DNA of 64,000 nucleotides from the NCBI GenBank assembly GCA_947624255.1, contig CANQJO010000004.1, positions 62,001 through 126,000 of the forward strand. The letters run 5' to 3'. The DNA comes from an uncultured Ruminococcus sp. (lineage in GTDB: Bacteria > Bacillota > Clostridia > Oscillospirales > Ruminococcaceae). Position 1 is the first letter of the stretch. Each line of letters opens with the position of its first letter. Below the pieces are notes generated by a model. That model was not told the DNA's origin. It did not search any database and saw only the letters and a list, made by a program, of their open reading frames with translations. Positions 1-64,000 of this stretch are shown here, one piece after another. A program made the position numbers and the translations under genes.

Positions 1-1780
1 TAGAGGAAAGATCCTCGGAATATTTATGTACACCGAGAAGATCTTTAAGATCCTTTTTCTTCACAGTGATGCGTTTTGCCTCTTCTGAGGCTATTTTTCT
101 CGCAGCCTTGCGGCATAATGAAGCGATACATCTTTCAAGCGAGCGAACTCCCGCCTCTTTAGTATAATATTTAATTATATCATTTATAGCCTCATCATCT
201 ATCTTCAACTGTGAAGCCTTCAATCCGTGCTCTTTGATCTGTTTGGGAATGAGATGCTCCTTAGCAATGTGGAATTTCTCCTCGGCAGTATAGCTCGGCA
301 GCTCTATGACCTCCATTCTGTCAAGAAGAGGTCCGGGAATAGATGAAATATTGTTGGCAGTTGTTATGAAAACAGCCTTGCTGAGATCGAACGGTATCTC
401 AAGAAAATGATCTCTGAATGCATTGTTCTGCTCACTGTCGAGGACTTCAAGCATTGCCGACGAAGGATCGCCTTTTATATCGCTGCAAAGCTTGTCTATC
501 TCATCGAACAGAATAAGAGGATTTGCCGATCCTGCCTGTTGTATCGCAGTTATTATGCGGCCTGGCATAGCTCCGACATATGTTTTTCTGTGACCTCTTA
601 TATCAGCCTCGTCACGTATTCCGCCGAGGGATACTCTTGCATATTTTCGTCCCATAGCTTTTGCGACAGACTTTGCTATCGAGGTCTTTCCTATTCCGGG
701 AGGTCCCGCAAGACAGATTATCTGTCCCTTTATTTCGGGATTAAGCATATGTACTGCAAGAAACTCCAGTATTCTTTCCTTAACTTTTTTCAGCCCGTAG
801 TGATCCTTTTCAAGTACAGTCTCGGCTTTTTCCATGGTGAGCTTAGCCTTTGTATATTTTCCCCAAGGCAGGTCGAGCACTGTATCAAGGTAATTCTTTA
901 CAACAAAAGCCTCCTGTGAGGACGGCGGGAGCTTTGTGAGCTTATCAGCCTCTTTCAGCAGTTTTTCTCTGCTTTTCTCATCAATTTTAAGCTGCATCAC
1001 ATCATTGATATAGCTGTAGGCATCATCATCGGAATCTTCTCCGAGCTGCTCCTGTATCACCCTCATCTGCTCACGCAGATAATACTCACGCTGACCTTTG
1101 TCGATGCTGTTTTTTGTCTGTTCGTTTATCAGGCTTTCAAGTTCAAGTATCTCAACTTCGGAGGTCAGGCAGGCATAAAGCACCGATAGCTTGTTAATGA
1201 CGTTCGTCTCTTCAAGAAGTGTCTGTTTATCCCTGTAATTGAGCCCACAGTTGAATGTAACAGCCTCAAACAGCTTGGTCGGAGATTCCTGTGTCATAAT
1301 TGAAGTGATAAGCTCCTGAGGCATTTTCGGAAAGAAGGATGAGTACCGTTCAAATACATCTTTGACCGAACGCATAAGGGCTTGAGCTTCCAGCTCATCA
1401 TATTTTGACCGTGAGTATGTGGGAGTTTTCTTGATCTCAGCTCTCAGTCCCTCACCATCATCTATCAGCCTGACCAGATTTGCTTTATAGATCCCCTCAA
1501 CAAGCACCTTCATAAAGTTTTCCGGAAGCTTGAGTACCTGTTTTATCTCAGCTACGACACCGACCTTGTATAGATCGGAAGCTTTCGGATTTTCTACATA
1601 TGTTTCGTGCTGTGTAACAAGGAAGATCTTCCCACCCTCCTTTATAGCACGCTCCACGGCATTGATGGATTTGTCACGGGATATATCAAAATGCATCACC
1701 ATTTTCGGGAATGCAACAAGTCCACGAACAGCCAGAGCGTTGAGGATCGTCTCGTTTTCTGTTTTTTTGCTGCTTTTCAT
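1..1780 (-). CDS. lon: ATP-dependent protease Lon, 3' part of gene runs off the left edge
   Basis: Reverse-strand frame from ATG at 1780 reads MKSSKKTENETILNALAVRGLVAFPKMVMHFDISRDKSINAVERAI..., a Lon N-domain; the frame stays open to position 1 and the ORF track omitted it because it is edge-truncated. Confidence 0.93.
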   Translation of the reverse strand, partial: MKSSKKTENETILNALAVRGLVAFPKMVMHFDISRDKSINAVERAIKEGGKIFLVTQHETYVENPKASDLYKVGVVAEIKQVLKLPENFMKVLVEGIYKANLVRLIDDGEGLRAEIKKTPTYSRSKYDELEAQALMRSVKDVFERYSSFFPKMPQELITSIMTQESPTKLFEAVTFNCGLNYRDKQTLLEETNVINKLSVLYACLTSEVEILELESLINEQTKNSIDKGQREYYLREQMRVIQEQLGEDSDDDAYSYINDVMQLKIDEKSREKLLKEADKLTKLPPSSQEAFVVKNYLDTVLDLPWGKYTKAKLTMEKAETVLEKDHYGLKKVKERILEFLAVHMLNPEIKGQIICLAGPPGIGKTSIAKSVAKAMGRKYARVSLGGIRDEADIRGHRKTYVGAMPGRIITAIQQAGSANPLILFDEIDKLCSDIKGDPSSAMLEVLDSEQNNAFRDHFLEIPFDLSKAVFITTANNISSIPGPLLDRMEVIELPSYTAEEKFHIAKEHLIPKQIKEHGLKASQLKIDDEAINDIIKYYTKEAGVRSLERCIASLCRKAARKIASEEAKRITVKKKDLKDLLGVHKYSEDLSS

Positions 1781-2029
1781 TGTCTGTTCCAAAATTATCA
1801 CCACATTTTTTGCCGGAGCAGTCCGGCTTTGTCTGTTTTTCAACAGCATAACGGTGCATAATGCTGATTTCGGCATTATGCACTGCGATCATGCCACGAT
1901 ATGAATATTATACTATAATTTATTGAAAAATGCAAGCGGTATTTCTTATCATTTTGACATATTCCTGTCATTTACTCTGATATTAACAATTTGTTAACAA
2001 ATTAGACACAGACATATCAAAAAAATTAG

Positions 2030-2058
2030 TTGAAATTTATCACTGACTGTGATATAAT
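2030..2058 (+). promoter_or_regulatory. sigma-A type promoter (TTGAAA-17-TATAAT) for the PBP-GGDEF-GNAT gene
   Basis: TTGAAA 2030-2035, 17-nt spacer, TATAAT 2053-2058; AAGGAGGTG RBS follows before the GTG start at 2101. Confidence 0.75.
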
Positions 2059-2100
2059 AAGTAATTGGTTTAGATATTATCGCTGCAAGGAGGTGTTAGT

Positions 2101-4527
2101 GTGTTAAATAATTATAAAATTATTTCTTTATGCGTTTCAAGACTTCATGATACAGAAAATCACAAATTTATCAAACGTCTGAATAAACTCCTGACCGACT
2201 CGGGATACAGACTTTTCATATACGATATAACCTCCGATCTGTACTGGAATGAGGACGATCTCAGAGCGGAAACAACTGTTTTTGATCTTATAAACTATTC
2301 GATCACTGACGTTGTAATGATCATGGACGAAAAAATCAAGAGCCATACTATCTCATGTAAGATAATTGCCGATGCAAAAAAGTACGATCTTCCTGTAATC
2401 GTTATTGACGGCAAGTATGCCGGCTGCATCAGCGTCAATTTTGACTACGGAAAAGGCTTTGAGAAGATCGTCCGTCATGTTGTGGAATATCATGGTGCAA
2501 AAAAGCTCCATATGATAGCCGGCATAAAAGGAAATCCCTTTTCCGAAGAAAGAGAGAACATCTTCCGGAGCGTTCTTGCCGAGTACAACATTCCTGTTGA
2601 CGATTCTATGATAAGCTATGGTATGTTCTGGGCAAAACCGGCTATTGAAGCTGCCGAGGAGCTTGTCCGGCGGAGCGATTTTCCGGAGGCTGTTATCTGT
2701 GCCAATGACATAATGGCTATAAATGCCGCAACGGTATTTATTCAAAACGGAAAAAAAATTCCCGAAGATGTCATAGTCACAGGCTTTGACGGTCTTGATG
2801 AGATAAATTATTGTATGCCCAAAATAAGCTCTGTACGCTGTTCCGGTGAGGAGCTTGCCGACACTGTTTTTGAAGCAGCTTACGACTGCCTTAACGGCAG
2901 AGTCGAAAAGGAACTCTATAATGTTGTGCCTGCGACGCTGTTTAACGAGTCATGCGGCTGCGGACATCTTGCTGATGACAAATTTTTAAGTAATGTCAAC
3001 ACCTTCAACGACCATTTCTACCAGTATCATGACGATGTAAAGGTGCTTTCCGACATGACCGACAGAATGCTGTCGGCTGAAAATATAGATAAAGCATCAC
3101 GCTGCACTGATAATCACGTGATCCATGATATGTGCTGCATCATAAACACTAAATGCCTTGACTCAATGGTCGATCATTTTGTTACAGATAAGCTCTCGGG
3201 ATTCGATGACGTTATGTTCGTTTTTTTTGATACGTTCAGTGAGGAATTCTCTCAGCATGAGATCGAACGAAATACGCTTATTCCCGATTTGGAAAAACAT
3301 CTTGAGAGCGGCTATCCGCTTATATTCAACGTCATCGACTATATGAACTTTCCATTAGGATATATATGCTCTCATTTCCAAAGCTATGATTTTACGGATT
3401 ATTGCCTGCTCCCGCAGGTAGCGTCCGCTCTTGGAAGAGGTCTCGGCGGATACATGACGATCCAATATCAGAGGCATCTTATCAGGCAAATAGAACACAT
3501 ATACAAATATGACTCGCTGACAGGTCTGTACAACAGGCTCGGCTTTGCCAAAGAGTATGAAAAGCTGAGGCAGGAGATATCAGGGAAGTCTGTTCCCGTT
3601 ACCGTTATTCTTTCCGATCTGGACGGTCTTAAATATATCAATGATAATTTTGGCCATTCTGCCGGAGATATCGCTATACGTGCCGCTGCAAGCGCACTCA
3701 TGGAAGCCTGCCCCGAAAATGCTTTGTGCGTTAGATTCGGCGGCGATGAAATGCTTGCTGTCATTGCAGGTGAGTGCGATACTAACAACATTACCCGACA
3801 GATACATGACTACCTCGAGCGGTATAATTCAGAGTCAGGAAAAGAATATCAGGTCAATACAAGCATCGGTGTCTACACGACCACATCCGATCTTAACATT
3901 GAGTTTGAATTCCTTATCAAGAATGTCGATAGTATGATGTATTCGGAAAAGCTCTCAAAGAGATCCCATACAAAAGAGATCGGCATTAGAGAAAGTCTTC
4001 GGAAACTCAGCATTGATTCGCCGGATATTCCTTTGCTGAAGGCGCTGAATCATCAGGCATTCCCGGATAAAGAGCGTATTCCGGTTGAAGAAATGTTCGG
4101 TTTCGATGAAAATATTGATGTGCTCGGAATTTATGAAAAAGGAGATTTTGCCGGCTTTTTTGTAATAATGAGATTCCGGAAATGTGCGTATATATGCTAT
4201 TTTGCTGTTTGTCCGGAAAGGCGGTCAATGGGACTTGGCACAAAGGCACTGGAGCTTCTCAGAAAATACTACAAGGGATTTCATGTAGTAGTCGATTTTG
4301 AGGCTGTCGATGAAAACGCTCCCAACAACGACCAAAGGATAAGGAGGAGGAATTTCTATCTTCGCAACGGATTCAAAGAAACGGGCTACTTTCAGTTCTA
4401 TATGAATACAGAATTTGAGATATTCTGCACACAAACTAAATTTGACAGGGACGAATTTGATGCCCTCATTTCATTCATACATTCAAAATCGGACAGCTTC
4501 GATCCGCATCTTTATCGCAAGGATTGA
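2101..4527 (+). CDS. LacI/PBP-like sensor domain + GGDEF (GGDEM) diguanylate cyclase + C-terminal GNAT acetyltransferase fusion
   Basis: N-terminal periplasmic-binding-like fold (VICANDIMAINAATVFIQNGKKIPEDVIVTGFDG); GGDEF core LSDLDGLKYINDNFGHSAGD...CVRFGGDEML; GNAT motif A-like RRSMGLGTKALELL and RNFYLRNGFKETG. Confidence 0.85.
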   Translation: MLNNYKIISLCVSRLHDTENHKFIKRLNKLLTDSGYRLFIYDITSDLYWNEDDLRAETTVFDLINYSITDVVMIMDEKIKSHTISCKIIADAKKYDLPVIVIDGKYAGCISVNFDYGKGFEKIVRHVVEYHGAKKLHMIAGIKGNPFSEERENIFRSVLAEYNIPVDDSMISYGMFWAKPAIEAAEELVRRSDFPEAVICANDIMAINAATVFIQNGKKIPEDVIVTGFDGLDEINYCMPKISSVRCSGEELADTVFEAAYDCLNGRVEKELYNVVPATLFNESCGCGHLADDKFLSNVNTFNDHFYQYHDDVKVLSDMTDRMLSAENIDKASRCTDNHVIHDMCCIINTKCLDSMVDHFVTDKLSGFDDVMFVFFDTFSEEFSQHEIERNTLIPDLEKHLESGYPLIFNVIDYMNFPLGYICSHFQSYDFTDYCLLPQVASALGRGLGGYMTIQYQRHLIRQIEHIYKYDSLTGLYNRLGFAKEYEKLRQEISGKSVPVTVILSDLDGLKYINDNFGHSAGDIAIRAAASALMEACPENALCVRFGGDEMLAVIAGECDTNNITRQIHDYLERYNSESGKEYQVNTSIGVYTTTSDLNIEFEFLIKNVDSMMYSEKLSKRSHTKEIGIRESLRKLSIDSPDIPLLKALNHQAFPDKERIPVEEMFGFDENIDVLGIYEKGDFAGFFVIMRFRKCAYICYFAVCPERRSMGLGTKALELLRKYYKGFHVVVDFEAVDENAPNNDQRIRRRNFYLRNGFKETGYFQFYMNTEFEIFCTQTKFDRDEFDALISFIHSKSDSFDPHLYRKD

Positions 4528-4538
4528 CTTCGGCACAA

Positions 4539-4572
4539 AAAGACTGCCTCACAATGCGTGGGCAGTCTTTTT
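4539..4572. terminator. Rho-independent terminator between convergent genes
   Basis: AAAGACTGCC-TCACAATGCGTG-GGCAGTCTTTTTT hairpin. Confidence 0.8.
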
Positions 4573-4597
4573 TGATCGGATAGCTGACTATATTCAG

Positions 4598-5683
4598 TCA
4601 TACCACAGCATAGAGATTTGTCTCCCATGCCGGAATATAGAGCTGATGGCGTATATAAAGCTTATATTCGGGTTTCAGCTTCTTGATGAGCAGAGGTATC
4701 TCAAAAATATCCTCATTCCTGTGATACAGCGATACCATCAGTTTCGGGGAATAATGAGCGATAGTAAGTGCAGCTCCCCATATTGCCTCACGTTCAAAGC
4801 CCTCTACGTCCATTTTTATCAGAGTTGCAGGCTTGCCGGCAAGAATACTATCCACAGAGCGTGCCTGAACAAAGTTGTCGGAAGCAAACGATATCGCAGA
4901 CTGACGGCCTGCCTTAGCCGAAAACGGAAGCTCCGTATCGGTACACCATGCAGCACAGTTATATGCGTAGACATGATTCATGCCATCAACAAATTTTGCA
5001 AGCTTTTTGAAATTTTTCCTGTCAGGCTCTAATGCATGGATAGACACATACTTTCCATGTGTGAACTCCATAAGCTCCTTTATTGTATCGCCATTGTAGG
5101 CACCGAGATCAACATAGACCTCGTTAAGCCCCGGTCTTATCAATTTTCTGTATATTTCAGCCTTTGAAGATGTTACTGCCGAAAGATACTCTATTTTTCC
5201 GCTTATTTTGAAGTTTATTATATTCGCATACACCTTGCGGGAATAATCATCGGCAAGACTGTCATATACCTGCTGTAATTTCTCTGCATTTTCAGCACAG
5301 TATTCATATGTAAAAAGTCCGCCGCCCACTACGGGAACATCGGGAACGTACAGTGTATGGCGTGAGGCTATATCGTGTATCCTGTCAACGATCTCCTGAT
5401 AACCGGCTGCAAATGCGAGGACTACAACAAAATCATCGACCATTTCCTCTACCTCAGAAAGCCTGTGTACCTGAAATCCCTCAAACGAATGACCACGAAC
5501 GAAATCATCGCTTGCAAAAATTCCCGAGACAGTTATCCCCCATTTTCTGAAAGCAGACATGATCTTCATAGCTCCGTCACCCATACCATATATGAATATA
5601 GGACGTTTTTCAGCCTTTAATCTTTCCCAGCAGGATTGTTTTTCCGTAATAAAGGAGAGCATCGTTTCACCCCTTGAAATCAA
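4598..5683 (-). CDS. FkbM family methyltransferase
   Basis: VYVDLGAYNGDTIKEL SAM-binding motif and LIKMDVEGFEREAIWGA, typical of FkbM methyltransferases. Confidence 0.82.
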   Translation of the reverse strand: MISRGETMLSFITEKQSCWERLKAEKRPIFIYGMGDGAMKIMSAFRKWGITVSGIFASDDFVRGHSFEGFQVHRLSEVEEMVDDFVVVLAFAAGYQEIVDRIHDIASRHTLYVPDVPVVGGGLFTYEYCAENAEKLQQVYDSLADDYSRKVYANIINFKISGKIEYLSAVTSSKAEIYRKLIRPGLNEVYVDLGAYNGDTIKELMEFTHGKYVSIHALEPDRKNFKKLAKFVDGMNHVYAYNCAAWCTDTELPFSAKAGRQSAISFASDNFVQARSVDSILAGKPATLIKMDVEGFEREAIWGAALTIAHYSPKLMVSLYHRNEDIFEIPLLIKKLKPEYKLYIRHQLYIPAWETNLYAVV

Positions 5684-6102
5684 TAGTCATAGTTATCATC
5701 ATCATCGTAATGATCGCTGTAGTAATCGCCGTGAGCATCATGAGGATTTATCATATCCCTGCCTCTTATGCCGTACTTGTCACGCATAATATTGAGATGC
5801 TTGTCAATAAGCTCTGATACCTTGCGCACATTTTTGATGCAGTGTACTTCCTTTGAGGGAGTATCGGCATCACGGCTGTATATGATTATCGTGCCGCATT
5901 TGAAGAGCCGCTGAAAAAACGGAAAGCGAACCTTTTTGTCCGTGATCTTATAAAGGTCTATCTCGTCCTCATCAATGCTTAGAAAACCTACTCTTGTGAT
6001 AAATTTGGTATCGGTGAGAAAATATCGGGTGAACGAGATCGGCAGTCCGAAAAGAGTACGTTTCTTATCAGTCCACACGTAGTCGAAATCACTTTTTTTC
6101 AT
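5680..6102 (-). CDS. small protein with a PH-like (bPH2/YdbS-like) core and an Asp/Tyr-rich tail
   Basis: 140 aa ORF overlapping the FkbM start by 4 bp; ...TRYFLTDTKFITRVGFLSIDEDEIDLYKITDKKV... resembles bacterial PH domains; tail HDAHGDYYSDHYDDDDNYDY. Confidence 0.65.
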   Translation of the reverse strand: MKKSDFDYVWTDKKRTLFGLPISFTRYFLTDTKFITRVGFLSIDEDEIDLYKITDKKVRFPFFQRLFKCGTIIIYSRDADTPSKEVHCIKNVRKVSELIDKHLNIMRDKYGIRGRDMINPHDAHGDYYSDHYDDDDNYDY

Positions 6103-6163
6103 GGCAAAAGAGCCTCCAATCAGTTTAGTTATACCAATTTCATTATAAAAGCCGTAAGGTTCT

Positions 6164-6190
6164 CGGTTTTTAGAGTGAAATCAATATTAA
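6164..6190 (+). repeat. 27-bp inverted repeat, copy A (CGGTTTTTAGAGTGAAATCAATATTAA)
   Basis: 26/27 match to the reverse complement of 6796-6822. Confidence 0.85.
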
Positions 6191-6367
6191 GACACGGCTG
6201 CACAACAAAAGGCACAGAGGCACAGCAGTCTATATACATTTTATCACAATTTCTGTCATTAGTCAACCACTAATTTCAATAAATTCACAAAATAGTTCAC
6301 AAAATCTACGTCAAGCCCACAGATCCGGAAAATTTTTCATAAAGAGCATAAAATTTTAAAAAAACCC

Positions 6368-6396
6368 TTTACAAAATGTAAAGTTTATGTTATAAT
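6368..6396 (+). promoter_or_regulatory. promoter for rpsO (TTTACA-17-TATAAT)
   Basis: TTTACA 6368-6373 and TATAAT 6391-6396 with 17-nt spacing. Confidence 0.75.
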
Positions 6397-6485
6397 ATTA
6401 TCACCGTCTACTTGGATCAGGGCTTGTCCTCTGATATCACCCTCTTCTGAGTTTACGGAATATATTTTAACAAGAGGTGCTTCAA

Positions 6486-6752
6486 ATGTTATTGAAGGAA
6501 GAGAAAACAGCCGTTATTGAGGCTAACAGAACACACGAGAACGATACGGGATCTCCCGAAGTCCAGATCGCTATCCTTACAAGAAGGATCAACGATCTCA
6601 CCGCACATCTGAAGATCCACAAGAATGACCACCACTCCAGAAGAGGTCTTCTTAAAATGGTTGGTCACAGACGTAATCTTCTCGGCTATCTCAAGAAAAA
6701 GGATATCAACAGATATCGTGCTATCGTTGAGAAACTCGGTCTCCGTAAGTAA
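6486..6752 (+). CDS. rpsO: 30S ribosomal protein S15
   Basis: [91 protein letters not shown]-like AAGAGGTG lies upstream of ATG 6486, so the ORF-track start at 6477 is probably too early. Confidence 0.98.
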
Positions 6753-6795
6753 TTTTGGAAGCAATAAGGCAGTCGGGGACCCTCCCCTGCTGCCT

Positions 6796-6822
6796 TTAAT
6801 ACTGATTTCACTCTAAAAACCG
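6796..6822 (-). repeat. 27-bp inverted repeat, copy B
   Basis: Reverse complement CGGTTTTTAGAGTGAAATCAGTATTAA matches copy A at 26/27 positions. Confidence 0.85.
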
Positions 6823-7079
6823 GTGATCTTTGAGAAAATCCCGCACCTTTTGCTGTGTCAAAGCGACTCGACATACGTCGGTACGGCTTCGTCCTTTTTC
6901 CTTGTAAAATGTACGGTCTATTCGCAGATCCTGCACGGCTTTTAGCATGAAATTAGTATAAATCTTTAGAAAAGCGATCGGCAGAATGGCTTTTAGCATT
7001 AAACTGAGCTGTATTTTTCCGCAATACCGCTGAGTTTATTGCTAAAGCCTCTGCAAATATTTTATAGGAGGATATCGCA

Positions 7080-9194
7080 ATGTTTGAAAATTACAGAACC
7101 TTTGAAACAACATACGCCGGCAGACCTCTCGTCGTCGAAACAGGTAAGACCTGCGGACTTTCCAACGGCTCATGCTGGGTTAGATACGGTGAGACTGTTG
7201 TTATGGCAAATGTTACTGCAAGTGCAAAGCCGCGTGAGGGTATCGACTTCTTCCCACTTTCAGTTGACTATGAGGAACGCCTTTACTCTGTAGGCAAGAT
7301 ACCCGGATCATTCACCAAGCGTGAGGGCAAGCCCTCCGAAAAGGCTATACTGACATCACGCTGTGTTGACAGACCCATACGTCCCCTTTTCCCGAAGGAT
7401 ATGAGAAATGATGTCTCCGTTGTTATGACCGTCCTTGCCGTTGAGCCGGATAACTCTCCCGAGATCGCAGGAATGATAGCAACATCTATTGCTATCTCTA
7501 TCTCTGATATTCCGTGGAACGGTCCTATTGCCGGAATAAATGTTGGTCTTGTTGATGGAGAGATCGTCCTCAATCCCACACTCGAACAGAGAGCTAAAAC
7601 CGATCTCACACTTACCGTTGCCGGTACTGCCGAGAAGATCGTTATGATCGAGGCAGGCGCAAACGAAGTTCCCGAAGATACAATGCTTGAAGCTATCTTG
7701 AAGGGACACGAGGAGATCAAGAAAATGGTCGCTTTTATCAGCGATATACGCAGTCAGATCGGCAAGCCTAAGTTTGCCTTTGAGTCTCAGGAGGTCGATC
7801 ATGAGATGTTCGACGCTGTTGAGGAATTTGCCGGTGAGCGTGTAAAAGCTGCGCTTGATACAAATGACAAGAACATCAGGGATGAAAGACTCGCTCCCAT
7901 TATAGATGATATCCATGCAAAATTCGATGAGCTTTACCCCGAAAAAGAGGCTATGCTTGACGAGTGCATCTATAAGCTCCAGAAAAAGATAGTTCGTACA
8001 TGGCTTTATGAGGGCAAGCGTGTTGACGGCAGAGGCATAGACGAGATACGTCCTCTTGCAGCAGAAGCCGGCGTTCTCCCAAGAGTTCATGGATCGGGAC
8101 TTTTCACAAGAGGTCAGACACAGGTGCTCACTATCGCTACACTCGGACCGATAAGTGACTCCCAGAAGATAGATGGTCTTGATGAGGAAGAATCAAAGAG
8201 GTATATGCACCAGTATAACTTCCCAAGCTACTCTGTGGGCGAAACAAAACCGAGCAGAGGTCCCGGAAGACGTGAGATCGGTCACGGTGCGCTTGCAGAA
8301 CGTGCTCTCGTTCCGGTGCTTCCGTCAGTTGAAGAATTTCCATATGCTATGAGACTTGTTTCCGAGGTCCTCTCCTCTAACGGTTCAACATCGCAGGGAT
8401 CTATCTGCGGATCTACACTCGCTCTCATGGATGCCGGTGTGCCGATAAAAGCTCCTGTTGCCGGAATCTCCTGCGGTCTTATCACACTTCCTGACAGCGA
8501 TGACTTTATGACAATGGTAGATATTCAGGGACTTGAAGATTTCTTCGGTGATATGGACTTTAAGGTAGGAGGAACACACAAGGGGATCACCGCTATTCAA
8601 GTAGATATCAAGGTAGACGGTCTTACTCCTGCCATTATCAAGGAGGCTTTTGAAAAGACTCGCAAGGCTCGTATCTACATTCTCGATGAGATCATGCTCA
8701 AGGCAATACCTGAACCCAGATCTACCGTAAATAAGTATGCTCCCAAAATGCTCCGGACAAAAATTCCTGTTGACAAGATCCGTGATGTCATCGGTCAGGG
8801 AGGTAAGATAATCCAGAAGATTTCCGCTGACTGTGATGTCAAGATCGATATCAATGATGACGGAAATGTATTTATCAGCGGTATTGATGCTGATAACACA
8901 AATAAAGCACTCCAGATAATCCTGACTATTGCAAATGATCCCGAGGTAGGAGCTATCTATAAGGGCAAGGTAGTCCGCATTATGGACTTCGGCGCATTTG
9001 TAGAGATCGCTCCCGGCAAGGACGGTCTGGTACACATTTCCAAATTGGATAAGCAGAGAGTTGAAAAGGTCACTGACGTTGTTTCTGTCGGCGATGAAAT
9101 CGTTGTCAAGGTAACGGATATTGATCGTCAGGGAAGAATAAATCTTTCACGCAAGGACGCACTTGCTGAGATCGAAGCAAAACACAAAAACTGA
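7080..9194 (+). CDS. pnp: polyribonucleotide nucleotidyltransferase (PNPase)
   Basis: Full-length 704 aa with two RNase PH domains, KH and S1 (GKVVRIMDFGAFVEIAPGKDGLVHISKLDKQRV). Confidence 0.98.
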   Translation: MFENYRTFETTYAGRPLVVETGKTCGLSNGSCWVRYGETVVMANVTASAKPREGIDFFPLSVDYEERLYSVGKIPGSFTKREGKPSEKAILTSRCVDRPIRPLFPKDMRNDVSVVMTVLAVEPDNSPEIAGMIATSIAISISDIPWNGPIAGINVGLVDGEIVLNPTLEQRAKTDLTLTVAGTAEKIVMIEAGANEVPEDTMLEAILKGHEEIKKMVAFISDIRSQIGKPKFAFESQEVDHEMFDAVEEFAGERVKAALDTNDKNIRDERLAPIIDDIHAKFDELYPEKEAMLDECIYKLQKKIVRTWLYEGKRVDGRGIDEIRPLAAEAGVLPRVHGSGLFTRGQTQVLTIATLGPISDSQKIDGLDEEESKRYMHQYNFPSYSVGETKPSRGPGRREIGHGALAERALVPVLPSVEEFPYAMRLVSEVLSSNGSTSQGSICGSTLALMDAGVPIKAPVAGISCGLITLPDSDDFMTMVDIQGLEDFFGDMDFKVGGTHKGITAIQVDIKVDGLTPAIIKEAFEKTRKARIYILDEIMLKAIPEPRSTVNKYAPKMLRTKIPVDKIRDVIGQGGKIIQKISADCDVKIDINDDGNVFISGIDADNTNKALQIILTIANDPEVGAIYKGKVVRIMDFGAFVEIAPGKDGLVHISKLDKQRVEKVTDVVSVGDEIVVKVTDIDRQGRINLSRKDALAEIEAKHKN

Positions 9195-9199
9195 TGAAA

Positions 9200-9230
9200 A
9201 ATGCCTGAGAGCTTATCTCAGGCATTCTTT
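9200..9230. terminator. terminator between convergent pnp and the V-ATPase operon
   Basis: AATGCCTGAGA-GCTTA-TCTCAGGCATT followed by TCTTTTTATT. Confidence 0.85.
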
Positions 9231-9881
9231 TTATTGGAAATTATGACTTTGTTTCAGCACCATATCTTTGACCTTCATCAGAGAGGTCGTAGTACTTCTC
9301 TCATTTTCTGAGAGTTTCATTGTTATATATTTTATAGTCTCCTCATAATCCGGGATCATAATGTGCTCCAACGCATTTACACGCCGACGAGTTTTTTCGA
9401 TCTCGTCCGCCATAAGCTGACACGCCTTTTCGATCTCAGCAAGGCGGATCATTTTCGGAAAGATCTTACTGAGAGAGTTTACTGCTCCGTCAAGGTCAAT
9501 AGAGGTAAATGCCGTTCCGTATGAATAGATCTCATTTGCGTCATCAGTGCGGTATTTAGGCTGAAACACCGGAATATACACACTCATGACGTTTTTTTCT
9601 CCAACCTCGATCTCAACCTCCTGCTTGGGAAGCATAAGAGCGGTTTCAAGCACCTCTCTCTGCATCACAGAGCCTGCAACAGCCATATACCTGTCTGCAT
9701 CAGCGATCGCAGCCTCGACCTCCGCCCGAAGCTTACGGTTTTCTTTTATCATATCCATAAACTGTCTCATCAGCTCATCACGCTTGTCTTTCAGCAGCTT
9801 ATGACCACGTCTTGCTGAGACGAGCTTCTTTTTAAGCTGACTAAGCTCCATTCGTGTTGGATTTACGTTAAGTCTTGCCAC
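9231..9881 (-). CDS. ntpD: V/A-type ATP synthase subunit D
   Basis: MARLNVNPTRMELSQLKKKLVSARRGHKLLKDKRDELMRQF; last gene of the V-ATPase operon. Confidence 0.95.
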   Translation of the reverse strand: MARLNVNPTRMELSQLKKKLVSARRGHKLLKDKRDELMRQFMDMIKENRKLRAEVEAAIADADRYMAVAGSVMQREVLETALMLPKQEVEIEVGEKNVMSVYIPVFQPKYRTDDANEIYSYGTAFTSIDLDGAVNSLSKIFPKMIRLAEIEKACQLMADEIEKTRRRVNALEHIMIPDYEETIKYITMKLSENERSTTTSLMKVKDMVLKQSHNFQ

Positions 9882-9891
9882 TCAGCTCACC

Positions 9892-11268
9892 TCAGTCCTG
9901 ACTGTCATAATATTTGACAAGATATTCCTCTCTGATACGGCGAAGCTCACTTCTTGGCAGGAGTTTAATAAGATCCCAGCCGATCGAAAGAGTCTCCTCG
10001 ATGCTGCGATTGTTTTCAAATCCCTGAGAAACATAGCGCCTTTCAAATTCATCGGCAAATTTAGCATAAATAAGATCGGTGGGAGTAAGCGCTGCCTCAC
10101 CAAGAACGACCATAAGCTCTTTTGCATCCTTGCCTCGTGCATATGCAGAGAAAAGCTGATTCATTGTATCCGAGTGGTCGGAACGTGTTTTTCCCTCACC
10201 AATACCTTTGTCTTTCAGACGTGAAAGCGACGGAAGAACATCTATAGGAGGATTTATCCCCTTGCGGTAAAGCTCTCTCGAAAGAATTATCTGTCCCTCT
10301 GTAATGTATCCTGTAAGGTCAGGTATCGGGTGAGTTTTATCGTCCTCCGGCATGGTGAGTATCGGTATCATGGTGATACTTCCCTCTTTGCCGTCCTGAC
10401 GGCCTGCACGCTCGTAGATAGATGCAAGATCCGTGTACATATATCCGGGATATCCTCGTCTTCCGGGGACTTCCTTTCTCGCAGCAGATACCTCACGAAG
10501 CGCATCGGCATAGTTGGTGATATCCGTGAGGATTACCAGTACGTGCATTCCTTTTTCAAATGCAAGGTATTCAGCGGCAGTCAAAGCCATTTTTGGTGTT
10601 GCAAGACGCTCTATCGCTGAATCATTCGCAAGGTTCACAAAGAGTACCGTTCTGTTCAGCGCACCTGTTGACCGAAAGCTGTTTACAAAATATTCTGATT
10701 CTTCAAATGTGATTCCCATTGCGGCAAATACAACGGCAAACTGCTCGTCCTTGCCCAGAACCTTTGCCTGACGTGCTATCTGTGCCGCAAGCTGTGCATG
10801 AGGAAGTCCGCTCGCAGAAAAGATCGGCAATTTCTGACCTCTTACAAGAGTATTCAGTCCGTCGATAGCCGAAACTCCCGTCTGGATAAATTCCTGCGGA
10901 TATTTTCTTGCAACGGGATTCATAGGAAGTCCGTTGACATCAAGGCGCATATCCGGGATTATCTCCGGACCGTCATCAATAGGTCTTCCCATGCCGTCAA
11001 AAACACGTCCGAGCATATCCTCAGATACGCCGAGTTCCATCTGATGCCCCGAAAAGACAACACTGCTGTCCTTGAGATTTATACCTGCAGCATTTTCAAA
11101 GAGCTGAACAAGCGCATTAGTTCCGTCAATTTCAAGTACACGGCAGCGGCGGCGTTCGCCGTTTGTAAGCCTTATTTCAGCAAGCTCACCGTATGAGACA
11201 TTCTCCACGTCCTTTACAAGCAGCAGAGGACCTGCCGCTTCTTCGATAGTTCTGTATTCTCTTGGCAT
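9892..11268 (-). CDS. ntpB: V/A-type ATP synthase subunit B
   Basis: [32 protein letters not shown]...[18 protein letters not shown]; 458 aa. Confidence 0.97.
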
Positions 11269-13037
11269 CAGTCCTGCTCCTTTCTAAGCAGCTTGTCGAT
11301 CTCAGCCGAGATCTCAACAGACAGCTTTCCGAACTCGTCATCAGTATTTTTTTCTTCGATATATTTGAATCTTCCTATCCGCTCTCTTACGGGAAGTCCG
11401 GCGATCTCCTCTATATCAGCACCCTTTTTCAGAGCATCGGCTGCCTCATCGTTAAAGCTGAGGATCAGCTTCATCATATAAAGCTGTTTTTTCAGACCGG
11501 TATAGGTGTCGACCTCGTGGAACGCAAGCTGATGCAGGAAATCCTCACGGATAGAGCGTGCTGTTTCCATTTTCAGTCTGTCTCCGGCTGAAAGCGCATC
11601 CATACCGATGAGTTTTACGATCTCTTTCAGTTCAGCCTCATCGTGGAGTATCTCCATGAAACGGGCACGATATTTCATCCAATCGGCAGATACGTTATTG
11701 TTGTACCAATCAGAAAGTGAATCAGCATAGAGCGAATAGCTCGTCAGCCAGTTTATTGCCGGGAAGTGACGCTGATATGCAAGGTTGGAGTCGAGTCCCC
11801 AGAAGACCTTTACTATTCGCAGAGTTGCCTGTGAAACAGGCTCTGAGATATCGCCTCCGGGAGGTGATACAGCTCCTATAACAGAAAGCGCACCCTCTCT
11901 GCCCTGACTGCCGTTTGAGATAACACGTCCGGCACGCTCATAGAACTGAGCAAGACGGCTTCCCAGATAAGCAGGATATCCCTCATCACCGGGCATCTCT
12001 TCAAGACGGCCTGACATCTCACGAAGAGCCTCTGCCCAACGTGAAGTAGAATCCGCCATAAGAGCAACGGAGTATCCCATATCACGGTAATATTCGGCTA
12101 TCGTAATTCCTGTATAGACTGATGCCTCACGGGCAGCAACAGGCATATCGGAGGTATTTGCGATAAGCACTGTACGCTCCATGAGTGACTTGCCCGTATT
12201 CGGATCAATAAGCTCCGGGAACTCGTTCAGAACATCGGTCATTTCGTTGCCACGCTCTCCGCAGCCGATATAAACGATGATATCGGCATCAGCCCACTTG
12301 GCAAGCTGATGCTGGGTAACGGTCTTTCCGCTGCCGAAAGGACCGGGGATAGCCGCAACTCCGCCTTTGGCGATCGGGAAAAGACAATCCACAACTCGCT
12401 GACCTGTTACAAGAGGCATATCGGGTGACAGCTTCTTCTTGTACGGTCTGCCTCGGCGGACAGGCCATTTTTGTATGAGAGTAAGCTCCCTGTCGCCCTT
12501 TTCGGTCTCTACAACGCAGACCGTTTCATCAGCAAGGAACTCTCCCTCGCTGATTTTCTTTACAGTACCCTCAACACCGTTAGGTACCATGATCTTGTGG
12601 CTTACAATGTCGGTTTCAGGGACTGTTCCGATTATATCGCCTCCTGTGACCTTATCTCCGACCTTTATTTCAGGAGTAAATTTCCACTTGATATCTCTCT
12701 TCAGCGAGGGAACATCTGCTCCTCGCCGGAGGTTATTTCCGTAAATTTTTCTTAAATCGTCAAGCGGACGCTGTATTCCGTCAAAAATGCTGCCTATCAG
12801 TCCGGGGCCAAGCTCAACGCTCATAGGCTCGCCGGTAGATTGAACGCTTTCACCTGTGCCAAGACCTGATGTTTCCTCATAGACCTGTATAGATGCTCTG
12901 TCGCCGTGCATTTCGATGATCTCGCCGATAAGACGTTTTTCGCTTACACGTACAACGTCAAACATATTTGCATCTCTCATTCCCTCGGCAACAACGAGCG
13001 GTCCTGAGATCTTAACTATTGTACCTTTGCTGTTCAT
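11268..13037 (-). CDS. ntpA: V/A-type ATP synthase catalytic subunit A
   Basis: Walker [18 protein letters not shown]; 589 aa. Confidence 0.98.
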
Positions 13038-13058
13038 TGCAAATGATCCGCCTCTTTC

Positions 13059-13370
13059 CTAATTCAGTATATCTGAGCCTACTGCTTTTTCCACTGCCTC
13101 ATGCAGAGATCTCATTCCGTCACCAGTATTTCCCTCAACGGCAGGTATAAGCACTATCGCCGGAAGCCGGCTGCTCCTGTATTTGCTGATAGTATCTTCT
13201 GCAAGAGCAGCCGCCGGCTCGGTGATGTATATAACTGCAAAATCACCTGATGCAAGCCTTGTAATAAGTTTTTTGATCTTTTCACCGTCAGTCTCACAGA
13301 AAACAGAAAGCCCTAATGCTGCAAAACCTAAAACACCGGCACTGTCTCCTATTACCGCAGCCTTATACAT
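13059..13370 (-). CDS. ntpF: V/A-type ATP synthase subunit F
   Basis: MYKAAVIGDSAGVLGFAALGLSVF...; position in operon. Confidence 0.9.
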   Translation of the reverse strand: MYKAAVIGDSAGVLGFAALGLSVFCETDGEKIKKLITRLASGDFAVIYITEPAAALAEDTISKYRSSRLPAIVLIPAVEGNTGDGMRSLHEAVEKAVGSDILN

Positions 13371-14298
13371 AGAGTTTTCTCATCCTTTCCATAACAGTCT
13401 CCCTGTCGGCGCCGCACTCCTGACAGACCGTGATTATTCGGAGGTTTTTCAGCTCCGCCTCTTTTGCTATATAATATGCCGCAAGAGGTTCAACACCAAA
13501 CGCCTGCATACGTGCGCTTTCAGCGTGCTCCATTATTACGTCATCACACCATTTTTCAAACTGAGCCGGAGACTCTTTCAGAATTGCAGCCGCATCTTTA
13601 TATGACGTTGATTCAAGAAAAGCCATGAGACTTTCCACACCGCCCATAGCTGCCCGTATGAGTGATTCCTTATCAAGCTCACGGCTGCCGCAGACAGCGA
13701 TCTCCATAAACTGACGTGGTTTTCCCATAAGAGCGCATCTGTATGCTGTTTTGATATCGGCACAAACTGTCGTAAGCTGCGCATACTTCTGCATGAAAGC
13801 CCCGCCGAAAGAATCGGAGTCTCTCTGTATTGCGGCAAGTGCTGATGAATCTATCAGCGAATCCGAAAGCTGTCCGTCCATAGTCCTTGTGAGAAGGTCA
13901 TAAGCCTGTGCAGCCGTTTCTGCCATATATGCAGGAAGACTGTCAAACTCCTTTGAGCTGAGCAGCTTTTTTAGTATACCGCTCTCAATATTTGAGGGAT
14001 ATATATAATATTCATCCGCATCTCTTCCGGAAAACATTGCTTTGAGTCCTGCCTTCAGATCATGGAAATCATTTTTATAGAGGAGTATCGTCAGTTCCCT
14101 GCTGTCGGGAGCATAACTCCTTATCATTTCCCACACATCTTCAAGAGTAGATGCTTCTGCGTTCTTTGAGCCTGCAATAGCTTTCAGTTCGGAAACAGTC
14201 CGGGCATTTATAAGCTGCTCCATATCACTGTGCGTGAGCAGAGAGCTTTCCATCGCCTTTACAGCGGCAACGGCGCTTGCATATTCTGTACTGCTCAT
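13363..14298 (-). CDS. ntpC: V/A-type ATP synthase subunit C
   Basis: V-ATPase C/AC39-like 311 aa; position in operon. Confidence 0.9.
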   Translation of the reverse strand: MSSTEYASAVAAVKAMESSLLTHSDMEQLINARTVSELKAIAGSKNAEASTLEDVWEMIRSYAPDSRELTILLYKNDFHDLKAGLKAMFSGRDADEYYIYPSNIESGILKKLLSSKEFDSLPAYMAETAAQAYDLLTRTMDGQLSDSLIDSSALAAIQRDSDSFGGAFMQKYAQLTTVCADIKTAYRCALMGKPRQFMEIAVCGSRELDKESLIRAAMGGVESLMAFLESTSYKDAAAILKESPAQFEKWCDDVIMEHAESARMQAFGVEPLAAYYIAKEAELKNLRIITVCQECGADRETVMERMRKLYV

Positions 14299-14306
14299 TA
14301 TATCAC

Positions 14307-14900
14307 CTACCCGAACAATTCCTTAGCGGCAGTATCTCGCACGCTGTCTCTTTCGGAATCTATTATTGACCTGAAGCTGCAATTCTCGGAAATGCTTCCA
14401 TAAGTCAATATAAAGCCGTCTTCTATAGGAGCTTCTTCTCCGGATACAGTCACTGCTCCGCCTTTTTTCTCAGCAAGAAGACTTATCTTCTTCTCAAAGT
14501 CATCGGGAAGTCTCCTCAGATCCTTTTCTCCGAGAGAGATGACTCCGCTGCCTTTTTGAAGATTTTTCTCTATAAGCCCTGACAGCAGATCAAAATATTC
14601 CTTATCGGGAAGCGATCTCAGCTTAGCAAGAGCTTTCTCTACCGCAAGATCTATCTGCTCGACCTTGAAAGCAAGTATTTTTCTTTTCATTTCAGCATCT
14701 GCGGAAAAACAGGCATTCTCAAAATCACGTGCATTGCGCACTGCTGCACGCTTCATGTGATCGGAATATGCTTTTTCTGCTTTTGCAGCGGCATCGTCCT
14801 GTATCTCCCTGACTTTATTCTCTGCCGCTTTCATTATTCCGGCTTCCTGTTCTTTCTGCTGCCGATCAATAATATTCAGTATTTCGTCAAGTCCGGACAT
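14307..14900 (-). CDS. ntpE: V/A-type ATP synthase subunit E
   Basis: Start at MSGLDEILNIIDRQQKEQEAGIMKAAENKVREIQDDA; long charged helix then globular domain; the upstream extension in the ORF track overlaps subunit K. Confidence 0.88.
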   Translation of the reverse strand: MSGLDEILNIIDRQQKEQEAGIMKAAENKVREIQDDAAAKAEKAYSDHMKRAAVRNARDFENACFSADAEMKRKILAFKVEQIDLAVEKALAKLRSLPDKEYFDLLSGLIEKNLQKGSGVISLGEKDLRRLPDDFEKKISLLAEKKGGAVTVSGEEAPIEDGFILTYGSISENCSFRSIIDSERDSVRDTAAKELFG

Positions 14901-14919
14901 ATCGTCGCCTCCCTGTTTC

Positions 14920-17371
<2,452 letters not shown>

Positions 17372-17404
17372 ACTCCCGTTAAAAATAACCGATATTCTGC
17401 TAAA

Positions 17405-17713
17405 TCAGAAATATGTGCTGATTATCGCATCGGCAGCCTTATCCATATTTTTTGCGGCTTTTTCAGCGATGATCTTAAGCTCCCTCTGACAATCCTCCTC
17501 AGCCTTTGAAGTATACTCAACAAGCTTAGCATCATAATCAGATCTCATTTTACCGGATTCAGCAGTTGCCTCACTTATCTTTTTCTGGATCGCCAGCGAA
17601 GAATCTCCCTTTGCCTTGTTTATCATATCCTCGCTCCGCTGTCTTGCCTGAGCATTTTTCTTGTTTGATTCAGCCTCAGCGGCAAGGATCTTCTGAACAG
17701 CCTCAGATGCCAT
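17405..17713 (-). CDS. V/A-type ATP synthase peripheral stalk subunit G/H
   Basis: 102 aa Ala/Lys/Glu-rich coiled coil; first gene of the operon. Confidence 0.85.
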   Translation of the reverse strand: MASEAVQKILAAEAESNKKNAQARQRSEDMINKAKGDSSLAIQKKISEATAESGKMRSDYDAKLVEYTSKAEEDCQRELKIIAEKAAKNMDKAADAIISTYF

Positions 17714-17764
17714 ATCTATCCCCCTTTATCAATTACCGCAGCAGATGCCGCAGCTACAAGATAT

Positions 17765-17793
17765 ATTATACATCAAAAAAAGCTTTTTTTCAA
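17765..17793 (-). promoter_or_regulatory. promoter for the V-ATPase operon (TTGAAA-17-TATAAT)
   Basis: Reverse strand: TTGAAA at 17793-17788, TATAAT at 17770-17765. Confidence 0.7.
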
Positions 17794-17840
17794 TGGTCAG
17801 ATGAAAATTTCTGTGCAAAAAATATCGAATCAAAAGACAA

Positions 17841-17874
17841 GGGAGCTATTCTCTACAGACAGCTCCCTTGCTCC
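17841..17874. terminator. hairpin AAGGGAGCT...AGCTCCCTT, probable terminator of aspS
   Basis: Inverted repeat AAGGGAGCT-ATTCTCTACAGAC-AGCTCCCTT. Confidence 0.65.
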
Positions 17875-17972
17875 TTATAAAAAGGTTTATTCGATTCTTT
17901 TTCTTATTTTAGCATAAAAAGCAGCATATGTCAAGCATTTCTCTTAACATTTAACAATTTGTTCACAAAAAG

Positions 17973-19754
17973 CTATTTCTTTTCTTTCACAGAAACACTT
18001 ATTCCAAGGACATCAAGGTTTGCTTTATCGACCTCTGACGGACATTCAGACATAAGCTCGCTTGCATTCTGCACCTTCGGAAATGCCGTAACATCACGCA
18101 GGCTGTCAGCCTTGCACATTATCATGGCAAGTCGGTCAAGTCCGATACCCATGCCGCCATGCGGAGGCGATGCATACCTGTACGCATCAACGAGGAAACC
18201 GAATTTCGCCTGAATTTCTTCATCAGTCATTCCAAGTGCCTCAAACATTTTCTGCTGTAACTCGGGATCGGTGATACGCATCGAACCGCTCGAAAGCTCT
18301 GTACCGTTCAATACAAGATCCCACGCCTTGGCACGCACACTCTCAGGATTGCTTTCAAGATCATCAATGCATTCCTCCATAGGCATCGTGAATGGATGAT
18401 GTGCTGCGACCCACGTATTGGATTCATCGTCATATTCAAAGAACGGCATCTCGGTGATCCAAAGGAAATTATAGTCATTCTCCGAGATAACTCCGAGCTT
18501 TTTGGCAGCGATAAGTCTCAGTGCTCCCAGTGTGGAAAGAACCGTTTTGGTTTTGTCAGCACAGATCAGCACGAGATCCCCTCTTTGCGCATCAACAGCA
18601 TTACATACGGAGTCAAGATCTCCCTCACCAAGGAATTTTACAAACGAGCAGTTTGGCTGCTCCTCCACCCAGCGAATATAGGCGATACCTTTTGCACCAA
18701 TGCCTTTTGCGTGTTCTGTGAGCTTGTCGATCTCCTTGCGTGTGTAGACCTCTGCGCCGTTCTTTACATTTATGGCACGCACAGTGCCTCCCTCTTCAAC
18801 AGCATTTCTGAATACGGGAAAACCAATGTTTTTCACTGTATCTGTGATATCCTGTATCTCAAAGCCGAATCGTGTATCAGGCTTATCTGTTCCATAGCGG
18901 TTCATTGCGTCGGCAAAGGTAATTCCGGGAAGCGGAAGCTGAACATCAACACCCATGATCTCCTTGAAGACTCTCTGCACAAATCCCTCAACACACTCTT
19001 GAATATCCTCCTCATCGACAAATGACATTTCAAGATCTATCTGCGTAAACTCAGGCTGACGATCGGCACGGAGATCTTCATCACGGAAACATCTTGCAAG
19101 CTGTATGTATCTGTCATATCCTGCTATCATGAGAAGCTGCTTGTATATCTGCGGAGACTGCGGCAGTGCATAGAATTTTCCCTGATGTATCCTTGACGGG
19201 ATAAGATAGTCTCTTGCTCCCTCCGGTGTGGATTTCATCATCATCGGAGTTTCTATTTCAATGAATCCGTTTTCATAGAAATAATCTCTCGTTACCTTCG
19301 CTATCTGATGACGCATAATTATATTCTGCTGAAGCGGTGCTCTTCTGAGGTCAAGATAACGGTACTTAAGGCGAAGCTCCTCATTGACTTTCGTCTCATT
19401 TGTTATTTCAAAAGGAGTGGTCTGCGCCTTTGAAAGTATTCTCAGATCGGTGACAAATATCTCGACATTTCCGGTTTTCAATTTATCATTTTTGCTCTCA
19501 CGCTCACGCACTTCGCCCTTTGCCATGAGAACATACTCACTGCGGCAGGAGGCTGCTTTTTCAAATATCTCAGGCTCTGTCTCGTCATTGAAAAGGAGCT
19601 GAACAACGCCTGTTCTGTCACGGAGTACAATGAAAATAACTCCGCCCTTATTTCTGATCCTTTCAACAAATCCGCCTACTACAGCAATACCTCCGGGCTG
19701 AATGACCTCTCCGCAGTAGTGAGTACGCTTCAAGCCTTTCATATTTTCAGCCAT
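17973..19754 (-). CDS. aspS: aspartyl-tRNA synthetase
   Basis: Start MAENMKGLKRTHYCGEVIQPG; QSPQIYKQLLMIAGYDRY, SGSMRI, PPHGGMGIGLDRLAM. Confidence 0.97.
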   Translation of the reverse strand: MAENMKGLKRTHYCGEVIQPGGIAVVGGFVERIRNKGGVIFIVLRDRTGVVQLLFNDETEPEIFEKAASCRSEYVLMAKGEVRERESKNDKLKTGNVEIFVTDLRILSKAQTTPFEITNETKVNEELRLKYRYLDLRRAPLQQNIIMRHQIAKVTRDYFYENGFIEIETPMMMKSTPEGARDYLIPSRIHQGKFYALPQSPQIYKQLLMIAGYDRYIQLARCFRDEDLRADRQPEFTQIDLEMSFVDEEDIQECVEGFVQRVFKEIMGVDVQLPLPGITFADAMNRYGTDKPDTRFGFEIQDITDTVKNIGFPVFRNAVEEGGTVRAINVKNGAEVYTRKEIDKLTEHAKGIGAKGIAYIRWVEEQPNCSFVKFLGEGDLDSVCNAVDAQRGDLVLICADKTKTVLSTLGALRLIAAKKLGVISENDYNFLWITEMPFFEYDDESNTWVAAHHPFTMPMEECIDDLESNPESVRAKAWDLVLNGTELSSGSMRITDPELQQKMFEALGMTDEEIQAKFGFLVDAYRYASPPHGGMGIGLDRLAMIMCKADSLRDVTAFPKVQNASELMSECPSEVDKANLDVLGISVSVKEKK

Positions 19755-21084
19755 TTGTATTCTCCTTTCCGAATGAATCAACGATCTCCTGCTCCTCGAG
19801 AGCGTTCATCATTTTATCAAAATATGCCGCATCAAAGTTGCCGGTAAACTTATCATCAAGAGCTATCTCTGTCTCATTGCCTGTATCCATATCACGGAGT
19901 CTTGCCTTATTCTCTGACAGCTCGTTATCTCCCAATACCATTGTAAACGATGCTTTGATCTTGTTTGCATATTTCATCTGAGCTTTCAAACCACGTGACA
20001 TAAGGTCAAATTCAGCGTAATAGCCGTATTCTCTGAGATTTGCCGTGAGCTTCATTGCCTTTTCAAGTGCAGCATCTCCCATAGTCGCAAAATAGATATC
20101 GCACGTTTTAGGGACAAGAAAATCGCAGTTCTGTTTCTCCATAACAAGAAGCAGACGCTCGATACCCATTCCGAATCCGAGTGCGGGAACGTGCTGTCCG
20201 CCAAGCTGTTCAATGAGTCCGTCATAGCGTCCTCCGCCGCAGACTGTTCCCTGTGCGCCGATCTCTGTGGTCACAAACTCAAAGACAGTTTTTGTATAGT
20301 AATCAAGACCTCTTACTATCTTAGGGTCCACCTCGTATTCTATTCCGAGTGCCGTCAAATTGCCTTTCAGCTTTTCAAAATGGGTCTTACATTCATCGCA
20401 CAAATAATCAATGATGACAGGAGCATCTTCCGATATTTTCCGACAGATCGGACTTTTGCAGTCCAGTATTCTCATAGGATTCCTTTCAAGACGATCATGA
20501 CACGTTTCACAAAGCTCGTCTTTACGGCTCTCAAAATATGTGCGCAGTGCCCCGTGATATTTTTCACGGCAAACAGGACAGCCTATGGAATTTATTCTGA
20601 GCTTGATATTCTTCAAGCCGAGTCTTGTAAGAATGGTATTTGCAAGAGAGATGACCTCTGCATCAGCCGAGGGCTCGGGACTTCCGGCAAGCTCGCAGCC
20701 GAACTGGTGAAATTCACGCAGTCTGCCCGCCTGCGGACGTTCATGACGGAAACATGAGAGAATATAAAACACTCTCTGCGGAAGAGCCTCATTAAGAAGA
20801 CCATTCTGGAGCATCGCACGTATAGTACCGGCTGTGCCCTCGGGACGCAGCGTAAACTTAGTCTCTTTAGCCATGACCGTGTACATTTCTTTCTGTACTA
20901 CATCGGTAGTTTCACCGACAGAGCGGAGAAAAAGCTCGGTATTTTCAAATGTTGGCACTCTAATCTCGCCGAAACCGAAGCTCTCAGCAGTTTCACGTGC
21001 GATTTTTTCAACAGTGCACCATTTATGAACATTTTTGGGAACAACGTCTTCCGTACCGTTCGGACGTTTTATATCAATAGCCAT
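19747..21084 (-). CDS. hisS: histidyl-tRNA synthetase
   Basis: RPNGTEDVVP, KFTLRPEGTAGTIRA, VRGLDYYTKTVFEF. Confidence 0.97.
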   Translation of the reverse strand: MAIDIKRPNGTEDVVPKNVHKWCTVEKIARETAESFGFGEIRVPTFENTELFLRSVGETTDVVQKEMYTVMAKETKFTLRPEGTAGTIRAMLQNGLLNEALPQRVFYILSCFRHERPQAGRLREFHQFGCELAGSPEPSADAEVISLANTILTRLGLKNIKLRINSIGCPVCREKYHGALRTYFESRKDELCETCHDRLERNPMRILDCKSPICRKISEDAPVIIDYLCDECKTHFEKLKGNLTALGIEYEVDPKIVRGLDYYTKTVFEFVTTEIGAQGTVCGGGRYDGLIEQLGGQHVPALGFGMGIERLLLVMEKQNCDFLVPKTCDIYFATMGDAALEKAMKLTANLREYGYYAEFDLMSRGLKAQMKYANKIKASFTMVLGDNELSENKARLRDMDTGNETEIALDDKFTGNFDAAYFDKMMNALEEQEIVDSFGKENTNG

Positions 21085-21116
21085 AAGATCAGCCTTTCAT
21101 TTTTTTTGGCAAGAAA

Positions 21117-21140
21117 ATTGTCCCTGAAAAGGGACAATTG
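21117..21140 (-). terminator. terminator downstream of mgsA
   Basis: AATTGTCCCT-TTTC-AGGGACAATT then TTCTTG on the minus strand. Confidence 0.75.
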
Positions 21141-21144
21141 AACA

Positions 21145-21546
21145 TCAGATGCTCGGTGTACCGACTTCACGCCAGTCAAGGTCTCCTCTTTCAAGAGCAA
21201 GAATAAGTGCTTCGGCTGTAGCGATATTTGTTGCTACAGGAACATTGTGAACATCACAAAGTCTGAGAAGATTCATTCCGTGAACATCAGTAGCTTTTGG
21301 ATTGATCGGATCTCTGAAAAAAAGGAGCACATCCACCTCGTTGCATGAAAGAAGTGCAAGGATCTGTTCAGCACCGCCCTGACCGCTGAGATATTTCTTA
21401 ATAGGCAGACCGGTCGCTTCACTGACCTGTTTTCCTGTAGTATTGGTAGCTATAAGCGAATGTTTTGACAAAATTCCGCAGTACGCACTGCAAAACTGAA
21501 CCATAAGCTCTTTTTTTGCATCGTGCGCAATAAGGGCAATCTTCAT
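21145..21546 (-). CDS. mgsA: methylglyoxal synthase
   Basis: MKIALIAHDAKKELMVQF...TNTTGKQVSEATGLPIKKYLSGQGGAEQILALL...FFRDPINPKATDVHGMNLLRLCDVHNVPVATNIATAE. Confidence 0.96.
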   Translation of the reverse strand: MKIALIAHDAKKELMVQFCSAYCGILSKHSLIATNTTGKQVSEATGLPIKKYLSGQGGAEQILALLSCNEVDVLLFFRDPINPKATDVHGMNLLRLCDVHNVPVATNIATAEALILALERGDLDWREVGTPSI

Positions 21547-21638
21547 AATTAACTTCCTTTCTCCGTTTTGCGGAATGATCCTCGGAGCGAAAAGCTCCTG
21601 TGACATAATAGTCCGGATCAAAACAGATCAAAATATTA

Positions 21639-22373
21639 TCAGTTATTAAATGTAAGCGGAACAAAATCTCCGTCAAGCCGCTTTGCGATCGCGTCAAATG
21701 CTCTCAGAGCCTCTGAGTCGGTGGGGATAGGATTGCCCTTTCCGGTAGCAACAGTCATCTTGAAATCATCGGGAATAACACCGATAAGCTGGACACCCAC
21801 CTTATCAATGATCTCATCAAGATTTGCAACGAGCGAATCACCTATAACTTTTTTGCTGACCTTGTTGATAATAAGCCGCTGGCTCTTGTTTCCTCTGTTG
21901 TAGAATTCATCCGACATAAGGCTTGCATCACGGATGCAGACCTGATCCGGAGTTGATACGACAAGGATAAGGTTAGCCTGTTCAACGATATCAAATACAT
22001 GAGAGTTGATTCCTGCTCCGGTGTCGATTATTATGTACTCGAAGTACTTTTTGATCGAACGGCAGATATCAACGATCTGTTCGGCAGTAACAGAGGTGAG
22101 CGTTTTGGGCGCACTGAGAAGATTAAGGTTACTTGCCATAGGAACATGAGAAACCGCCTCAAGAACCTTCTTTTTGCCGCTGAGAACATCTCCGAGATCA
22201 CACTGGATACTGTTTTCCATACCAAACATGATATCGAGGCATCTCAGACCGAAGTCAAGCTCAATGATAAGAGTTCTGTGTCCCTGTTTTGCAAGGGTAT
22301 AGCCCAGACCGGCACATATAGTTGATTTTCCTGTACCGCCTTTTCCTGATGTAACAGCAATTATTTTCGACAT
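21639..22373 (-). CDS. minD: septum site-determining protein MinD
   Basis: MSKIIAVTSGKGGTGKSTICAGLGYTLAKQGHRTLIIELDFGLRCLDIMFG. Confidence 0.93.
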   Translation of the reverse strand: MSKIIAVTSGKGGTGKSTICAGLGYTLAKQGHRTLIIELDFGLRCLDIMFGMENSIQCDLGDVLSGKKKVLEAVSHVPMASNLNLLSAPKTLTSVTAEQIVDICRSIKKYFEYIIIDTGAGINSHVFDIVEQANLILVVSTPDQVCIRDASLMSDEFYNRGNKSQRLIINKVSKKVIGDSLVANLDEIIDKVGVQLIGVIPDDFKMTVATGKGNPIPTDSEALRAFDAIAKRLDGDFVPLTFNN

Positions 22374-22468
22374 TTTATTTCCTTTCCGATATCCTAAAGC
22401 CCGAGCAGCCGATCAAGCTGCGGAGGTCATCGGACTCTTAATTGATCGTAATATAATCTTTAATATAT

Positions 22469-22497
22469 AGTATAACACAAATTCCGTCCAATGTCAA
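22469..22497 (-). promoter_or_regulatory. promoter for minD-mgsA (TTGACA-17-TATACT)
   Basis: Reverse strand: TTGACA 22497-22492, TATACT 22474-22469. Confidence 0.7.
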
Positions 22498-22611
22498 AGG
22501 TGTTTTTTGTACAAAAAATAAAATTGTGCAATCTAATGCTTTTTAATACAGATTATTGTATATATCTCACAAAACATATTGTAAATTTTTCAAGCAGCAA
22601 AGTCAAAACAA

Positions 22612-24351
22612 TTACGTTGCAAATTGACTATTGTACATTTTTGCATAGAAGCCGTTATGTTTCATAAGTTGGGCATGATCTCCCTGCTCCACGATATTTC
22701 CGTTATTCATGACCAGTATCATATCAGAATTTTTTATTGTGGAGAGCCGATGTGCTATGACAAAGCTCGTTCTGCCCTCCATCAGCTTAGCAAAGGCTTT
22801 CTGTACACGATGCTCAGTCCGCAGATCTATAGAGCTTGTCGCTTCATCAAGTATCAGCATAGGAGGATCCGTCAGCATGATCCTTGCAATGCAGATAAGC
22901 TGCCGCTGTCCCTGAGAAAGACCGCTGTCCTCGCTGATAACAGTATCATAACCTTTGGGAAGACGCTTTATGAAACCATGAGCATACACCGCTTTCGCAG
23001 CAGCAGCTATCTCCTCACGTGAGGCATCAGGCTTGCCGTATGCGATATTCTCCGCAACAGTGCCGGTAAATACCCATGTATCCTGAAGCACCATTCCAAA
23101 GCAGTTTCTTAAACTGTCTCTTGTGATATCCATGATATTTTTTCCCGAGATCTCTATGCTTCCGCTGTCGATATCGTAAAATCTCAGAAGAAGATTTATG
23201 ATCGTCGATTTTCCGCAGCCGGTAGGTCCGACTATGGCGATGCGTTCTCCGCTGTGAACATCAAGGCTGAAATCCTGTATCAGCTTTAAAGCAGGATCAT
23301 AGGAGAAATTCACATGACTGAAACGCAGCTCTCCGGTACAGTCTGTCAGTGTCTCCTTGTCGGAGTCATCACTGACCTCCTCAGCATCAAGGACATCAAA
23401 AACACGTCCCGCTGATGCAACGGCATTCTGTAGTTCTGCGAAAACTCCTGATATTTCATTGAACGGCTTTGTGTACTGATTTGAATATGCAAGGAAACTT
23501 GAAAGCTTTCCTACTGATATTTTTCCCAAAAAGCCTGCATAGCCGACTGCTCCGAGCGCTCCGAGAAGTCCGACAGCAGCGTATATCAGTCCATTTACAA
23601 AGCGTGTCGTGGGATTCGTCATAGAGCTGAAAAATGTTGCCTTAACGCCGATCTTTCCATACTCTCTGTTGATCTCTGCAAAACGCCGGGCAGCACGTTC
23701 TTCATATACAAAAGCCTTCACAAGTTTCTGATTCCCGACCATTTCCTCGGCAAGACCTACCATATCACCTCTGAGCTTTGACTGCATCATGTACGAATCA
23801 TGAGATGCTTTTGTAATTTTTGCAGCTGCCAAAAAGGACAGCGGAGTCATTGCGACCACAACAAGCGCAATTTTGATATTTATGGTCATCATAAAAACAA
23901 GCGTTCCGATTATCGTTATTATGCCGCTGAAAAATTGTGTAAACCCTTGAAGCAGTCCATCGGAAACGATCTCAATGTCATTGATGACACGGCTTGTAAG
24001 CTCTCCTTTTGTTCTGCTGTCGATATACCGAAGAGGCACTCTTTCGAGTTTGCTGAAAATATCGGCTCTCAGGTCACGGACGGTAAAAAATGCGAGTTTA
24101 TTGGTACACAGACTCATGAGCCACTGAAAAAGTGTGCTTGCAGCCACGATCACTGCAAGAGCAGCAGCCGTTTTACCGAGCCTGTCAAAATCCACATTAT
24201 TTTTTCCGATACAGCAATCGACCGCATCTCCGATAAATATCGGAACCATCAATGAAAGTGAAACTCCAAGAACAGCAAACACCACTGTCATCACAAAATA
24301 TCCGATATAAGGGCGTGCATAGGAAAATACACGTTTAAGAGTATTAAACAT
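22612..24351 (-). CDS. ABC exporter, fused TMD-NBD (half 2 of heterodimer; LSQGQ signature)
   Basis: Walker A GPTGCGKS, signature LSQGQRQ, Walker B MLILDEATSS. Confidence 0.93.
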   Translation of the reverse strand: MFNTLKRVFSYARPYIGYFVMTVVFAVLGVSLSLMVPIFIGDAVDCCIGKNNVDFDRLGKTAAALAVIVAASTLFQWLMSLCTNKLAFFTVRDLRADIFSKLERVPLRYIDSRTKGELTSRVINDIEIVSDGLLQGFTQFFSGIITIIGTLVFMMTINIKIALVVVAMTPLSFLAAAKITKASHDSYMMQSKLRGDMVGLAEEMVGNQKLVKAFVYEERAARRFAEINREYGKIGVKATFFSSMTNPTTRFVNGLIYAAVGLLGALGAVGYAGFLGKISVGKLSSFLAYSNQYTKPFNEISGVFAELQNAVASAGRVFDVLDAEEVSDDSDKETLTDCTGELRFSHVNFSYDPALKLIQDFSLDVHSGERIAIVGPTGCGKSTIINLLLRFYDIDSGSIEISGKNIMDITRDSLRNCFGMVLQDTWVFTGTVAENIAYGKPDASREEIAAAAKAVYAHGFIKRLPKGYDTVISEDSGLSQGQRQLICIARIMLTDPPMLILDEATSSIDLRTEHRVQKAFAKLMEGRTSFVIAHRLSTIKNSDMILVMNNGNIVEQGDHAQLMKHNGFYAKMYNSQFAT

Positions 24352-26074
24352 TTTTTTCCCCTTCCCTTTCGCTCATCTGTGAGCAATATATCTCATTATA
24401 GACCTCACAGCTTTCAAGAAGACGGTCATGCGTACCGATGCCCACAGCCTCTCCTTCTTCCATAACGATTATTTTTTCTGCATCTTTAAGTGATGTCGTT
24501 CTCTGCGAGATCATAACCACCGTCATTCCCGGAAAATCATTTTTCAGTGCTTTTCTCAGTGCAAGATCTGTAGCATAGTCAAGCGCACTTGTAGAATCAT
24601 CAAGTATAAGTATTTCGGGAGTATTCACAAGGGCACGTGCGATCGAAAGTCTTTGCTTCTGACCGCCTGAAAAATTCTTTCCGCCTTGTGACACCTGCGT
24701 ATCAAGCCCTTTAGGGAGCTTTTCGACAAACTCCCATGCCTGAGCAGTTTTCAGTGCGGATATTATTTCCTCGTCCGAAGCATTTTCACTGCGCCATTTC
24801 ATATTTTCACGAAGCGTTCCCGAAAAAAGTACCGCTTTCTGCGGAACGACTCCTACTCTCCTGCGCAGGAGATCCTGACGCATATTGTAGACATTCTCGC
24901 CGTTTACAAGCACCTCTCCGGAAGTCGCCTTGTAGAATCCGGGAATAAGATTCGCTATGGTAGATTTGCCGCTTCCCGTACCGCCGATTATCCCAAGCGT
25001 TTCTCCCCTGTTCAGCGAAAATGAAATGTTCCTCACAGAGCTGTCTCCTGCTGATTCGTATGCGAATGAAACATTCCTGAACTCGATGATCTTTCCGTCA
25101 CCGGAATCCATAGCCGATTTGCCGTCTTCCTCCGGAGCAAGCTCAAAGACTTCGCATATGCGGTTTGCCGATGCAAATGCTTTTGTGAAAATAACTATAA
25201 GATTTGCCAGAACTACAAGCGCAAGAAGTATCTGTGTCATGTAGTTGACGAATGCAGTAAGCTCTCCCTGAGTGAGCGCTCCGGTATTTATTCGTACTCC
25301 TCCGAACCTGATTATTGCGACTATCCCAAGATTCATGACCATAAATGCTGCCGGATTGAGTATTGCCGAGATCTTTCCCACCGCCACAGAGGAGGAGGCG
25401 ATATCATCTACAGCCTCACTGAATTCATTGATCTCCTCCTGCTGACGTGAAAACGCCCTAATAACACGAGCTCCTTCAAGATTTTCACGTGTGAGCATGG
25501 CGGCTTTGTCAAGACACTGCTGAGTTTTTTTGTACATGGGAATAGTCTTCCGCATGATAACAAAAATTATAAGTGAAATAAGCGGTGCTGCGGTAAAAAA
25601 GATAAGTGAAAGTTTCAGATCGATAGTGACTGCCATGACCGCCGCCCCTATCACAAGAAACGGAGCACGTACCGCAAGGCGTATAAACATATTTACACCG
25701 TTCTGAACAGTGCTTGAATCATTTGTAAGCCTGTTTACCAGCGATGACGCACCTATCCTGTCAATGCCGCTGTAGGATAGTGTATTGATGTGATCGTACA
25801 TTGCAGTGCGGAGCTCTGTACCAAAGCCGTATGCGCATTTTGCAGCAAGAAACTGACAGGTCAGAGCAAAGCCGAGTCCGCATACACCGAGTAGAACGAT
25901 CAAACCGCATCGTTTAATAATATACGGAACGTCTCCGCTGGCGATCCCGTTATCAATGATATCTGCCATGACAAGCGGCACTATCAACTCAAAAACAGCC
26001 TCTAAAAGCTTGAAGAACGGTCCAAATATGAGTTCCTTTTTATAATTGTGCAGGTATTTCAGAAGCCTTTTCAT
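24344..26074 (-). CDS. ABC exporter, fused TMD-NBD (half 1; non-canonical LILDDSTS Walker B)
   Basis: Walker A GGTGSGKS, signature FSGGQKQ, Walker B EILILDDSTSALD; overlaps partner by 8 bp. Confidence 0.93.
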   Translation of the reverse strand: MKRLLKYLHNYKKELIFGPFFKLLEAVFELIVPLVMADIIDNGIASGDVPYIIKRCGLIVLLGVCGLGFALTCQFLAAKCAYGFGTELRTAMYDHINTLSYSGIDRIGASSLVNRLTNDSSTVQNGVNMFIRLAVRAPFLVIGAAVMAVTIDLKLSLIFFTAAPLISLIIFVIMRKTIPMYKKTQQCLDKAAMLTRENLEGARVIRAFSRQQEEINEFSEAVDDIASSSVAVGKISAILNPAAFMVMNLGIVAIIRFGGVRINTGALTQGELTAFVNYMTQILLALVVLANLIVIFTKAFASANRICEVFELAPEEDGKSAMDSGDGKIIEFRNVSFAYESAGDSSVRNISFSLNRGETLGIIGGTGSGKSTIANLIPGFYKATSGEVLVNGENVYNMRQDLLRRRVGVVPQKAVLFSGTLRENMKWRSENASDEEIISALKTAQAWEFVEKLPKGLDTQVSQGGKNFSGGQKQRLSIARALVNTPEILILDDSTSALDYATDLALRKALKNDFPGMTVVMISQRTTSLKDAEKIIVMEEGEAVGIGTHDRLLESCEVYNEIYCSQMSEREGEKNV

Positions 26075-26095
26075 ATACTCTCCACGCAGCAGCGA

Positions 26096-27328
26096 TCATA
26101 AATCTACACCATTCTTTTTCAGAAGATCTCTCGCAGAATCCACTGAATCGACACCCGTGGAATTTTTTACCGGTGCAAACTCTCTGTCACGGACAACCTC
26201 GTATGCAAGACAGCTGTCCTGCATATGGATCATGTCAAGAACGAGCGTTTCAAACTTGCAGCCGTTTATCTCCTCCGGCGTAACAAGCTCTCCGTTTTCA
26301 TCCATGCAGGGGATCTTTTTCTCAACTATGTGAACAGGCATCTTCTGTATGCTTATTTCTTCAAGCTTTTTGACATTGAAGAGGTAGTTGAGTATAACAC
26401 CGTATCTGTAAGCAAGCTCGCCGTTATCATCAAGGAGTGTACGCATCTCTTCGGTCATTTCGTAGTACTCCACGATAGAGGGTCTGCCGTCCTCAAGGCA
26501 GAGCACACCCACACGTTCATCGGGTGCTGCTTTGCTGACGACCTTACTGCCTGACTGCATCTGTGACTCTATAACAGCTCCTATAAACTCAGGATCTGCA
26601 ATACGCTGAAGAACATTATCAACAGCAAAAACATTGATCCACTCAACACCTGTATCTTTGATCTTACGAAGAAGTCCTGCACGTGCAAAGGATGAAAACC
26701 AGCCTCCGTTGCCATTTGGTGACGTAGAGATCGTGTATTTGTTTTCCATAAGGATCTTACCCTGAAAATCAACAGACGGAGCCATATCCTGAATAAAAAA
26801 TTCTATATAATCACTGTTATAGCCGAAATAATTTTTTTCATTAAAAAAGTTTACAGTATCTGCATTGTTTTTCTCACTGGTCATAATATAAAGAGGGATC
26901 CATTTGCCCGATCTCTTTACAACATCAATGAGGTTATTTATAAGACATTCAAAGATATAGAGCTCACGTGTCACACCGATATTGAACATACCCTTTGGTT
27001 TATCGAAACCAAGCCGTGTCCCCTGTCCCCCTGCAAGAAGCACAGCGGCGACCTTGCCTGCCTTTATAGCCTCAATGCCTTTTCGGGAGTACAGTTCACC
27101 ATTTTTATCAATATCGCTGACAGTCACCGCACTCATAGGTTGGATAACTCCACGCTCGCTTGCAGGATCGTCTGATCGTGTGAAAGTGTCAAGAACAGAA
27201 AAATCTATGATCTCGATCTGATTCAGGAGTTGTGATCTTTCCGATTCTGATAGTACGTCCCAGTATTGCAGAAGATGCTCTTGATGATACTTTTCAAGAA
27301 GCTGTTTTGCATTTTCAAATGTTATCAT
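26096..27328 (-). CDS. UDPGP-family nucleotidyltransferase (UTP-glucose-1-P uridylyltransferase / UDP-N-acetylhexosamine pyrophosphorylase type)
   Basis: AAVLLAGGQGTRLGFDKPKGMFNIG; IMTSEKNNADTVNFF; NPNGNGGWFSSF-like region. Confidence 0.88.
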   Translation of the reverse strand: MITFENAKQLLEKYHQEHLLQYWDVLSESERSQLLNQIEIIDFSVLDTFTRSDDPASERGVIQPMSAVTVSDIDKNGELYSRKGIEAIKAGKVAAVLLAGGQGTRLGFDKPKGMFNIGVTRELYIFECLINNLIDVVKRSGKWIPLYIMTSEKNNADTVNFFNEKNYFGYNSDYIEFFIQDMAPSVDFQGKILMENKYTISTSPNGNGGWFSSFARAGLLRKIKDTGVEWINVFAVDNVLQRIADPEFIGAVIESQMQSGSKVVSKAAPDERVGVLCLEDGRPSIVEYYEMTEEMRTLLDDNGELAYRYGVILNYLFNVKKLEEISIQKMPVHIVEKKIPCMDENGELVTPEEINGCKFETLVLDMIHMQDSCLAYEVVRDREFAPVKNSTGVDSVDSARDLLKKNGVDL

Positions 27329-27362
27329 AATTTCTCCTCCTCAGAGATGTATCATTTATATT

Positions 27363-27391
27363 ATTGTACCATACATAACAAAATATGTCAA
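27363..27391 (-). promoter_or_regulatory. promoter for the UDPGP-ABC operon (TTGACA-17-TACAAT)
   Basis: Reverse strand: TTGACA 27391-27386, TACAAT 27368-27363. Confidence 0.65.
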
Positions 27392-27465
27392 TTATTATCG
27401 AAAAAATTAGCTGATTTCAAAGATTTTCCGGGAATAAAGATCAAGCCGGACAGCCTATAAAAGTA

Positions 27466-27495
27466 AAACTCCCATACAATGTACAGGAGTTTTGT
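27466..27495 (-). terminator. terminator following tRNA-Pro
   Basis: AAAACTCC-CATACAATGTACA-GGAGTTTT inverted repeat. Confidence 0.6.
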
Positions 27496-27510
27496 ATGCT
27501 GACCGCATAC

Positions 27511-27586
27511 TGGTCTGAGTGACGGGACTTGAACCCACGGCCTCTACCACCCCAAGGTAGCGCGCTACCAACTGCGCCACACCCAG
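27511..27586 (-). tRNA. tRNA-Pro(GGG), CCA encoded
   Basis: Reverse complement CTGGGTG TG GCGC AGTTGGTA GCGC G CTACC TTGGGGT GGTAG AGGCC GTGGG TTCAAGT CCCGT CACTCAG A CCA folds as a cloverleaf; anticodon GGG. Confidence 0.96.
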
Positions 27587-27720
27587 ATGAACCATCGCAA
27601 TCAACAAAATATATTATATCACCTTAAAACTGATTTGTCAAGAGTTTTTTTATAAAAATTTCTGAAAAATGTAATTTTTTCTCACGGGGAGTTTTTTGAT
27701 ATGCAGCGTCACTCAACAAA

Positions 27721-27750
27721 ACAGCGGAGAACAGGCTCTCCGCTGCTTTA
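27721..27750 (-). terminator. terminator after the aquaporin gene
   Basis: CAGCGGAGA-ACAGGC-TCTCCGCTG. Confidence 0.65.
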
Positions 27751-27765
27751 TATCATGATACGGGA

Positions 27766-28470
27766 TCAACCCTCCGGCTGAAGGAATTTGTGAAGGAATG
27801 CAGCACCGATAGCTCCGATAAACGGACCAACGATGAATATCCAGAGCTGTGCTATAGAATCACCCAATGCAAAGAAAGCAGGTCCGATGCTTCTTGCAGG
27901 GTTTACAGATGTTCCTGTCAGACCGATTCCGAACAGGTGAACAAGAGTAAGTGTAAGACCTATGACAATTCCGCCGAATGATCCGTGATTGCCCTTTTTG
28001 GAAGTTACTCCGAGGATAGCAGTCACAAAAATGAATGTAAGGAATATCTCCACAAGAAGTCCGGCAAAAATGTTGTCATCTACACCTGCAAGAGTGTTTG
28101 CACCCATACCCCAGTCTTCGCTGCCGGCAGTCATATCCGTAATGTCTGCTACGGAAAAGATGATCCTCAGAACGATAGTTCCCAGAAAAGAACCTGCGAC
28201 CTGTGATATCATGTAGCCACCAAGCTCCACTTTACTGAGTCCGCCGTTGATGAAAACTGCAAGTGATACAGCAGGATTTACGTGACAGCCGGATACATTT
28301 CCTATGGAATATGCCATTGCCACGATAGAAAGACCGAATGCAAGAGCAGTTGCAATATAGCCGCCTCCGCTATTGCATCCTAATAGCATTGCTGTTCCGC
28401 AGCCGAGAAATACCAGCACAAATGTGCCGACAAATTCAGCTACGTACTTCTGGATCGGTGATGAATTCAT
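27766..28470 (-). CDS. MIP family aquaporin
   Basis: Two NPA boxes: SGCHVNPAVSLAVF and GTSVNPARSIGPAFF. Confidence 0.94.
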   Translation of the reverse strand: MNSSPIQKYVAEFVGTFVLVFLGCGTAMLLGCNSGGGYIATALAFGLSIVAMAYSIGNVSGCHVNPAVSLAVFINGGLSKVELGGYMISQVAGSFLGTIVLRIIFSVADITDMTAGSEDWGMGANTLAGVDDNIFAGLLVEIFLTFIFVTAILGVTSKKGNHGSFGGIVIGLTLTLVHLFGIGLTGTSVNPARSIGPAFFALGDSIAQLWIFIVGPFIGAIGAAFLHKFLQPEG

Positions 28471-28504
28471 AGTAATTCCTCCTAAGATATTTTTAGTTTA
28501 TGTA

Positions 28505-28533
28505 ATTATAACACTTTATTTTTATAATGTCAA
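28505..28533 (-). promoter_or_regulatory. promoter for the aquaporin gene (TTGACA-17-TATAAT)
   Basis: Reverse strand: TTGACA 28533-28528, TATAAT 28510-28505. Confidence 0.7.
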
Positions 28534-28575
28534 TATTTTCTGTAATTTTTCTTTCAATTTGTCGGATATGTAGAA

Positions 28576-29472
28576 TTACAGTGCCTTTTCATCAACTTTT
28601 TCATTGATTTTGCATTTTCCGCAGATGACAGCATAAAGCACTAATAACACAACTCCGACAGCAATGCACGCTATCTGAACAGCCATAAATGCCTTCGTAA
28701 CATTGTACATAAGACTTGTAAAGGCAGTAAACACCTGCGGCTGCTTTATAGTAAATGAATCAAAAAATCTTGTTGCGATAAGCCATATGGACGGAATTAT
28801 TCCTATAACTCCCGAAATGAGTGCTGAGATGCCTGTCCAGTATAGGACTGTTTTCTTTGCACGCAGATTCACGATGATAAGGAGCAGTACGAAAAGAATA
28901 ATACCACCTAAAAATGCTCCGGTAACCGGTCCTCTGTGTCTGTAGATGACTGAGAGCTTTGACAACACTCCGTGGCTGCTCATCGTTGAAAACTTATATA
29001 CATCACAGTAGTTTTTTACTGTTTTATATGTATCGCTTTTGGCAGATGCGAGCTTGCTCTCATATACTTCATTTTTTTCGTAACCTATACTATCCGCATA
29101 ATCGCTGAAAAAATTATCTATGCTTTCCTCAAGTGCAGTATTTTTTTCCGGAACAAAGCTGTATTCCCTGCCGCTTGAAAGAGCATTGAATCCCTCTATA
29201 ATGGAGTCGTCCATAGCCTTTCTTATATAATCTTCATTCAACGCATTTGTGTAAACATCCGCAGGTATTCCGGTTGAATTTGACTTTTCCTTATAGTTGT
29301 TTTCAAGTCCGGTCATGATCTTGCTGTGGACTTGATTCGCCTCGGCAAGTCTGACACAGTATTTTCCGGTAATATTGATATCTGCGGTGGTGACAGCAGT
29401 AGTACCTAAAAGAAAAAATACAAGCAGCACAGAAATTATAAGTGATGGGATATATCTGCTGATCTTGTTCAA
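28576..29472 (-). CDS. multi-TM protein with large extracytoplasmic domain, third gene of the sortase locus; probable TTG start
   Basis: GGAGGG RBS then TTGAACAAGATC... at 29472, just after the sortase stop; the ORF-track ATG at 29523 would overlap the sortase by 50 bp. Confidence 0.75.
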   Translation of the reverse strand: MNKISRYIPSLIISVLLVFFLLGTTAVTTADINITGKYCVRLAEANQVHSKIMTGLENNYKEKSNSTGIPADVYTNALNEDYIRKAMDDSIIEGFNALSSGREYSFVPEKNTALEESIDNFFSDYADSIGYEKNEVYESKLASAKSDTYKTVKNYCDVYKFSTMSSHGVLSKLSVIYRHRGPVTGAFLGGIILFVLLLIIVNLRAKKTVLYWTGISALISGVIGIIPSIWLIATRFFDSFTIKQPQVFTAFTSLMYNVTKAFMAVQIACIAVGVVLLVLYAVICGKCKINEKVDEKAL

Positions 29473-29473
29473 C

Positions 29474-30160
29474 TTATTGTCCCTCCGATCCTGCCGTGTA
29501 AAATTTCTTTTCCGTGAGATCACATATCACGCCTATCCTCTCATCAGATGAGCCGAAAATGTTTTTTTTGCAGGTATACAGCGTAAGACGTGGATCATTT
29601 GTCGGAACAACGTATTTGTTTTCCTTTTTGTTGAATTCTATTGTCTCTCTGACCGTATATATGAATTCTCCATAGTTTGTATTTATCGTGATCGTGTCAC
29701 CTTCGGAAAGGTTTGAAAGCTCAGCAAAATAAGTGTCCTCATGGGCACTAATGACAGAATTTCCGCTGCTTCCTACAATGACTGAACCGGTAGACTGACA
29801 CGCCCCACGCTCAAAAAGCTTTATGTCACTTCCCCAGTAAACGGGAACATCAAGATCAAACTTTTCTGTTCTGATCATACCATACAATTCACCGTATTTT
29901 GGTCGGATAAATTCTCCTGTTTCATATGTTTCGCCGTCATATCCGCTTATAATATCATTATCCTTTATGACAAGACCGCTGTCAGAGGAATCAGGGTCGA
30001 TCTTGAGATCGTCCATAAAAGCAAGATTTATATAAACCTTTGCCTTATCCATCGGTTTTATCATGCCTATGAGAAGTATACCGACACATACAAACAAAAC
30101 TATCAGCGGTGTTATAATATAAAGGATAAGATTTTTTATTTTTGATCTAACCATTTTCAT
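29474..30160 (-). CDS. sortase
   Basis: N-terminal TM; catalytic His in VISAHEDTYF, Cys in LTLYTCKK, Arg in SSDERIGVIC. Confidence 0.9.
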   Translation of the reverse strand: MKMVRSKIKNLILYIITPLIVLFVCVGILLIGMIKPMDKAKVYINLAFMDDLKIDPDSSDSGLVIKDNDIISGYDGETYETGEFIRPKYGELYGMIRTEKFDLDVPVYWGSDIKLFERGACQSTGSVIVGSSGNSVISAHEDTYFAELSNLSEGDTITINTNYGEFIYTVRETIEFNKKENKYVVPTNDPRLTLYTCKKNIFGSSDERIGVICDLTEKKFYTAGSEGQ

Positions 30161-31007
30161 TTTCGATATCCTTGATACGCATACAACTCTTAATTACAAT
30201 GATCACTCCGGCAACTGCTGAAAGGAAAAGAATTGCAGCGATCTTAAAAATTCCGCTGCGGTCGTAGCCGGTGTCCTCTACGATAACTCCTGCACTTGCA
30301 ACACCTAAGAGATTTCCGTTTTCATCACGTAAGCCGACAGACACCTTGTCTTCACCGATCTCCTCAACAGTGGCACTCATTCCCATTGTCTGAGCCGCCT
30401 GCGACAGCTTATCGACCACATCTGCTTTCTTGTCAACAGGGGCTTGCTGCAAAAGACTTCTGTACTCCTCCGGCGACAAATTGTCTATGAACGCCTGCTG
30501 CTGAGCCTGTGTAAACGTCCTGAGATATGCCATTTTATCATCGTATGAAAGCGCAATGAATTCCTCTCTGCTCATACGTGTAAAAGTCGAACCGTCCGGC
30601 ATTGTCACTGTGATATCCGTAGGGATCGTTTCGCCCGAGGAAGAGCCGCTTGCGGGAGTTGAGGTAACAGTACCTGCACCGCCGGAACTCTGCGCAGTTG
30701 TAGTTGCCGGAGCTGCGGTCGTTGTACGCTCAAATCCGTTGGGATCCCATGCTCCCGTAGTAGCTATATACTGCCCTGCTTCATTAAGATAATTTATTGC
30801 CTCATCAAAATCCTCAGAGGTCCAAAGTGACGGATCTTCATAATACTTATTATATCCCTGCATTATGAATTCCTCCGGATAACCGTAGCTTCTTGCGACT
30901 GCCGCAACATCGTCTACCGTTGTAGCAGAGGCACTCAATGAAAAGCACATCGCTCCGAAAATACATACCGCCGCTGCCGCAGCTTTTATCAATAACTTTT
31001 TTAACAT
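30147..31007 (-). CDS. secreted, C-terminally membrane-anchored protein of the sortase locus
   Basis: Signal peptide MLKKLLIKAAAAAVCIFGAMCFSLSASA, Thr/Ala linker, C-terminal TM (IFKIAAILFLSAVAGVIIVI); overlaps the sortase start by 14 bp. Confidence 0.8.
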   Translation of the reverse strand: MLKKLLIKAAAAAVCIFGAMCFSLSASATTVDDVAAVARSYGYPEEFIMQGYNKYYEDPSLWTSEDFDEAINYLNEAGQYIATTGAWDPNGFERTTTAAPATTTAQSSGGAGTVTSTPASGSSSGETIPTDITVTMPDGSTFTRMSREEFIALSYDDKMAYLRTFTQAQQQAFIDNLSPEEYRSLLQQAPVDKKADVVDKLSQAAQTMGMSATVEEIGEDKVSVGLRDENGNLLGVASAGVIVEDTGYDRSGIFKIAAILFLSAVAGVIIVIKSCMRIKDIENENG

Positions 31008-31051
31008 TTGATCCTCCTATCAGATCGGTTCGTATACGACTCTTTATGACT

Positions 31052-31080
31052 ATTATACATTATCAAACGTTATTTGTCAA
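31052..31080 (-). promoter_or_regulatory. promoter for the sortase locus (TTGACA-17-TATAAT)
   Basis: Reverse strand: TTGACA 31080-31075, TATAAT 31057-31052. Confidence 0.7.
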
Positions 31081-31110
31081 GTCCGAAATTTTAAAGGTCA
31101 AAAAGCATGA

Positions 31111-31146
31111 GATCGCCTGTTTACCGTTGTTAGTAAACAGGCGATC
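31111..31146 (-). terminator. strong hairpin downstream of the GH30-CE1 gene
   Basis: GATCGCCTGTTTAC-CGTTGTTA-GTAAACAGGCGATC, 14-bp perfect stem. Confidence 0.8.
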
Positions 31147-31161
31147 CTTCGCATTTTTCAA

Positions 31162-34065
31162 TTATTTATCCGCCTTAAAGGCAAAGCGTACAAAATTATA
31201 GATATGTGCATGGATACTGTTGTCACCGTGATATCCGTTCTGATAATAGTGCCAGATATGCGGAACATTGTTTTTGTTGAAATTGTTATGATAGCCATCA
31301 GGAGTTGAATATACCACCGTGTCATTTCCTCCGGCAGTTATATATATAAGTGACGGAGCTGATTCTTCCGAATCAAATTTCCAAGCACCTGTTGCTCCCG
31401 GCGCAGGACAGATAGCTCCAACATATCCGAAAAGGTCAGGATGCTTCATGCCTATATTGAGAGACTCTCTGCCTCCCATTGAAAAACCTGTTATAGCTGT
31501 GTTTGCTTTACCGGTCTTGACACTGTACTCCTTTTCTATCAGAGGCATAAGCTCAGTGGTAAGAACTGTATCAAAGTTATCATACGCTACATTATTGGCA
31601 TCATCCATAGCACTACAGTCATTCTGTGTCTGACTTGAGTAGATGTACGGGAAAACGACTATCATTTCCTCGGCAGCGCCCTCTGCAATAGCATTGCCAA
31701 TAATCTGCTTTGTGTACATCGTGCCATTGCCCTCAATTATCATTCTGTCCTGATTTTCCCAATAGCCGTGCATCACATACATAACGGGATACTTTTTATC
31801 CTCGGAATATCCTGCCGGAAGAAGAACATTATATTTCTTCTCACGTCCGCAGAATGCCGAATAGTAGCTTTTCTGTTCCAGTGTACCGTACTGAACACCG
31901 GCTTTCTCCTGCTTCGAGTCCTCTGTCTCATTCATGGCAAGGCTTGCCTCGGCTATAGGAGTATATTCAGAAATAGTTTTCATTTTTCCTGTAGAGGACT
32001 GCTCGCTCTTGATCGTTCCCTTTTTTAGCTCTTTTACCTCAGTAAGAAGGTATTTCTGAAGAGTCACGAGATCTGCAACATTTACTTCGCCGTCTGCATT
32101 TACATCAGAGGCAGCCTGTGATATATTGCTTATGAATTCGCCTTTAACGCAGGCAGATCTGAGAGCAACAAGGTCGAACGCATCTACTATACCGTTGAGA
32201 TCGGTATCTCCTGCAATAAAATCATCTTCATCAGGCAGATCGGGTATCTCCGGTGCGGGAGGTCCTTCAATAACTGTACCGGGAAGTGCGCCTATAGCTT
32301 CATCAATGTAAAAATTTTCGCTGCCCTCTTCGGTTTCGATGTATAACTGCAAATCAGTTGCATCTGCCGGGATAGTATATTCCTTATTCGCCAATTGGAC
32401 CCATGTACCGGGGATCGTCTCACCTTCAGCTATCTGATCATAGTGAGTTTCACCGTCTGAGCCGGTATACTGGAGCTTCATGAAAAATTTCGCGGAGGGT
32501 TCACCGTCAAAATAAGTAACACACGCACTGAAACTGAATGCCTCACCGGGTTTGAATACTTTTGAATTGAGTGACTTGTATGCGCCGTTCCATGCAGCAG
32601 TTCTCTCCTGAACGAGAAGAGCCTCTGCACCCTTGTTGAATGTACGTCCGCTTGTCATAACAGAGGCAGCGCCACGACCGCTCCAGTCGCAGGTGCTCTG
32701 TTCAAATTCATCGTGGAAGAAGTAGCCGTTTTCGTCAGGCTGCGAACCGGGAGTTACGCCGCTTCCCTCAAGAGAGACAACAAATGTAGAGACGCTCTGT
32801 GCAGGAAGAGATGCAAAGAATCCCGAACCGTCATTTTCAAGGTTTTCAGTAAGGGCAAGATTTTCATTCGCAGAAGTCCTGTACCTGTCAACATTGATGA
32901 TCTTCTCACCGCTGCCTATAGAGAAACTCTGCGTATACGTATCATTGCCTTTGTTTATGGCAACTATCGTTACCTGCTTGTTGTCATTTTTATATGCTGA
33001 CACGAGAACATTGCTTGCAGGCTGTTCGGTAGCAGCTATACGGATATCTCCCGGGCGGACCCACTTGGAGAATTGCGCCATGCTGTAGCCGCGCTTTGAG
33101 ATAGTGCCGTCCTCACTCATAGGACCGTAGCTTCTTCTTATATACCACCACACATAAGCACTCATGTTGCCTACAACAAGACCGTTGTGGATATTCTCTG
33201 CGACTTGTATTGCCTGTGACCAGATATTATTTGAATCAGCATCACTGTTTGGAACATATACTTCAGTCATCCAGATCTCCTTACCGGAGTTTTCAAGAGC
33301 AGGGAAATCCATTTGACTTCTTTGAGTGCCGTAGAAATGCGTACCGAAAAGATCGCAGTTTGCAAAAGCCTTGGAATTATCAAGTATCTTCTGATAGTAG
33401 TCCTTGTTGGTGTACTGGAAACTCTCGGGAGACATTACCTTTGCATTAGTGATCTGATCGGCATAATTTGCAAGAAAATCGGTAGTCTCATCAGATGACC
33501 ATGCAGTCCATTCAGAGGCGTAGTCAGGCTCGTTCTGAACTGATACGGAATAAAGATCAACGCCCTGATTTTTCATAAATCCCGCAAAATCGTTCAGATG
33601 CTTTGCGTATGCAGCATAATTTGATTTTGGAAGATGCTTCTTTCCGCCTCTTATTCCGCCTGAGCCGTTTTCCGCAAGATTAGCAGGCGGCTCCCACGGA
33701 GAGGCAAAGATCGTTGCCCCCTGCGACTGTGCATATTTAGCCGTTGCAACAGCTTTGCTCCACTGACTGCTGTCGGGATTGATAAACACTCGGAGTATTG
33801 TAAGACCAAGCTCGTTGTCACCGTTTCCGAAAGCGGTTTTCCGCTGAGCATCGCTAAGATCGGAACCCTGCCATTCGGGGAGATTGATACCTCCGAAACC
33901 TCTGATAGTCTGATACTCCGTTGTTGTGTCGATCACAACATTGTCAGCAGCAAATGCTTCCAATCTGCTGTTTTCCTTCTCCGGATAAACAGCGATCCCT
34001 GCCATCAGCATAGCCGAAGCAGTGACAGCGGACAGCATTCTGCCGATAACTGATTTGAATTTCAT
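31162..34065 (-). CDS. modular xylan-degrading enzyme: signal peptide-GH30-CBM22-like-dockerin-CE1 esterase
   Basis: GH30 acid/base SVQNEPDYASEW and nucleophile WMTEVY; CBM22-like module GYFFHDEFEQSTCDWSGRGAASV...; dockerin GDTDLNGIVDAFDLVALRSA...DVNADGEVNVADLVTLQKYLL; CE1 serine GFSMGG; RBS GAGGTGATG before ATG 34065. Confidence 0.9.
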   Translation of the reverse strand: MKFKSVIGRMLSAVTASAMLMAGIAVYPEKENSRLEAFAADNVVIDTTTEYQTIRGFGGINLPEWQGSDLSDAQRKTAFGNGDNELGLTILRVFINPDSSQWSKAVATAKYAQSQGATIFASPWEPPANLAENGSGGIRGGKKHLPKSNYAAYAKHLNDFAGFMKNQGVDLYSVSVQNEPDYASEWTAWSSDETTDFLANYADQITNAKVMSPESFQYTNKDYYQKILDNSKAFANCDLFGTHFYGTQRSQMDFPALENSGKEIWMTEVYVPNSDADSNNIWSQAIQVAENIHNGLVVGNMSAYVWWYIRRSYGPMSEDGTISKRGYSMAQFSKWVRPGDIRIAATEQPASNVLVSAYKNDNKQVTIVAINKGNDTYTQSFSIGSGEKIINVDRYRTSANENLALTENLENDGSGFFASLPAQSVSTFVVSLEGSGVTPGSQPDENGYFFHDEFEQSTCDWSGRGAASVMTSGRTFNKGAEALLVQERTAAWNGAYKSLNSKVFKPGEAFSFSACVTYFDGEPSAKFFMKLQYTGSDGETHYDQIAEGETIPGTWVQLANKEYTIPADATDLQLYIETEEGSENFYIDEAIGALPGTVIEGPPAPEIPDLPDEDDFIAGDTDLNGIVDAFDLVALRSACVKGEFISNISQAASDVNADGEVNVADLVTLQKYLLTEVKELKKGTIKSEQSSTGKMKTISEYTPIAEASLAMNETEDSKQEKAGVQYGTLEQKSYYSAFCGREKKYNVLLPAGYSEDKKYPVMYVMHGYWENQDRMIIEGNGTMYTKQIIGNAIAEGAAEEMIVVFPYIYSSQTQNDCSAMDDANNVAYDNFDTVLTTELMPLIEKEYSVKTGKANTAITGFSMGGRESLNIGMKHPDLFGYVGAICPAPGATGAWKFDSEESAPSLIYITAGGNDTVVYSTPDGYHNNFNKNNVPHIWHYYQNGYHGDNSIHAHIYNFVRFAFKADK

Positions 34066-34113
34066 ACAGATCATCACCTCGTTAATTTTTTTAATATGCA
34101 TTAATTGTTGATA

Positions 34114-34875
34114 TTATGAAAAAGCCTGCGTAAATGCCTTTGTCAGAGCCAAAACAAATCCAAGCCTCCATTCGCCGTTTATTTTCAGCATACAAACATA
34201 ATTATCATTTTCGGAATCATTTTCAGTTTTTACAATGTAGGCGGCTTCTATTTTTAAGTTGTCGTAAAACTCAGCACTCTCCGGTTCATTTTCTAAGTTT
34301 TCTTTTAATGTTTGAATAAAAGAATTATATGAATTTAATTCACTGTCTGATTTTTCAACTGAAACAAGATTTATTTTTAATTCGTCCTCACCAAAAAGGT
34401 CACCAAATTCACCGCAGAAATCCTCAAAATTCGTGCCTTCTGTATTATCTAAATCATAAAACAGTCCAAAATCAGTATAACGGTATATACCATCATAATC
34501 ACCCTTGTTCAATGCGTCAACAGCCTTTTGCGCTATCTCAAATACTTCATTTTCCTCTATTTTTTCAGGTATTGAATTATGAGTCTCAGTTACTTCTTCA
34601 GTAGCTTTTTCGGTAGTTACCTCTGTTGCCTTTTCAGTCGTTATTTGCGTTGTTTTTTCAGTAGCTGATGTGGCTGTCTCAGATTTTTCCTCTGATGTTG
34701 TTTTTTCTGTTTTGCTTTCATCAGAACTTGATGACTCTTCGGTTTCCTGTTCTTCTGAGGTTGAGATTGAAGAACTGTCAGATAATTTTTTCTCTGAACT
34801 TCCGCAACCTACAAAAGCACATGAAGAAAATAGAACACCGCTGAGCATTAGAGCGATAATTTGGTTTATTTTCAT
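34114..34875 (-). CDS. putative lipoprotein with Ser/Thr/Glu-rich linker
   Basis: MKINQIIALMLSGVLFSSCAFVGCGSSEKK lipobox; TTEKATEVTTEKATEEVTE linker; directly upstream of the GH30-CE1 gene on the same strand. Confidence 0.75.
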   Translation of the reverse strand: MKINQIIALMLSGVLFSSCAFVGCGSSEKKLSDSSSISTSEEQETEESSSSDESKTEKTTSEEKSETATSATEKTTQITTEKATEVTTEKATEEVTETHNSIPEKIEENEVFEIAQKAVDALNKGDYDGIYRYTDFGLFYDLDNTEGTNFEDFCGEFGDLFGEDELKINLVSVEKSDSELNSYNSFIQTLKENLENEPESAEFYDNLKIEAAYIVKTENDSENDNYVCMLKINGEWRLGFVLALTKAFTQAFS

Positions 34876-35108
34876 ACTAACCTCCCCAAAAAACATATTC
34901 TGTCAATTCTGTTTATAATTATTATAAATTATCCACAAAAAATTCACAACCCATAATATGCAGAAAAGGTGGACTTTTTAAAGATTTTACGATCCGTAAT
35001 TATGATGACGTGCAGAAATTTTGTCTGTCAATGCAAATGACGAAGGAATACCGGTCTGTCGGCACATCCGCCGGACATGGCTTGTGCAGCTTCGCCTATA
35101 AAAATTGC

Positions 35109-37109
35109 TTATTCATTATTTTCAGTGACAAACTGACTCTCATGTTTTGTGAAGAAGTCAGTTCTCGGCGGAAGAAATTTCAGCTTATGAGATGCTCCGG
35201 TAAAATAATTCAACGGCTCTAAGATAGTATCCCACGACCATATACGCTCATCGACCTGCAAATATTCACGCAGTTTTTCCGTTCCGAACGGTGCCATAGG
35301 ATGAAGCAGCACTCCGGCTATTCTGATAATGTAAAACAGATTCGCAAGAGACTGCGCAAGCTGCTCCTTGTCGGGATTTTCGGCTGCGATAACTCTTGAC
35401 ATATATTTACTGCCGTTCCTGATATAGCTGTCAAGAACGTAGGTACACCGGTGAAATTCAAATTTTGCCATGTGACGCTCATACTCCAAAACAGCCTTTT
35501 CAGCCTCGTTGATGAATTTTTCCTCCGGCTTGCGATCGGGCATAATGCCGTCAAACTCCTTCTGCGTTGTATAAAATGCAGTGCGTATCATGCGGTTATA
35601 CACATTTGACAGCAGAAGTCCGTCCTTTACAACGGGATCGGTATCTTCAGCCTTGGCATCAGGGTTATACGACTTTGGCATGAAACTCACCGAACGCTGT
35701 CCCAGTCCGAGACCAAGCCAGTGCATACGGAGCTGTTCGGGAGTGTAGTGATCGAGGAGCTCATCTGCCATGGGAGGCTTTACCTCGCCGGAGCTTGATG
35801 CCTTTTTGTCAAGGAAAAGTATATGGTGATTCGCTACGATCACCGGCATCTGAAGCTCTCCCTCCGGCGGATCAGAGGTTTTTTCGTCAGACTCCTGCTG
35901 AGCCATCCACATTGCAGGTTCAGCAATCCCATAGAAATAGATATTGTCCTGACCAATGAACTGGTATACGCCGGCTTCTTTACTGCACCAGTATTTTTTC
36001 CAGTCATCGGGAGCTCCGCCGATCTGTTCGAGATATGTTTTAGTGAATGAGATAGGTGCCCAGAGCGATTCGGGCCATACCCAGACAGTCAGTCCTCCCT
36101 CACCGTCAAGCACAGGAGCAGGAACTCCCCATTCAATATTTCCGGTAAGACGGAAAGGAACGAGCGTTTTTCCCGTACGGTAGCGTATGCCGTTCTGAGT
36201 GAGTATGCGGCAAGCTTCGTCACAGTCTGAGAGTTTATCAAACTCTATGGTAAACGACGGCTTTTTCTTTTCTTCAAGATATCTGTGCTCCGGCATTGAG
36301 GCTCTGAGAGTGTTGTATTTTTCTTCATATTCACGCTTTACGTATATTGCCGGAGGTTTCAAGAATTCCGAGATCGTCTTATGAACTACAGGGCGTATAT
36401 CCTTGCGTTTACGAAGCTCCTCCGTCCATTCCAGCATAAGCTTTTCATAGTCACGCAGCTTGAAATACCAGTTTGTCACAGGTCTCATAGACGGAGTTTC
36501 TCCGGTAAGAGTGCTCACAGGATTCAGAAGATTTTCCGGCATATACTGATGACCGAGATCACACTCGTCCGCATATCCTTTTTCGGAGGTACAGCCTTCA
36601 ACGGGACATTTTCCGATCACCTGACGGCCGTTCAGAAACACCTTCGCCTTTTCGTCATAGAACTGCATTGTTGAGATCTTTTCAAGCTGTCCCTTTTTGT
36701 AAAGAGAGCTGATGAACCAATCAGTGACCTCTGCGTGTATCTCCTTGGAGCGTCCCAGTCCCGATGCGGCAAACAGGTTCAGAGAGATACCGTATTTATC
36801 AAGAGTCTCTTTCTGCTTGTCATGATTTTGCCGGACAAAATCCTCCGGACTGCCGGAAAATTCGCCGTTTTCCACTTTGACTCTCCAGCTCTCGGCAATA
36901 GGAGAACCGTAGCAGTCTGTACCGCAGACGAAAATAACGTTATCCTTTCCGATCCTGTCACGAAGAAAGCGTGCATATGTGTCGGCAAATACGAACATAC
37001 CACCCACATGACCAAAGTGCAGCTCCTTGTTGCCGTAGGGCATTCCGCCTGTGATAACGGCTCGTTTGGGAAATTCCGGACGTGGTATTTCAAAATTCTT
37101 ATCAGACAT
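35109..37109 (-). CDS. metG: divergent methionyl-tRNA synthetase
   Basis: MPYGNKELHFGHVGGMFVFADTYARFLRDRIGKDNVIFVCGTDCYGSPIAE; Zn-knuckle region CPVEGCTSEKGYADECDLGH; WGVPAPV. Confidence 0.88.
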   Translation of the reverse strand: MSDKNFEIPRPEFPKRAVITGGMPYGNKELHFGHVGGMFVFADTYARFLRDRIGKDNVIFVCGTDCYGSPIAESWRVKVENGEFSGSPEDFVRQNHDKQKETLDKYGISLNLFAASGLGRSKEIHAEVTDWFISSLYKKGQLEKISTMQFYDEKAKVFLNGRQVIGKCPVEGCTSEKGYADECDLGHQYMPENLLNPVSTLTGETPSMRPVTNWYFKLRDYEKLMLEWTEELRKRKDIRPVVHKTISEFLKPPAIYVKREYEEKYNTLRASMPEHRYLEEKKKPSFTIEFDKLSDCDEACRILTQNGIRYRTGKTLVPFRLTGNIEWGVPAPVLDGEGGLTVWVWPESLWAPISFTKTYLEQIGGAPDDWKKYWCSKEAGVYQFIGQDNIYFYGIAEPAMWMAQQESDEKTSDPPEGELQMPVIVANHHILFLDKKASSSGEVKPPMADELLDHYTPEQLRMHWLGLGLGQRSVSFMPKSYNPDAKAEDTDPVVKDGLLLSNVYNRMIRTAFYTTQKEFDGIMPDRKPEEKFINEAEKAVLEYERHMAKFEFHRCTYVLDSYIRNGSKYMSRVIAAENPDKEQLAQSLANLFYIIRIAGVLLHPMAPFGTEKLREYLQVDERIWSWDTILEPLNYFTGASHKLKFLPPRTDFFTKHESQFVTENNE

Positions 37110-37127
37110 AATATCAATCCTTTCGGC

Positions 37128-38768
37128 TTATTTCCACATATCAAGTCTCATACGGACTGTTTCCTCACCAAGAACATGACTGACCTCCCGGATATCGGGA
37201 GCATTTGCACGTCCGGTAAGAGCTATCCTCAGCATATTTGTAATGTGGACTATACTGCCCTTATATTGATCGGGATTTTTCTTGAAATCCTTTGGTTTTA
37301 CGGCAAATCCGAGTTTTTCTGTTATCGCCTTTACCTTATCGAACCATACTGCCTGATCGTCATCGTGGCAATAGCTTTCGATATACTTGGCAAAAAAAGC
37401 TTTCCGAAGTGCCTCATCGCTGCACTGTTCGGACATTTCATCACAGAGCGTGAACGTTTCATCATAATAGAAGCTCATGAAATCACACGCCTGTTTCCAC
37501 GATTCTATATCCTTACGCGGCTTTGCAGCATTTCTTCCAACGTTGATGGCAGCAAGTGTTTTCTCAGGATATTTTGTGATAAGTCCGGCAAATTTCTCAT
37601 TGTACTGCCTGCACCAGCCGAGCCATTCGTCATATATGCGCTGTGCGGACATTCTGCCGATAACGTCTTTTGAAATACTTTTCAGCTTGTCCATATCAAC
37701 AAGTGCTCCCGAGATCGACATCTCCTTGAACGAATACGGAAACTCTCTGTAATCAGCTTCCGGATGAGCGATTCGCCACTCCTCATAATTGGAGTTCAGA
37801 AGTGTTAGCAGGAATTCCCAAACTGCATCGGGACTTATCCCCTCCTGCTGATAATATGACAGTGCAAGTTCGGGATCTTTTCTCTTTGACAGTTTCCTCT
37901 TTCCGCCGTTTTCGAGCTTCATGAGAGTTGCCGTGTGGCAGTATATGGGAGCTTTCCAGCCGAGTGCGTTGAACAGTTCGATATGCATGGGCAGAGAGGA
38001 TATCCACTCCTCTCCCCTTATCACGTGCGTTGAACGCATGAGATGATCGTCAACAACATGGGCAAAATGATATGTCGGGATACCGTCACTTTTCAGCAAA
38101 ACAAAATCCATATTGTTTCCGGGCATTTCAAGCCTGCCCCTGACAGCGTCCTCAACGGAGATATACTCATCGGTCATAACTCCTCTGTAACGAAGTACCC
38201 ACTCCATTCCGGCATCTATGTTCTCCTTTATCTGTTCAATGGTGAGACTGCGGCTCTTTTCAGCATATTTTCCGTAGATACCGGGGTTTTCCTTATTTGC
38301 GGTCTGCTGCTCACGGATAGCATTTATCTCATCTTCCGTGAGGAAGCATGGATATGCAAGTCCCTCCCGGACCAGCTTTTTAGCAAAAACATGATATATC
38401 TCCCGACGCCGGCTCTGCCGATACGGACCGTATATGCCGTTATCTCCGTCGGCAGCAGCTCCCTCGTCAAAAGAAACGCCGAAATAGTTCATAGCTCTTA
38501 TGAGTGTCTCAACTGCTCCCTCGACCTCACGCTTGCTGTCAGTATCTTCAATGCGCAGATAAAACACACCTCCCGACTGATGAGCGATCCGCTCACCTAT
38601 AACGGCATTATACAGGTTGCCGAGATGTACGAATCCGGTAGGACTGGGACCAATGCGGGTTACACAGGCGTTTTCGGGAAGTGTACGCACCGGAAACCTT
38701 GCCTCGATCTCTTCGGGAGTTGATGTGCTTTTGGGAAAAAGAAGTTCTGCAAGCTTAGAAAAATCCAT
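37128..38768 (-). CDS. gltX: glutamyl-tRNA synthetase
   Basis: TRIGPSPTGFVHLGNLYNAVIGE, YLRIEDTDSKRE, GGKRKLSKRKDP. Confidence 0.95.
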   Translation of the reverse strand: MDFSKLAELLFPKSTSTPEEIEARFPVRTLPENACVTRIGPSPTGFVHLGNLYNAVIGERIAHQSGGVFYLRIEDTDSKREVEGAVETLIRAMNYFGVSFDEGAAADGDNGIYGPYRQSRRREIYHVFAKKLVREGLAYPCFLTEDEINAIREQQTANKENPGIYGKYAEKSRSLTIEQIKENIDAGMEWVLRYRGVMTDEYISVEDAVRGRLEMPGNNMDFVLLKSDGIPTYHFAHVVDDHLMRSTHVIRGEEWISSLPMHIELFNALGWKAPIYCHTATLMKLENGGKRKLSKRKDPELALSYYQQEGISPDAVWEFLLTLLNSNYEEWRIAHPEADYREFPYSFKEMSISGALVDMDKLKSISKDVIGRMSAQRIYDEWLGWCRQYNEKFAGLITKYPEKTLAAINVGRNAAKPRKDIESWKQACDFMSFYYDETFTLCDEMSEQCSDEALRKAFFAKYIESYCHDDDQAVWFDKVKAITEKLGFAVKPKDFKKNPDQYKGSIVHITNMLRIALTGRANAPDIREVSHVLGEETVRMRLDMWK

Positions 38769-38852
38769 ATATTACCACCTTTTGAAGCTATGGCAGCATC
38801 GCACGCCGTCAGACCGGCTTTTGCGGTACTGCCTGATATTTATTTTAATGTT

Positions 38853-38881
38853 ATTATATCATAAAAGCCTTTTTTTGTCAA
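38853..38881 (-). promoter_or_regulatory. promoter for gltX-metG (TTGACA-17-TATAAT)
   Basis: Reverse strand: TTGACA 38881-38876, TATAAT 38858-38853. Confidence 0.72.
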
Positions 38882-38929
38882 TATTAAAGGCAACCTCTAA
38901 AGTAAAAAAATTGCACAATAGAATTTTAC

Positions 38930-38958
38930 TTGACAAAACAACGATCATGTGATATACT
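38930..38958 (+). promoter_or_regulatory. promoter for the aldolase gene (TTGACA-17-TATACT)
   Basis: TTGACA 38930-38935, TATACT 38953-38958. Confidence 0.75.
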
Positions 38959-39010
38959 ATATGTTGGATTTCGCTTTAAAGTTTTACAGTCATGAAAGGA
39001 AATGATATTT

Positions 39011-39985
39011 ATGAAAGAGATCTCTAAACTGCTGGATTTCAGACCGGATATAAAAGTCATTGACGCTACTCTCCGTGACGGCGGTCTGGTAAACGATTTC
39101 TACTTCACCGATGAGTTCGTTAAAGAGCTCTACAAAGCAAATCTCCGTGCCGGTGTTGACTATATGGAGTTCGGATATAAAGCAGATCGTGAAATGTTTG
39201 ACGAAAATAAATTCGGTCCGTGTAAATTCTGTGATGATGACTATATTCGCTCCATCGTCGGTAATAACGAAACAGATCTGAAGATAGCCGTGATGGCTGA
39301 TGTGGGACGCTGCAACTATAAACAGGATATCCGTGAGCGCAGTGAAAGTCCCATTGATCTTATCCGTGTGGCAACATATCTTCACACTATCCCTACCGCC
39401 GTTGATATGATCGAGGACGCAAAAAATAAGGGTTATGAGGTAAGCTGCAATATCATGGCGATCTCAAATGCTCAGGAATCCGATATGAAGGTCGCTCTTG
39501 ATATTCTCGGAAAATCACCCGTTGATGTTTTCTATATCGTTGACAGCTTCGGTGCGCTCTATCCGGAACAGATCGCACGCATTGCCGCACTCTACGGTGA
39601 ATATGCCGCTAAATACGGCAAAAAAGTGGGTATTCATGCTCATAATAACCAGCAGCTCGCTTTTGCTAATACTATTGAGGCTGTAGGAGACGGCGTTGAT
39701 TGGCTCGATGCTACATATTCAGCTATGGGACGTGGTGCAGGAAACTGCGCTATGGAGCTTCTGCTCGGATTCCTCAAAAATCCGAAATATAACGTTTATC
39801 CCGTTATACAATTCATCGACACGTATATGTCCGCTCTCAAAAAGGATGGAGTTGTATGGGGATATGATCTGCAATACCTGATGACAGGTCTGCTGAATCA
39901 GCATCCCAGAACAGCTATACAGTTCACTAAGGAAAACCGCAGCGACTATGCTGAATTCTACAAGGAGATCATCGCTCAGGATTAG
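39011..39985 (+). CDS. HMGL/DRE-TIM family aldolase (4-hydroxy-2-oxovalerate aldolase-like)
   Basis: VIDATLRDGGLVNDFYF, VGIHAHNNQQLAFANTIEAVGDGVDWLDATYSAMGRGAGN; GAAAGGA RBS favours ATG 39011 over 39002. Confidence 0.85.
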   Translation: MKEISKLLDFRPDIKVIDATLRDGGLVNDFYFTDEFVKELYKANLRAGVDYMEFGYKADREMFDENKFGPCKFCDDDYIRSIVGNNETDLKIAVMADVGRCNYKQDIRERSESPIDLIRVATYLHTIPTAVDMIEDAKNKGYEVSCNIMAISNAQESDMKVALDILGKSPVDVFYIVDSFGALYPEQIARIAALYGEYAAKYGKKVGIHAHNNQQLAFANTIEAVGDGVDWLDATYSAMGRGAGNCAMELLLGFLKNPKYNVYPVIQFIDTYMSALKKDGVVWGYDLQYLMTGLLNQHPRTAIQFTKENRSDYAEFYKEIIAQD

Positions 39986-40062
39986 TGAGCACATTTTAAA
40001 ACTCCGATTTTTTCAGAGATCGGTACAGGATATGCATTTTTCCAACTTGTAATACTGCTCAT

Positions 40063-40096
40063 AAAAAATCCGATAGATCGATCTATCGGATTTTTT
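40063..40096. terminator. 34-bp perfectly palindromic bidirectional terminator
   Basis: AAAAAATCCGATAGATCGATCTATCGGATTTTTT between convergent genes. Confidence 0.85.
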
Positions 40097-40114
40097 GGAA
40101 TATTTGGAGTATTT

Positions 40115-41500
40115 TTACCTTTCAGCAACAGGCGATAATTTATGACGGTGTTTTGTTTTTTCTCCGGATCGGAGGTATTTGCCGAGAATTATCTCAAAGG
40201 CTGCAAAATTCAGAGATACTGCACCGATCCATGCAAAAACATCTGCCCATGCCGTAGCTCTGAAACCAATGTGAGGTATCATGATGACGATAACGCCGAT
40301 CCTCATAGCCATTTCCACAATGCCGGAGATCATGGGGATAAGAGGTCTTCCCAGCCCCTGACAGCCGCTTCGGAAGACAAAGAGCAGATCAACAGCGAAG
40401 AGCATTGCTCCACAGATCGGGAGATACTGTGCAGCGATGCTTATCTGCTCGCTGCCGGAGAGCATCAATCCGGCGAGCCGTTCCGGGAAGAAAAACATTA
40501 CAGAGCCAAAGAGCATATAGGATACTATAGCAATACCGGCACACACGTGTGCGCCTTCACGGATACGCTCATATCGGCGGGCACCGTAATTCTGACCGGT
40601 AAAGGCAGACATAGTGAATCCGGCAGTGCAGGCAGGCTGCATGAAAAGATTGGTATAGCGGCTGCAAACAGAAAATGCCGAAGTATAGGCAACTCCCAGA
40701 CCATTAACGAAGTATTGGATCACCATGCAGCCCACAGCAGTGATGGAATTCATCAAAGCCATCGGAAGCCCGTTGGAGAACATTTCTAAGTACATACATG
40801 AGCAGTTTCTGAAATCATCGGCTGTAAGGTGCAGTATTTCTATTTTTCTGAGGCGGAGCCAACAAATGAATGCAGAGAGTATCTGTGCAAATACTGTAGC
40901 GATAGCAGCACCCTCAACACCGGTTTTCAGAACAAATATGCAGAAACAGTCAAGGATTATATTTGTTATGGTCGAGATTATTATAGCTATGAAAGGAGTT
41001 TTGCTGTCTCCGAGAGCACGCAGTATACATGAGCAGAGGTTATATGCTATAGTAGCGATAAGTCCGCCGAAGAGGATATATCCATAGGTGAGACTGTCAC
41101 TCATAAGCTCGGCATCTGTTTGGAGCAGTCCGAGAATTTCCCTCAAAAAAACCGTGCTCAGGAGCGTAAGTACAATTGCGATGATGAGACAGAGCTTTAC
41201 TGATGCAGCCGTGGCACGGCGAAGCCTTTGGTAGTCCTTTGCACCATAGCTCCGGGCAATGGAGACTGAAAAACCGTTTGCAAGTCCCATTGAGAAGCCT
41301 ATTACAAGGAATGTCAGTGAGGACATATTGCCCACTGCACCAAGTGCGTTATCTCCCAGACCTCTGCCTACGATGGCAGTATCAGCCATGTTATATATCT
41401 GCTGAAGCATATTTGTCATCAGCATAGGGAAGAAAAATCTCAGTATGAGGCTGCTTGTTCTGCCCTGTGTGAGATCATAAGTTTTCGACATAATGGTCAC
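40115..41500 (-). CDS. MATE family efflux transporter
   Basis: DLTQGRTSSLILRFFFPMLMTNMLQQIYNMADTAIVGRGLGDNALGAVGN; 461 aa, about 12 TM. Confidence 0.94.
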   Translation of the reverse strand: MTIMSKTYDLTQGRTSSLILRFFFPMLMTNMLQQIYNMADTAIVGRGLGDNALGAVGNMSSLTFLVIGFSMGLANGFSVSIARSYGAKDYQRLRRATAASVKLCLIIAIVLTLLSTVFLREILGLLQTDAELMSDSLTYGYILFGGLIATIAYNLCSCILRALGDSKTPFIAIIISTITNIILDCFCIFVLKTGVEGAAIATVFAQILSAFICWLRLRKIEILHLTADDFRNCSCMYLEMFSNGLPMALMNSITAVGCMVIQYFVNGLGVAYTSAFSVCSRYTNLFMQPACTAGFTMSAFTGQNYGARRYERIREGAHVCAGIAIVSYMLFGSVMFFFPERLAGLMLSGSEQISIAAQYLPICGAMLFAVDLLFVFRSGCQGLGRPLIPMISGIVEMAMRIGVIVIMIPHIGFRATAWADVFAWIGAVSLNFAAFEIILGKYLRSGEKTKHRHKLSPVAER

Positions 41501-41640
41501 CGCCTGAATAAAACAAGTTCTGATTTACGTAGTGTTCCGTAAACAACTTTATTATAATCACTGAACAGATTTTTTATATCAGAAGTATTGCATTTTTGTC
41601 AAAAATATGGTATTATATTTTTGTTGGGAGATGATGCATC

Positions 41641-42387
41641 ATGAAAACAGACCGTGATCTTGAATACAGGCTCTATATTCAGAAAAACGACGGATTTACC
41701 CGGAATCCGTTCAACCGTGAAATGGAGACCTATAAGGTGATACAATCCGGGAATGTCGAACAGGCAAAGAAAGATTTCGAGCAGCGCAGGCAGAATTTTC
41801 TTGAGGGAAAAGGAAAGCTCTCTGATGATCCGGTTCGGAACGTTATGTATCATCTGGTGACGGCTGTAGCACTGGTGGCACGATTCTGTGTTGAGGGAGG
41901 TCTGGGACACGATGCTGCATACACGCTCAGTGACATATATATCCAGCGTGCGGACAAATGCAGGAGCTGTGACGAGGTGCTTGATATTTTTGAGGAGATG
42001 CTTCTTGATTTTGCAGGACGTATGCGTGATCTGAAAAAAGAGAATGTTATCTCGCTTCACGTGCGCAAGTGTATAGATTACATATACGATCATCTCGGAG
42101 ATCGTCTTCTGCTGAGTGATCTTGCTGAATATACGGGGCTCAATTCTTCTTATTTATCGAAACTCTTTGCACAGGAGACAGGAACGACCTTCAAGGAGTT
42201 TGTACTGAATGCAAAAGTAACGACAGCTGAGAATCTGCTCAGATATTCAGATTTCCCAAGCTCAGAGATAGCTCTTGCACTGGGATTTTCCTCACAGAGT
42301 GCGTTTATCAGCACATTCCGTAAAAAGGTGGGAGTCACTCCGAGAGCATACAGGCAGAAGAGCACAGCTATGGACTCTGCCACATAA
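41641..42387 (+). CDS. AraC family transcriptional regulator, divergent from the MATE gene
   Basis: C-terminal HTH YIYDHLGDRLLLSDLAEYTGLNSSYLSKLFAQETGTTFKEFV...ALGFSSQSAFISTFRKKVGVTPRAYRQ. Confidence 0.92.
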   Translation: MKTDRDLEYRLYIQKNDGFTRNPFNREMETYKVIQSGNVEQAKKDFEQRRQNFLEGKGKLSDDPVRNVMYHLVTAVALVARFCVEGGLGHDAAYTLSDIYIQRADKCRSCDEVLDIFEEMLLDFAGRMRDLKKENVISLHVRKCIDYIYDHLGDRLLLSDLAEYTGLNSSYLSKLFAQETGTTFKEFVLNAKVTTAENLLRYSDFPSSEIALALGFSSQSAFISTFRKKVGVTPRAYRQKSTAMDSAT

Positions 42388-42393
42388 ATATTA

Positions 42394-42978
42394 TTACATT
42401 TTCTTTTTCATTACCCATTTTGAGAGGAGATACGTTACTATCAGCAGTCCCAGTGACAGCGGAATAAACAGCGGATCTTCAAATGCATTTACTGCTGATT
42501 GTCCGATAAATGCCAGAAGTGCGATCATTATGAGCTTTGCAGAGCATATGGTCAGGAGGTATTTTTTCACGGGATAGTCGGACACTCCGAAAGCAAAGTT
42601 CAAGAAAGATGACGGTGTGAACGGAAGAAGCGCTACCATAAAAAGCGTTGGAGTGTTCGTTTGCTCCACCCACCGGCGTGCTTTTGAAACTTTTGGGTGA
42701 TGCTCCTCGAATCGCATAAACCATTTTTTCAAGAGATGACGGAAAAAGAGGAAAACAACGGTACTGCCCAGTGCAGTTCCCACCCAACTGTAGACAAATC
42801 CCATGAACGCTCCATGAGCCGCAACGTTCACAGTAACGATCGCCATGAGAGGCAGCGGCGGTATCAGAGATTCTACAAAGGCAAGGAGTACCGGAAAAAC
42901 AGGTCCAAGTCCACGGAAGACAGAGAGAAAACCTGTCCAGAACTCTACTGTAGTTAGTTTTTTCAAAAGCTCCCCCAT
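42394..42978 (-). CDS. TVP38/TMEM64 (VTT)-type membrane protein
   Basis: FVESLIPPLPLMAIVTVNVAAHG...LLPFTPSSFLNFAFGVSDYPVKKYLL. Confidence 0.8.
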   Translation of the reverse strand: MGELLKKLTTVEFWTGFLSVFRGLGPVFPVLLAFVESLIPPLPLMAIVTVNVAAHGAFMGFVYSWVGTALGSTVVFLFFRHLLKKWFMRFEEHHPKVSKARRWVEQTNTPTLFMVALLPFTPSSFLNFAFGVSDYPVKKYLLTICSAKLIMIALLAFIGQSAVNAFEDPLFIPLSLGLLIVTYLLSKWVMKKKM

Positions 42979-43005
42979 AGTAAACCTCCATAATGTCCTA
43001 TTGAA

Positions 43006-43032
43006 AAAAAGGCTGCGCTAAGGCAGCCTTTT
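43006..43032 (-). terminator. hairpin AAGGCTGC-GCTAAG-GCAGCCTT
   Basis: 8-bp stem flanked by A-tract and T-tract. Confidence 0.6.
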
Positions 43033-43078
43033 ATCAATGTGCGGTGTAGTTATTATTCCCCTTAGTGTTAATTCCTAT

Positions 43079-44239
43079 TCAGTTAAGGACTCTCACACGG
43101 ATAACGCCGTCAACAGCGTTTATCTTGCCCTCTACGGAGGGAGTTACCTCACCTGAAACGTCAAGCATAGTATAGGCAAATTCTTTTTTACTTGCATTAA
43201 ACATATTTTCGATATTTATTCCCTCGTTGCCAACTGCTGTAGTGATAGCTGCGATAGTTGTAGGAACGTTCTTGTGGATAACGCAGATCTTTGTGCCTAC
43301 AGCCTGCATTGATGCGTTGGGGAGGTTCACGCTGTTTCTGATGTTGCCGTTTTCAATGTAGTCGATAAGCTCCTCAGCAGCCATAACAGCGCAGTTGTCC
43401 TCACTCTCGGGAGTAGAAGCTCCCAAATGCGGGAGTACTATAACATTCTCCGTACCAAGAAGGATATCATCAGCGAAATCGGTAACATATTTAGCGACCT
43501 TGCCCTCTGAGATAGCCTTTACAACAGCCTCACTGTTGATGAGCTCGCCTCTTGCAAGGTTGATGAGACGAACGCCGTCCTTCATCATAGCGATCTGTTC
43601 AGCGTCGATAGTATTCTTTGTCTGCGGGGTATAGGGCATATGAATTGTGATATAGTCGCTGTTCTTGTATATATCATTGATATCGGAGGCTACCTTTACA
43701 TCAGGCTCGATGTGGAGGGCAGAATTGACTGAGAGATACGGATCAAAGCCGATGACCTTCATTCCGAGAGAAATAGCGGCATTGGCGATCTTTCCGCCGA
43801 TAGCGCCCAGACCGATTATACCGAGTGTTTTGCCTGCGATCTCAGGACCTGCAAACTTGGATTTTCCGCCCTCAACAGTCTTTGGAGCGTCGGGTGTTCC
43901 TTTGAGAGATGCGGTCCATGCGGCAGCCTCGGTTATTTTTCTTGAGGAGAGGAGCAGGGCACAGATAGCAAGTTCTTTTACGGCATTGGAGTTTGCTCCG
44001 GGAGTATTGAAAACACAGATCCCCTCCTGAGCGCAGCGCTCAACGGGAATATTGTTTACGCCTGCACCGGCTCTTGCAATAGCAAGAAGGTTATCGCCGA
44101 ATGTCATGTCGTGCATTTTAGCACTGCGTACCATGATAGCATCCGGGTTAGCGCAGTCCTCTGAGACTGTATACTTGCCCTTGTCGAAGATATCAGTGCC
44201 GATGGGAGAGATTTTATTAAGTGTTTGTATCTTGTACAT
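43079..44239 (-). CDS. serA: D-3-phosphoglycerate dehydrogenase (with ACT domain)
   Basis: ARAGAGVNNIPVERCAQEGICVFNTPGANSNAVKEL, LGIIGLGAIGGKIANAA, C-terminal ACT. Confidence 0.94.
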   Translation of the reverse strand: MYKIQTLNKISPIGTDIFDKGKYTVSEDCANPDAIMVRSAKMHDMTFGDNLLAIARAGAGVNNIPVERCAQEGICVFNTPGANSNAVKELAICALLLSSRKITEAAAWTASLKGTPDAPKTVEGGKSKFAGPEIAGKTLGIIGLGAIGGKIANAAISLGMKVIGFDPYLSVNSALHIEPDVKVASDINDIYKNSDYITIHMPYTPQTKNTIDAEQIAMMKDGVRLINLARGELINSEAVVKAISEGKVAKYVTDFADDILLGTENVIVLPHLGASTPESEDNCAVMAAEELIDYIENGNIRNSVNLPNASMQAVGTKICVIHKNVPTTIAAITTAVGNEGINIENMFNASKKEFAYTMLDVSGEVTPSVEGKINAVDGVIRVRVLN

Positions 44240-44294
44240 GGTAATTACCTCTTTGGTTAGATTTTTCCGGAATACAGCCTCCGGAGAGCTTTTG

Positions 44295-44426
44295 TCAATG
44301 TGACAGGAGTCTTGCGATGATAAGCAGGACTATTATTGCGGGAACGATGAAGCCAAGGAGCTTTATACGGATCGAATTTCTTCTTTCAAGACGCTCTTTA
44401 TATTTCTCAGGAAGCTCAAATTTCAT
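44295..44426 (-). CDS. 43-aa single-TM small protein between serC and serA
   Basis: ATG AAA TTT GAG CTT CCT... gives MKFELPEKYKERLERRNSIRIKLLGFIVPAIIVLLIIARLLSH*; start overlaps the serC stop as ATGA; below the ORF-track size limit. Confidence 0.72.
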   Translation of the reverse strand: MKFELPEKYKERLERRNSIRIKLLGFIVPAIIVLLIIARLLSH

Positions 44427-45505
44427 GAATTATCGTCCTCAAATTTTTTCATAAAAGCAACGAGCTTCTCAACACCCTCGATAGGCATTGCATTGTAGAT
44501 GGAAGCTCTCATTCCGCCGACTGTTCTGTGACCTTTGAGGTTCTCGAATCCGGCAGCCTTTGACTCAGCTATGAATTTCTTGTCCAGCTCATCATTGCCT
44601 GTTACGAAAGGAACGTTCATCAGCGAGCGGTCTTCCTTGACAACAGTGCCCTTGAACATATTGCTCCGGTCGAGGAAATCATAGAGAATCTTTGCCTTTT
44701 TCTCATTGACAGCCTTCATAGCCTCAAGGCCGCCCATTTTCTTTATCCACTTGAACACCTTGCCGCATATGTAGATACCGTAGCAAGGCGGAGTATTATA
44801 GAGCGAATCGTTATCAGCCTGAGTTTTCCATTTAAGCATAGTGGGCGTGCCGGGGAGTACATCATCGGTGATAAGATCCTCACGGATTATGGAGATAACA
44901 ACGCCGGCAGGACCGATATTTTTCTGAACGCCTCCGTAGATAACGCCGTATTTTGTAACGTCAACGGGTTCGGAAAGGAAGCATGATGAAACATCAGCCA
45001 CAAGGAGCTTGCCCTTTGTATTGGGAAGCGTCTTGAACTTAGTGCCGTAGATCGTGTTATTCTCGCAGATGTAAACATAGTCGGCATCCTCCGGTATATC
45101 AAGGTCGGAGCAGTCGGGAATATAGGAGAATGTCTTGTCAGCGGAAGATGCAACAGCTACAGCCTCGCCGTAGATCTGAGCCTCCTGATAAGCCTTTTTT
45201 GCCCATTGACCGGTGATTATGTATGCAGCCTTCCTGTTTTTCATCAGATTCATCGGAACAGCGGCAAACTGCTGTGAAGCACCTCCCTGAAGAAAAAGCA
45301 CCTTGTAATTATCAGGAATATTCATAAGGTCACGGAGATCCTGTTCAGCCTCTTTGATAATGTTGTCATAGACCTTAGAGCGGTGAGACATCTCCATAAC
45401 GGACATTCCGCAGCCCTTGTAATCAAGCATTTCGTCGGCGGCTTCTCTGAGAACTTCCTCAGGAAGCACAGCGGGACCTGCGCTGAAATTATAAACTCTG
45501 CTCAT
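44423..45505 (-). CDS. serC: phosphoserine aminotransferase
   Basis: MSRVYNFSAGPAVLPEEVLREAADEM, MSHRSKVYDNII, LQGGASQQFAAVPMNL. Confidence 0.97.
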   Translation of the reverse strand: MSRVYNFSAGPAVLPEEVLREAADEMLDYKGCGMSVMEMSHRSKVYDNIIKEAEQDLRDLMNIPDNYKVLFLQGGASQQFAAVPMNLMKNRKAAYIITGQWAKKAYQEAQIYGEAVAVASSADKTFSYIPDCSDLDIPEDADYVYICENNTIYGTKFKTLPNTKGKLLVADVSSCFLSEPVDVTKYGVIYGGVQKNIGPAGVVISIIREDLITDDVLPGTPTMLKWKTQADNDSLYNTPPCYGIYICGKVFKWIKKMGGLEAMKAVNEKKAKILYDFLDRSNMFKGTVVKEDRSLMNVPFVTGNDELDKKFIAESKAAGFENLKGHRTVGGMRASIYNAMPIEGVEKLVAFMKKFEDDNS

Positions 45506-45671
45506 TGAAAAAACCTCCAGAAAAAAATTAAGTATTTGCTATACAACATCAATTATACTATTTTTTTCATAATAAGTCAAGGTAAAAGAGAAAATTTTTC
45601 ATGTCAGTATTTTGAATTTGATAAAATTATTTTTCAGCAAACACTTTATCGTTTACATTTTTGATTTTCCG

Positions 45672-45700
45672 TTGACATTCTGTATCTTTTGTACTATAAT
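45672..45700 (+). promoter_or_regulatory. promoter for the GH44 gene (TTGACA-17-TATAAT)
   Basis: TTGACA 45672-45677, TATAAT 45695-45700; GGGGG RBS before ATG 45731. Confidence 0.75.
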
Positions 45701-45730
45701 ATAAATAATAAAATCAAGGGGGTATGCAAT

Positions 45731-48046
45731 ATGCATAATAAAAAATCACTTAAAAGAAGCGGAAGTATGCTTTCTGCGATGCTCGTCATGTCTGCTCTCG
45801 TCACTTCAACAGCTCCGGCTGTGTCGATAGCTGCTGAAAGCTATGACATGAATATCAGCATTGATCTTGCAGGTCAGCGCAAGGAGATCAGTCCGCTGAT
45901 CTATGGCGTCAATCAGTACACCTGTCAGGACGATATGCGTGACCTGACTGTCAATTCCATACGTCAGGGCGGCAATCGCATGAGTGCCTACAACTGGGAG
46001 AATAACGCCTCCAATGCAGGATCTGACTGGCAGCACAGCTCTGATAATAACCTGAGCAACTCTGATGAACCGGCTGACTGCGTTCAGGAATTGTCAAAAA
46101 TTGCTGAAACATACGGGATCGGCTATAAGCTTACCACGCTCCAGATGGCAGGATACGCTTCTGCTGACAAGGACGGTACGGTCACGGAGGACGAGATCGC
46201 TCCCTCAGATCGTTGGAATGAAGTTATTGCTTCAAAGGGAGCACCTTTTGATGAAACACCGGATCTGACTGACGGCAAAGTCTATATGGACGAATATGTA
46301 AACTACATTGTCAATAAGCTTGGAGATTCAACATCTCCTACGGGAATACAGGGTTACAGTCTTGATAATGAGCCTGCACTCTGGTCACATACTCACAGCC
46401 GTATGCATCCCGATGCGCTGACTATTGAGGAGCTTTCGACAAAGTCCGTTGATCTTGCGGCTGCTGTAAAAAAGGTTGATCCGAATGCTGAGATATTCGG
46501 ACCTGCTCTTTACGGATATACTGCATTCGATCATCTTGCTGATGATGATACTTCCGATGAATGGGAGAACATCAAGGCTGCAAACGGATATCACTGGTAT
46601 CTTGACTGCTATCTTGACCGGATGAAAAAGGCTGAGGAGGAATACGGCACACGTCTTCTTGACGTTCTCGACATACACTACTACTCGGAATCAGCAAGAA
46701 ACGGCGCAGATGACAGACTTCAGTCTGTCCGCACACTCTATGAAAAAGGCTTTGCTGAGAATAGCTGGATCGGACAATGGTGTCAGGAGAATGTACCGAT
46801 ACTTCCGACAGTACAAGCATCTATCGACAAGTATTACCCGGGAACAAAGCTCGCCATCAGCGAGTATAACTTCGGCGGAGATAACGATACCAGCGGAACT
46901 ATAGCACAGGCAGAGGCTCTCGGCTGCTATGCTGATGCGGGAGTATATTTTGCAACACTCTGGGGCAATGGAGCGTATATCCTCTCCGGACTCGATCTCT
47001 ACACAAACTTTGACGGAAAGGGCGGAGCTTTCGGAGATCAGCTTGTTCCCACAGAAACGGACGATGTATCGCTTTCAAGCTCATATTCTGCGATAAACGG
47101 CGATGATACCGGATACGTGACTGCGATGATAACAAATAAGAGTAAGACAGAAACGGAAAATGCCGTTATCTCTCTGAACAATTCAGATACAGAGTATAAG
47201 GCTGCCGCTGTGTATGCAGTGTTCGATGATTCTCCCGATATCCGCCTGATAGATATTGTTGAGGATATCACAGACAATAAAGTAACGGTGGAGCTTCCGG
47301 CTCTTTCGGCAGCAATGGTAGTTGTAACTGACGATCCCGAAGATCTCAGCGGCGAAAAGATATATGATCCTGATGAATTCCGCTATGAGAAAACAGTGAT
47401 AACGGATTTTGACGATCTCACAAATGATGAGGGATTCATAACCATTCCTGTGGAAGATCCCGATCATCTTGTAAGGATCAGCATTACAGGTGATGTTTCA
47501 TCTTCTGCCGGTTCTTCATGGGGAACTGCCGGCTGTGCGGTGTGTATGAATGCCGAAACACTTGACGGCGAGGGCTTCTGGACGTACAAGAGCTACTCCC
47601 TTTCACTTGGAAACGACTCAACTGCTGAGATCGACTTTGATGGATATTTCACCAATGACGAGGAACTGATACAAGGCAGATTTGCGGAAAATAAGGTGGA
47701 GCTTCAGCAGTGGTGGTCAGCCTCTGAAAAGCAGGACAGTGCGGCAGATGATACGATCAGCGTGAAGTACACTAAAGTCGTTCTGACATACAAGTATGAC
47801 AACAGCAGCGATACTGAGCTCCTCAAGGGTGATTCAAACTGTGACAAAACAGTTGATCTTGCCGATGCAGTGCTCATCATGCAATTCAGCGCAGATCCCG
47901 ATGTTTACGGACTTAACAAGGAGCATGGCATATCGGAACAGGGAATAAAAAATGCAGATGTTATCGGAGACGGCGATGGCGTGACTAATCTCGATGCACT
48001 TCAGATACAGAAATACAAACTCGGAATTATCGCTGATCTTACATGA
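45731..48046 (+). CDS. GH44 endoglucanase/xyloglucanase with C-terminal module and dockerin
   Basis: YSLDNEPALWSHTHSRMHPD and AISEYNFGGDNDTSGTIAQAEALG (GH44); dockerin-like GDSNCDKTVDLADAVLIMQFSADPDVYG...NADVIGDGDGVTNLDALQIQKYKLGII. Confidence 0.92.
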   Translation: MHNKKSLKRSGSMLSAMLVMSALVTSTAPAVSIAAESYDMNISIDLAGQRKEISPLIYGVNQYTCQDDMRDLTVNSIRQGGNRMSAYNWENNASNAGSDWQHSSDNNLSNSDEPADCVQELSKIAETYGIGYKLTTLQMAGYASADKDGTVTEDEIAPSDRWNEVIASKGAPFDETPDLTDGKVYMDEYVNYIVNKLGDSTSPTGIQGYSLDNEPALWSHTHSRMHPDALTIEELSTKSVDLAAAVKKVDPNAEIFGPALYGYTAFDHLADDDTSDEWENIKAANGYHWYLDCYLDRMKKAEEEYGTRLLDVLDIHYYSESARNGADDRLQSVRTLYEKGFAENSWIGQWCQENVPILPTVQASIDKYYPGTKLAISEYNFGGDNDTSGTIAQAEALGCYADAGVYFATLWGNGAYILSGLDLYTNFDGKGGAFGDQLVPTETDDVSLSSSYSAINGDDTGYVTAMITNKSKTETENAVISLNNSDTEYKAAAVYAVFDDSPDIRLIDIVEDITDNKVTVELPALSAAMVVVTDDPEDLSGEKIYDPDEFRYEKTVITDFDDLTNDEGFITIPVEDPDHLVRISITGDVSSSAGSSWGTAGCAVCMNAETLDGEGFWTYKSYSLSLGNDSTAEIDFDGYFTNDEELIQGRFAENKVELQQWWSASEKQDSAADDTISVKYTKVVLTYKYDNSSDTELLKGDSNCDKTVDLADAVLIMQFSADPDVYGLNKEHGISEQGIKNADVIGDGDGVTNLDALQIQKYKLGIIADLT

Positions 48047-48072
48047 TGATACAGCAGAACTTCCCGCAAAAG

Positions 48073-48093
48073 ACCGGTTTACACCGGTTTTTT
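48073..48093 (+). terminator. terminator after the GH44 gene
   Basis: ACCGG-TTTACA-CCGGT followed by TTTTT. Confidence 0.75.
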
Positions 48094-48140
48094 GTGTTGT
48101 ATGGGTCAAAATGTCTGCATTGGTGCATATCGGATTAAGC

Positions 48141-48169
48141 TTGACATATGTGATATTAAATAGTATAAT
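48141..48169 (+). promoter_or_regulatory. promoter for the LbetaH-murT-gatD cluster (TTGACA-17-TATAAT)
   Basis: TTGACA 48141-48146, TATAAT 48164-48169. Confidence 0.72.
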
Positions 48170-48200
48170 GTAATAGTAAATTATTTTTGGAGCTGATATT

Positions 48201-48866
48201 ATGGAAAATATAAAGATAACCGACCTTTTTGACCTTGAACATACTATTGCTGCTGATTATCTCCGCAGCTTTACGTATCCATGGGAGGCACTCAAAGGAA
48301 TAAGCGAGCTTATAATCGCATTGGGAAAAACTCTCAGTCCCGATGAGTACGACAATCCGTCGGAGAATGTATGGATACATAAAACAGCAAAGGTTTTCCC
48401 GAGCGCCTATATAGGAGCTAACTGCATCATCGGCGCAGAAACAGAGGTGCGTCATTGCGCATTCATAAGGGGCAGCGCTCTTGTCGGAAACGGCTGTGTC
48501 GTGGGAAATTCCGTTGAGCTGAAAAATGTTATCATTTTTGATAATGTACAGACTCCCCACTATAATTATGTAGGAGACAGCATTTTAGGGTACAGATCGC
48601 ATATGGGAGCAGGCTCTATAACTTCAAATGTGAAATCCGACAAGACAAACGTTGTTATAAAGGACAATGATACACTTATAGAGACAGGTATCAAGAAGAT
48701 CGGTGCGATGCTTGGCGACTTTGTTGAGGTCGGCTGCAACAGTGTGCTTAATCCCGGAACGATAGTCGGTCGCTGCTCTAACATCTATCCTACAAGCTGC
48801 GTAAGGGGAGTTATCCCTCCGAACAGTATCTGCAAGACAGGCGGAGAGATCGTCCGCAAAAAATAA
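48201..48866 (+). CDS. left-handed beta-helix acyl/acetyltransferase-like protein (GlmU C-terminal-like)
   Basis: Hexapeptide repeats: VFPSAYIGANCIIGAETEVRHCAFIRGSALVGNGCVVGNSVELKNVIIFDN. Confidence 0.8.
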   Translation: MENIKITDLFDLEHTIAADYLRSFTYPWEALKGISELIIALGKTLSPDEYDNPSENVWIHKTAKVFPSAYIGANCIIGAETEVRHCAFIRGSALVGNGCVVGNSVELKNVIIFDNVQTPHYNYVGDSILGYRSHMGAGSITSNVKSDKTNVVIKDNDTLIETGIKKIGAMLGDFVEVGCNSVLNPGTIVGRCSNIYPTSCVRGVIPPNSICKTGGEIVRKK

Positions 48867-48941
48867 ACAGCCGAAAGAGCATATACACCCGCAAACAGGT
48901 CTGATGAAAAAGGAGGCTTGAAATTGAAAAGGATCCTGATA

Positions 48942-50276
48942 CTTATCGGAAAGATAATTGTGAAGCTGCTCAGAATGATGAAACGAAATGCAGGAAATCT
49001 TCCGGGGATCGTGATCTGGCATCTTTCGGGACATAAATGCTGCTCTATATTCAAGGTGGAGTGCCCCGTAATAGCGATAACCGGCACGAACGGAAAGACT
49101 TCGGTAACTAATTGTATCGCAAAACTTTTCGAGAGCAGCGGAAAGAGGCTGATAATAAATAAAGAGGGAAATAACCTTGATACCGGAATATGCTCGCTCC
49201 TGCTCAGACATTGTGATATGTCGGGCAGAGTGAATGCTGACCTGATGATACTTGAAACGGACGAGTCTCATGTGCCGGTGGTTTACTCACAGATGAAGCT
49301 TGAAACACTTGTTGTGCTTGATTTTTTCCGTGATCAGCTTGACCGTAACGGTGAAATGGAGACACTTATCAGAAAGATCGAAGGTTTCTGCAAAACATTC
49401 AGCGGCAATCTTATCCTGAACGGAGATGATCCGAATACGGCACGTCTTGGAAGAGCAAATCCCGATAATAAGAATGTGAAGTATTTCCACGCTGAAAAAT
49501 ATGCCTTTGCAACAAGTGAGATCTATGAGGCATCCGAGGGACGTTTCTGCCCGTTCTGCGGCGAAGCGCTTTCATATGAATATTACCAGTATTCCCATAT
49601 AGGAAAATTCTCCTGTGAAAAATGCGGATTCGGCACTGATTACGAGCCGTATGTAACAGCCTCGGATATCGACCTTGAAAAGCATATCTTCACGGTGGAC
49701 GGGCATCAATACACTCCACGGCTGAACAGTATCTATAACGTGTACAATATGACCGCAGTTGCCGCAGTGGCGAAACTCTATAACATTGACCGAAAAATCA
49801 CGGAAAAGGTGATCTCACGGTATACGGTGAAAAACGGCAGAATGGAGCATTTTATGCTCGGCAGCTGTCAGACGACTCTCAATCTTGCGAAAAATCCTGT
49901 GGGAGCGAATATGACACTTAGGGTCATGAACGAGATGAATGGTGAAAAGGAGCTGCTTTTCGTTCTGAATGATAATATTGCCGACGGACTCGATGTTTCG
50001 TGGATATGGGACATAAATTTTTCGATATTCCGTGATGTGACACGTGTCGTAACAGCCGGAACGAGAGCGTATGACATTGCGGTCAGAATAAAGTGCTCCG
50101 GATATGATGCCAGAAAAATAGCAGTCCGACCGGAGCTTGATGATGCCGTTAGGGAGCTTGCCTCCACTCCGGGAAGGAAATTCGTCATAGCTAATTATAC
50201 GGCAGTTCAGCCAACGAGAGCCGCATTGAAAAGATATATCGCTGAACATGGAGGAATGTCTGATGAGAAAAATTAA
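48942..50276 (+). CDS. murT: lipid II isoglutaminyl synthase, Mur ligase-like subunit MurT (start approximate)
   Basis: VIAITGTNGKTSVTNCIAKLFESSGKRLIINKEGNNLDTGI; C-terminal DUF1727-like part; Zn-ribbon CPFCGEALSYEYYQYSHIGKFSCEKCGF. Confidence 0.92.
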   Translation, partial: LIGKIIVKLLRMMKRNAGNLPGIVIWHLSGHKCCSIFKVECPVIAITGTNGKTSVTNCIAKLFESSGKRLIINKEGNNLDTGICSLLLRHCDMSGRVNADLMILETDESHVPVVYSQMKLETLVVLDFFRDQLDRNGEMETLIRKIEGFCKTFSGNLILNGDDPNTARLGRANPDNKNVKYFHAEKYAFATSEIYEASEGRFCPFCGEALSYEYYQYSHIGKFSCEKCGFGTDYEPYVTASDIDLEKHIFTVDGHQYTPRLNSIYNVYNMTAVAAVAKLYNIDRKITEKVISRYTVKNGRMEHFMLGSCQTTLNLAKNPVGANMTLRVMNEMNGEKELLFVLNDNIADGLDVSWIWDINFSIFRDVTRVVTAGTRAYDIAVRIKCSGYDARKIAVRPELDDAVRELASTPGRKFVIANYTAVQPTRAALKRYIAEHGGMSDEKN

Positions 50277-51003
50277 GGTGCTTCATATGTATGCGGATAT
50301 GCTTGATCTCTACGGTGACAGCGGTAATATGGAGATACTTGAATACCGCTGTAAAATGCGTGGTATTGACTTTCAGCGTGAAAAATATTCAGCCGGGAAT
50401 GATATGCCCGATCTCTCGTCATATGATCTTATTTATATCGGCGGAGGTGCAGATCTTGAACAACAGCATATATCAGCGGATCTTATGCGTTGCAGAGAGG
50501 AAATGATAAAGGCTTACAAGTCGGGGAGCTTCCTGTTTCTCATCTGCGGAGGATATCAGCTTATGGGAAAATATTACCGTGATGCTGACGGCAACAAAAT
50601 TCCCGGTCTGGGACTTTTTGATTACTATACCGTAGCACCGGACAGCAGGAGAATGCGATGTATAGGAAATATTGTCATACGCACAAATATAGCTGAAGAG
50701 CCTGTCAATGTTGTAGGATTTGAAAATCATGGCGGACAAACTCATAATGTAAAGACTCCCTTGGGCGAGGTACTCTGCGGCAGTGGAAATCGCTCAGGGG
50801 GAAAAACAGAGGGATATTTTGAAAAAAACGTCATAGCCACATATCTGCATGGACCAATGCTTTCAAAAAATCCTGAGATCGCCGACTATATGATAAAATA
50901 CTGTCTGAAGCACAGTGGGGCAGAAGAAGAGCTTACTCCTATCAATGATGCATTGGAGAAAAAGTGCAGGAGTGTAATGCTGAAAAGACTCCTGAAACAG
51001 TGA
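50263..51003 (+). CDS. gatD: lipid II isoglutaminyl synthase, glutamine amidotransferase subunit GatD
   Basis: MRKIKVLHMYADMLDLYGDSGNMEILEYRCKMRGIDF; FLICGGYQLMGKYY; GFENHGGQT; overlaps murT. Confidence 0.93.
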   Translation: MRKIKVLHMYADMLDLYGDSGNMEILEYRCKMRGIDFQREKYSAGNDMPDLSSYDLIYIGGGADLEQQHISADLMRCREEMIKAYKSGSFLFLICGGYQLMGKYYRDADGNKIPGLGLFDYYTVAPDSRRMRCIGNIVIRTNIAEEPVNVVGFENHGGQTHNVKTPLGEVLCGSGNRSGGKTEGYFEKNVIATYLHGPMLSKNPEIADYMIKYCLKHSGAEEELTPINDALEKKCRSVMLKRLLKQ

Positions 51004-51010
51004 TAACGTC

Positions 51011-51041
51011 ACAGGACAGCATTGCTGTCCTGTTTTTTCGG
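51011..51041 (+). terminator. terminator after gatD
   Basis: ACAGGACAGCA-TTGCTGTCCTGT then TTTTTC. Confidence 0.75.
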
Positions 51042-51169
51042 AATGGAGAGAAATCGCTGATCGGAACGTCTAACGTTTGGAAGCTTTTTTCGTTTTATTG
51101 CTTTTCGGCTTGATCTTTGATTTTCTGTACTGTCTAAATCAGGATCTTTTATAGAAGAACGTGCCCATT

Positions 51170-51243
51170 GCGGCTCTGCGGCTGCGCCGCTCCCCACAGC
51201 TTTGCTGTGGGGCTGCAAAGCTTCAGCTTTGCAGAAGAGCCGC
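51170..51243 (+). other. predicted four-way-junction (cruciform/RNA) element immediately 5' of the ECF sigma gene
   Basis: Closing stem GCGGCTCT (51170-51177)/AGAGCCGC (51236-51243) encloses hairpins GCGGC-TGC-GCCGC (51178-51190), CCCCACAGC-TTT-GCTGTGGGG (51192-51212) and CTGCAAAGC-TTCA-GCTTTGCAG (51213-51234). Confidence 0.8.
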
Positions 51244-51267
51244 CGGAACAGGAAGGGAGGGAGTCCG

Positions 51268-51822
51268 ATGGATCGGGGAGCGGTCTGCTATCGCCGCTAT
51301 CTTGACGGTGATGATAGCGGAATCGTGGATATAATACGTGATTACAAGGATGGACTTATCCTTTACATAAACGGCATCATGGGGAATTTTCTGCTGGCTG
51401 AGGAGATCATGGAGGAGACTTTTTTTAAGCTCGTAACAAAAAAGCCCAACTTTTCCGGAAGAAGCAGCTTCAAAACATGGCTTTATTCAATGGGGAGGAA
51501 TGCCGCAATTGATTTTCTGAGGAAGAATTCAAGGCTCTCCCCTATCGAACCGGATTCTGTCGGAGTTATTACAGACGAACATGATATTGAGAGTGAATAC
51601 CTGAGAGAGGAGCAGAAGATCACGCTTCATAAGGCAATGGAAAAGCTGCTCCCTGATTACAGGCAGGTTTTGTATCTTTCATATTTTGAAGGATTCTCCA
51701 ACGGCGAGATCTCCACGATAACGGGGAAAAATAAGCGGCAGATAGAAAATCTTCTTTATCGGGCAAAAAATGCTCTGAAGGCAGAGCTTGAGAAGGAGGG
51801 ATTTGTGTATGAAGTCATATGA
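51268..51822 (+). CDS. ECF-type RNA polymerase sigma factor
   Basis: GNFLLAEEIMEETFFKLVTKKPNFSGRSSFKTWLYSMGRNAAIDFLRK...LPDYRQVLYLSYFEGFSNGEISTITGKNKRQIENLLYRAKNALK; RBS GGAAGGGAGGG before ATG 51268. Confidence 0.92.
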   Translation: MDRGAVCYRRYLDGDDSGIVDIIRDYKDGLILYINGIMGNFLLAEEIMEETFFKLVTKKPNFSGRSSFKTWLYSMGRNAAIDFLRKNSRLSPIEPDSVGVITDEHDIESEYLREEQKITLHKAMEKLLPDYRQVLYLSYFEGFSNGEISTITGKNKRQIENLLYRAKNALKAELEKEGFVYEVI

Positions 51823-52843
51823 AGAGGTTGCAAGAGATGTTCTCCGGCGGCGTGATGAATACTTAGCCGTGAAGAAGAAAAAACGTGCCGTATTCAAGCG
51901 AAATTTTACTGCTGTTCTGAGTTGTGGTCTTGCCGTACTTGTTGGTTTCGGAATATGGAACATCAGTGGTATACGCAGGACTTCTCCAAATTCCCAAAAT
52001 GACAGATTCAATCACGACAGCTCCTCCGGACTTATTGTTGAAACCATATATATTGGCGAAGACGAGGAAAATACCGATCCGACCGATGCCGTGACCGAGG
52101 ATAGCTCAATATCGGGTATGCCTGAGACAACAACGAATGCTATCGGAACAGCAGATACTGTGACAACATCTGCCGCAGCGGTAACGCTTCAAAATGAACA
52201 GCCTCCTGTAACCAAAACAACCGGATCCGGTCATCATACTACCGAGTCTGCTACTACAATTACAACTACGCTTCATAAAGAATCGACAGATCACACCGCA
52301 CCGGAGGTAACGACCCAAACTACGCTTACCAAAGCTGAAAATCAATCAACAACAAAAAACGAAGTAACTACCGCTGCATTTTCTACTACTACAACGATGG
52401 CAACCTTTTCTGCTTCAACTGATACAACGACAGATAGCTCAATATCTATTGCGACTACTATAACTTCAACAGCATATACCACGACAACAACAGCAAACTC
52501 CACGGTAACAAATACCACAACATCAAATGATGTAGATGCAACGGATACTACGACTACCGTTCCGCCGTACACAGACAGCTATATGATCTCTCAGATAGAG
52601 ACGATCACGTGCGGAGCAACGGTGTATTCTTTTTCCGGAGAAACTGTCCCCTATGAAAGCATTGGCAGTCTTACAGAAAGTATTGATCTGATAATAAAAA
52701 ATGAAGATAGCTCACTCATCAATATTACCGTGGAGATCTACGATGTTAATGGAGATAAAGACCGGAGAGCAGTGAAGCTCCCTATGTATGATATTTATTT
52801 ACTTTATTACCGTGACCCGCAATATAGGGCTTCCGGAGTTTAG
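51809..52843 (+). CDS. putative anti-sigma/transmembrane sensor with long Thr-rich ectodomain
   Basis: MKSYEEVARDVLRRRDEYLAVKKKKRAVFKRNFTAVLSCGLAVLVGFGIW (one TM), about 170 aa Thr/Ser-rich stalk, C-terminal domain; start overlaps the sigma stop by 14 bp. Confidence 0.75.
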   Translation: MKSYEEVARDVLRRRDEYLAVKKKKRAVFKRNFTAVLSCGLAVLVGFGIWNISGIRRTSPNSQNDRFNHDSSSGLIVETIYIGEDEENTDPTDAVTEDSSISGMPETTTNAIGTADTVTTSAAAVTLQNEQPPVTKTTGSGHHTTESATTITTTLHKESTDHTAPEVTTQTTLTKAENQSTTKNEVTTAAFSTTTTMATFSASTDTTTDSSISIATTITSTAYTTTTTANSTVTNTTTSNDVDATDTTTTVPPYTDSYMISQIETITCGATVYSFSGETVPYESIGSLTESIDLIIKNEDSSLINITVEIYDVNGDKDRRAVKLPMYDIYLLYYRDPQYRASGV

Positions 52844-52876
52844 TAAACTCCAAATAAATTTAACTTTTAACAGCAT

Positions 52877-52910
52877 GAAAAAAGGACATCCTGCTGATGT
52901 CCTTTTTTCT
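52877..52910. terminator. terminator after the putative anti-sigma gene
   Basis: AAAAAAGGACATC-CTGCT-GATGTCCTTTTTT. Confidence 0.85.
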
Positions 52911-53022
52911 TTTGGAGTGATAAACACTCCCTTATCCCTATATCCGGAAAGCTGTCTTTACCCCTTGCAGCTTTCCTTCGGTCAGATGAGCGGCTAATTT
53001 GATGTAATATGATCTTTCATTA

Positions 53023-53940
53023 TTATTCTCCGTTTTCTGTTGTAGTCTGAGCGTTATTCTGTGTTTCGCTCATATCGTCGAGATTTACGTCAATGAGAAG
53101 TCCGCTCCCGTTGCTGTTTCCGGTAACCTTGGGCATAACTCCATCCCACTTCTCGATCTGCTTGTTGATAAGGACTTTATCAGTGAGAGATTCCTCAATA
53201 AGCTTGTTGGCATCTGCCTGAGCCTGCGCCTTTGCAAGTATCGCATCGGCATCAGCCTCAGCTGCGATGACCTTTTGCTTTGCTTCTGTCTCAGATATTA
53301 CCAGTGCCTGCTGCTGTTCTGTCTGTGTTTTAAGCAGATTCTGCTCGGCTACCTGTTTAGCCTCAATAGCATTGTTGTACTCTGCGGTAAAATCAAAATT
53401 GACAATGTTGAATTTCTCTATGTAGATACCGTATTCATTCAGCTTTGAATCAAGATCGGTCTTGACCTCATCACCTACCGATTGACGCTTTGTAATAAGC
53501 TCCTCGGCAGTATAGCGTGCTGTAGCTGATTTCATGCACTCCTGAACAACGGGAGTGATGAGAACCGTCTGATAATCCACACCTACATTGCGGTACATCT
53601 CAGATGTCGAATCGGACACGAGTCTGTAATTGACAGCGATCGTACTGCTGACAGTCTGTAGATCCTTGGAGACTGCCGATGCAGGCGTCTCGTAAACCTG
53701 TATCTTATTGGACATATCCTCTACTGTCTGGATAAAGGGGATCTTAATGTGAAATCCCTCCTGATATGAATGATCGGAGACCTTGCCAAGAGTGAGGACA
53801 ACGCCTGTGCTTCCGGCAGGAACTATAGTAAAGGAATTCAACAGGACAATGAGTGCAGCTGCAAGTATTACTGCCCACTTGATGCTGCGGAAATGATTGT
53901 TTGAACCTTCTTTATTGATCTCACGAATATTTACAGCCAT
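53023..53940 (-). CDS. SPFH/Band 7 (prohibitin/HflC-like) membrane protein
   Basis: IVPAGSTGVVLTLGKVSDHSYQEGFHIKIPFIQTVEDMSNKIQVYETPASAVSKDLQTVSSTIAVNYRL; Ala/Glu-rich coiled coil. Confidence 0.92.
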   Translation of the reverse strand: MAVNIREINKEGSNNHFRSIKWAVILAAALIVLLNSFTIVPAGSTGVVLTLGKVSDHSYQEGFHIKIPFIQTVEDMSNKIQVYETPASAVSKDLQTVSSTIAVNYRLVSDSTSEMYRNVGVDYQTVLITPVVQECMKSATARYTAEELITKRQSVGDEVKTDLDSKLNEYGIYIEKFNIVNFDFTAEYNNAIEAKQVAEQNLLKTQTEQQQALVISETEAKQKVIAAEADADAILAKAQAQADANKLIEESLTDKVLINKQIEKWDGVMPKVTGNSNGSGLLIDVNLDDMSETQNNAQTTTENGE

Positions 53941-53956
53941 ATATAACTCCTCCTTA

Positions 53957-54526
53957 TTATTTGCGGTCAAGTATACCGGCAAGCTCATTTTCCATAATAG
54001 ATTTCAAATAAGCACTGCGGTATCCCATTACCATAACGAACATGGCTTTGTGGAGCTTATCCTCATCAGAACGTATACTGTCTGAGCATTTCTTTATCTC
54101 ACGGGCAATAAGCTCACGGACATTTTCAGGAGCGAATGCTCCTTCATCTTCGGCAGTAAAGATTATCCGGCACAGAATATTATAGAGCACTATATCATCT
54201 ATAATATCGTCTGATGTATCCTCAACATCGCCGTTGATGTATCTCATGAGACGTGCGATATCCTCCAGTTTCATAACTCCCCGAAGCATATTTATCAGAA
54301 GAATACGAAGCACCTGACGTTCGGAATATTTTTTCCCTTTTGTAGAAGATACCCACCCTCGCTTGATCCAATTCTGGATAGTTGAGCCCTCCAGACCGGT
54401 TAGCCTTGAAAGCTGAGAGAGTGTAAGACCTCCCGTAGCCTCAATGACCGGAGATATAGCAGAGAAAGCCATCTCACTTATCCTTTCAGAGAATTTGATC
54501 GTTGTACCGGGGATCAATCTTTCCAT
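53957..54526 (-). CDS. DUF1836 family, MerR-like HTH regulator
   Basis: GGLTLSQLSRLTGLEGSTIQNWIKRGWVSSTKGKKYSERQVLRILLINMLRGVMKLEDIARLMRYINGD. Confidence 0.82.
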   Translation of the reverse strand: MERLIPGTTIKFSERISEMAFSAISPVIEATGGLTLSQLSRLTGLEGSTIQNWIKRGWVSSTKGKKYSERQVLRILLINMLRGVMKLEDIARLMRYINGDVEDTSDDIIDDIVLYNILCRIIFTAEDEGAFAPENVRELIAREIKKCSDSIRSDEDKLHKAMFVMVMGYRSAYLKSIMENELAGILDRK

Positions 54527-54556
54527 AGTCAATCGCTCCTCTCATGTGATGATATG

Positions 54557-54585
54557 ATTATATCATAGGTTCATATGAACTTCAA
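54557..54585 (-). promoter_or_regulatory. promoter of the DUF1836 gene with palindromic operator GTTCATATGAAC in the spacer (54569-54580)
   Basis: Reverse strand: TTGAAG 54585-54580, TATAAT 54562-54557, 17-nt spacer; perfect 12-bp palindrome. Confidence 0.7.
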
Positions 54586-54826
54586 GTGCGGTTTAGCGAC
54601 GATTTGAAATGATTTTACCGATTTTTTTGCATTTATCAGCGTTTTTCGCTCCTGATCATAATTTTTAAAGCTTTTTTGATATATTATATTTTTCTTAGCT
54701 GCACAGATCTCCGGAAAGAGAAATTTGCCGAAAAAGCTTGACTGATGTCCTATGAGATGATTTTTCTTCATATATATAGATTGGTTCAATTATTTGTACC
54801 GGAATCTCCCTGAAGGAGGTGATTAT

Positions 54827-55099
54827 TTGAAGGTCCGGCCAAATCAGAGAGCAGCAGTGCTTGGACAGTACATCATTGACAACAAAGCAACTGTCCGGGC
54901 AACTGCAAAAAAATTCGGCATTTCAAAGAGTACAGTACATAAAGATGTGAGTGAAAGACTGAAAAAAGAAAACCCTGTGCTGTATGCACAGGTAAAGGAT
55001 ATACTTGAGATAAACAAGCAGGAACGTCATATAAGAGGTGGAATGGCAACAAAACGGAAATATGAAAGCATAGCTGAACAGCGGAAAGGCTATAAATAA
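54827..55099 (+). CDS. spoIIID: sporulation transcriptional regulator SpoIIID, TTG start
   Basis: GGAGGTGATTAT-TTG; KVRPNQRAAVLGQYIIDNKATVRATAKKFGISKSTVHKDVSERLKKENPVLYAQVKDILEINKQERHIRGGMATKRKYE. Confidence 0.94.
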   Translation: MKVRPNQRAAVLGQYIIDNKATVRATAKKFGISKSTVHKDVSERLKKENPVLYAQVKDILEINKQERHIRGGMATKRKYESIAEQRKGYK

Positions 55100-55112
55100 A
55101 GACAAGAAGAAC

Positions 55113-55150
55113 AAAAAGTGTGTACAGCTATTTCTGCACACACTTTTTGC
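55113..55150 (+). terminator. terminator after spoIIID
   Basis: AAAAAGTGTGT-ACAGCTATTTCTGC-ACACACTTTTT. Confidence 0.8.
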
Positions 55151-55246
55151 ATTAGAGGACGGTGTTTCGTACAAGTAAAGCACCGTCCGCTGCAAGGCTA
55201 CACTTCAAAACCATGATCGGAATTCAAAATACACTCATAATAGAAA

Positions 55247-55600
55247 TCAAATGGTTTCGGCAAGAAATTCAAGCGTTACGCTTTGACAGTGCTGCTTGCC
55301 TTCACGAGGCTCTGTATTACAGCAATATCCCTTTGTTCCGATATAGGCGAAGATCGGTGCATAGCCGTCAAAATTCTTGTAGGTGCGTGAAACGCCGGCT
55401 TTATGACTACCGGAATTATCAAATGGAGAAACATCAATATTCACGGAACACAGCTGTTTTCAAGTAATGACGGCTCATAAGCGCAGGACAGAAACATATC
55501 GACATTCCCATCAAAAATCTGTTGATTTATCGACACTCCGATTGATGTGATCAGTCTTTCATTGCTTATAACATACTCAATTTTCAGCATTTTTGATTTC
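55247..55600 (-). pseudogene. degenerate IS1380-family transposase remnant
   Basis: Minus-strand (V)NIDVSPFDNSGSHKAGVSRTYKNFDGYAPIFAYIGTKGYCCNTEPREGKQHCQSVTLEFLAETI matches the IS1380-type DDE core; upstream part is only reachable through a frameshift and stops; no intact 3' half. Confidence 0.75.
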
Positions 55601-55907
55601 ACCCTCCGGGTGCTGTTCGCACAAAATGGTTCGTTTCAATGTTCAGAGAGGGGATTTTTTTACTTAAAAGTAGATTTTTTTGCATTTTGTGTGTCAGGCT
55701 AAACACAAATTTGCAGCTGTTACGGATCTCCTGTACTCTTACAGTCCGCCATCAGATACTGCACCAATTCCATTTTCTCTTGCTTAATCTTTGTTTTCCT
55801 GTGTTCATGCCCTTACTTCCATATTTTCTTATTGTGATTATCTGCATTTACACGGTTCTTTATTCAGACACCAATTGCTGCATTCATTCAGATCCAAATA
55901 GTCAAAT

Positions 55908-55944
55908 AGGCAGATATCTCAAAAATGCGGGATATCTGCCTTTA
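55908..55944 (-). terminator. hairpin AGGCAGATATC...GATATCTGCCT, probable gdhA terminator
   Basis: 11-bp inverted repeat about 100 bp downstream of the gdhA stop. Confidence 0.5.
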
Positions 55945-56045
55945 ATGATTATAGCCTATTGTATATGTCTTTCATATTGTTGAATAACTTCTATACGATT
56001 ACCCGCTTTAAGACAGAGGGAATCTTTACATATTTTGCTTTAAGA

Positions 56046-57416
<1,371 letters not shown>

Positions 57417-57532
57417 TTAATAATACTGCAAATGCAGCTCAAAGAAAATTATAGCACTCCGGGAAAAAATTTGCAATACTGTAATGCTAAAAATTTTTTT
57501 AGGAGAATTTTTTCGTTTATCTGCACTAATTT

Positions 57533-58813
57533 TCAGCCAAACTTTTGTGCATCATCACAATAATTTTCATAGTGATCCAGATACTCCGAGGCAAGATACA
57601 GAGAGCCGCAGACAACCATGATCCCATTTGTTTCAAGGGTAAGCGCTTTTGCCTTTTCAACGGCTTCATCAAGTGATGAACACGCCTCCGCATCGGTATA
57701 CTCCCCTGCCGGTTCAGCGAGCTTTTTGGCAGAAACGGCATTGACCGCAAAGCCGTCAACGGTAAAAATTTTACGGCTGTGTCCGGCTATCATCGCAATT
57801 CCTTCTTTGTAGTCCTTTGTATCGACCATTCCCACGACCGCATACACAGGGCAATGCCACAGATAAAGCAGATCGACAAGATTTTTGATACCGTCAGGGT
57901 TGTGTCCGCCATCGACAAGAATATCCGGATCACGTGATACAAGCTGCAAACGTGCCTTGACCTGTGTATTCTCTAAAGCAGGTTTTATGTTTTCCTCAGA
58001 TATATCAAAGCCCTTTTTTCTCAGATAACGGCAGGCTTCAACAGCTAAAGATGCATTGATAGTCTGAGCACTTCCGAGCATCTTCGTTCTGTAGCTTTCG
58101 CCCTCATAAGTAAAAGGCGTTCCATTGGTAACAGTGGGCATACCGCTGATACAGTGCTTTGTCAGGATAAATTCCGCATCGTTTTTCTTTGCGGCTGCTT
58201 TAACTATCCTCACAACATCCGGCGAATTACCGTCTGCAAGGACAACAGCCGAGCCATGCTTGATTATCCCTGCTTTCTGTTTTGCGATCTTTTCCACTGT
58301 GTCTCCAAGAATTTCCGTATGGTCAAGACCAATGGACGTTATCACAGACAGCAGCGGCGGAGGTATCACATTCGTGCTGTCAAGTAGTCCGCCGATGCCC
58401 GTTTCAAGAACTACTATATCGCACCTTTCACGCTCATACCACAGCATCGCTATCGCCATTGTTATCTCAAACCGGGAGTATTCACGGTCGGCTACACGTT
58501 CACGGACAAATTCTGCGATATCACAAAGCTGCTCATCACTGATCTCCTTGCCGTTTATCCGTATTCTGTCGTTGTAGCGAAGTATGAACGGCGATGTGAA
58601 CTGACCTGTTTTATATCCGGAAAATATCAGAGCATTCGATATATATTCCACTGTCGAGCCTTTGCCGTTAGTACCGGCGACATGGACAAATTTAAGCTGA
58701 TTTTCCGGATTCCCGAGACACTCCATAAGCTCCCGTGCTCTTGAAAGATCGGTTACCCTCCCTCCAAGACGGCTGTAGGAGTTTATGAATTCCATACACT
58801 GATCAAAATTCAT
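57533..58813 (-). CDS. folC: folylpolyglutamate synthase/dihydrofolate synthase
   Basis: FVHVAGTNGKGSTVEYISNALIFSGYKTGQFTSPFILRYNDRIRING; LVDGGHNPDGIKNLVDLL. Confidence 0.95.
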   Translation of the reverse strand: MNFDQCMEFINSYSRLGGRVTDLSRARELMECLGNPENQLKFVHVAGTNGKGSTVEYISNALIFSGYKTGQFTSPFILRYNDRIRINGKEISDEQLCDIAEFVRERVADREYSRFEITMAIAMLWYERERCDIVVLETGIGGLLDSTNVIPPPLLSVITSIGLDHTEILGDTVEKIAKQKAGIIKHGSAVVLADGNSPDVVRIVKAAAKKNDAEFILTKHCISGMPTVTNGTPFTYEGESYRTKMLGSAQTINASLAVEACRYLRKKGFDISEENIKPALENTQVKARLQLVSRDPDILVDGGHNPDGIKNLVDLLYLWHCPVYAVVGMVDTKDYKEGIAMIAGHSRKIFTVDGFAVNAVSAKKLAEPAGEYTDAEACSSLDEAVEKAKALTLETNGIMVVCGSLYLASEYLDHYENYCDDAQKFG

Positions 58814-59105
58814 AATCTATACAGGCACGGTCGGTCTTTACAGCTCCTATAAATTTTCCGAACTCCAAGTGAGCCGGATGTACCTGATACGCATTCAGAG
58901 CCGCAATATCCTCAAATTCACAAACAAGAGCAATAGTATAATTATCGTCGGGAGCTTCTGCCGAATTGATGACGACCTCTCCCCTTTTGAGTACGCTGAC
59001 ATTCTCAATTACGTTATTGAAACGCTTTTTTGCCTCAGCAGCATTTTCATCAGCGGTACGTCCTCCTGCATCTTTAAGCTTGAACATAACAATATGCCTT
59101 ATCAT
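58803..59105 (-). CDS. Dabb (stress-responsive A/B barrel) domain protein
   Basis: MIRHIVMFKLKD...YTIALVCEFEDIAALNAYQVHPAHLEFGKFI. Confidence 0.88.
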   Translation of the reverse strand: MIRHIVMFKLKDAGGRTADENAAEAKKRFNNVIENVSVLKRGEVVINSAEAPDDNYTIALVCEFEDIAALNAYQVHPAHLEFGKFIGAVKTDRACIDYEF

Positions 59106-59117
59106 AGCGATCGCTCC

Positions 59118-61736
59118 TTATCTGAAATTCTCCATAGATTGTTGTATTTTTGCCATTTTCTCCTGCGCATTGGCAAGCTTTGCCCTTTCAGCCTCAATGA
59201 GTTTCTCGGGAGCTTTGGCTATAAATCCCTGATTATTCAGCTTTCCGCTGAGGAAGTCAATGTCCTTCTGAACCTTTTCCCTTTCCTTTTCAAGACGTGC
59301 CAGCTCCTTTTCCTTGTCAACAAGCTCGTCCATGGGAATGAATATCCTTGCTGAATCGGTTACTGCATTCGCACAGTCCGTCAGTTCAAACCTCTCCCCT
59401 ACCTGAACCGCAGAAGCGGATGCAAGCCGCTCAAAGAAAACGGTGCATGACTCAAAAAGCTGTATATCGGCAGTTTCTATAAAGAGTTTCGCTTTCACAG
59501 ACGGCGGAACATTCATCTCAGTGCGTGTGTTTCGTACTGCTCTTACTGCTTCGATTATTTTGCTGAAAGATCTTTCCTCCGCTGAATAGTCGATGTTTTC
59601 ATCAAAAACAGGATAGCTTTCAAGAATTATCATGCTGCTGCCGTTTGTGAGCACCTGCCATATCTCCTCGGTAATAAACGGCATAAACGGATGCAGGAGT
59701 TTCAGCATTCCCTGCATCGCCCATACAAGAACAGCCTGTGCTCTCTCCATTGTATCCCCACCGGACTGTATCCTCGGCTTTGTAAGCTCAATGTACCAGT
59801 CGCAGTAAACGTCCCAAATGAAGTCATATATCTTCTGCGAAGCAACTCCGAGCTCGAATTTTTCAAGGTTTTCGTTGACTTCTTTGGCAAGCCTGTTGAA
59901 CTTATTGATGAGCCATTTGTCCTCTGCCTCGAGCTTTTCGGGAAGTCCCCTGAACTCGTAGCCCTCCGGAAGATTCATCATTATGAAGCGTGAAGCATTC
60001 CACAGCTTATTTGCAAAATTTCGTGCAGCCTTTACCTTGTCATCAATATAACGCATATCGTTTCCGGGAGAATTTCCCGTAGCAAGCATAAATCTCAGAG
60101 CATCCGCACCATATTCATTTATGACCTCTAAAGGATCAATGCCGTTGCCAAGCGATTTCGACATCTTCCGTCCCTGAGAATCACGGACAAGTCCGTGGAT
60201 AAGGACAGTGTCAAAGGGAGCTTTTCCCATATTTTCAATGCCGCTGAACATCATTCTGATTACCCAGAAAAAGATGATATCATAGCCGGTAACAAGCGTA
60301 TTCGTCGGATAGAAATATTTCAGATCCTCAGTCTCGTCGGGCCAGCCTAATGTTGAGAACGGCCACAGCGCTGAACTGAACCATGTGTCAAGAGTGTCGG
60401 GATCCTGCCTCATGGGCTTTCCGCACACGGGACATACAGCATGATCCTCTTTAGTGACAGTCATTTCGCCGCATTCATCGCAGTAGAAGGCAGGTATCCG
60501 GTGTCCCCACCATATCTGACGTGATATGCACCAATCACGGATATTCTCCAGCCAGTGGAAGTATATCTTTTCAAACCGCTCCGGAACGAATCTCGTCTCG
60601 CCGTTCTTTACAGCTGCGATCGCAGGCTCTGCAAGAGGCTTCATCTTTACAAACCACTGTGTTGATACCTTTGGCTCAACCGTAGTTCCGCAGCGATAGC
60701 ACGTACCTACATTGTGGCTGTGATCTTCGATCTTTACGAGAGCTCCCTCCTTTTCAAGATCATCAACTATCGCTTTGCGTGCCTCAAACCTGTCCATTCC
60801 GGCATATGCAGGATAATCGTCAACGATCGTTGCATCATCATTCATCACGTTTATCACGGGAAGATCATGGCGCAGTCCTACCTCAAAGTCATTCGGGTCA
60901 TGGGCAGGAGTTATCTTAACAACGCCTGTACCAAAATCCATTTCAACATAATCGTCAGCAATAACAGGTATCTCACGGTGAACGATCGGCAAAATGACCG
61001 TCTTTCCCACAAGATCGGAATACCTTGTGTCTTTGGGATTTACCGCAACGGCAGTATCGCCCAAAAGCGTTTCGGGACGAGTTGTAGCAAGCTCGATATA
61101 GCTGTCACTGTCCTTGATCTTATAGCGGAGATGCCAGAAATGCCCTGCCTGATCTTCATATGTGACCTCTGCATCAGAAAGCGAGGTGCGGCATTTCGGA
61201 CACCAATTTATGATACGCTCTCCACGGTAGATAAGTCCCTTTTCGTAATAGTTGACGAAAACCTCCTTGACCGCCTTTGAGCAGCCCTCGTCCATTGTGA
61301 AACGCTCTCTTGACCAGTCACAGGATGAACCCAGCTTTTTGAGTTGTTCAACGATGCGTCCGCCGTACTGATGTTTCCATTCCCACGCACGCTTCATGAA
61401 ACCGTCTCTGCCCAGATCCTCCTTGGAAACGCCTTCCTTGCGCATTGCTTCAACGATCTTTGCCTCTGTTGCAATAGCAGCGTGATCTGTTCCCGGAAGC
61501 CACAGTGCAGCATATCCGTTCATTCTCTTCCAGCGGATAAGTATATCCTGAAGAGTTTCATCAAGGGCATGACCCATGTGAAGCTGTCCCGTGATATTCG
61601 GTGGTGGAATAACTATCGTATAGGGCGTTTTTTGCGGATCTGCCTCTGCCCGGAAGCAGCCCTTGTCGTTCCATTCCTTGTAGATCCTGTCCTCAAACGA
61701 TCTCGGATCGTATGATTTTGCAAGCTCCTTTGCCAT
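59118..61736 (-). CDS. valS: valyl-tRNA synthetase
   Basis: MAKELAKSYDPRSFEDRIYKEWNDKGCFRAE; PPPNITGQLHMGHALDETLQD; GRKMSKSLGNGIDP. Confidence 0.98.
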   Translation of the reverse strand: MAKELAKSYDPRSFEDRIYKEWNDKGCFRAEADPQKTPYTIVIPPPNITGQLHMGHALDETLQDILIRWKRMNGYAALWLPGTDHAAIATEAKIVEAMRKEGVSKEDLGRDGFMKRAWEWKHQYGGRIVEQLKKLGSSCDWSRERFTMDEGCSKAVKEVFVNYYEKGLIYRGERIINWCPKCRTSLSDAEVTYEDQAGHFWHLRYKIKDSDSYIELATTRPETLLGDTAVAVNPKDTRYSDLVGKTVILPIVHREIPVIADDYVEMDFGTGVVKITPAHDPNDFEVGLRHDLPVINVMNDDATIVDDYPAYAGMDRFEARKAIVDDLEKEGALVKIEDHSHNVGTCYRCGTTVEPKVSTQWFVKMKPLAEPAIAAVKNGETRFVPERFEKIYFHWLENIRDWCISRQIWWGHRIPAFYCDECGEMTVTKEDHAVCPVCGKPMRQDPDTLDTWFSSALWPFSTLGWPDETEDLKYFYPTNTLVTGYDIIFFWVIRMMFSGIENMGKAPFDTVLIHGLVRDSQGRKMSKSLGNGIDPLEVINEYGADALRFMLATGNSPGNDMRYIDDKVKAARNFANKLWNASRFIMMNLPEGYEFRGLPEKLEAEDKWLINKFNRLAKEVNENLEKFELGVASQKIYDFIWDVYCDWYIELTKPRIQSGGDTMERAQAVLVWAMQGMLKLLHPFMPFITEEIWQVLTNGSSMIILESYPVFDENIDYSAEERSFSKIIEAVRAVRNTRTEMNVPPSVKAKLFIETADIQLFESCTVFFERLASASAVQVGERFELTDCANAVTDSARIFIPMDELVDKEKELARLEKEREKVQKDIDFLSGKLNNQGFIAKAPEKLIEAERAKLANAQEKMAKIQQSMENFR

Positions 61737-61769
61737 GATATAACTCCTTTTTATGAAATTGGCGGTATC

Positions 61770-62035
61770 TCCGAAAAACAGAAACGCCCCAAGCCGTAAA
61801 GACTCAGGGCGGACTTTTATCCGTGTTACCACCTGAATTCGGAGAAACTCTCCGCACTCACCGCAGCATTACGCCGCTCCCCTGTAACGTGAGGAACACG
61901 CCGCAGACTACACAGCATCACTGCCTTCACCCACAGACTCCGAAGCTACTTCACCGTATTGTTCACACTGCCTTGCACCCTCCGGCAGCTCTCTGTGATC
62001 GCAGATACGGCTACTCCTCTCCATCATCGCTTTGT
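61770..62035 (-). promoter_or_regulatory. T-box leader of valS, with terminator 61777-61812
   Basis: Reverse strand contains T-box AGGTGGTAACACGG, then antiterminator/terminator CGCCCTGAGTCTTTACGGCTTGGGGCG; candidate specifier GUA (Val) at 61949-61947 within TGAAGTAGCTTC. Confidence 0.88.
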
Positions 62036-62045
62036 CATTATTTAC

Positions 62046-62074
62046 ATTATACACGATTCCGGAGAGGCTGTCAA
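62046..62074 (-). promoter_or_regulatory. promoter for T-box-valS (TTGACA-17-TATAAT)
   Basis: Reverse strand: TTGACA 62074-62069, TATAAT 62051-62046. Confidence 0.75.
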
Positions 62075-62131
62075 GAGATTTTTTTCAAACCGCTTATCAA
62101 AAAAGGAGACACGAATGTCTCCCTTTTGTTT

Positions 62132-64000
62132 TTATTCCGTCCTGAGTGCCTCCACAGGATCTTTCTTCGATGCCACCCTTGACGGGATAACTCCGGCAAT
62201 AAGCGTCAGTATCATGCTTATTGCAATAAGTATCACCCCTCCGATGACCGGAACGTGCGCATGAAGTGTATCGAGCGATGTGACACTGTGTATTATCAGA
62301 TTTATGGGTATCGTCAGAAGCACCGACACTCCGATGCCGATGACTCCGGCGCACAGGCCCACAAGAAGCGTCTCAGCATTGAACACGGTGGAAACATCAT
62401 GCTTTGATGCTCCGATAGCACGAAGTATACCTATCTCTCTTGTACGCTCCAGAACGGAGATGTACGTGATTATGCCTATCATTATTGAAGACACCACGAG
62501 TGATATTCCCACAAATGCAATGAGCAGATATGAGATACCGCTGATTATTCCCGTCACCGACGACATGAGCAGTGCAACGTAATCTGTATAGTGGATAACG
62601 TCCTCATCCTGCACAGACCTGTTGTAGCTTTCTATTTCATCGGAAATTGCGTCTTTGTCCTCGAAAGATCTCGGATAAATCCTTATCTGTGACGGATCGT
62701 CAAGGCTCGAATATCCCAGAATATAGAGATTATCCTCATAAGTAAGATCGGAGATCTGTTCGGGAGTGAACGTATCAAATATCTTTACGTACAGGCTGTC
62801 ACTTATATTGAGCGTGTCAAGCTGTGCTGCAAGCTCCGCCTCACTGAGCTGCGAAAGCTGCGGCTCGACCTGAGCTGCATATTGGTACGGAAGTATCTGC
62901 CGCAGTATGTCGGGAGCGTATTGCTCAAACTGTTCATCATCAAGTCCTTTGAGTGCGCCGACTATGGCAGCAGATTCCGAGTCCTCTCCCTGAGCGCTCA
63001 TTTCATCAATATCCTTGAAAAGCTGCTCACGGTTTTCCGGCTTCATGGCATCAGCGACCATTGCTTCAAGCTGTTCGTCAGACGGCTGAGACAGCACGAA
63101 TTTTGAAACAGCAGCTTTTCCTGCCGTTTCAAGCCCTGATACATACTCCTTTGCTGACGCTGCCTTTTCCTCATCGGTAAGTCCCTTATAGTCGTCAGTG
63201 CGGAATTTGCTGCCGGTCAGCAGATCGTTCTCCTTGTCAGCTACCTGAGCCTTCACAAGCTCGCTGTTGTTCGTCTTGTCAATAATGTAATCAGTAAGCT
63301 CCTTGGTATAGCCGATATATCCGCTTATCATGGTGGCTGTGGCATCGGGATTCGGTCTGATAAAGCCGACTACCTTGAGATCGGTTCCGACATTCCGGTT
63401 ATTGTAGAGGAGCTCAAGTCCCGAAGAGCTTTTTGACAGGTCGGTATATCCCGCACCTGATGAATTCTCCTCATAATACTCACAAGGAAGTATCAATCTG
63501 AATTCCTTGTTAAGTATATCATCGAAGCTCCACTGTGTAACACCGTAATCAGAGATATTCTCGCCCTTCATGGCAGCCTTTACAATATCGGCAAAGCCGT
63601 CAGCGGATTTAAGTCCCAGAGCGTATGTTATCATATCGGGAAGCTCGTTGTTCTCATTCAGTACCACAACGACTTCGTTATATTCTTCCGGAAATCTTCC
63701 TGCAACAACATCGTACTGGTCGTATATCAGCGGATTTATACCGCTGCCGTCAGCAGCCGGCAGAAGCTCCTCCCATATCTGTATCTGCCACATCGACATC
63801 ATGCTGTTATTTGCGCCCATCAGAGAGGTCGTATCCTGCATCAAAGAATCCATACCCATTGACTTTGCGTAGATCTCGTTCAGATCGGATTTTACAATTA
63901 CGCCGTTTTCGTCCTTGGTGAATATCGGCATCTGAATATCATATCCGTATGAAACAGCATTTGACTTATCCTTGATGACACTGTTCTCGTCAACGTATTT
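62132..64000 (-). CDS. FtsX/MacB-type ABC transporter permease, 5' end beyond the right edge
   Basis: C-terminal ISLVVSSIMIGIITYISVLERTREIGILRAIGASKHDVSTVFNAE...AGVIPSRVASKKDPVEALRTE; frame continues open upstream of ORF-track M 63931 (KYVDENSVIKDKSNAVSYGYDIQMPIF). Confidence 0.88.
   Translation of the reverse strand, partial: KYVDENSVIKDKSNAVSYGYDIQMPIFTKDENGVIVKSDLNEIYAKSMGMDSLMQDTTSLMGANNSMMSMWQIQIWEELLPAADGSGINPLIYDQYDVVAGRFPEEYNEVVVVLNENNELPDMITYALGLKSADGFADIVKAAMKGENISDYGVTQWSFDDILNKEFRLILPCEYYEENSSGAGYTDLSKSSSGLELLYNNRNVGTDLKVVGFIRPNPDATATMISGYIGYTKELTDYIIDKTNNSELVKAQVADKENDLLTGSKFRTDDYKGLTDEEKAASAKEYVSGLETAGKAAVSKFVLSQPSDEQLEAMVADAMKPENREQLFKDIDEMSAQGEDSESAAIVGALKGLDDEQFEQYAPDILRQILPYQYAAQVEPQLSQLSEAELAAQLDTLNISDSLYVKIFDTFTPEQISDLTYEDNLYILGYSSLDDPSQIRIYPRSFEDKDAISDEIESYNRSVQDEDVIHYTDYVALLMSSVTGIISGISYLLIAFVGISLVVSSIMIGIITYISVLERTREIGILRAIGASKHDVSTVFNAETLLVGLCAGVIGIGVSVLLTIPINLIIHSVTSLDTLHAHVPVIGGVILIAISMILTLIAGVIPSRVASKKDPVEALRTE

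Follow-up and report, generated by a model that had tools for sequence, protein, structure and literature searches.

A cloverleaf in the leader of a Ruminococcus ECF sigma factor gene as a probable copy of a small palindromic repeat

The predicted mRNA leader of an ECF sigma factor gene in an uncultured, rumen-type Ruminococcus contains a four-armed cloverleaf (copy A), which is probably one copy of a low-copy, non-autonomous (MITE-like) palindromic repeat lodged between the autoregulatory-type ECF promoter and the ribosome-binding site. As one of three copies scattered over the genome, it is better understood as an inserted repeat than as a control RNA dedicated to the sigma gene. This reading draws on the fold itself, on three homologous copies in both orientations, on relatives in which no copy was seen at the corresponding sites, and on arms which have diverged yet remain perfectly paired. 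Inserted palindromic repeats are easily mistaken for regulatory RNAs. The window discussed below is a stretch of 64,000 nucleotides from a draft genome (2.24 Mb, 48 contigs) in a genus which includes Ruminococcus flavefaciens-like species.

Structure and setting of the cloverleaf

The four-armed fold ahead of the sigma gene is real. Copy A spans 74 nt (51170-51243, no strand being assigned to it or its hairpins), and its 8-bp closing stem, GCGGCTCT/AGAGCCGC (51170-51177/51236-51243), encloses three hairpins joined by junctions of 0-1 nt. The first (GCGGC-TGC-GCCGC, 5 bp, 51178-51190) has the same arms in copies A, B, and C. The second (CCCCACAGC-TTT-GCTGTGGGG, 9 bp, 51192-51212) and the third (CTGCAAAGC-TTCA-GCTTTGCAG, 9 bp, or 10 bp if the loop is reduced to 2, 51213-51234) vary between copies with compensating changes, and the loops also differ. 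Inspected letter by letter, all pairs in copy A are Watson-Crick, and RNA folding of 51042-51260 returned exactly this cloverleaf in the minimum-energy fold (z = -4.4). The four-way junction described in the first-pass annotation, with its 8-bp closing stem and hairpins of 5, 9, and 9 bp, is thus confirmed by both the letter check and folding; the AGCTTTG-like cores which it saw as common to the hairpins correspond to a 20-nt direct repeat (75%) between hairpins 2 and 3, with common CAGCTTTG cores. Folded as DNA, both strands of the cloverleaf do equally well (z of about -6 each).

A tight cloverleaf descriptor produced three matches in 1.96 Mb of the host genome, whereas 20 Mb of order-3 Markov sequence yielded none. 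When long loops were permitted, 30 pairs were reached twice in 10 Mb of random sequence, compared to 31 in copy A, and this near-equality with chance leaves the tight junction and the homology to the other copies to carry the case. No family in Rfam 15 scored above its gathering score for the cloverleaf, and no intrinsic terminator (a GC hairpin followed by a T-run) occurs within 51170-51243, the sole terminator found being at 51011-51033.

The sigma operon is divided from an upstream murT-gatD pair (gene names from Pfam) by the intrinsic terminator of that pair, ACAGGACAGCA-T-TGCTGTCCTGT with a T-run (51011-51033, plus strand, as are the features that follow). Behind it lies an ECF-type promoter, GAGAGAA-N14-CGTCTAA (51046-51073), the only match to this motif on either strand of the window. 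The motif also precedes homologous sigma genes: the consensus GAGAG(A/T)(A/T)-N13-15-CG(T/A)C..A was found upstream of 35 of 56, at a median of 45 nt before the start codon. The AACGTCTAACGTT hairpin noted earlier is indeed present at 51065-51077 but makes better sense as the -10 region of this promoter than as a mere hairpin, and the antisense frame dismissed as junk (minus strand, 51009-51218) gives no sign of being a gene. An extra leader sequence (51080-51169), missing from the short leaders of relatives and with no convincing second copy in its own genome, separates promoter from cloverleaf. The Shine-Dalgarno region GGAAGGGAGGG (51251-51261), of which relatives share a GGAAAGGGGG-type motif, follows the cloverleaf closely, as previously described, although by 7 rather than about 8 nt. 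The sigma factor itself (51268-51822; Pfam Sigma70_r2 and Sigma70_r4_2) overlaps a frame at 51809-52843 with no Pfam match, whose product has a basic N-terminus, one hydrophobic stretch, and a Thr-rich tail; by position and anatomy it is a probable membrane anti-sigma partner.

The distance from promoter to start codon is 201 nt in the window as opposed to about 45 nt in relatives, and some 155 nt, the cloverleaf included, have therefore been added between the two. With a conserved ECF promoter upstream and a predicted transcription start near 51077-51080, the cloverleaf is predicted to be transcribed in the sigma mRNA leader, where the first-pass annotation had placed it, and a secondary effect on sigma is thus possible.

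A by-product of this comparison is a conserved promoter motif for a large family of sigma factors in Ruminococcus, with up to 32 matches to the sigma protein in other Ruminococcus genomes (G001-G059) and only two in the host genome. In many of the homologous genes, as at 51065-51077 in the window, an inverted repeat such as TTCTCATACGTCTAATAAGTGAGAA is centred on the -10 CGTCTAA (upstream regions of L030-L058 and L159-L185), and a conserved palindrome or operator may thus flank the promoter itself. Elsewhere in the window are a T-box leader (61802-62036, minus strand, 111.7 bits) and a tRNA gene (27514-27586, minus strand).

Copies in the host genome and searches beyond it

The three copies occupy unrelated intergenic sites on contigs C4 (A), C3 (B), and C2 (C). 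Copy B (C3, 6359-6444, minus strand) begins at the cysE stop codon, ahead of cysS, and is oriented opposite to transcription, unlike A and C, which both lie in the sense orientation just upstream of a start codon; copy C (C2, 22534-22607, plus strand) separates a uridine-kinase-like gene from ppk. With C as its only source, a covariance model recovers A (49.8 bits) and B (37 bits). Conversely, the model from A and B recovers C at 67.4 bits (E = 2.5e-14), a test not wholly independent in that the A+B alignment was laid out with the C-derived model; its best match other than the copies and their reverse strands reached 15.5 bits. A whole-genome search with the three-copy model returned only A, B, and C with their reverse strands.

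In the A6 alignment, 100% of cells are paired and 16 of the 32 pairs have changed on both sides, with no one-sided changes and none broken. Covariation as high occurred in none of 500 shuffles, and pairing fell to 37-52% when the partner was shifted by one to three columns; the alignment was made to follow the structure and so leans towards pairing, although the stems of each copy can be checked by eye. The covariance-model check proposed at the outset hence recovers the remaining copies from either starting point, with every pair kept. The proposed genome-wide count likewise revealed further copies at unrelated sites, although there are only three and they are diverged rather than identical. 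The outcome falls between the two adverse possibilities raised beforehand, namely many identical copies or a lack of covariation, as diverged copies here accompany complete covariation. A fourth occurrence of GCGGCTNNGCCGC in the host genome was not counted as a copy: it forms no cloverleaf, and the phage-like sequence around it is apparently coding.

The matching sites of relatives, all of them distant, contained no such element. No comparable cloverleaf was present between promoter and start codon in the 56 homologous sigma leaders examined, nor in the uridine kinase-ppk intergenic regions of the eight relatives with both genes adjacent (gaps of 53-141 nt, as against 179 nt in the host genome), nor in the cysE-cysS intergenic regions of relatives. 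In 99 further Ruminococcus genomes, model R1 gave no convincing match under strict filters, a setting which also missed copy B; under laxer settings, another 22 and 38 Ruminococcus genomes yielded weak matches only. Viral, phage, and plasmid collections held no homologue, pattern matches in viruses scoring only 15.8-20.9 bits.

Several candidates from these searches were set aside. DNA similarity searches of relatives returned only partial matches of 15-45 nt, mostly within open frames. Across the genus, the pattern GGGGAGCGGCGNAGCCGC had only one-mismatch matches outside the host genome, and the five identical ones, in five genomes, are presumed to mark a conserved coding site. Apparent cloverleafs ahead of one sigma homologue (L184) were not counted: a reverse transcriptase gene there (L184:445-1876) stands beside two large multi-hairpin structures, just upstream of the homologue, and these are probably retron msr-msd RNA. 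No reverse transcriptase, which a retron RNA would have beside it, occurs among the neighbouring genes of copy A that were scanned.

Origin of the fold and competing explanations

A repeat without genes would spread as DNA by means of a putative enzyme, and palindromic repeats of such sort can fold in single-stranded DNA during replication. Its pairing would be kept largely at the DNA level, through template-switch correction of imperfect palindromes, selection on the folded DNA form, or both. DNA template switching in replication turns imperfect palindromes into perfect ones (PMC7202029), and full covariation among copies is for this reason no proof of RNA function; template switching alone would require no function and would mimic covariation. 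Within the sigma mRNA, the insert would most likely do no more than add an insulated structure to the leader, and any influence on mRNA stability would be modest at most. Of the two possibilities offered by the first-pass annotation, a co-opted mobile repeat fits far better, given copies at two unrelated sites, one of them opposite in orientation, and homologous sigma genes without a comparable cloverleaf. Against an inserted repeat stand the copy number of only three and the lack of a readable exact empty site, the nearest homologous sigma gene being only about 70% identical; no common flanking duplication was seen by eye at the copies. Nor is a mobilising enzyme linked to the element: a Y1_Tnp search of the host genome found two IS200-like TnpA genes, both on contig C34 and without obvious related hairpins beside them. 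The pair lies within about 7 kb, at least one gene next to a TnpB-like frame, on a contig that differs in appearance from the others, possibly as an integrated element or as contamination.

Some form of RNA regulation, sigma-specific or shared, is a possible but on the whole doubtful explanation. A cis-acting RNA dedicated to the sigma gene, with cloverleaf and extra leader gating ribosome access or transcript stability, would be in keeping with a very stable fold that sits within the predicted leader, downstream of the conserved promoter and a few nucleotides from the Shine-Dalgarno region. The folding model also lets a pyrimidine-rich stretch of the extra leader, before the cloverleaf, pair with that region, although such pairing could easily be fortuitous given how purine-rich the Shine-Dalgarno is. 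The same model depicts the cloverleaf as a self-contained domain whose deletion leaves predicted Shine-Dalgarno accessibility unchanged (mean 0.32 with, 0.31 without). Coupled with the same element at two unrelated sites, homologous leaders that lack a counterpart, and no Rfam match, this renders a dedicated RNA quite unlikely, and the proposal of a regulatory RNA controlling sigma translation consequently fits far less well. A class of structured RNAs serving one function at all three operons (sigma, ppk, and cysE-cysS), whether riboswitch, protein-binding leader, or RNase processing site, would accommodate the covariation and the sense orientation of A and C, and the genes abutting all three copies could be co-regulated. 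However, copy B is reversed relative to its own operon, no other Ruminococcus genome searched gave a convincing score, and the three copies share no conserved unpaired letters able to form a binding pocket. All 98 pairs in the descriptor-called stems are Watson-Crick and none is G-U, with one G-U permitted per stem; a complete lack of G-U pairs is unusual for RNA helices. We regard such a class as unlikely.

The equal folding of perfect palindromes on both strands and their intergenic positions would also suit a DNA-level cruciform or protein-binding palindrome selected near promoters, as a supercoiling sensor, boundary, or pausing site. Such a role appears very improbable, as A lies downstream of a promoter and B at a stop codon, with no common promoter distance, and the element is not kept in relatives. 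We give almost no credence to a chance structure or assembly artefact. While the loose descriptor does find 30 pairs in random sequence and the genome is a fragmented draft, the mutual recovery of copies by covariance models argues otherwise, and the explanation is already contradicted by the A+B model match, the tight descriptor, and the A6 covariation.

Relation to known repeats

Multi-hairpin repeats recur in other Oscillospirales. In genome G064, from a different family of the same order, cloverleaf repeats are common and fall into at least three sequence types, with 11 strong matches in 400 kb, nine of them outside open frames of at least 120 codons. One type has a GCGGC-TTC-GCCGC hairpin and C-tracts in common with the window element (E of about 1e-5), a link confined mainly to that one GC hairpin and the C-tracts, such that the common architecture may be convergent. 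A recurring four-hairpin palindromic repeat occurs in Ruminococcus G038. Like the window element, the G064 types (with CCCCCCTTGTTAAAGGGGGG, ACCACCCCG, and TAAAGAGGGTG ends) and the G038 type enclose several small perfect hairpins, GCGGC-NNN-GCCGC often among them, within closing arms that are palindromic; they differ in that these arms are longer, the central hairpin has a loop of 15-30 nt, there are many copies, and sequence homology to the window element is weak. We read these repeats as the same kind of thing, by likeness of architecture rather than established descent. One G064 cloverleaf (L276:3006-3129, contig C17) lies wholly within a long open reading frame, possibly as an in-frame insertion. 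A RAYT-like Y1 transposase gene in that genome (L281:1426-1905, contig C57) has a GTAGGGGCG-type palindrome pair within its own ORF, unrelated to the cloverleafs, and a RAYT link was rejected.

It is conceivable, if somewhat unlikely, that these repeats represent a new class of mobile DNA element recognised by shape rather than sequence, the cloverleaf moving as folded single-stranded DNA. Each copy could then rewrite its arms yet keep every pair, and there would be many sequence families across the Oscillospirales and a putative mobilising enzyme. Should the cloverleaf shape itself be copied, an enzyme that mobilises folded single-stranded DNA could be sought in a tractable setting, the repeats of Oscillospirales from rumen and gut.

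Among described systems, REP/REPIN sequences with TnpA-REP (RAYT) (PMC3116915, PMC3733652, PMC8266576) resemble the window element in forming perfect hairpins in intergenic DNA, and single-strand folding as a substrate is a plausible route for both. The window element is, however, not of the 20-40 bp, single-palindrome, GTAG/CGTC-tagged type, and the Y1_Tnp search of the host genome gave no RAYT-type gene, which membership of REP/REPIN would require with the same palindromes at its flanks, but only the two IS200-like TnpA genes. Our literature search, in which subscription journals were little covered, found no description of a cloverleaf intergenic repeat, and the word "cloverleaf" is absent from the accounts of ERIC, RUP/BOX, and Correia/NEMIS elements that we consulted (PMC2229807, PMC2267715). 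Those elements are likewise short, non-coding, palindromic, and intergenic in either orientation, and may occur within mRNA leaders as part of the transcript. They mostly form one long hairpin or a hairpin pair in place of a cloverleaf, and they usually occur in larger numbers, with less difference between copies, than the three described here. The closest known kind is thus the group of small intergenic stem-loop repeats to which ERIC, RUP, and Correia belong, with a cloverleaf taking the place of one or two hairpins.
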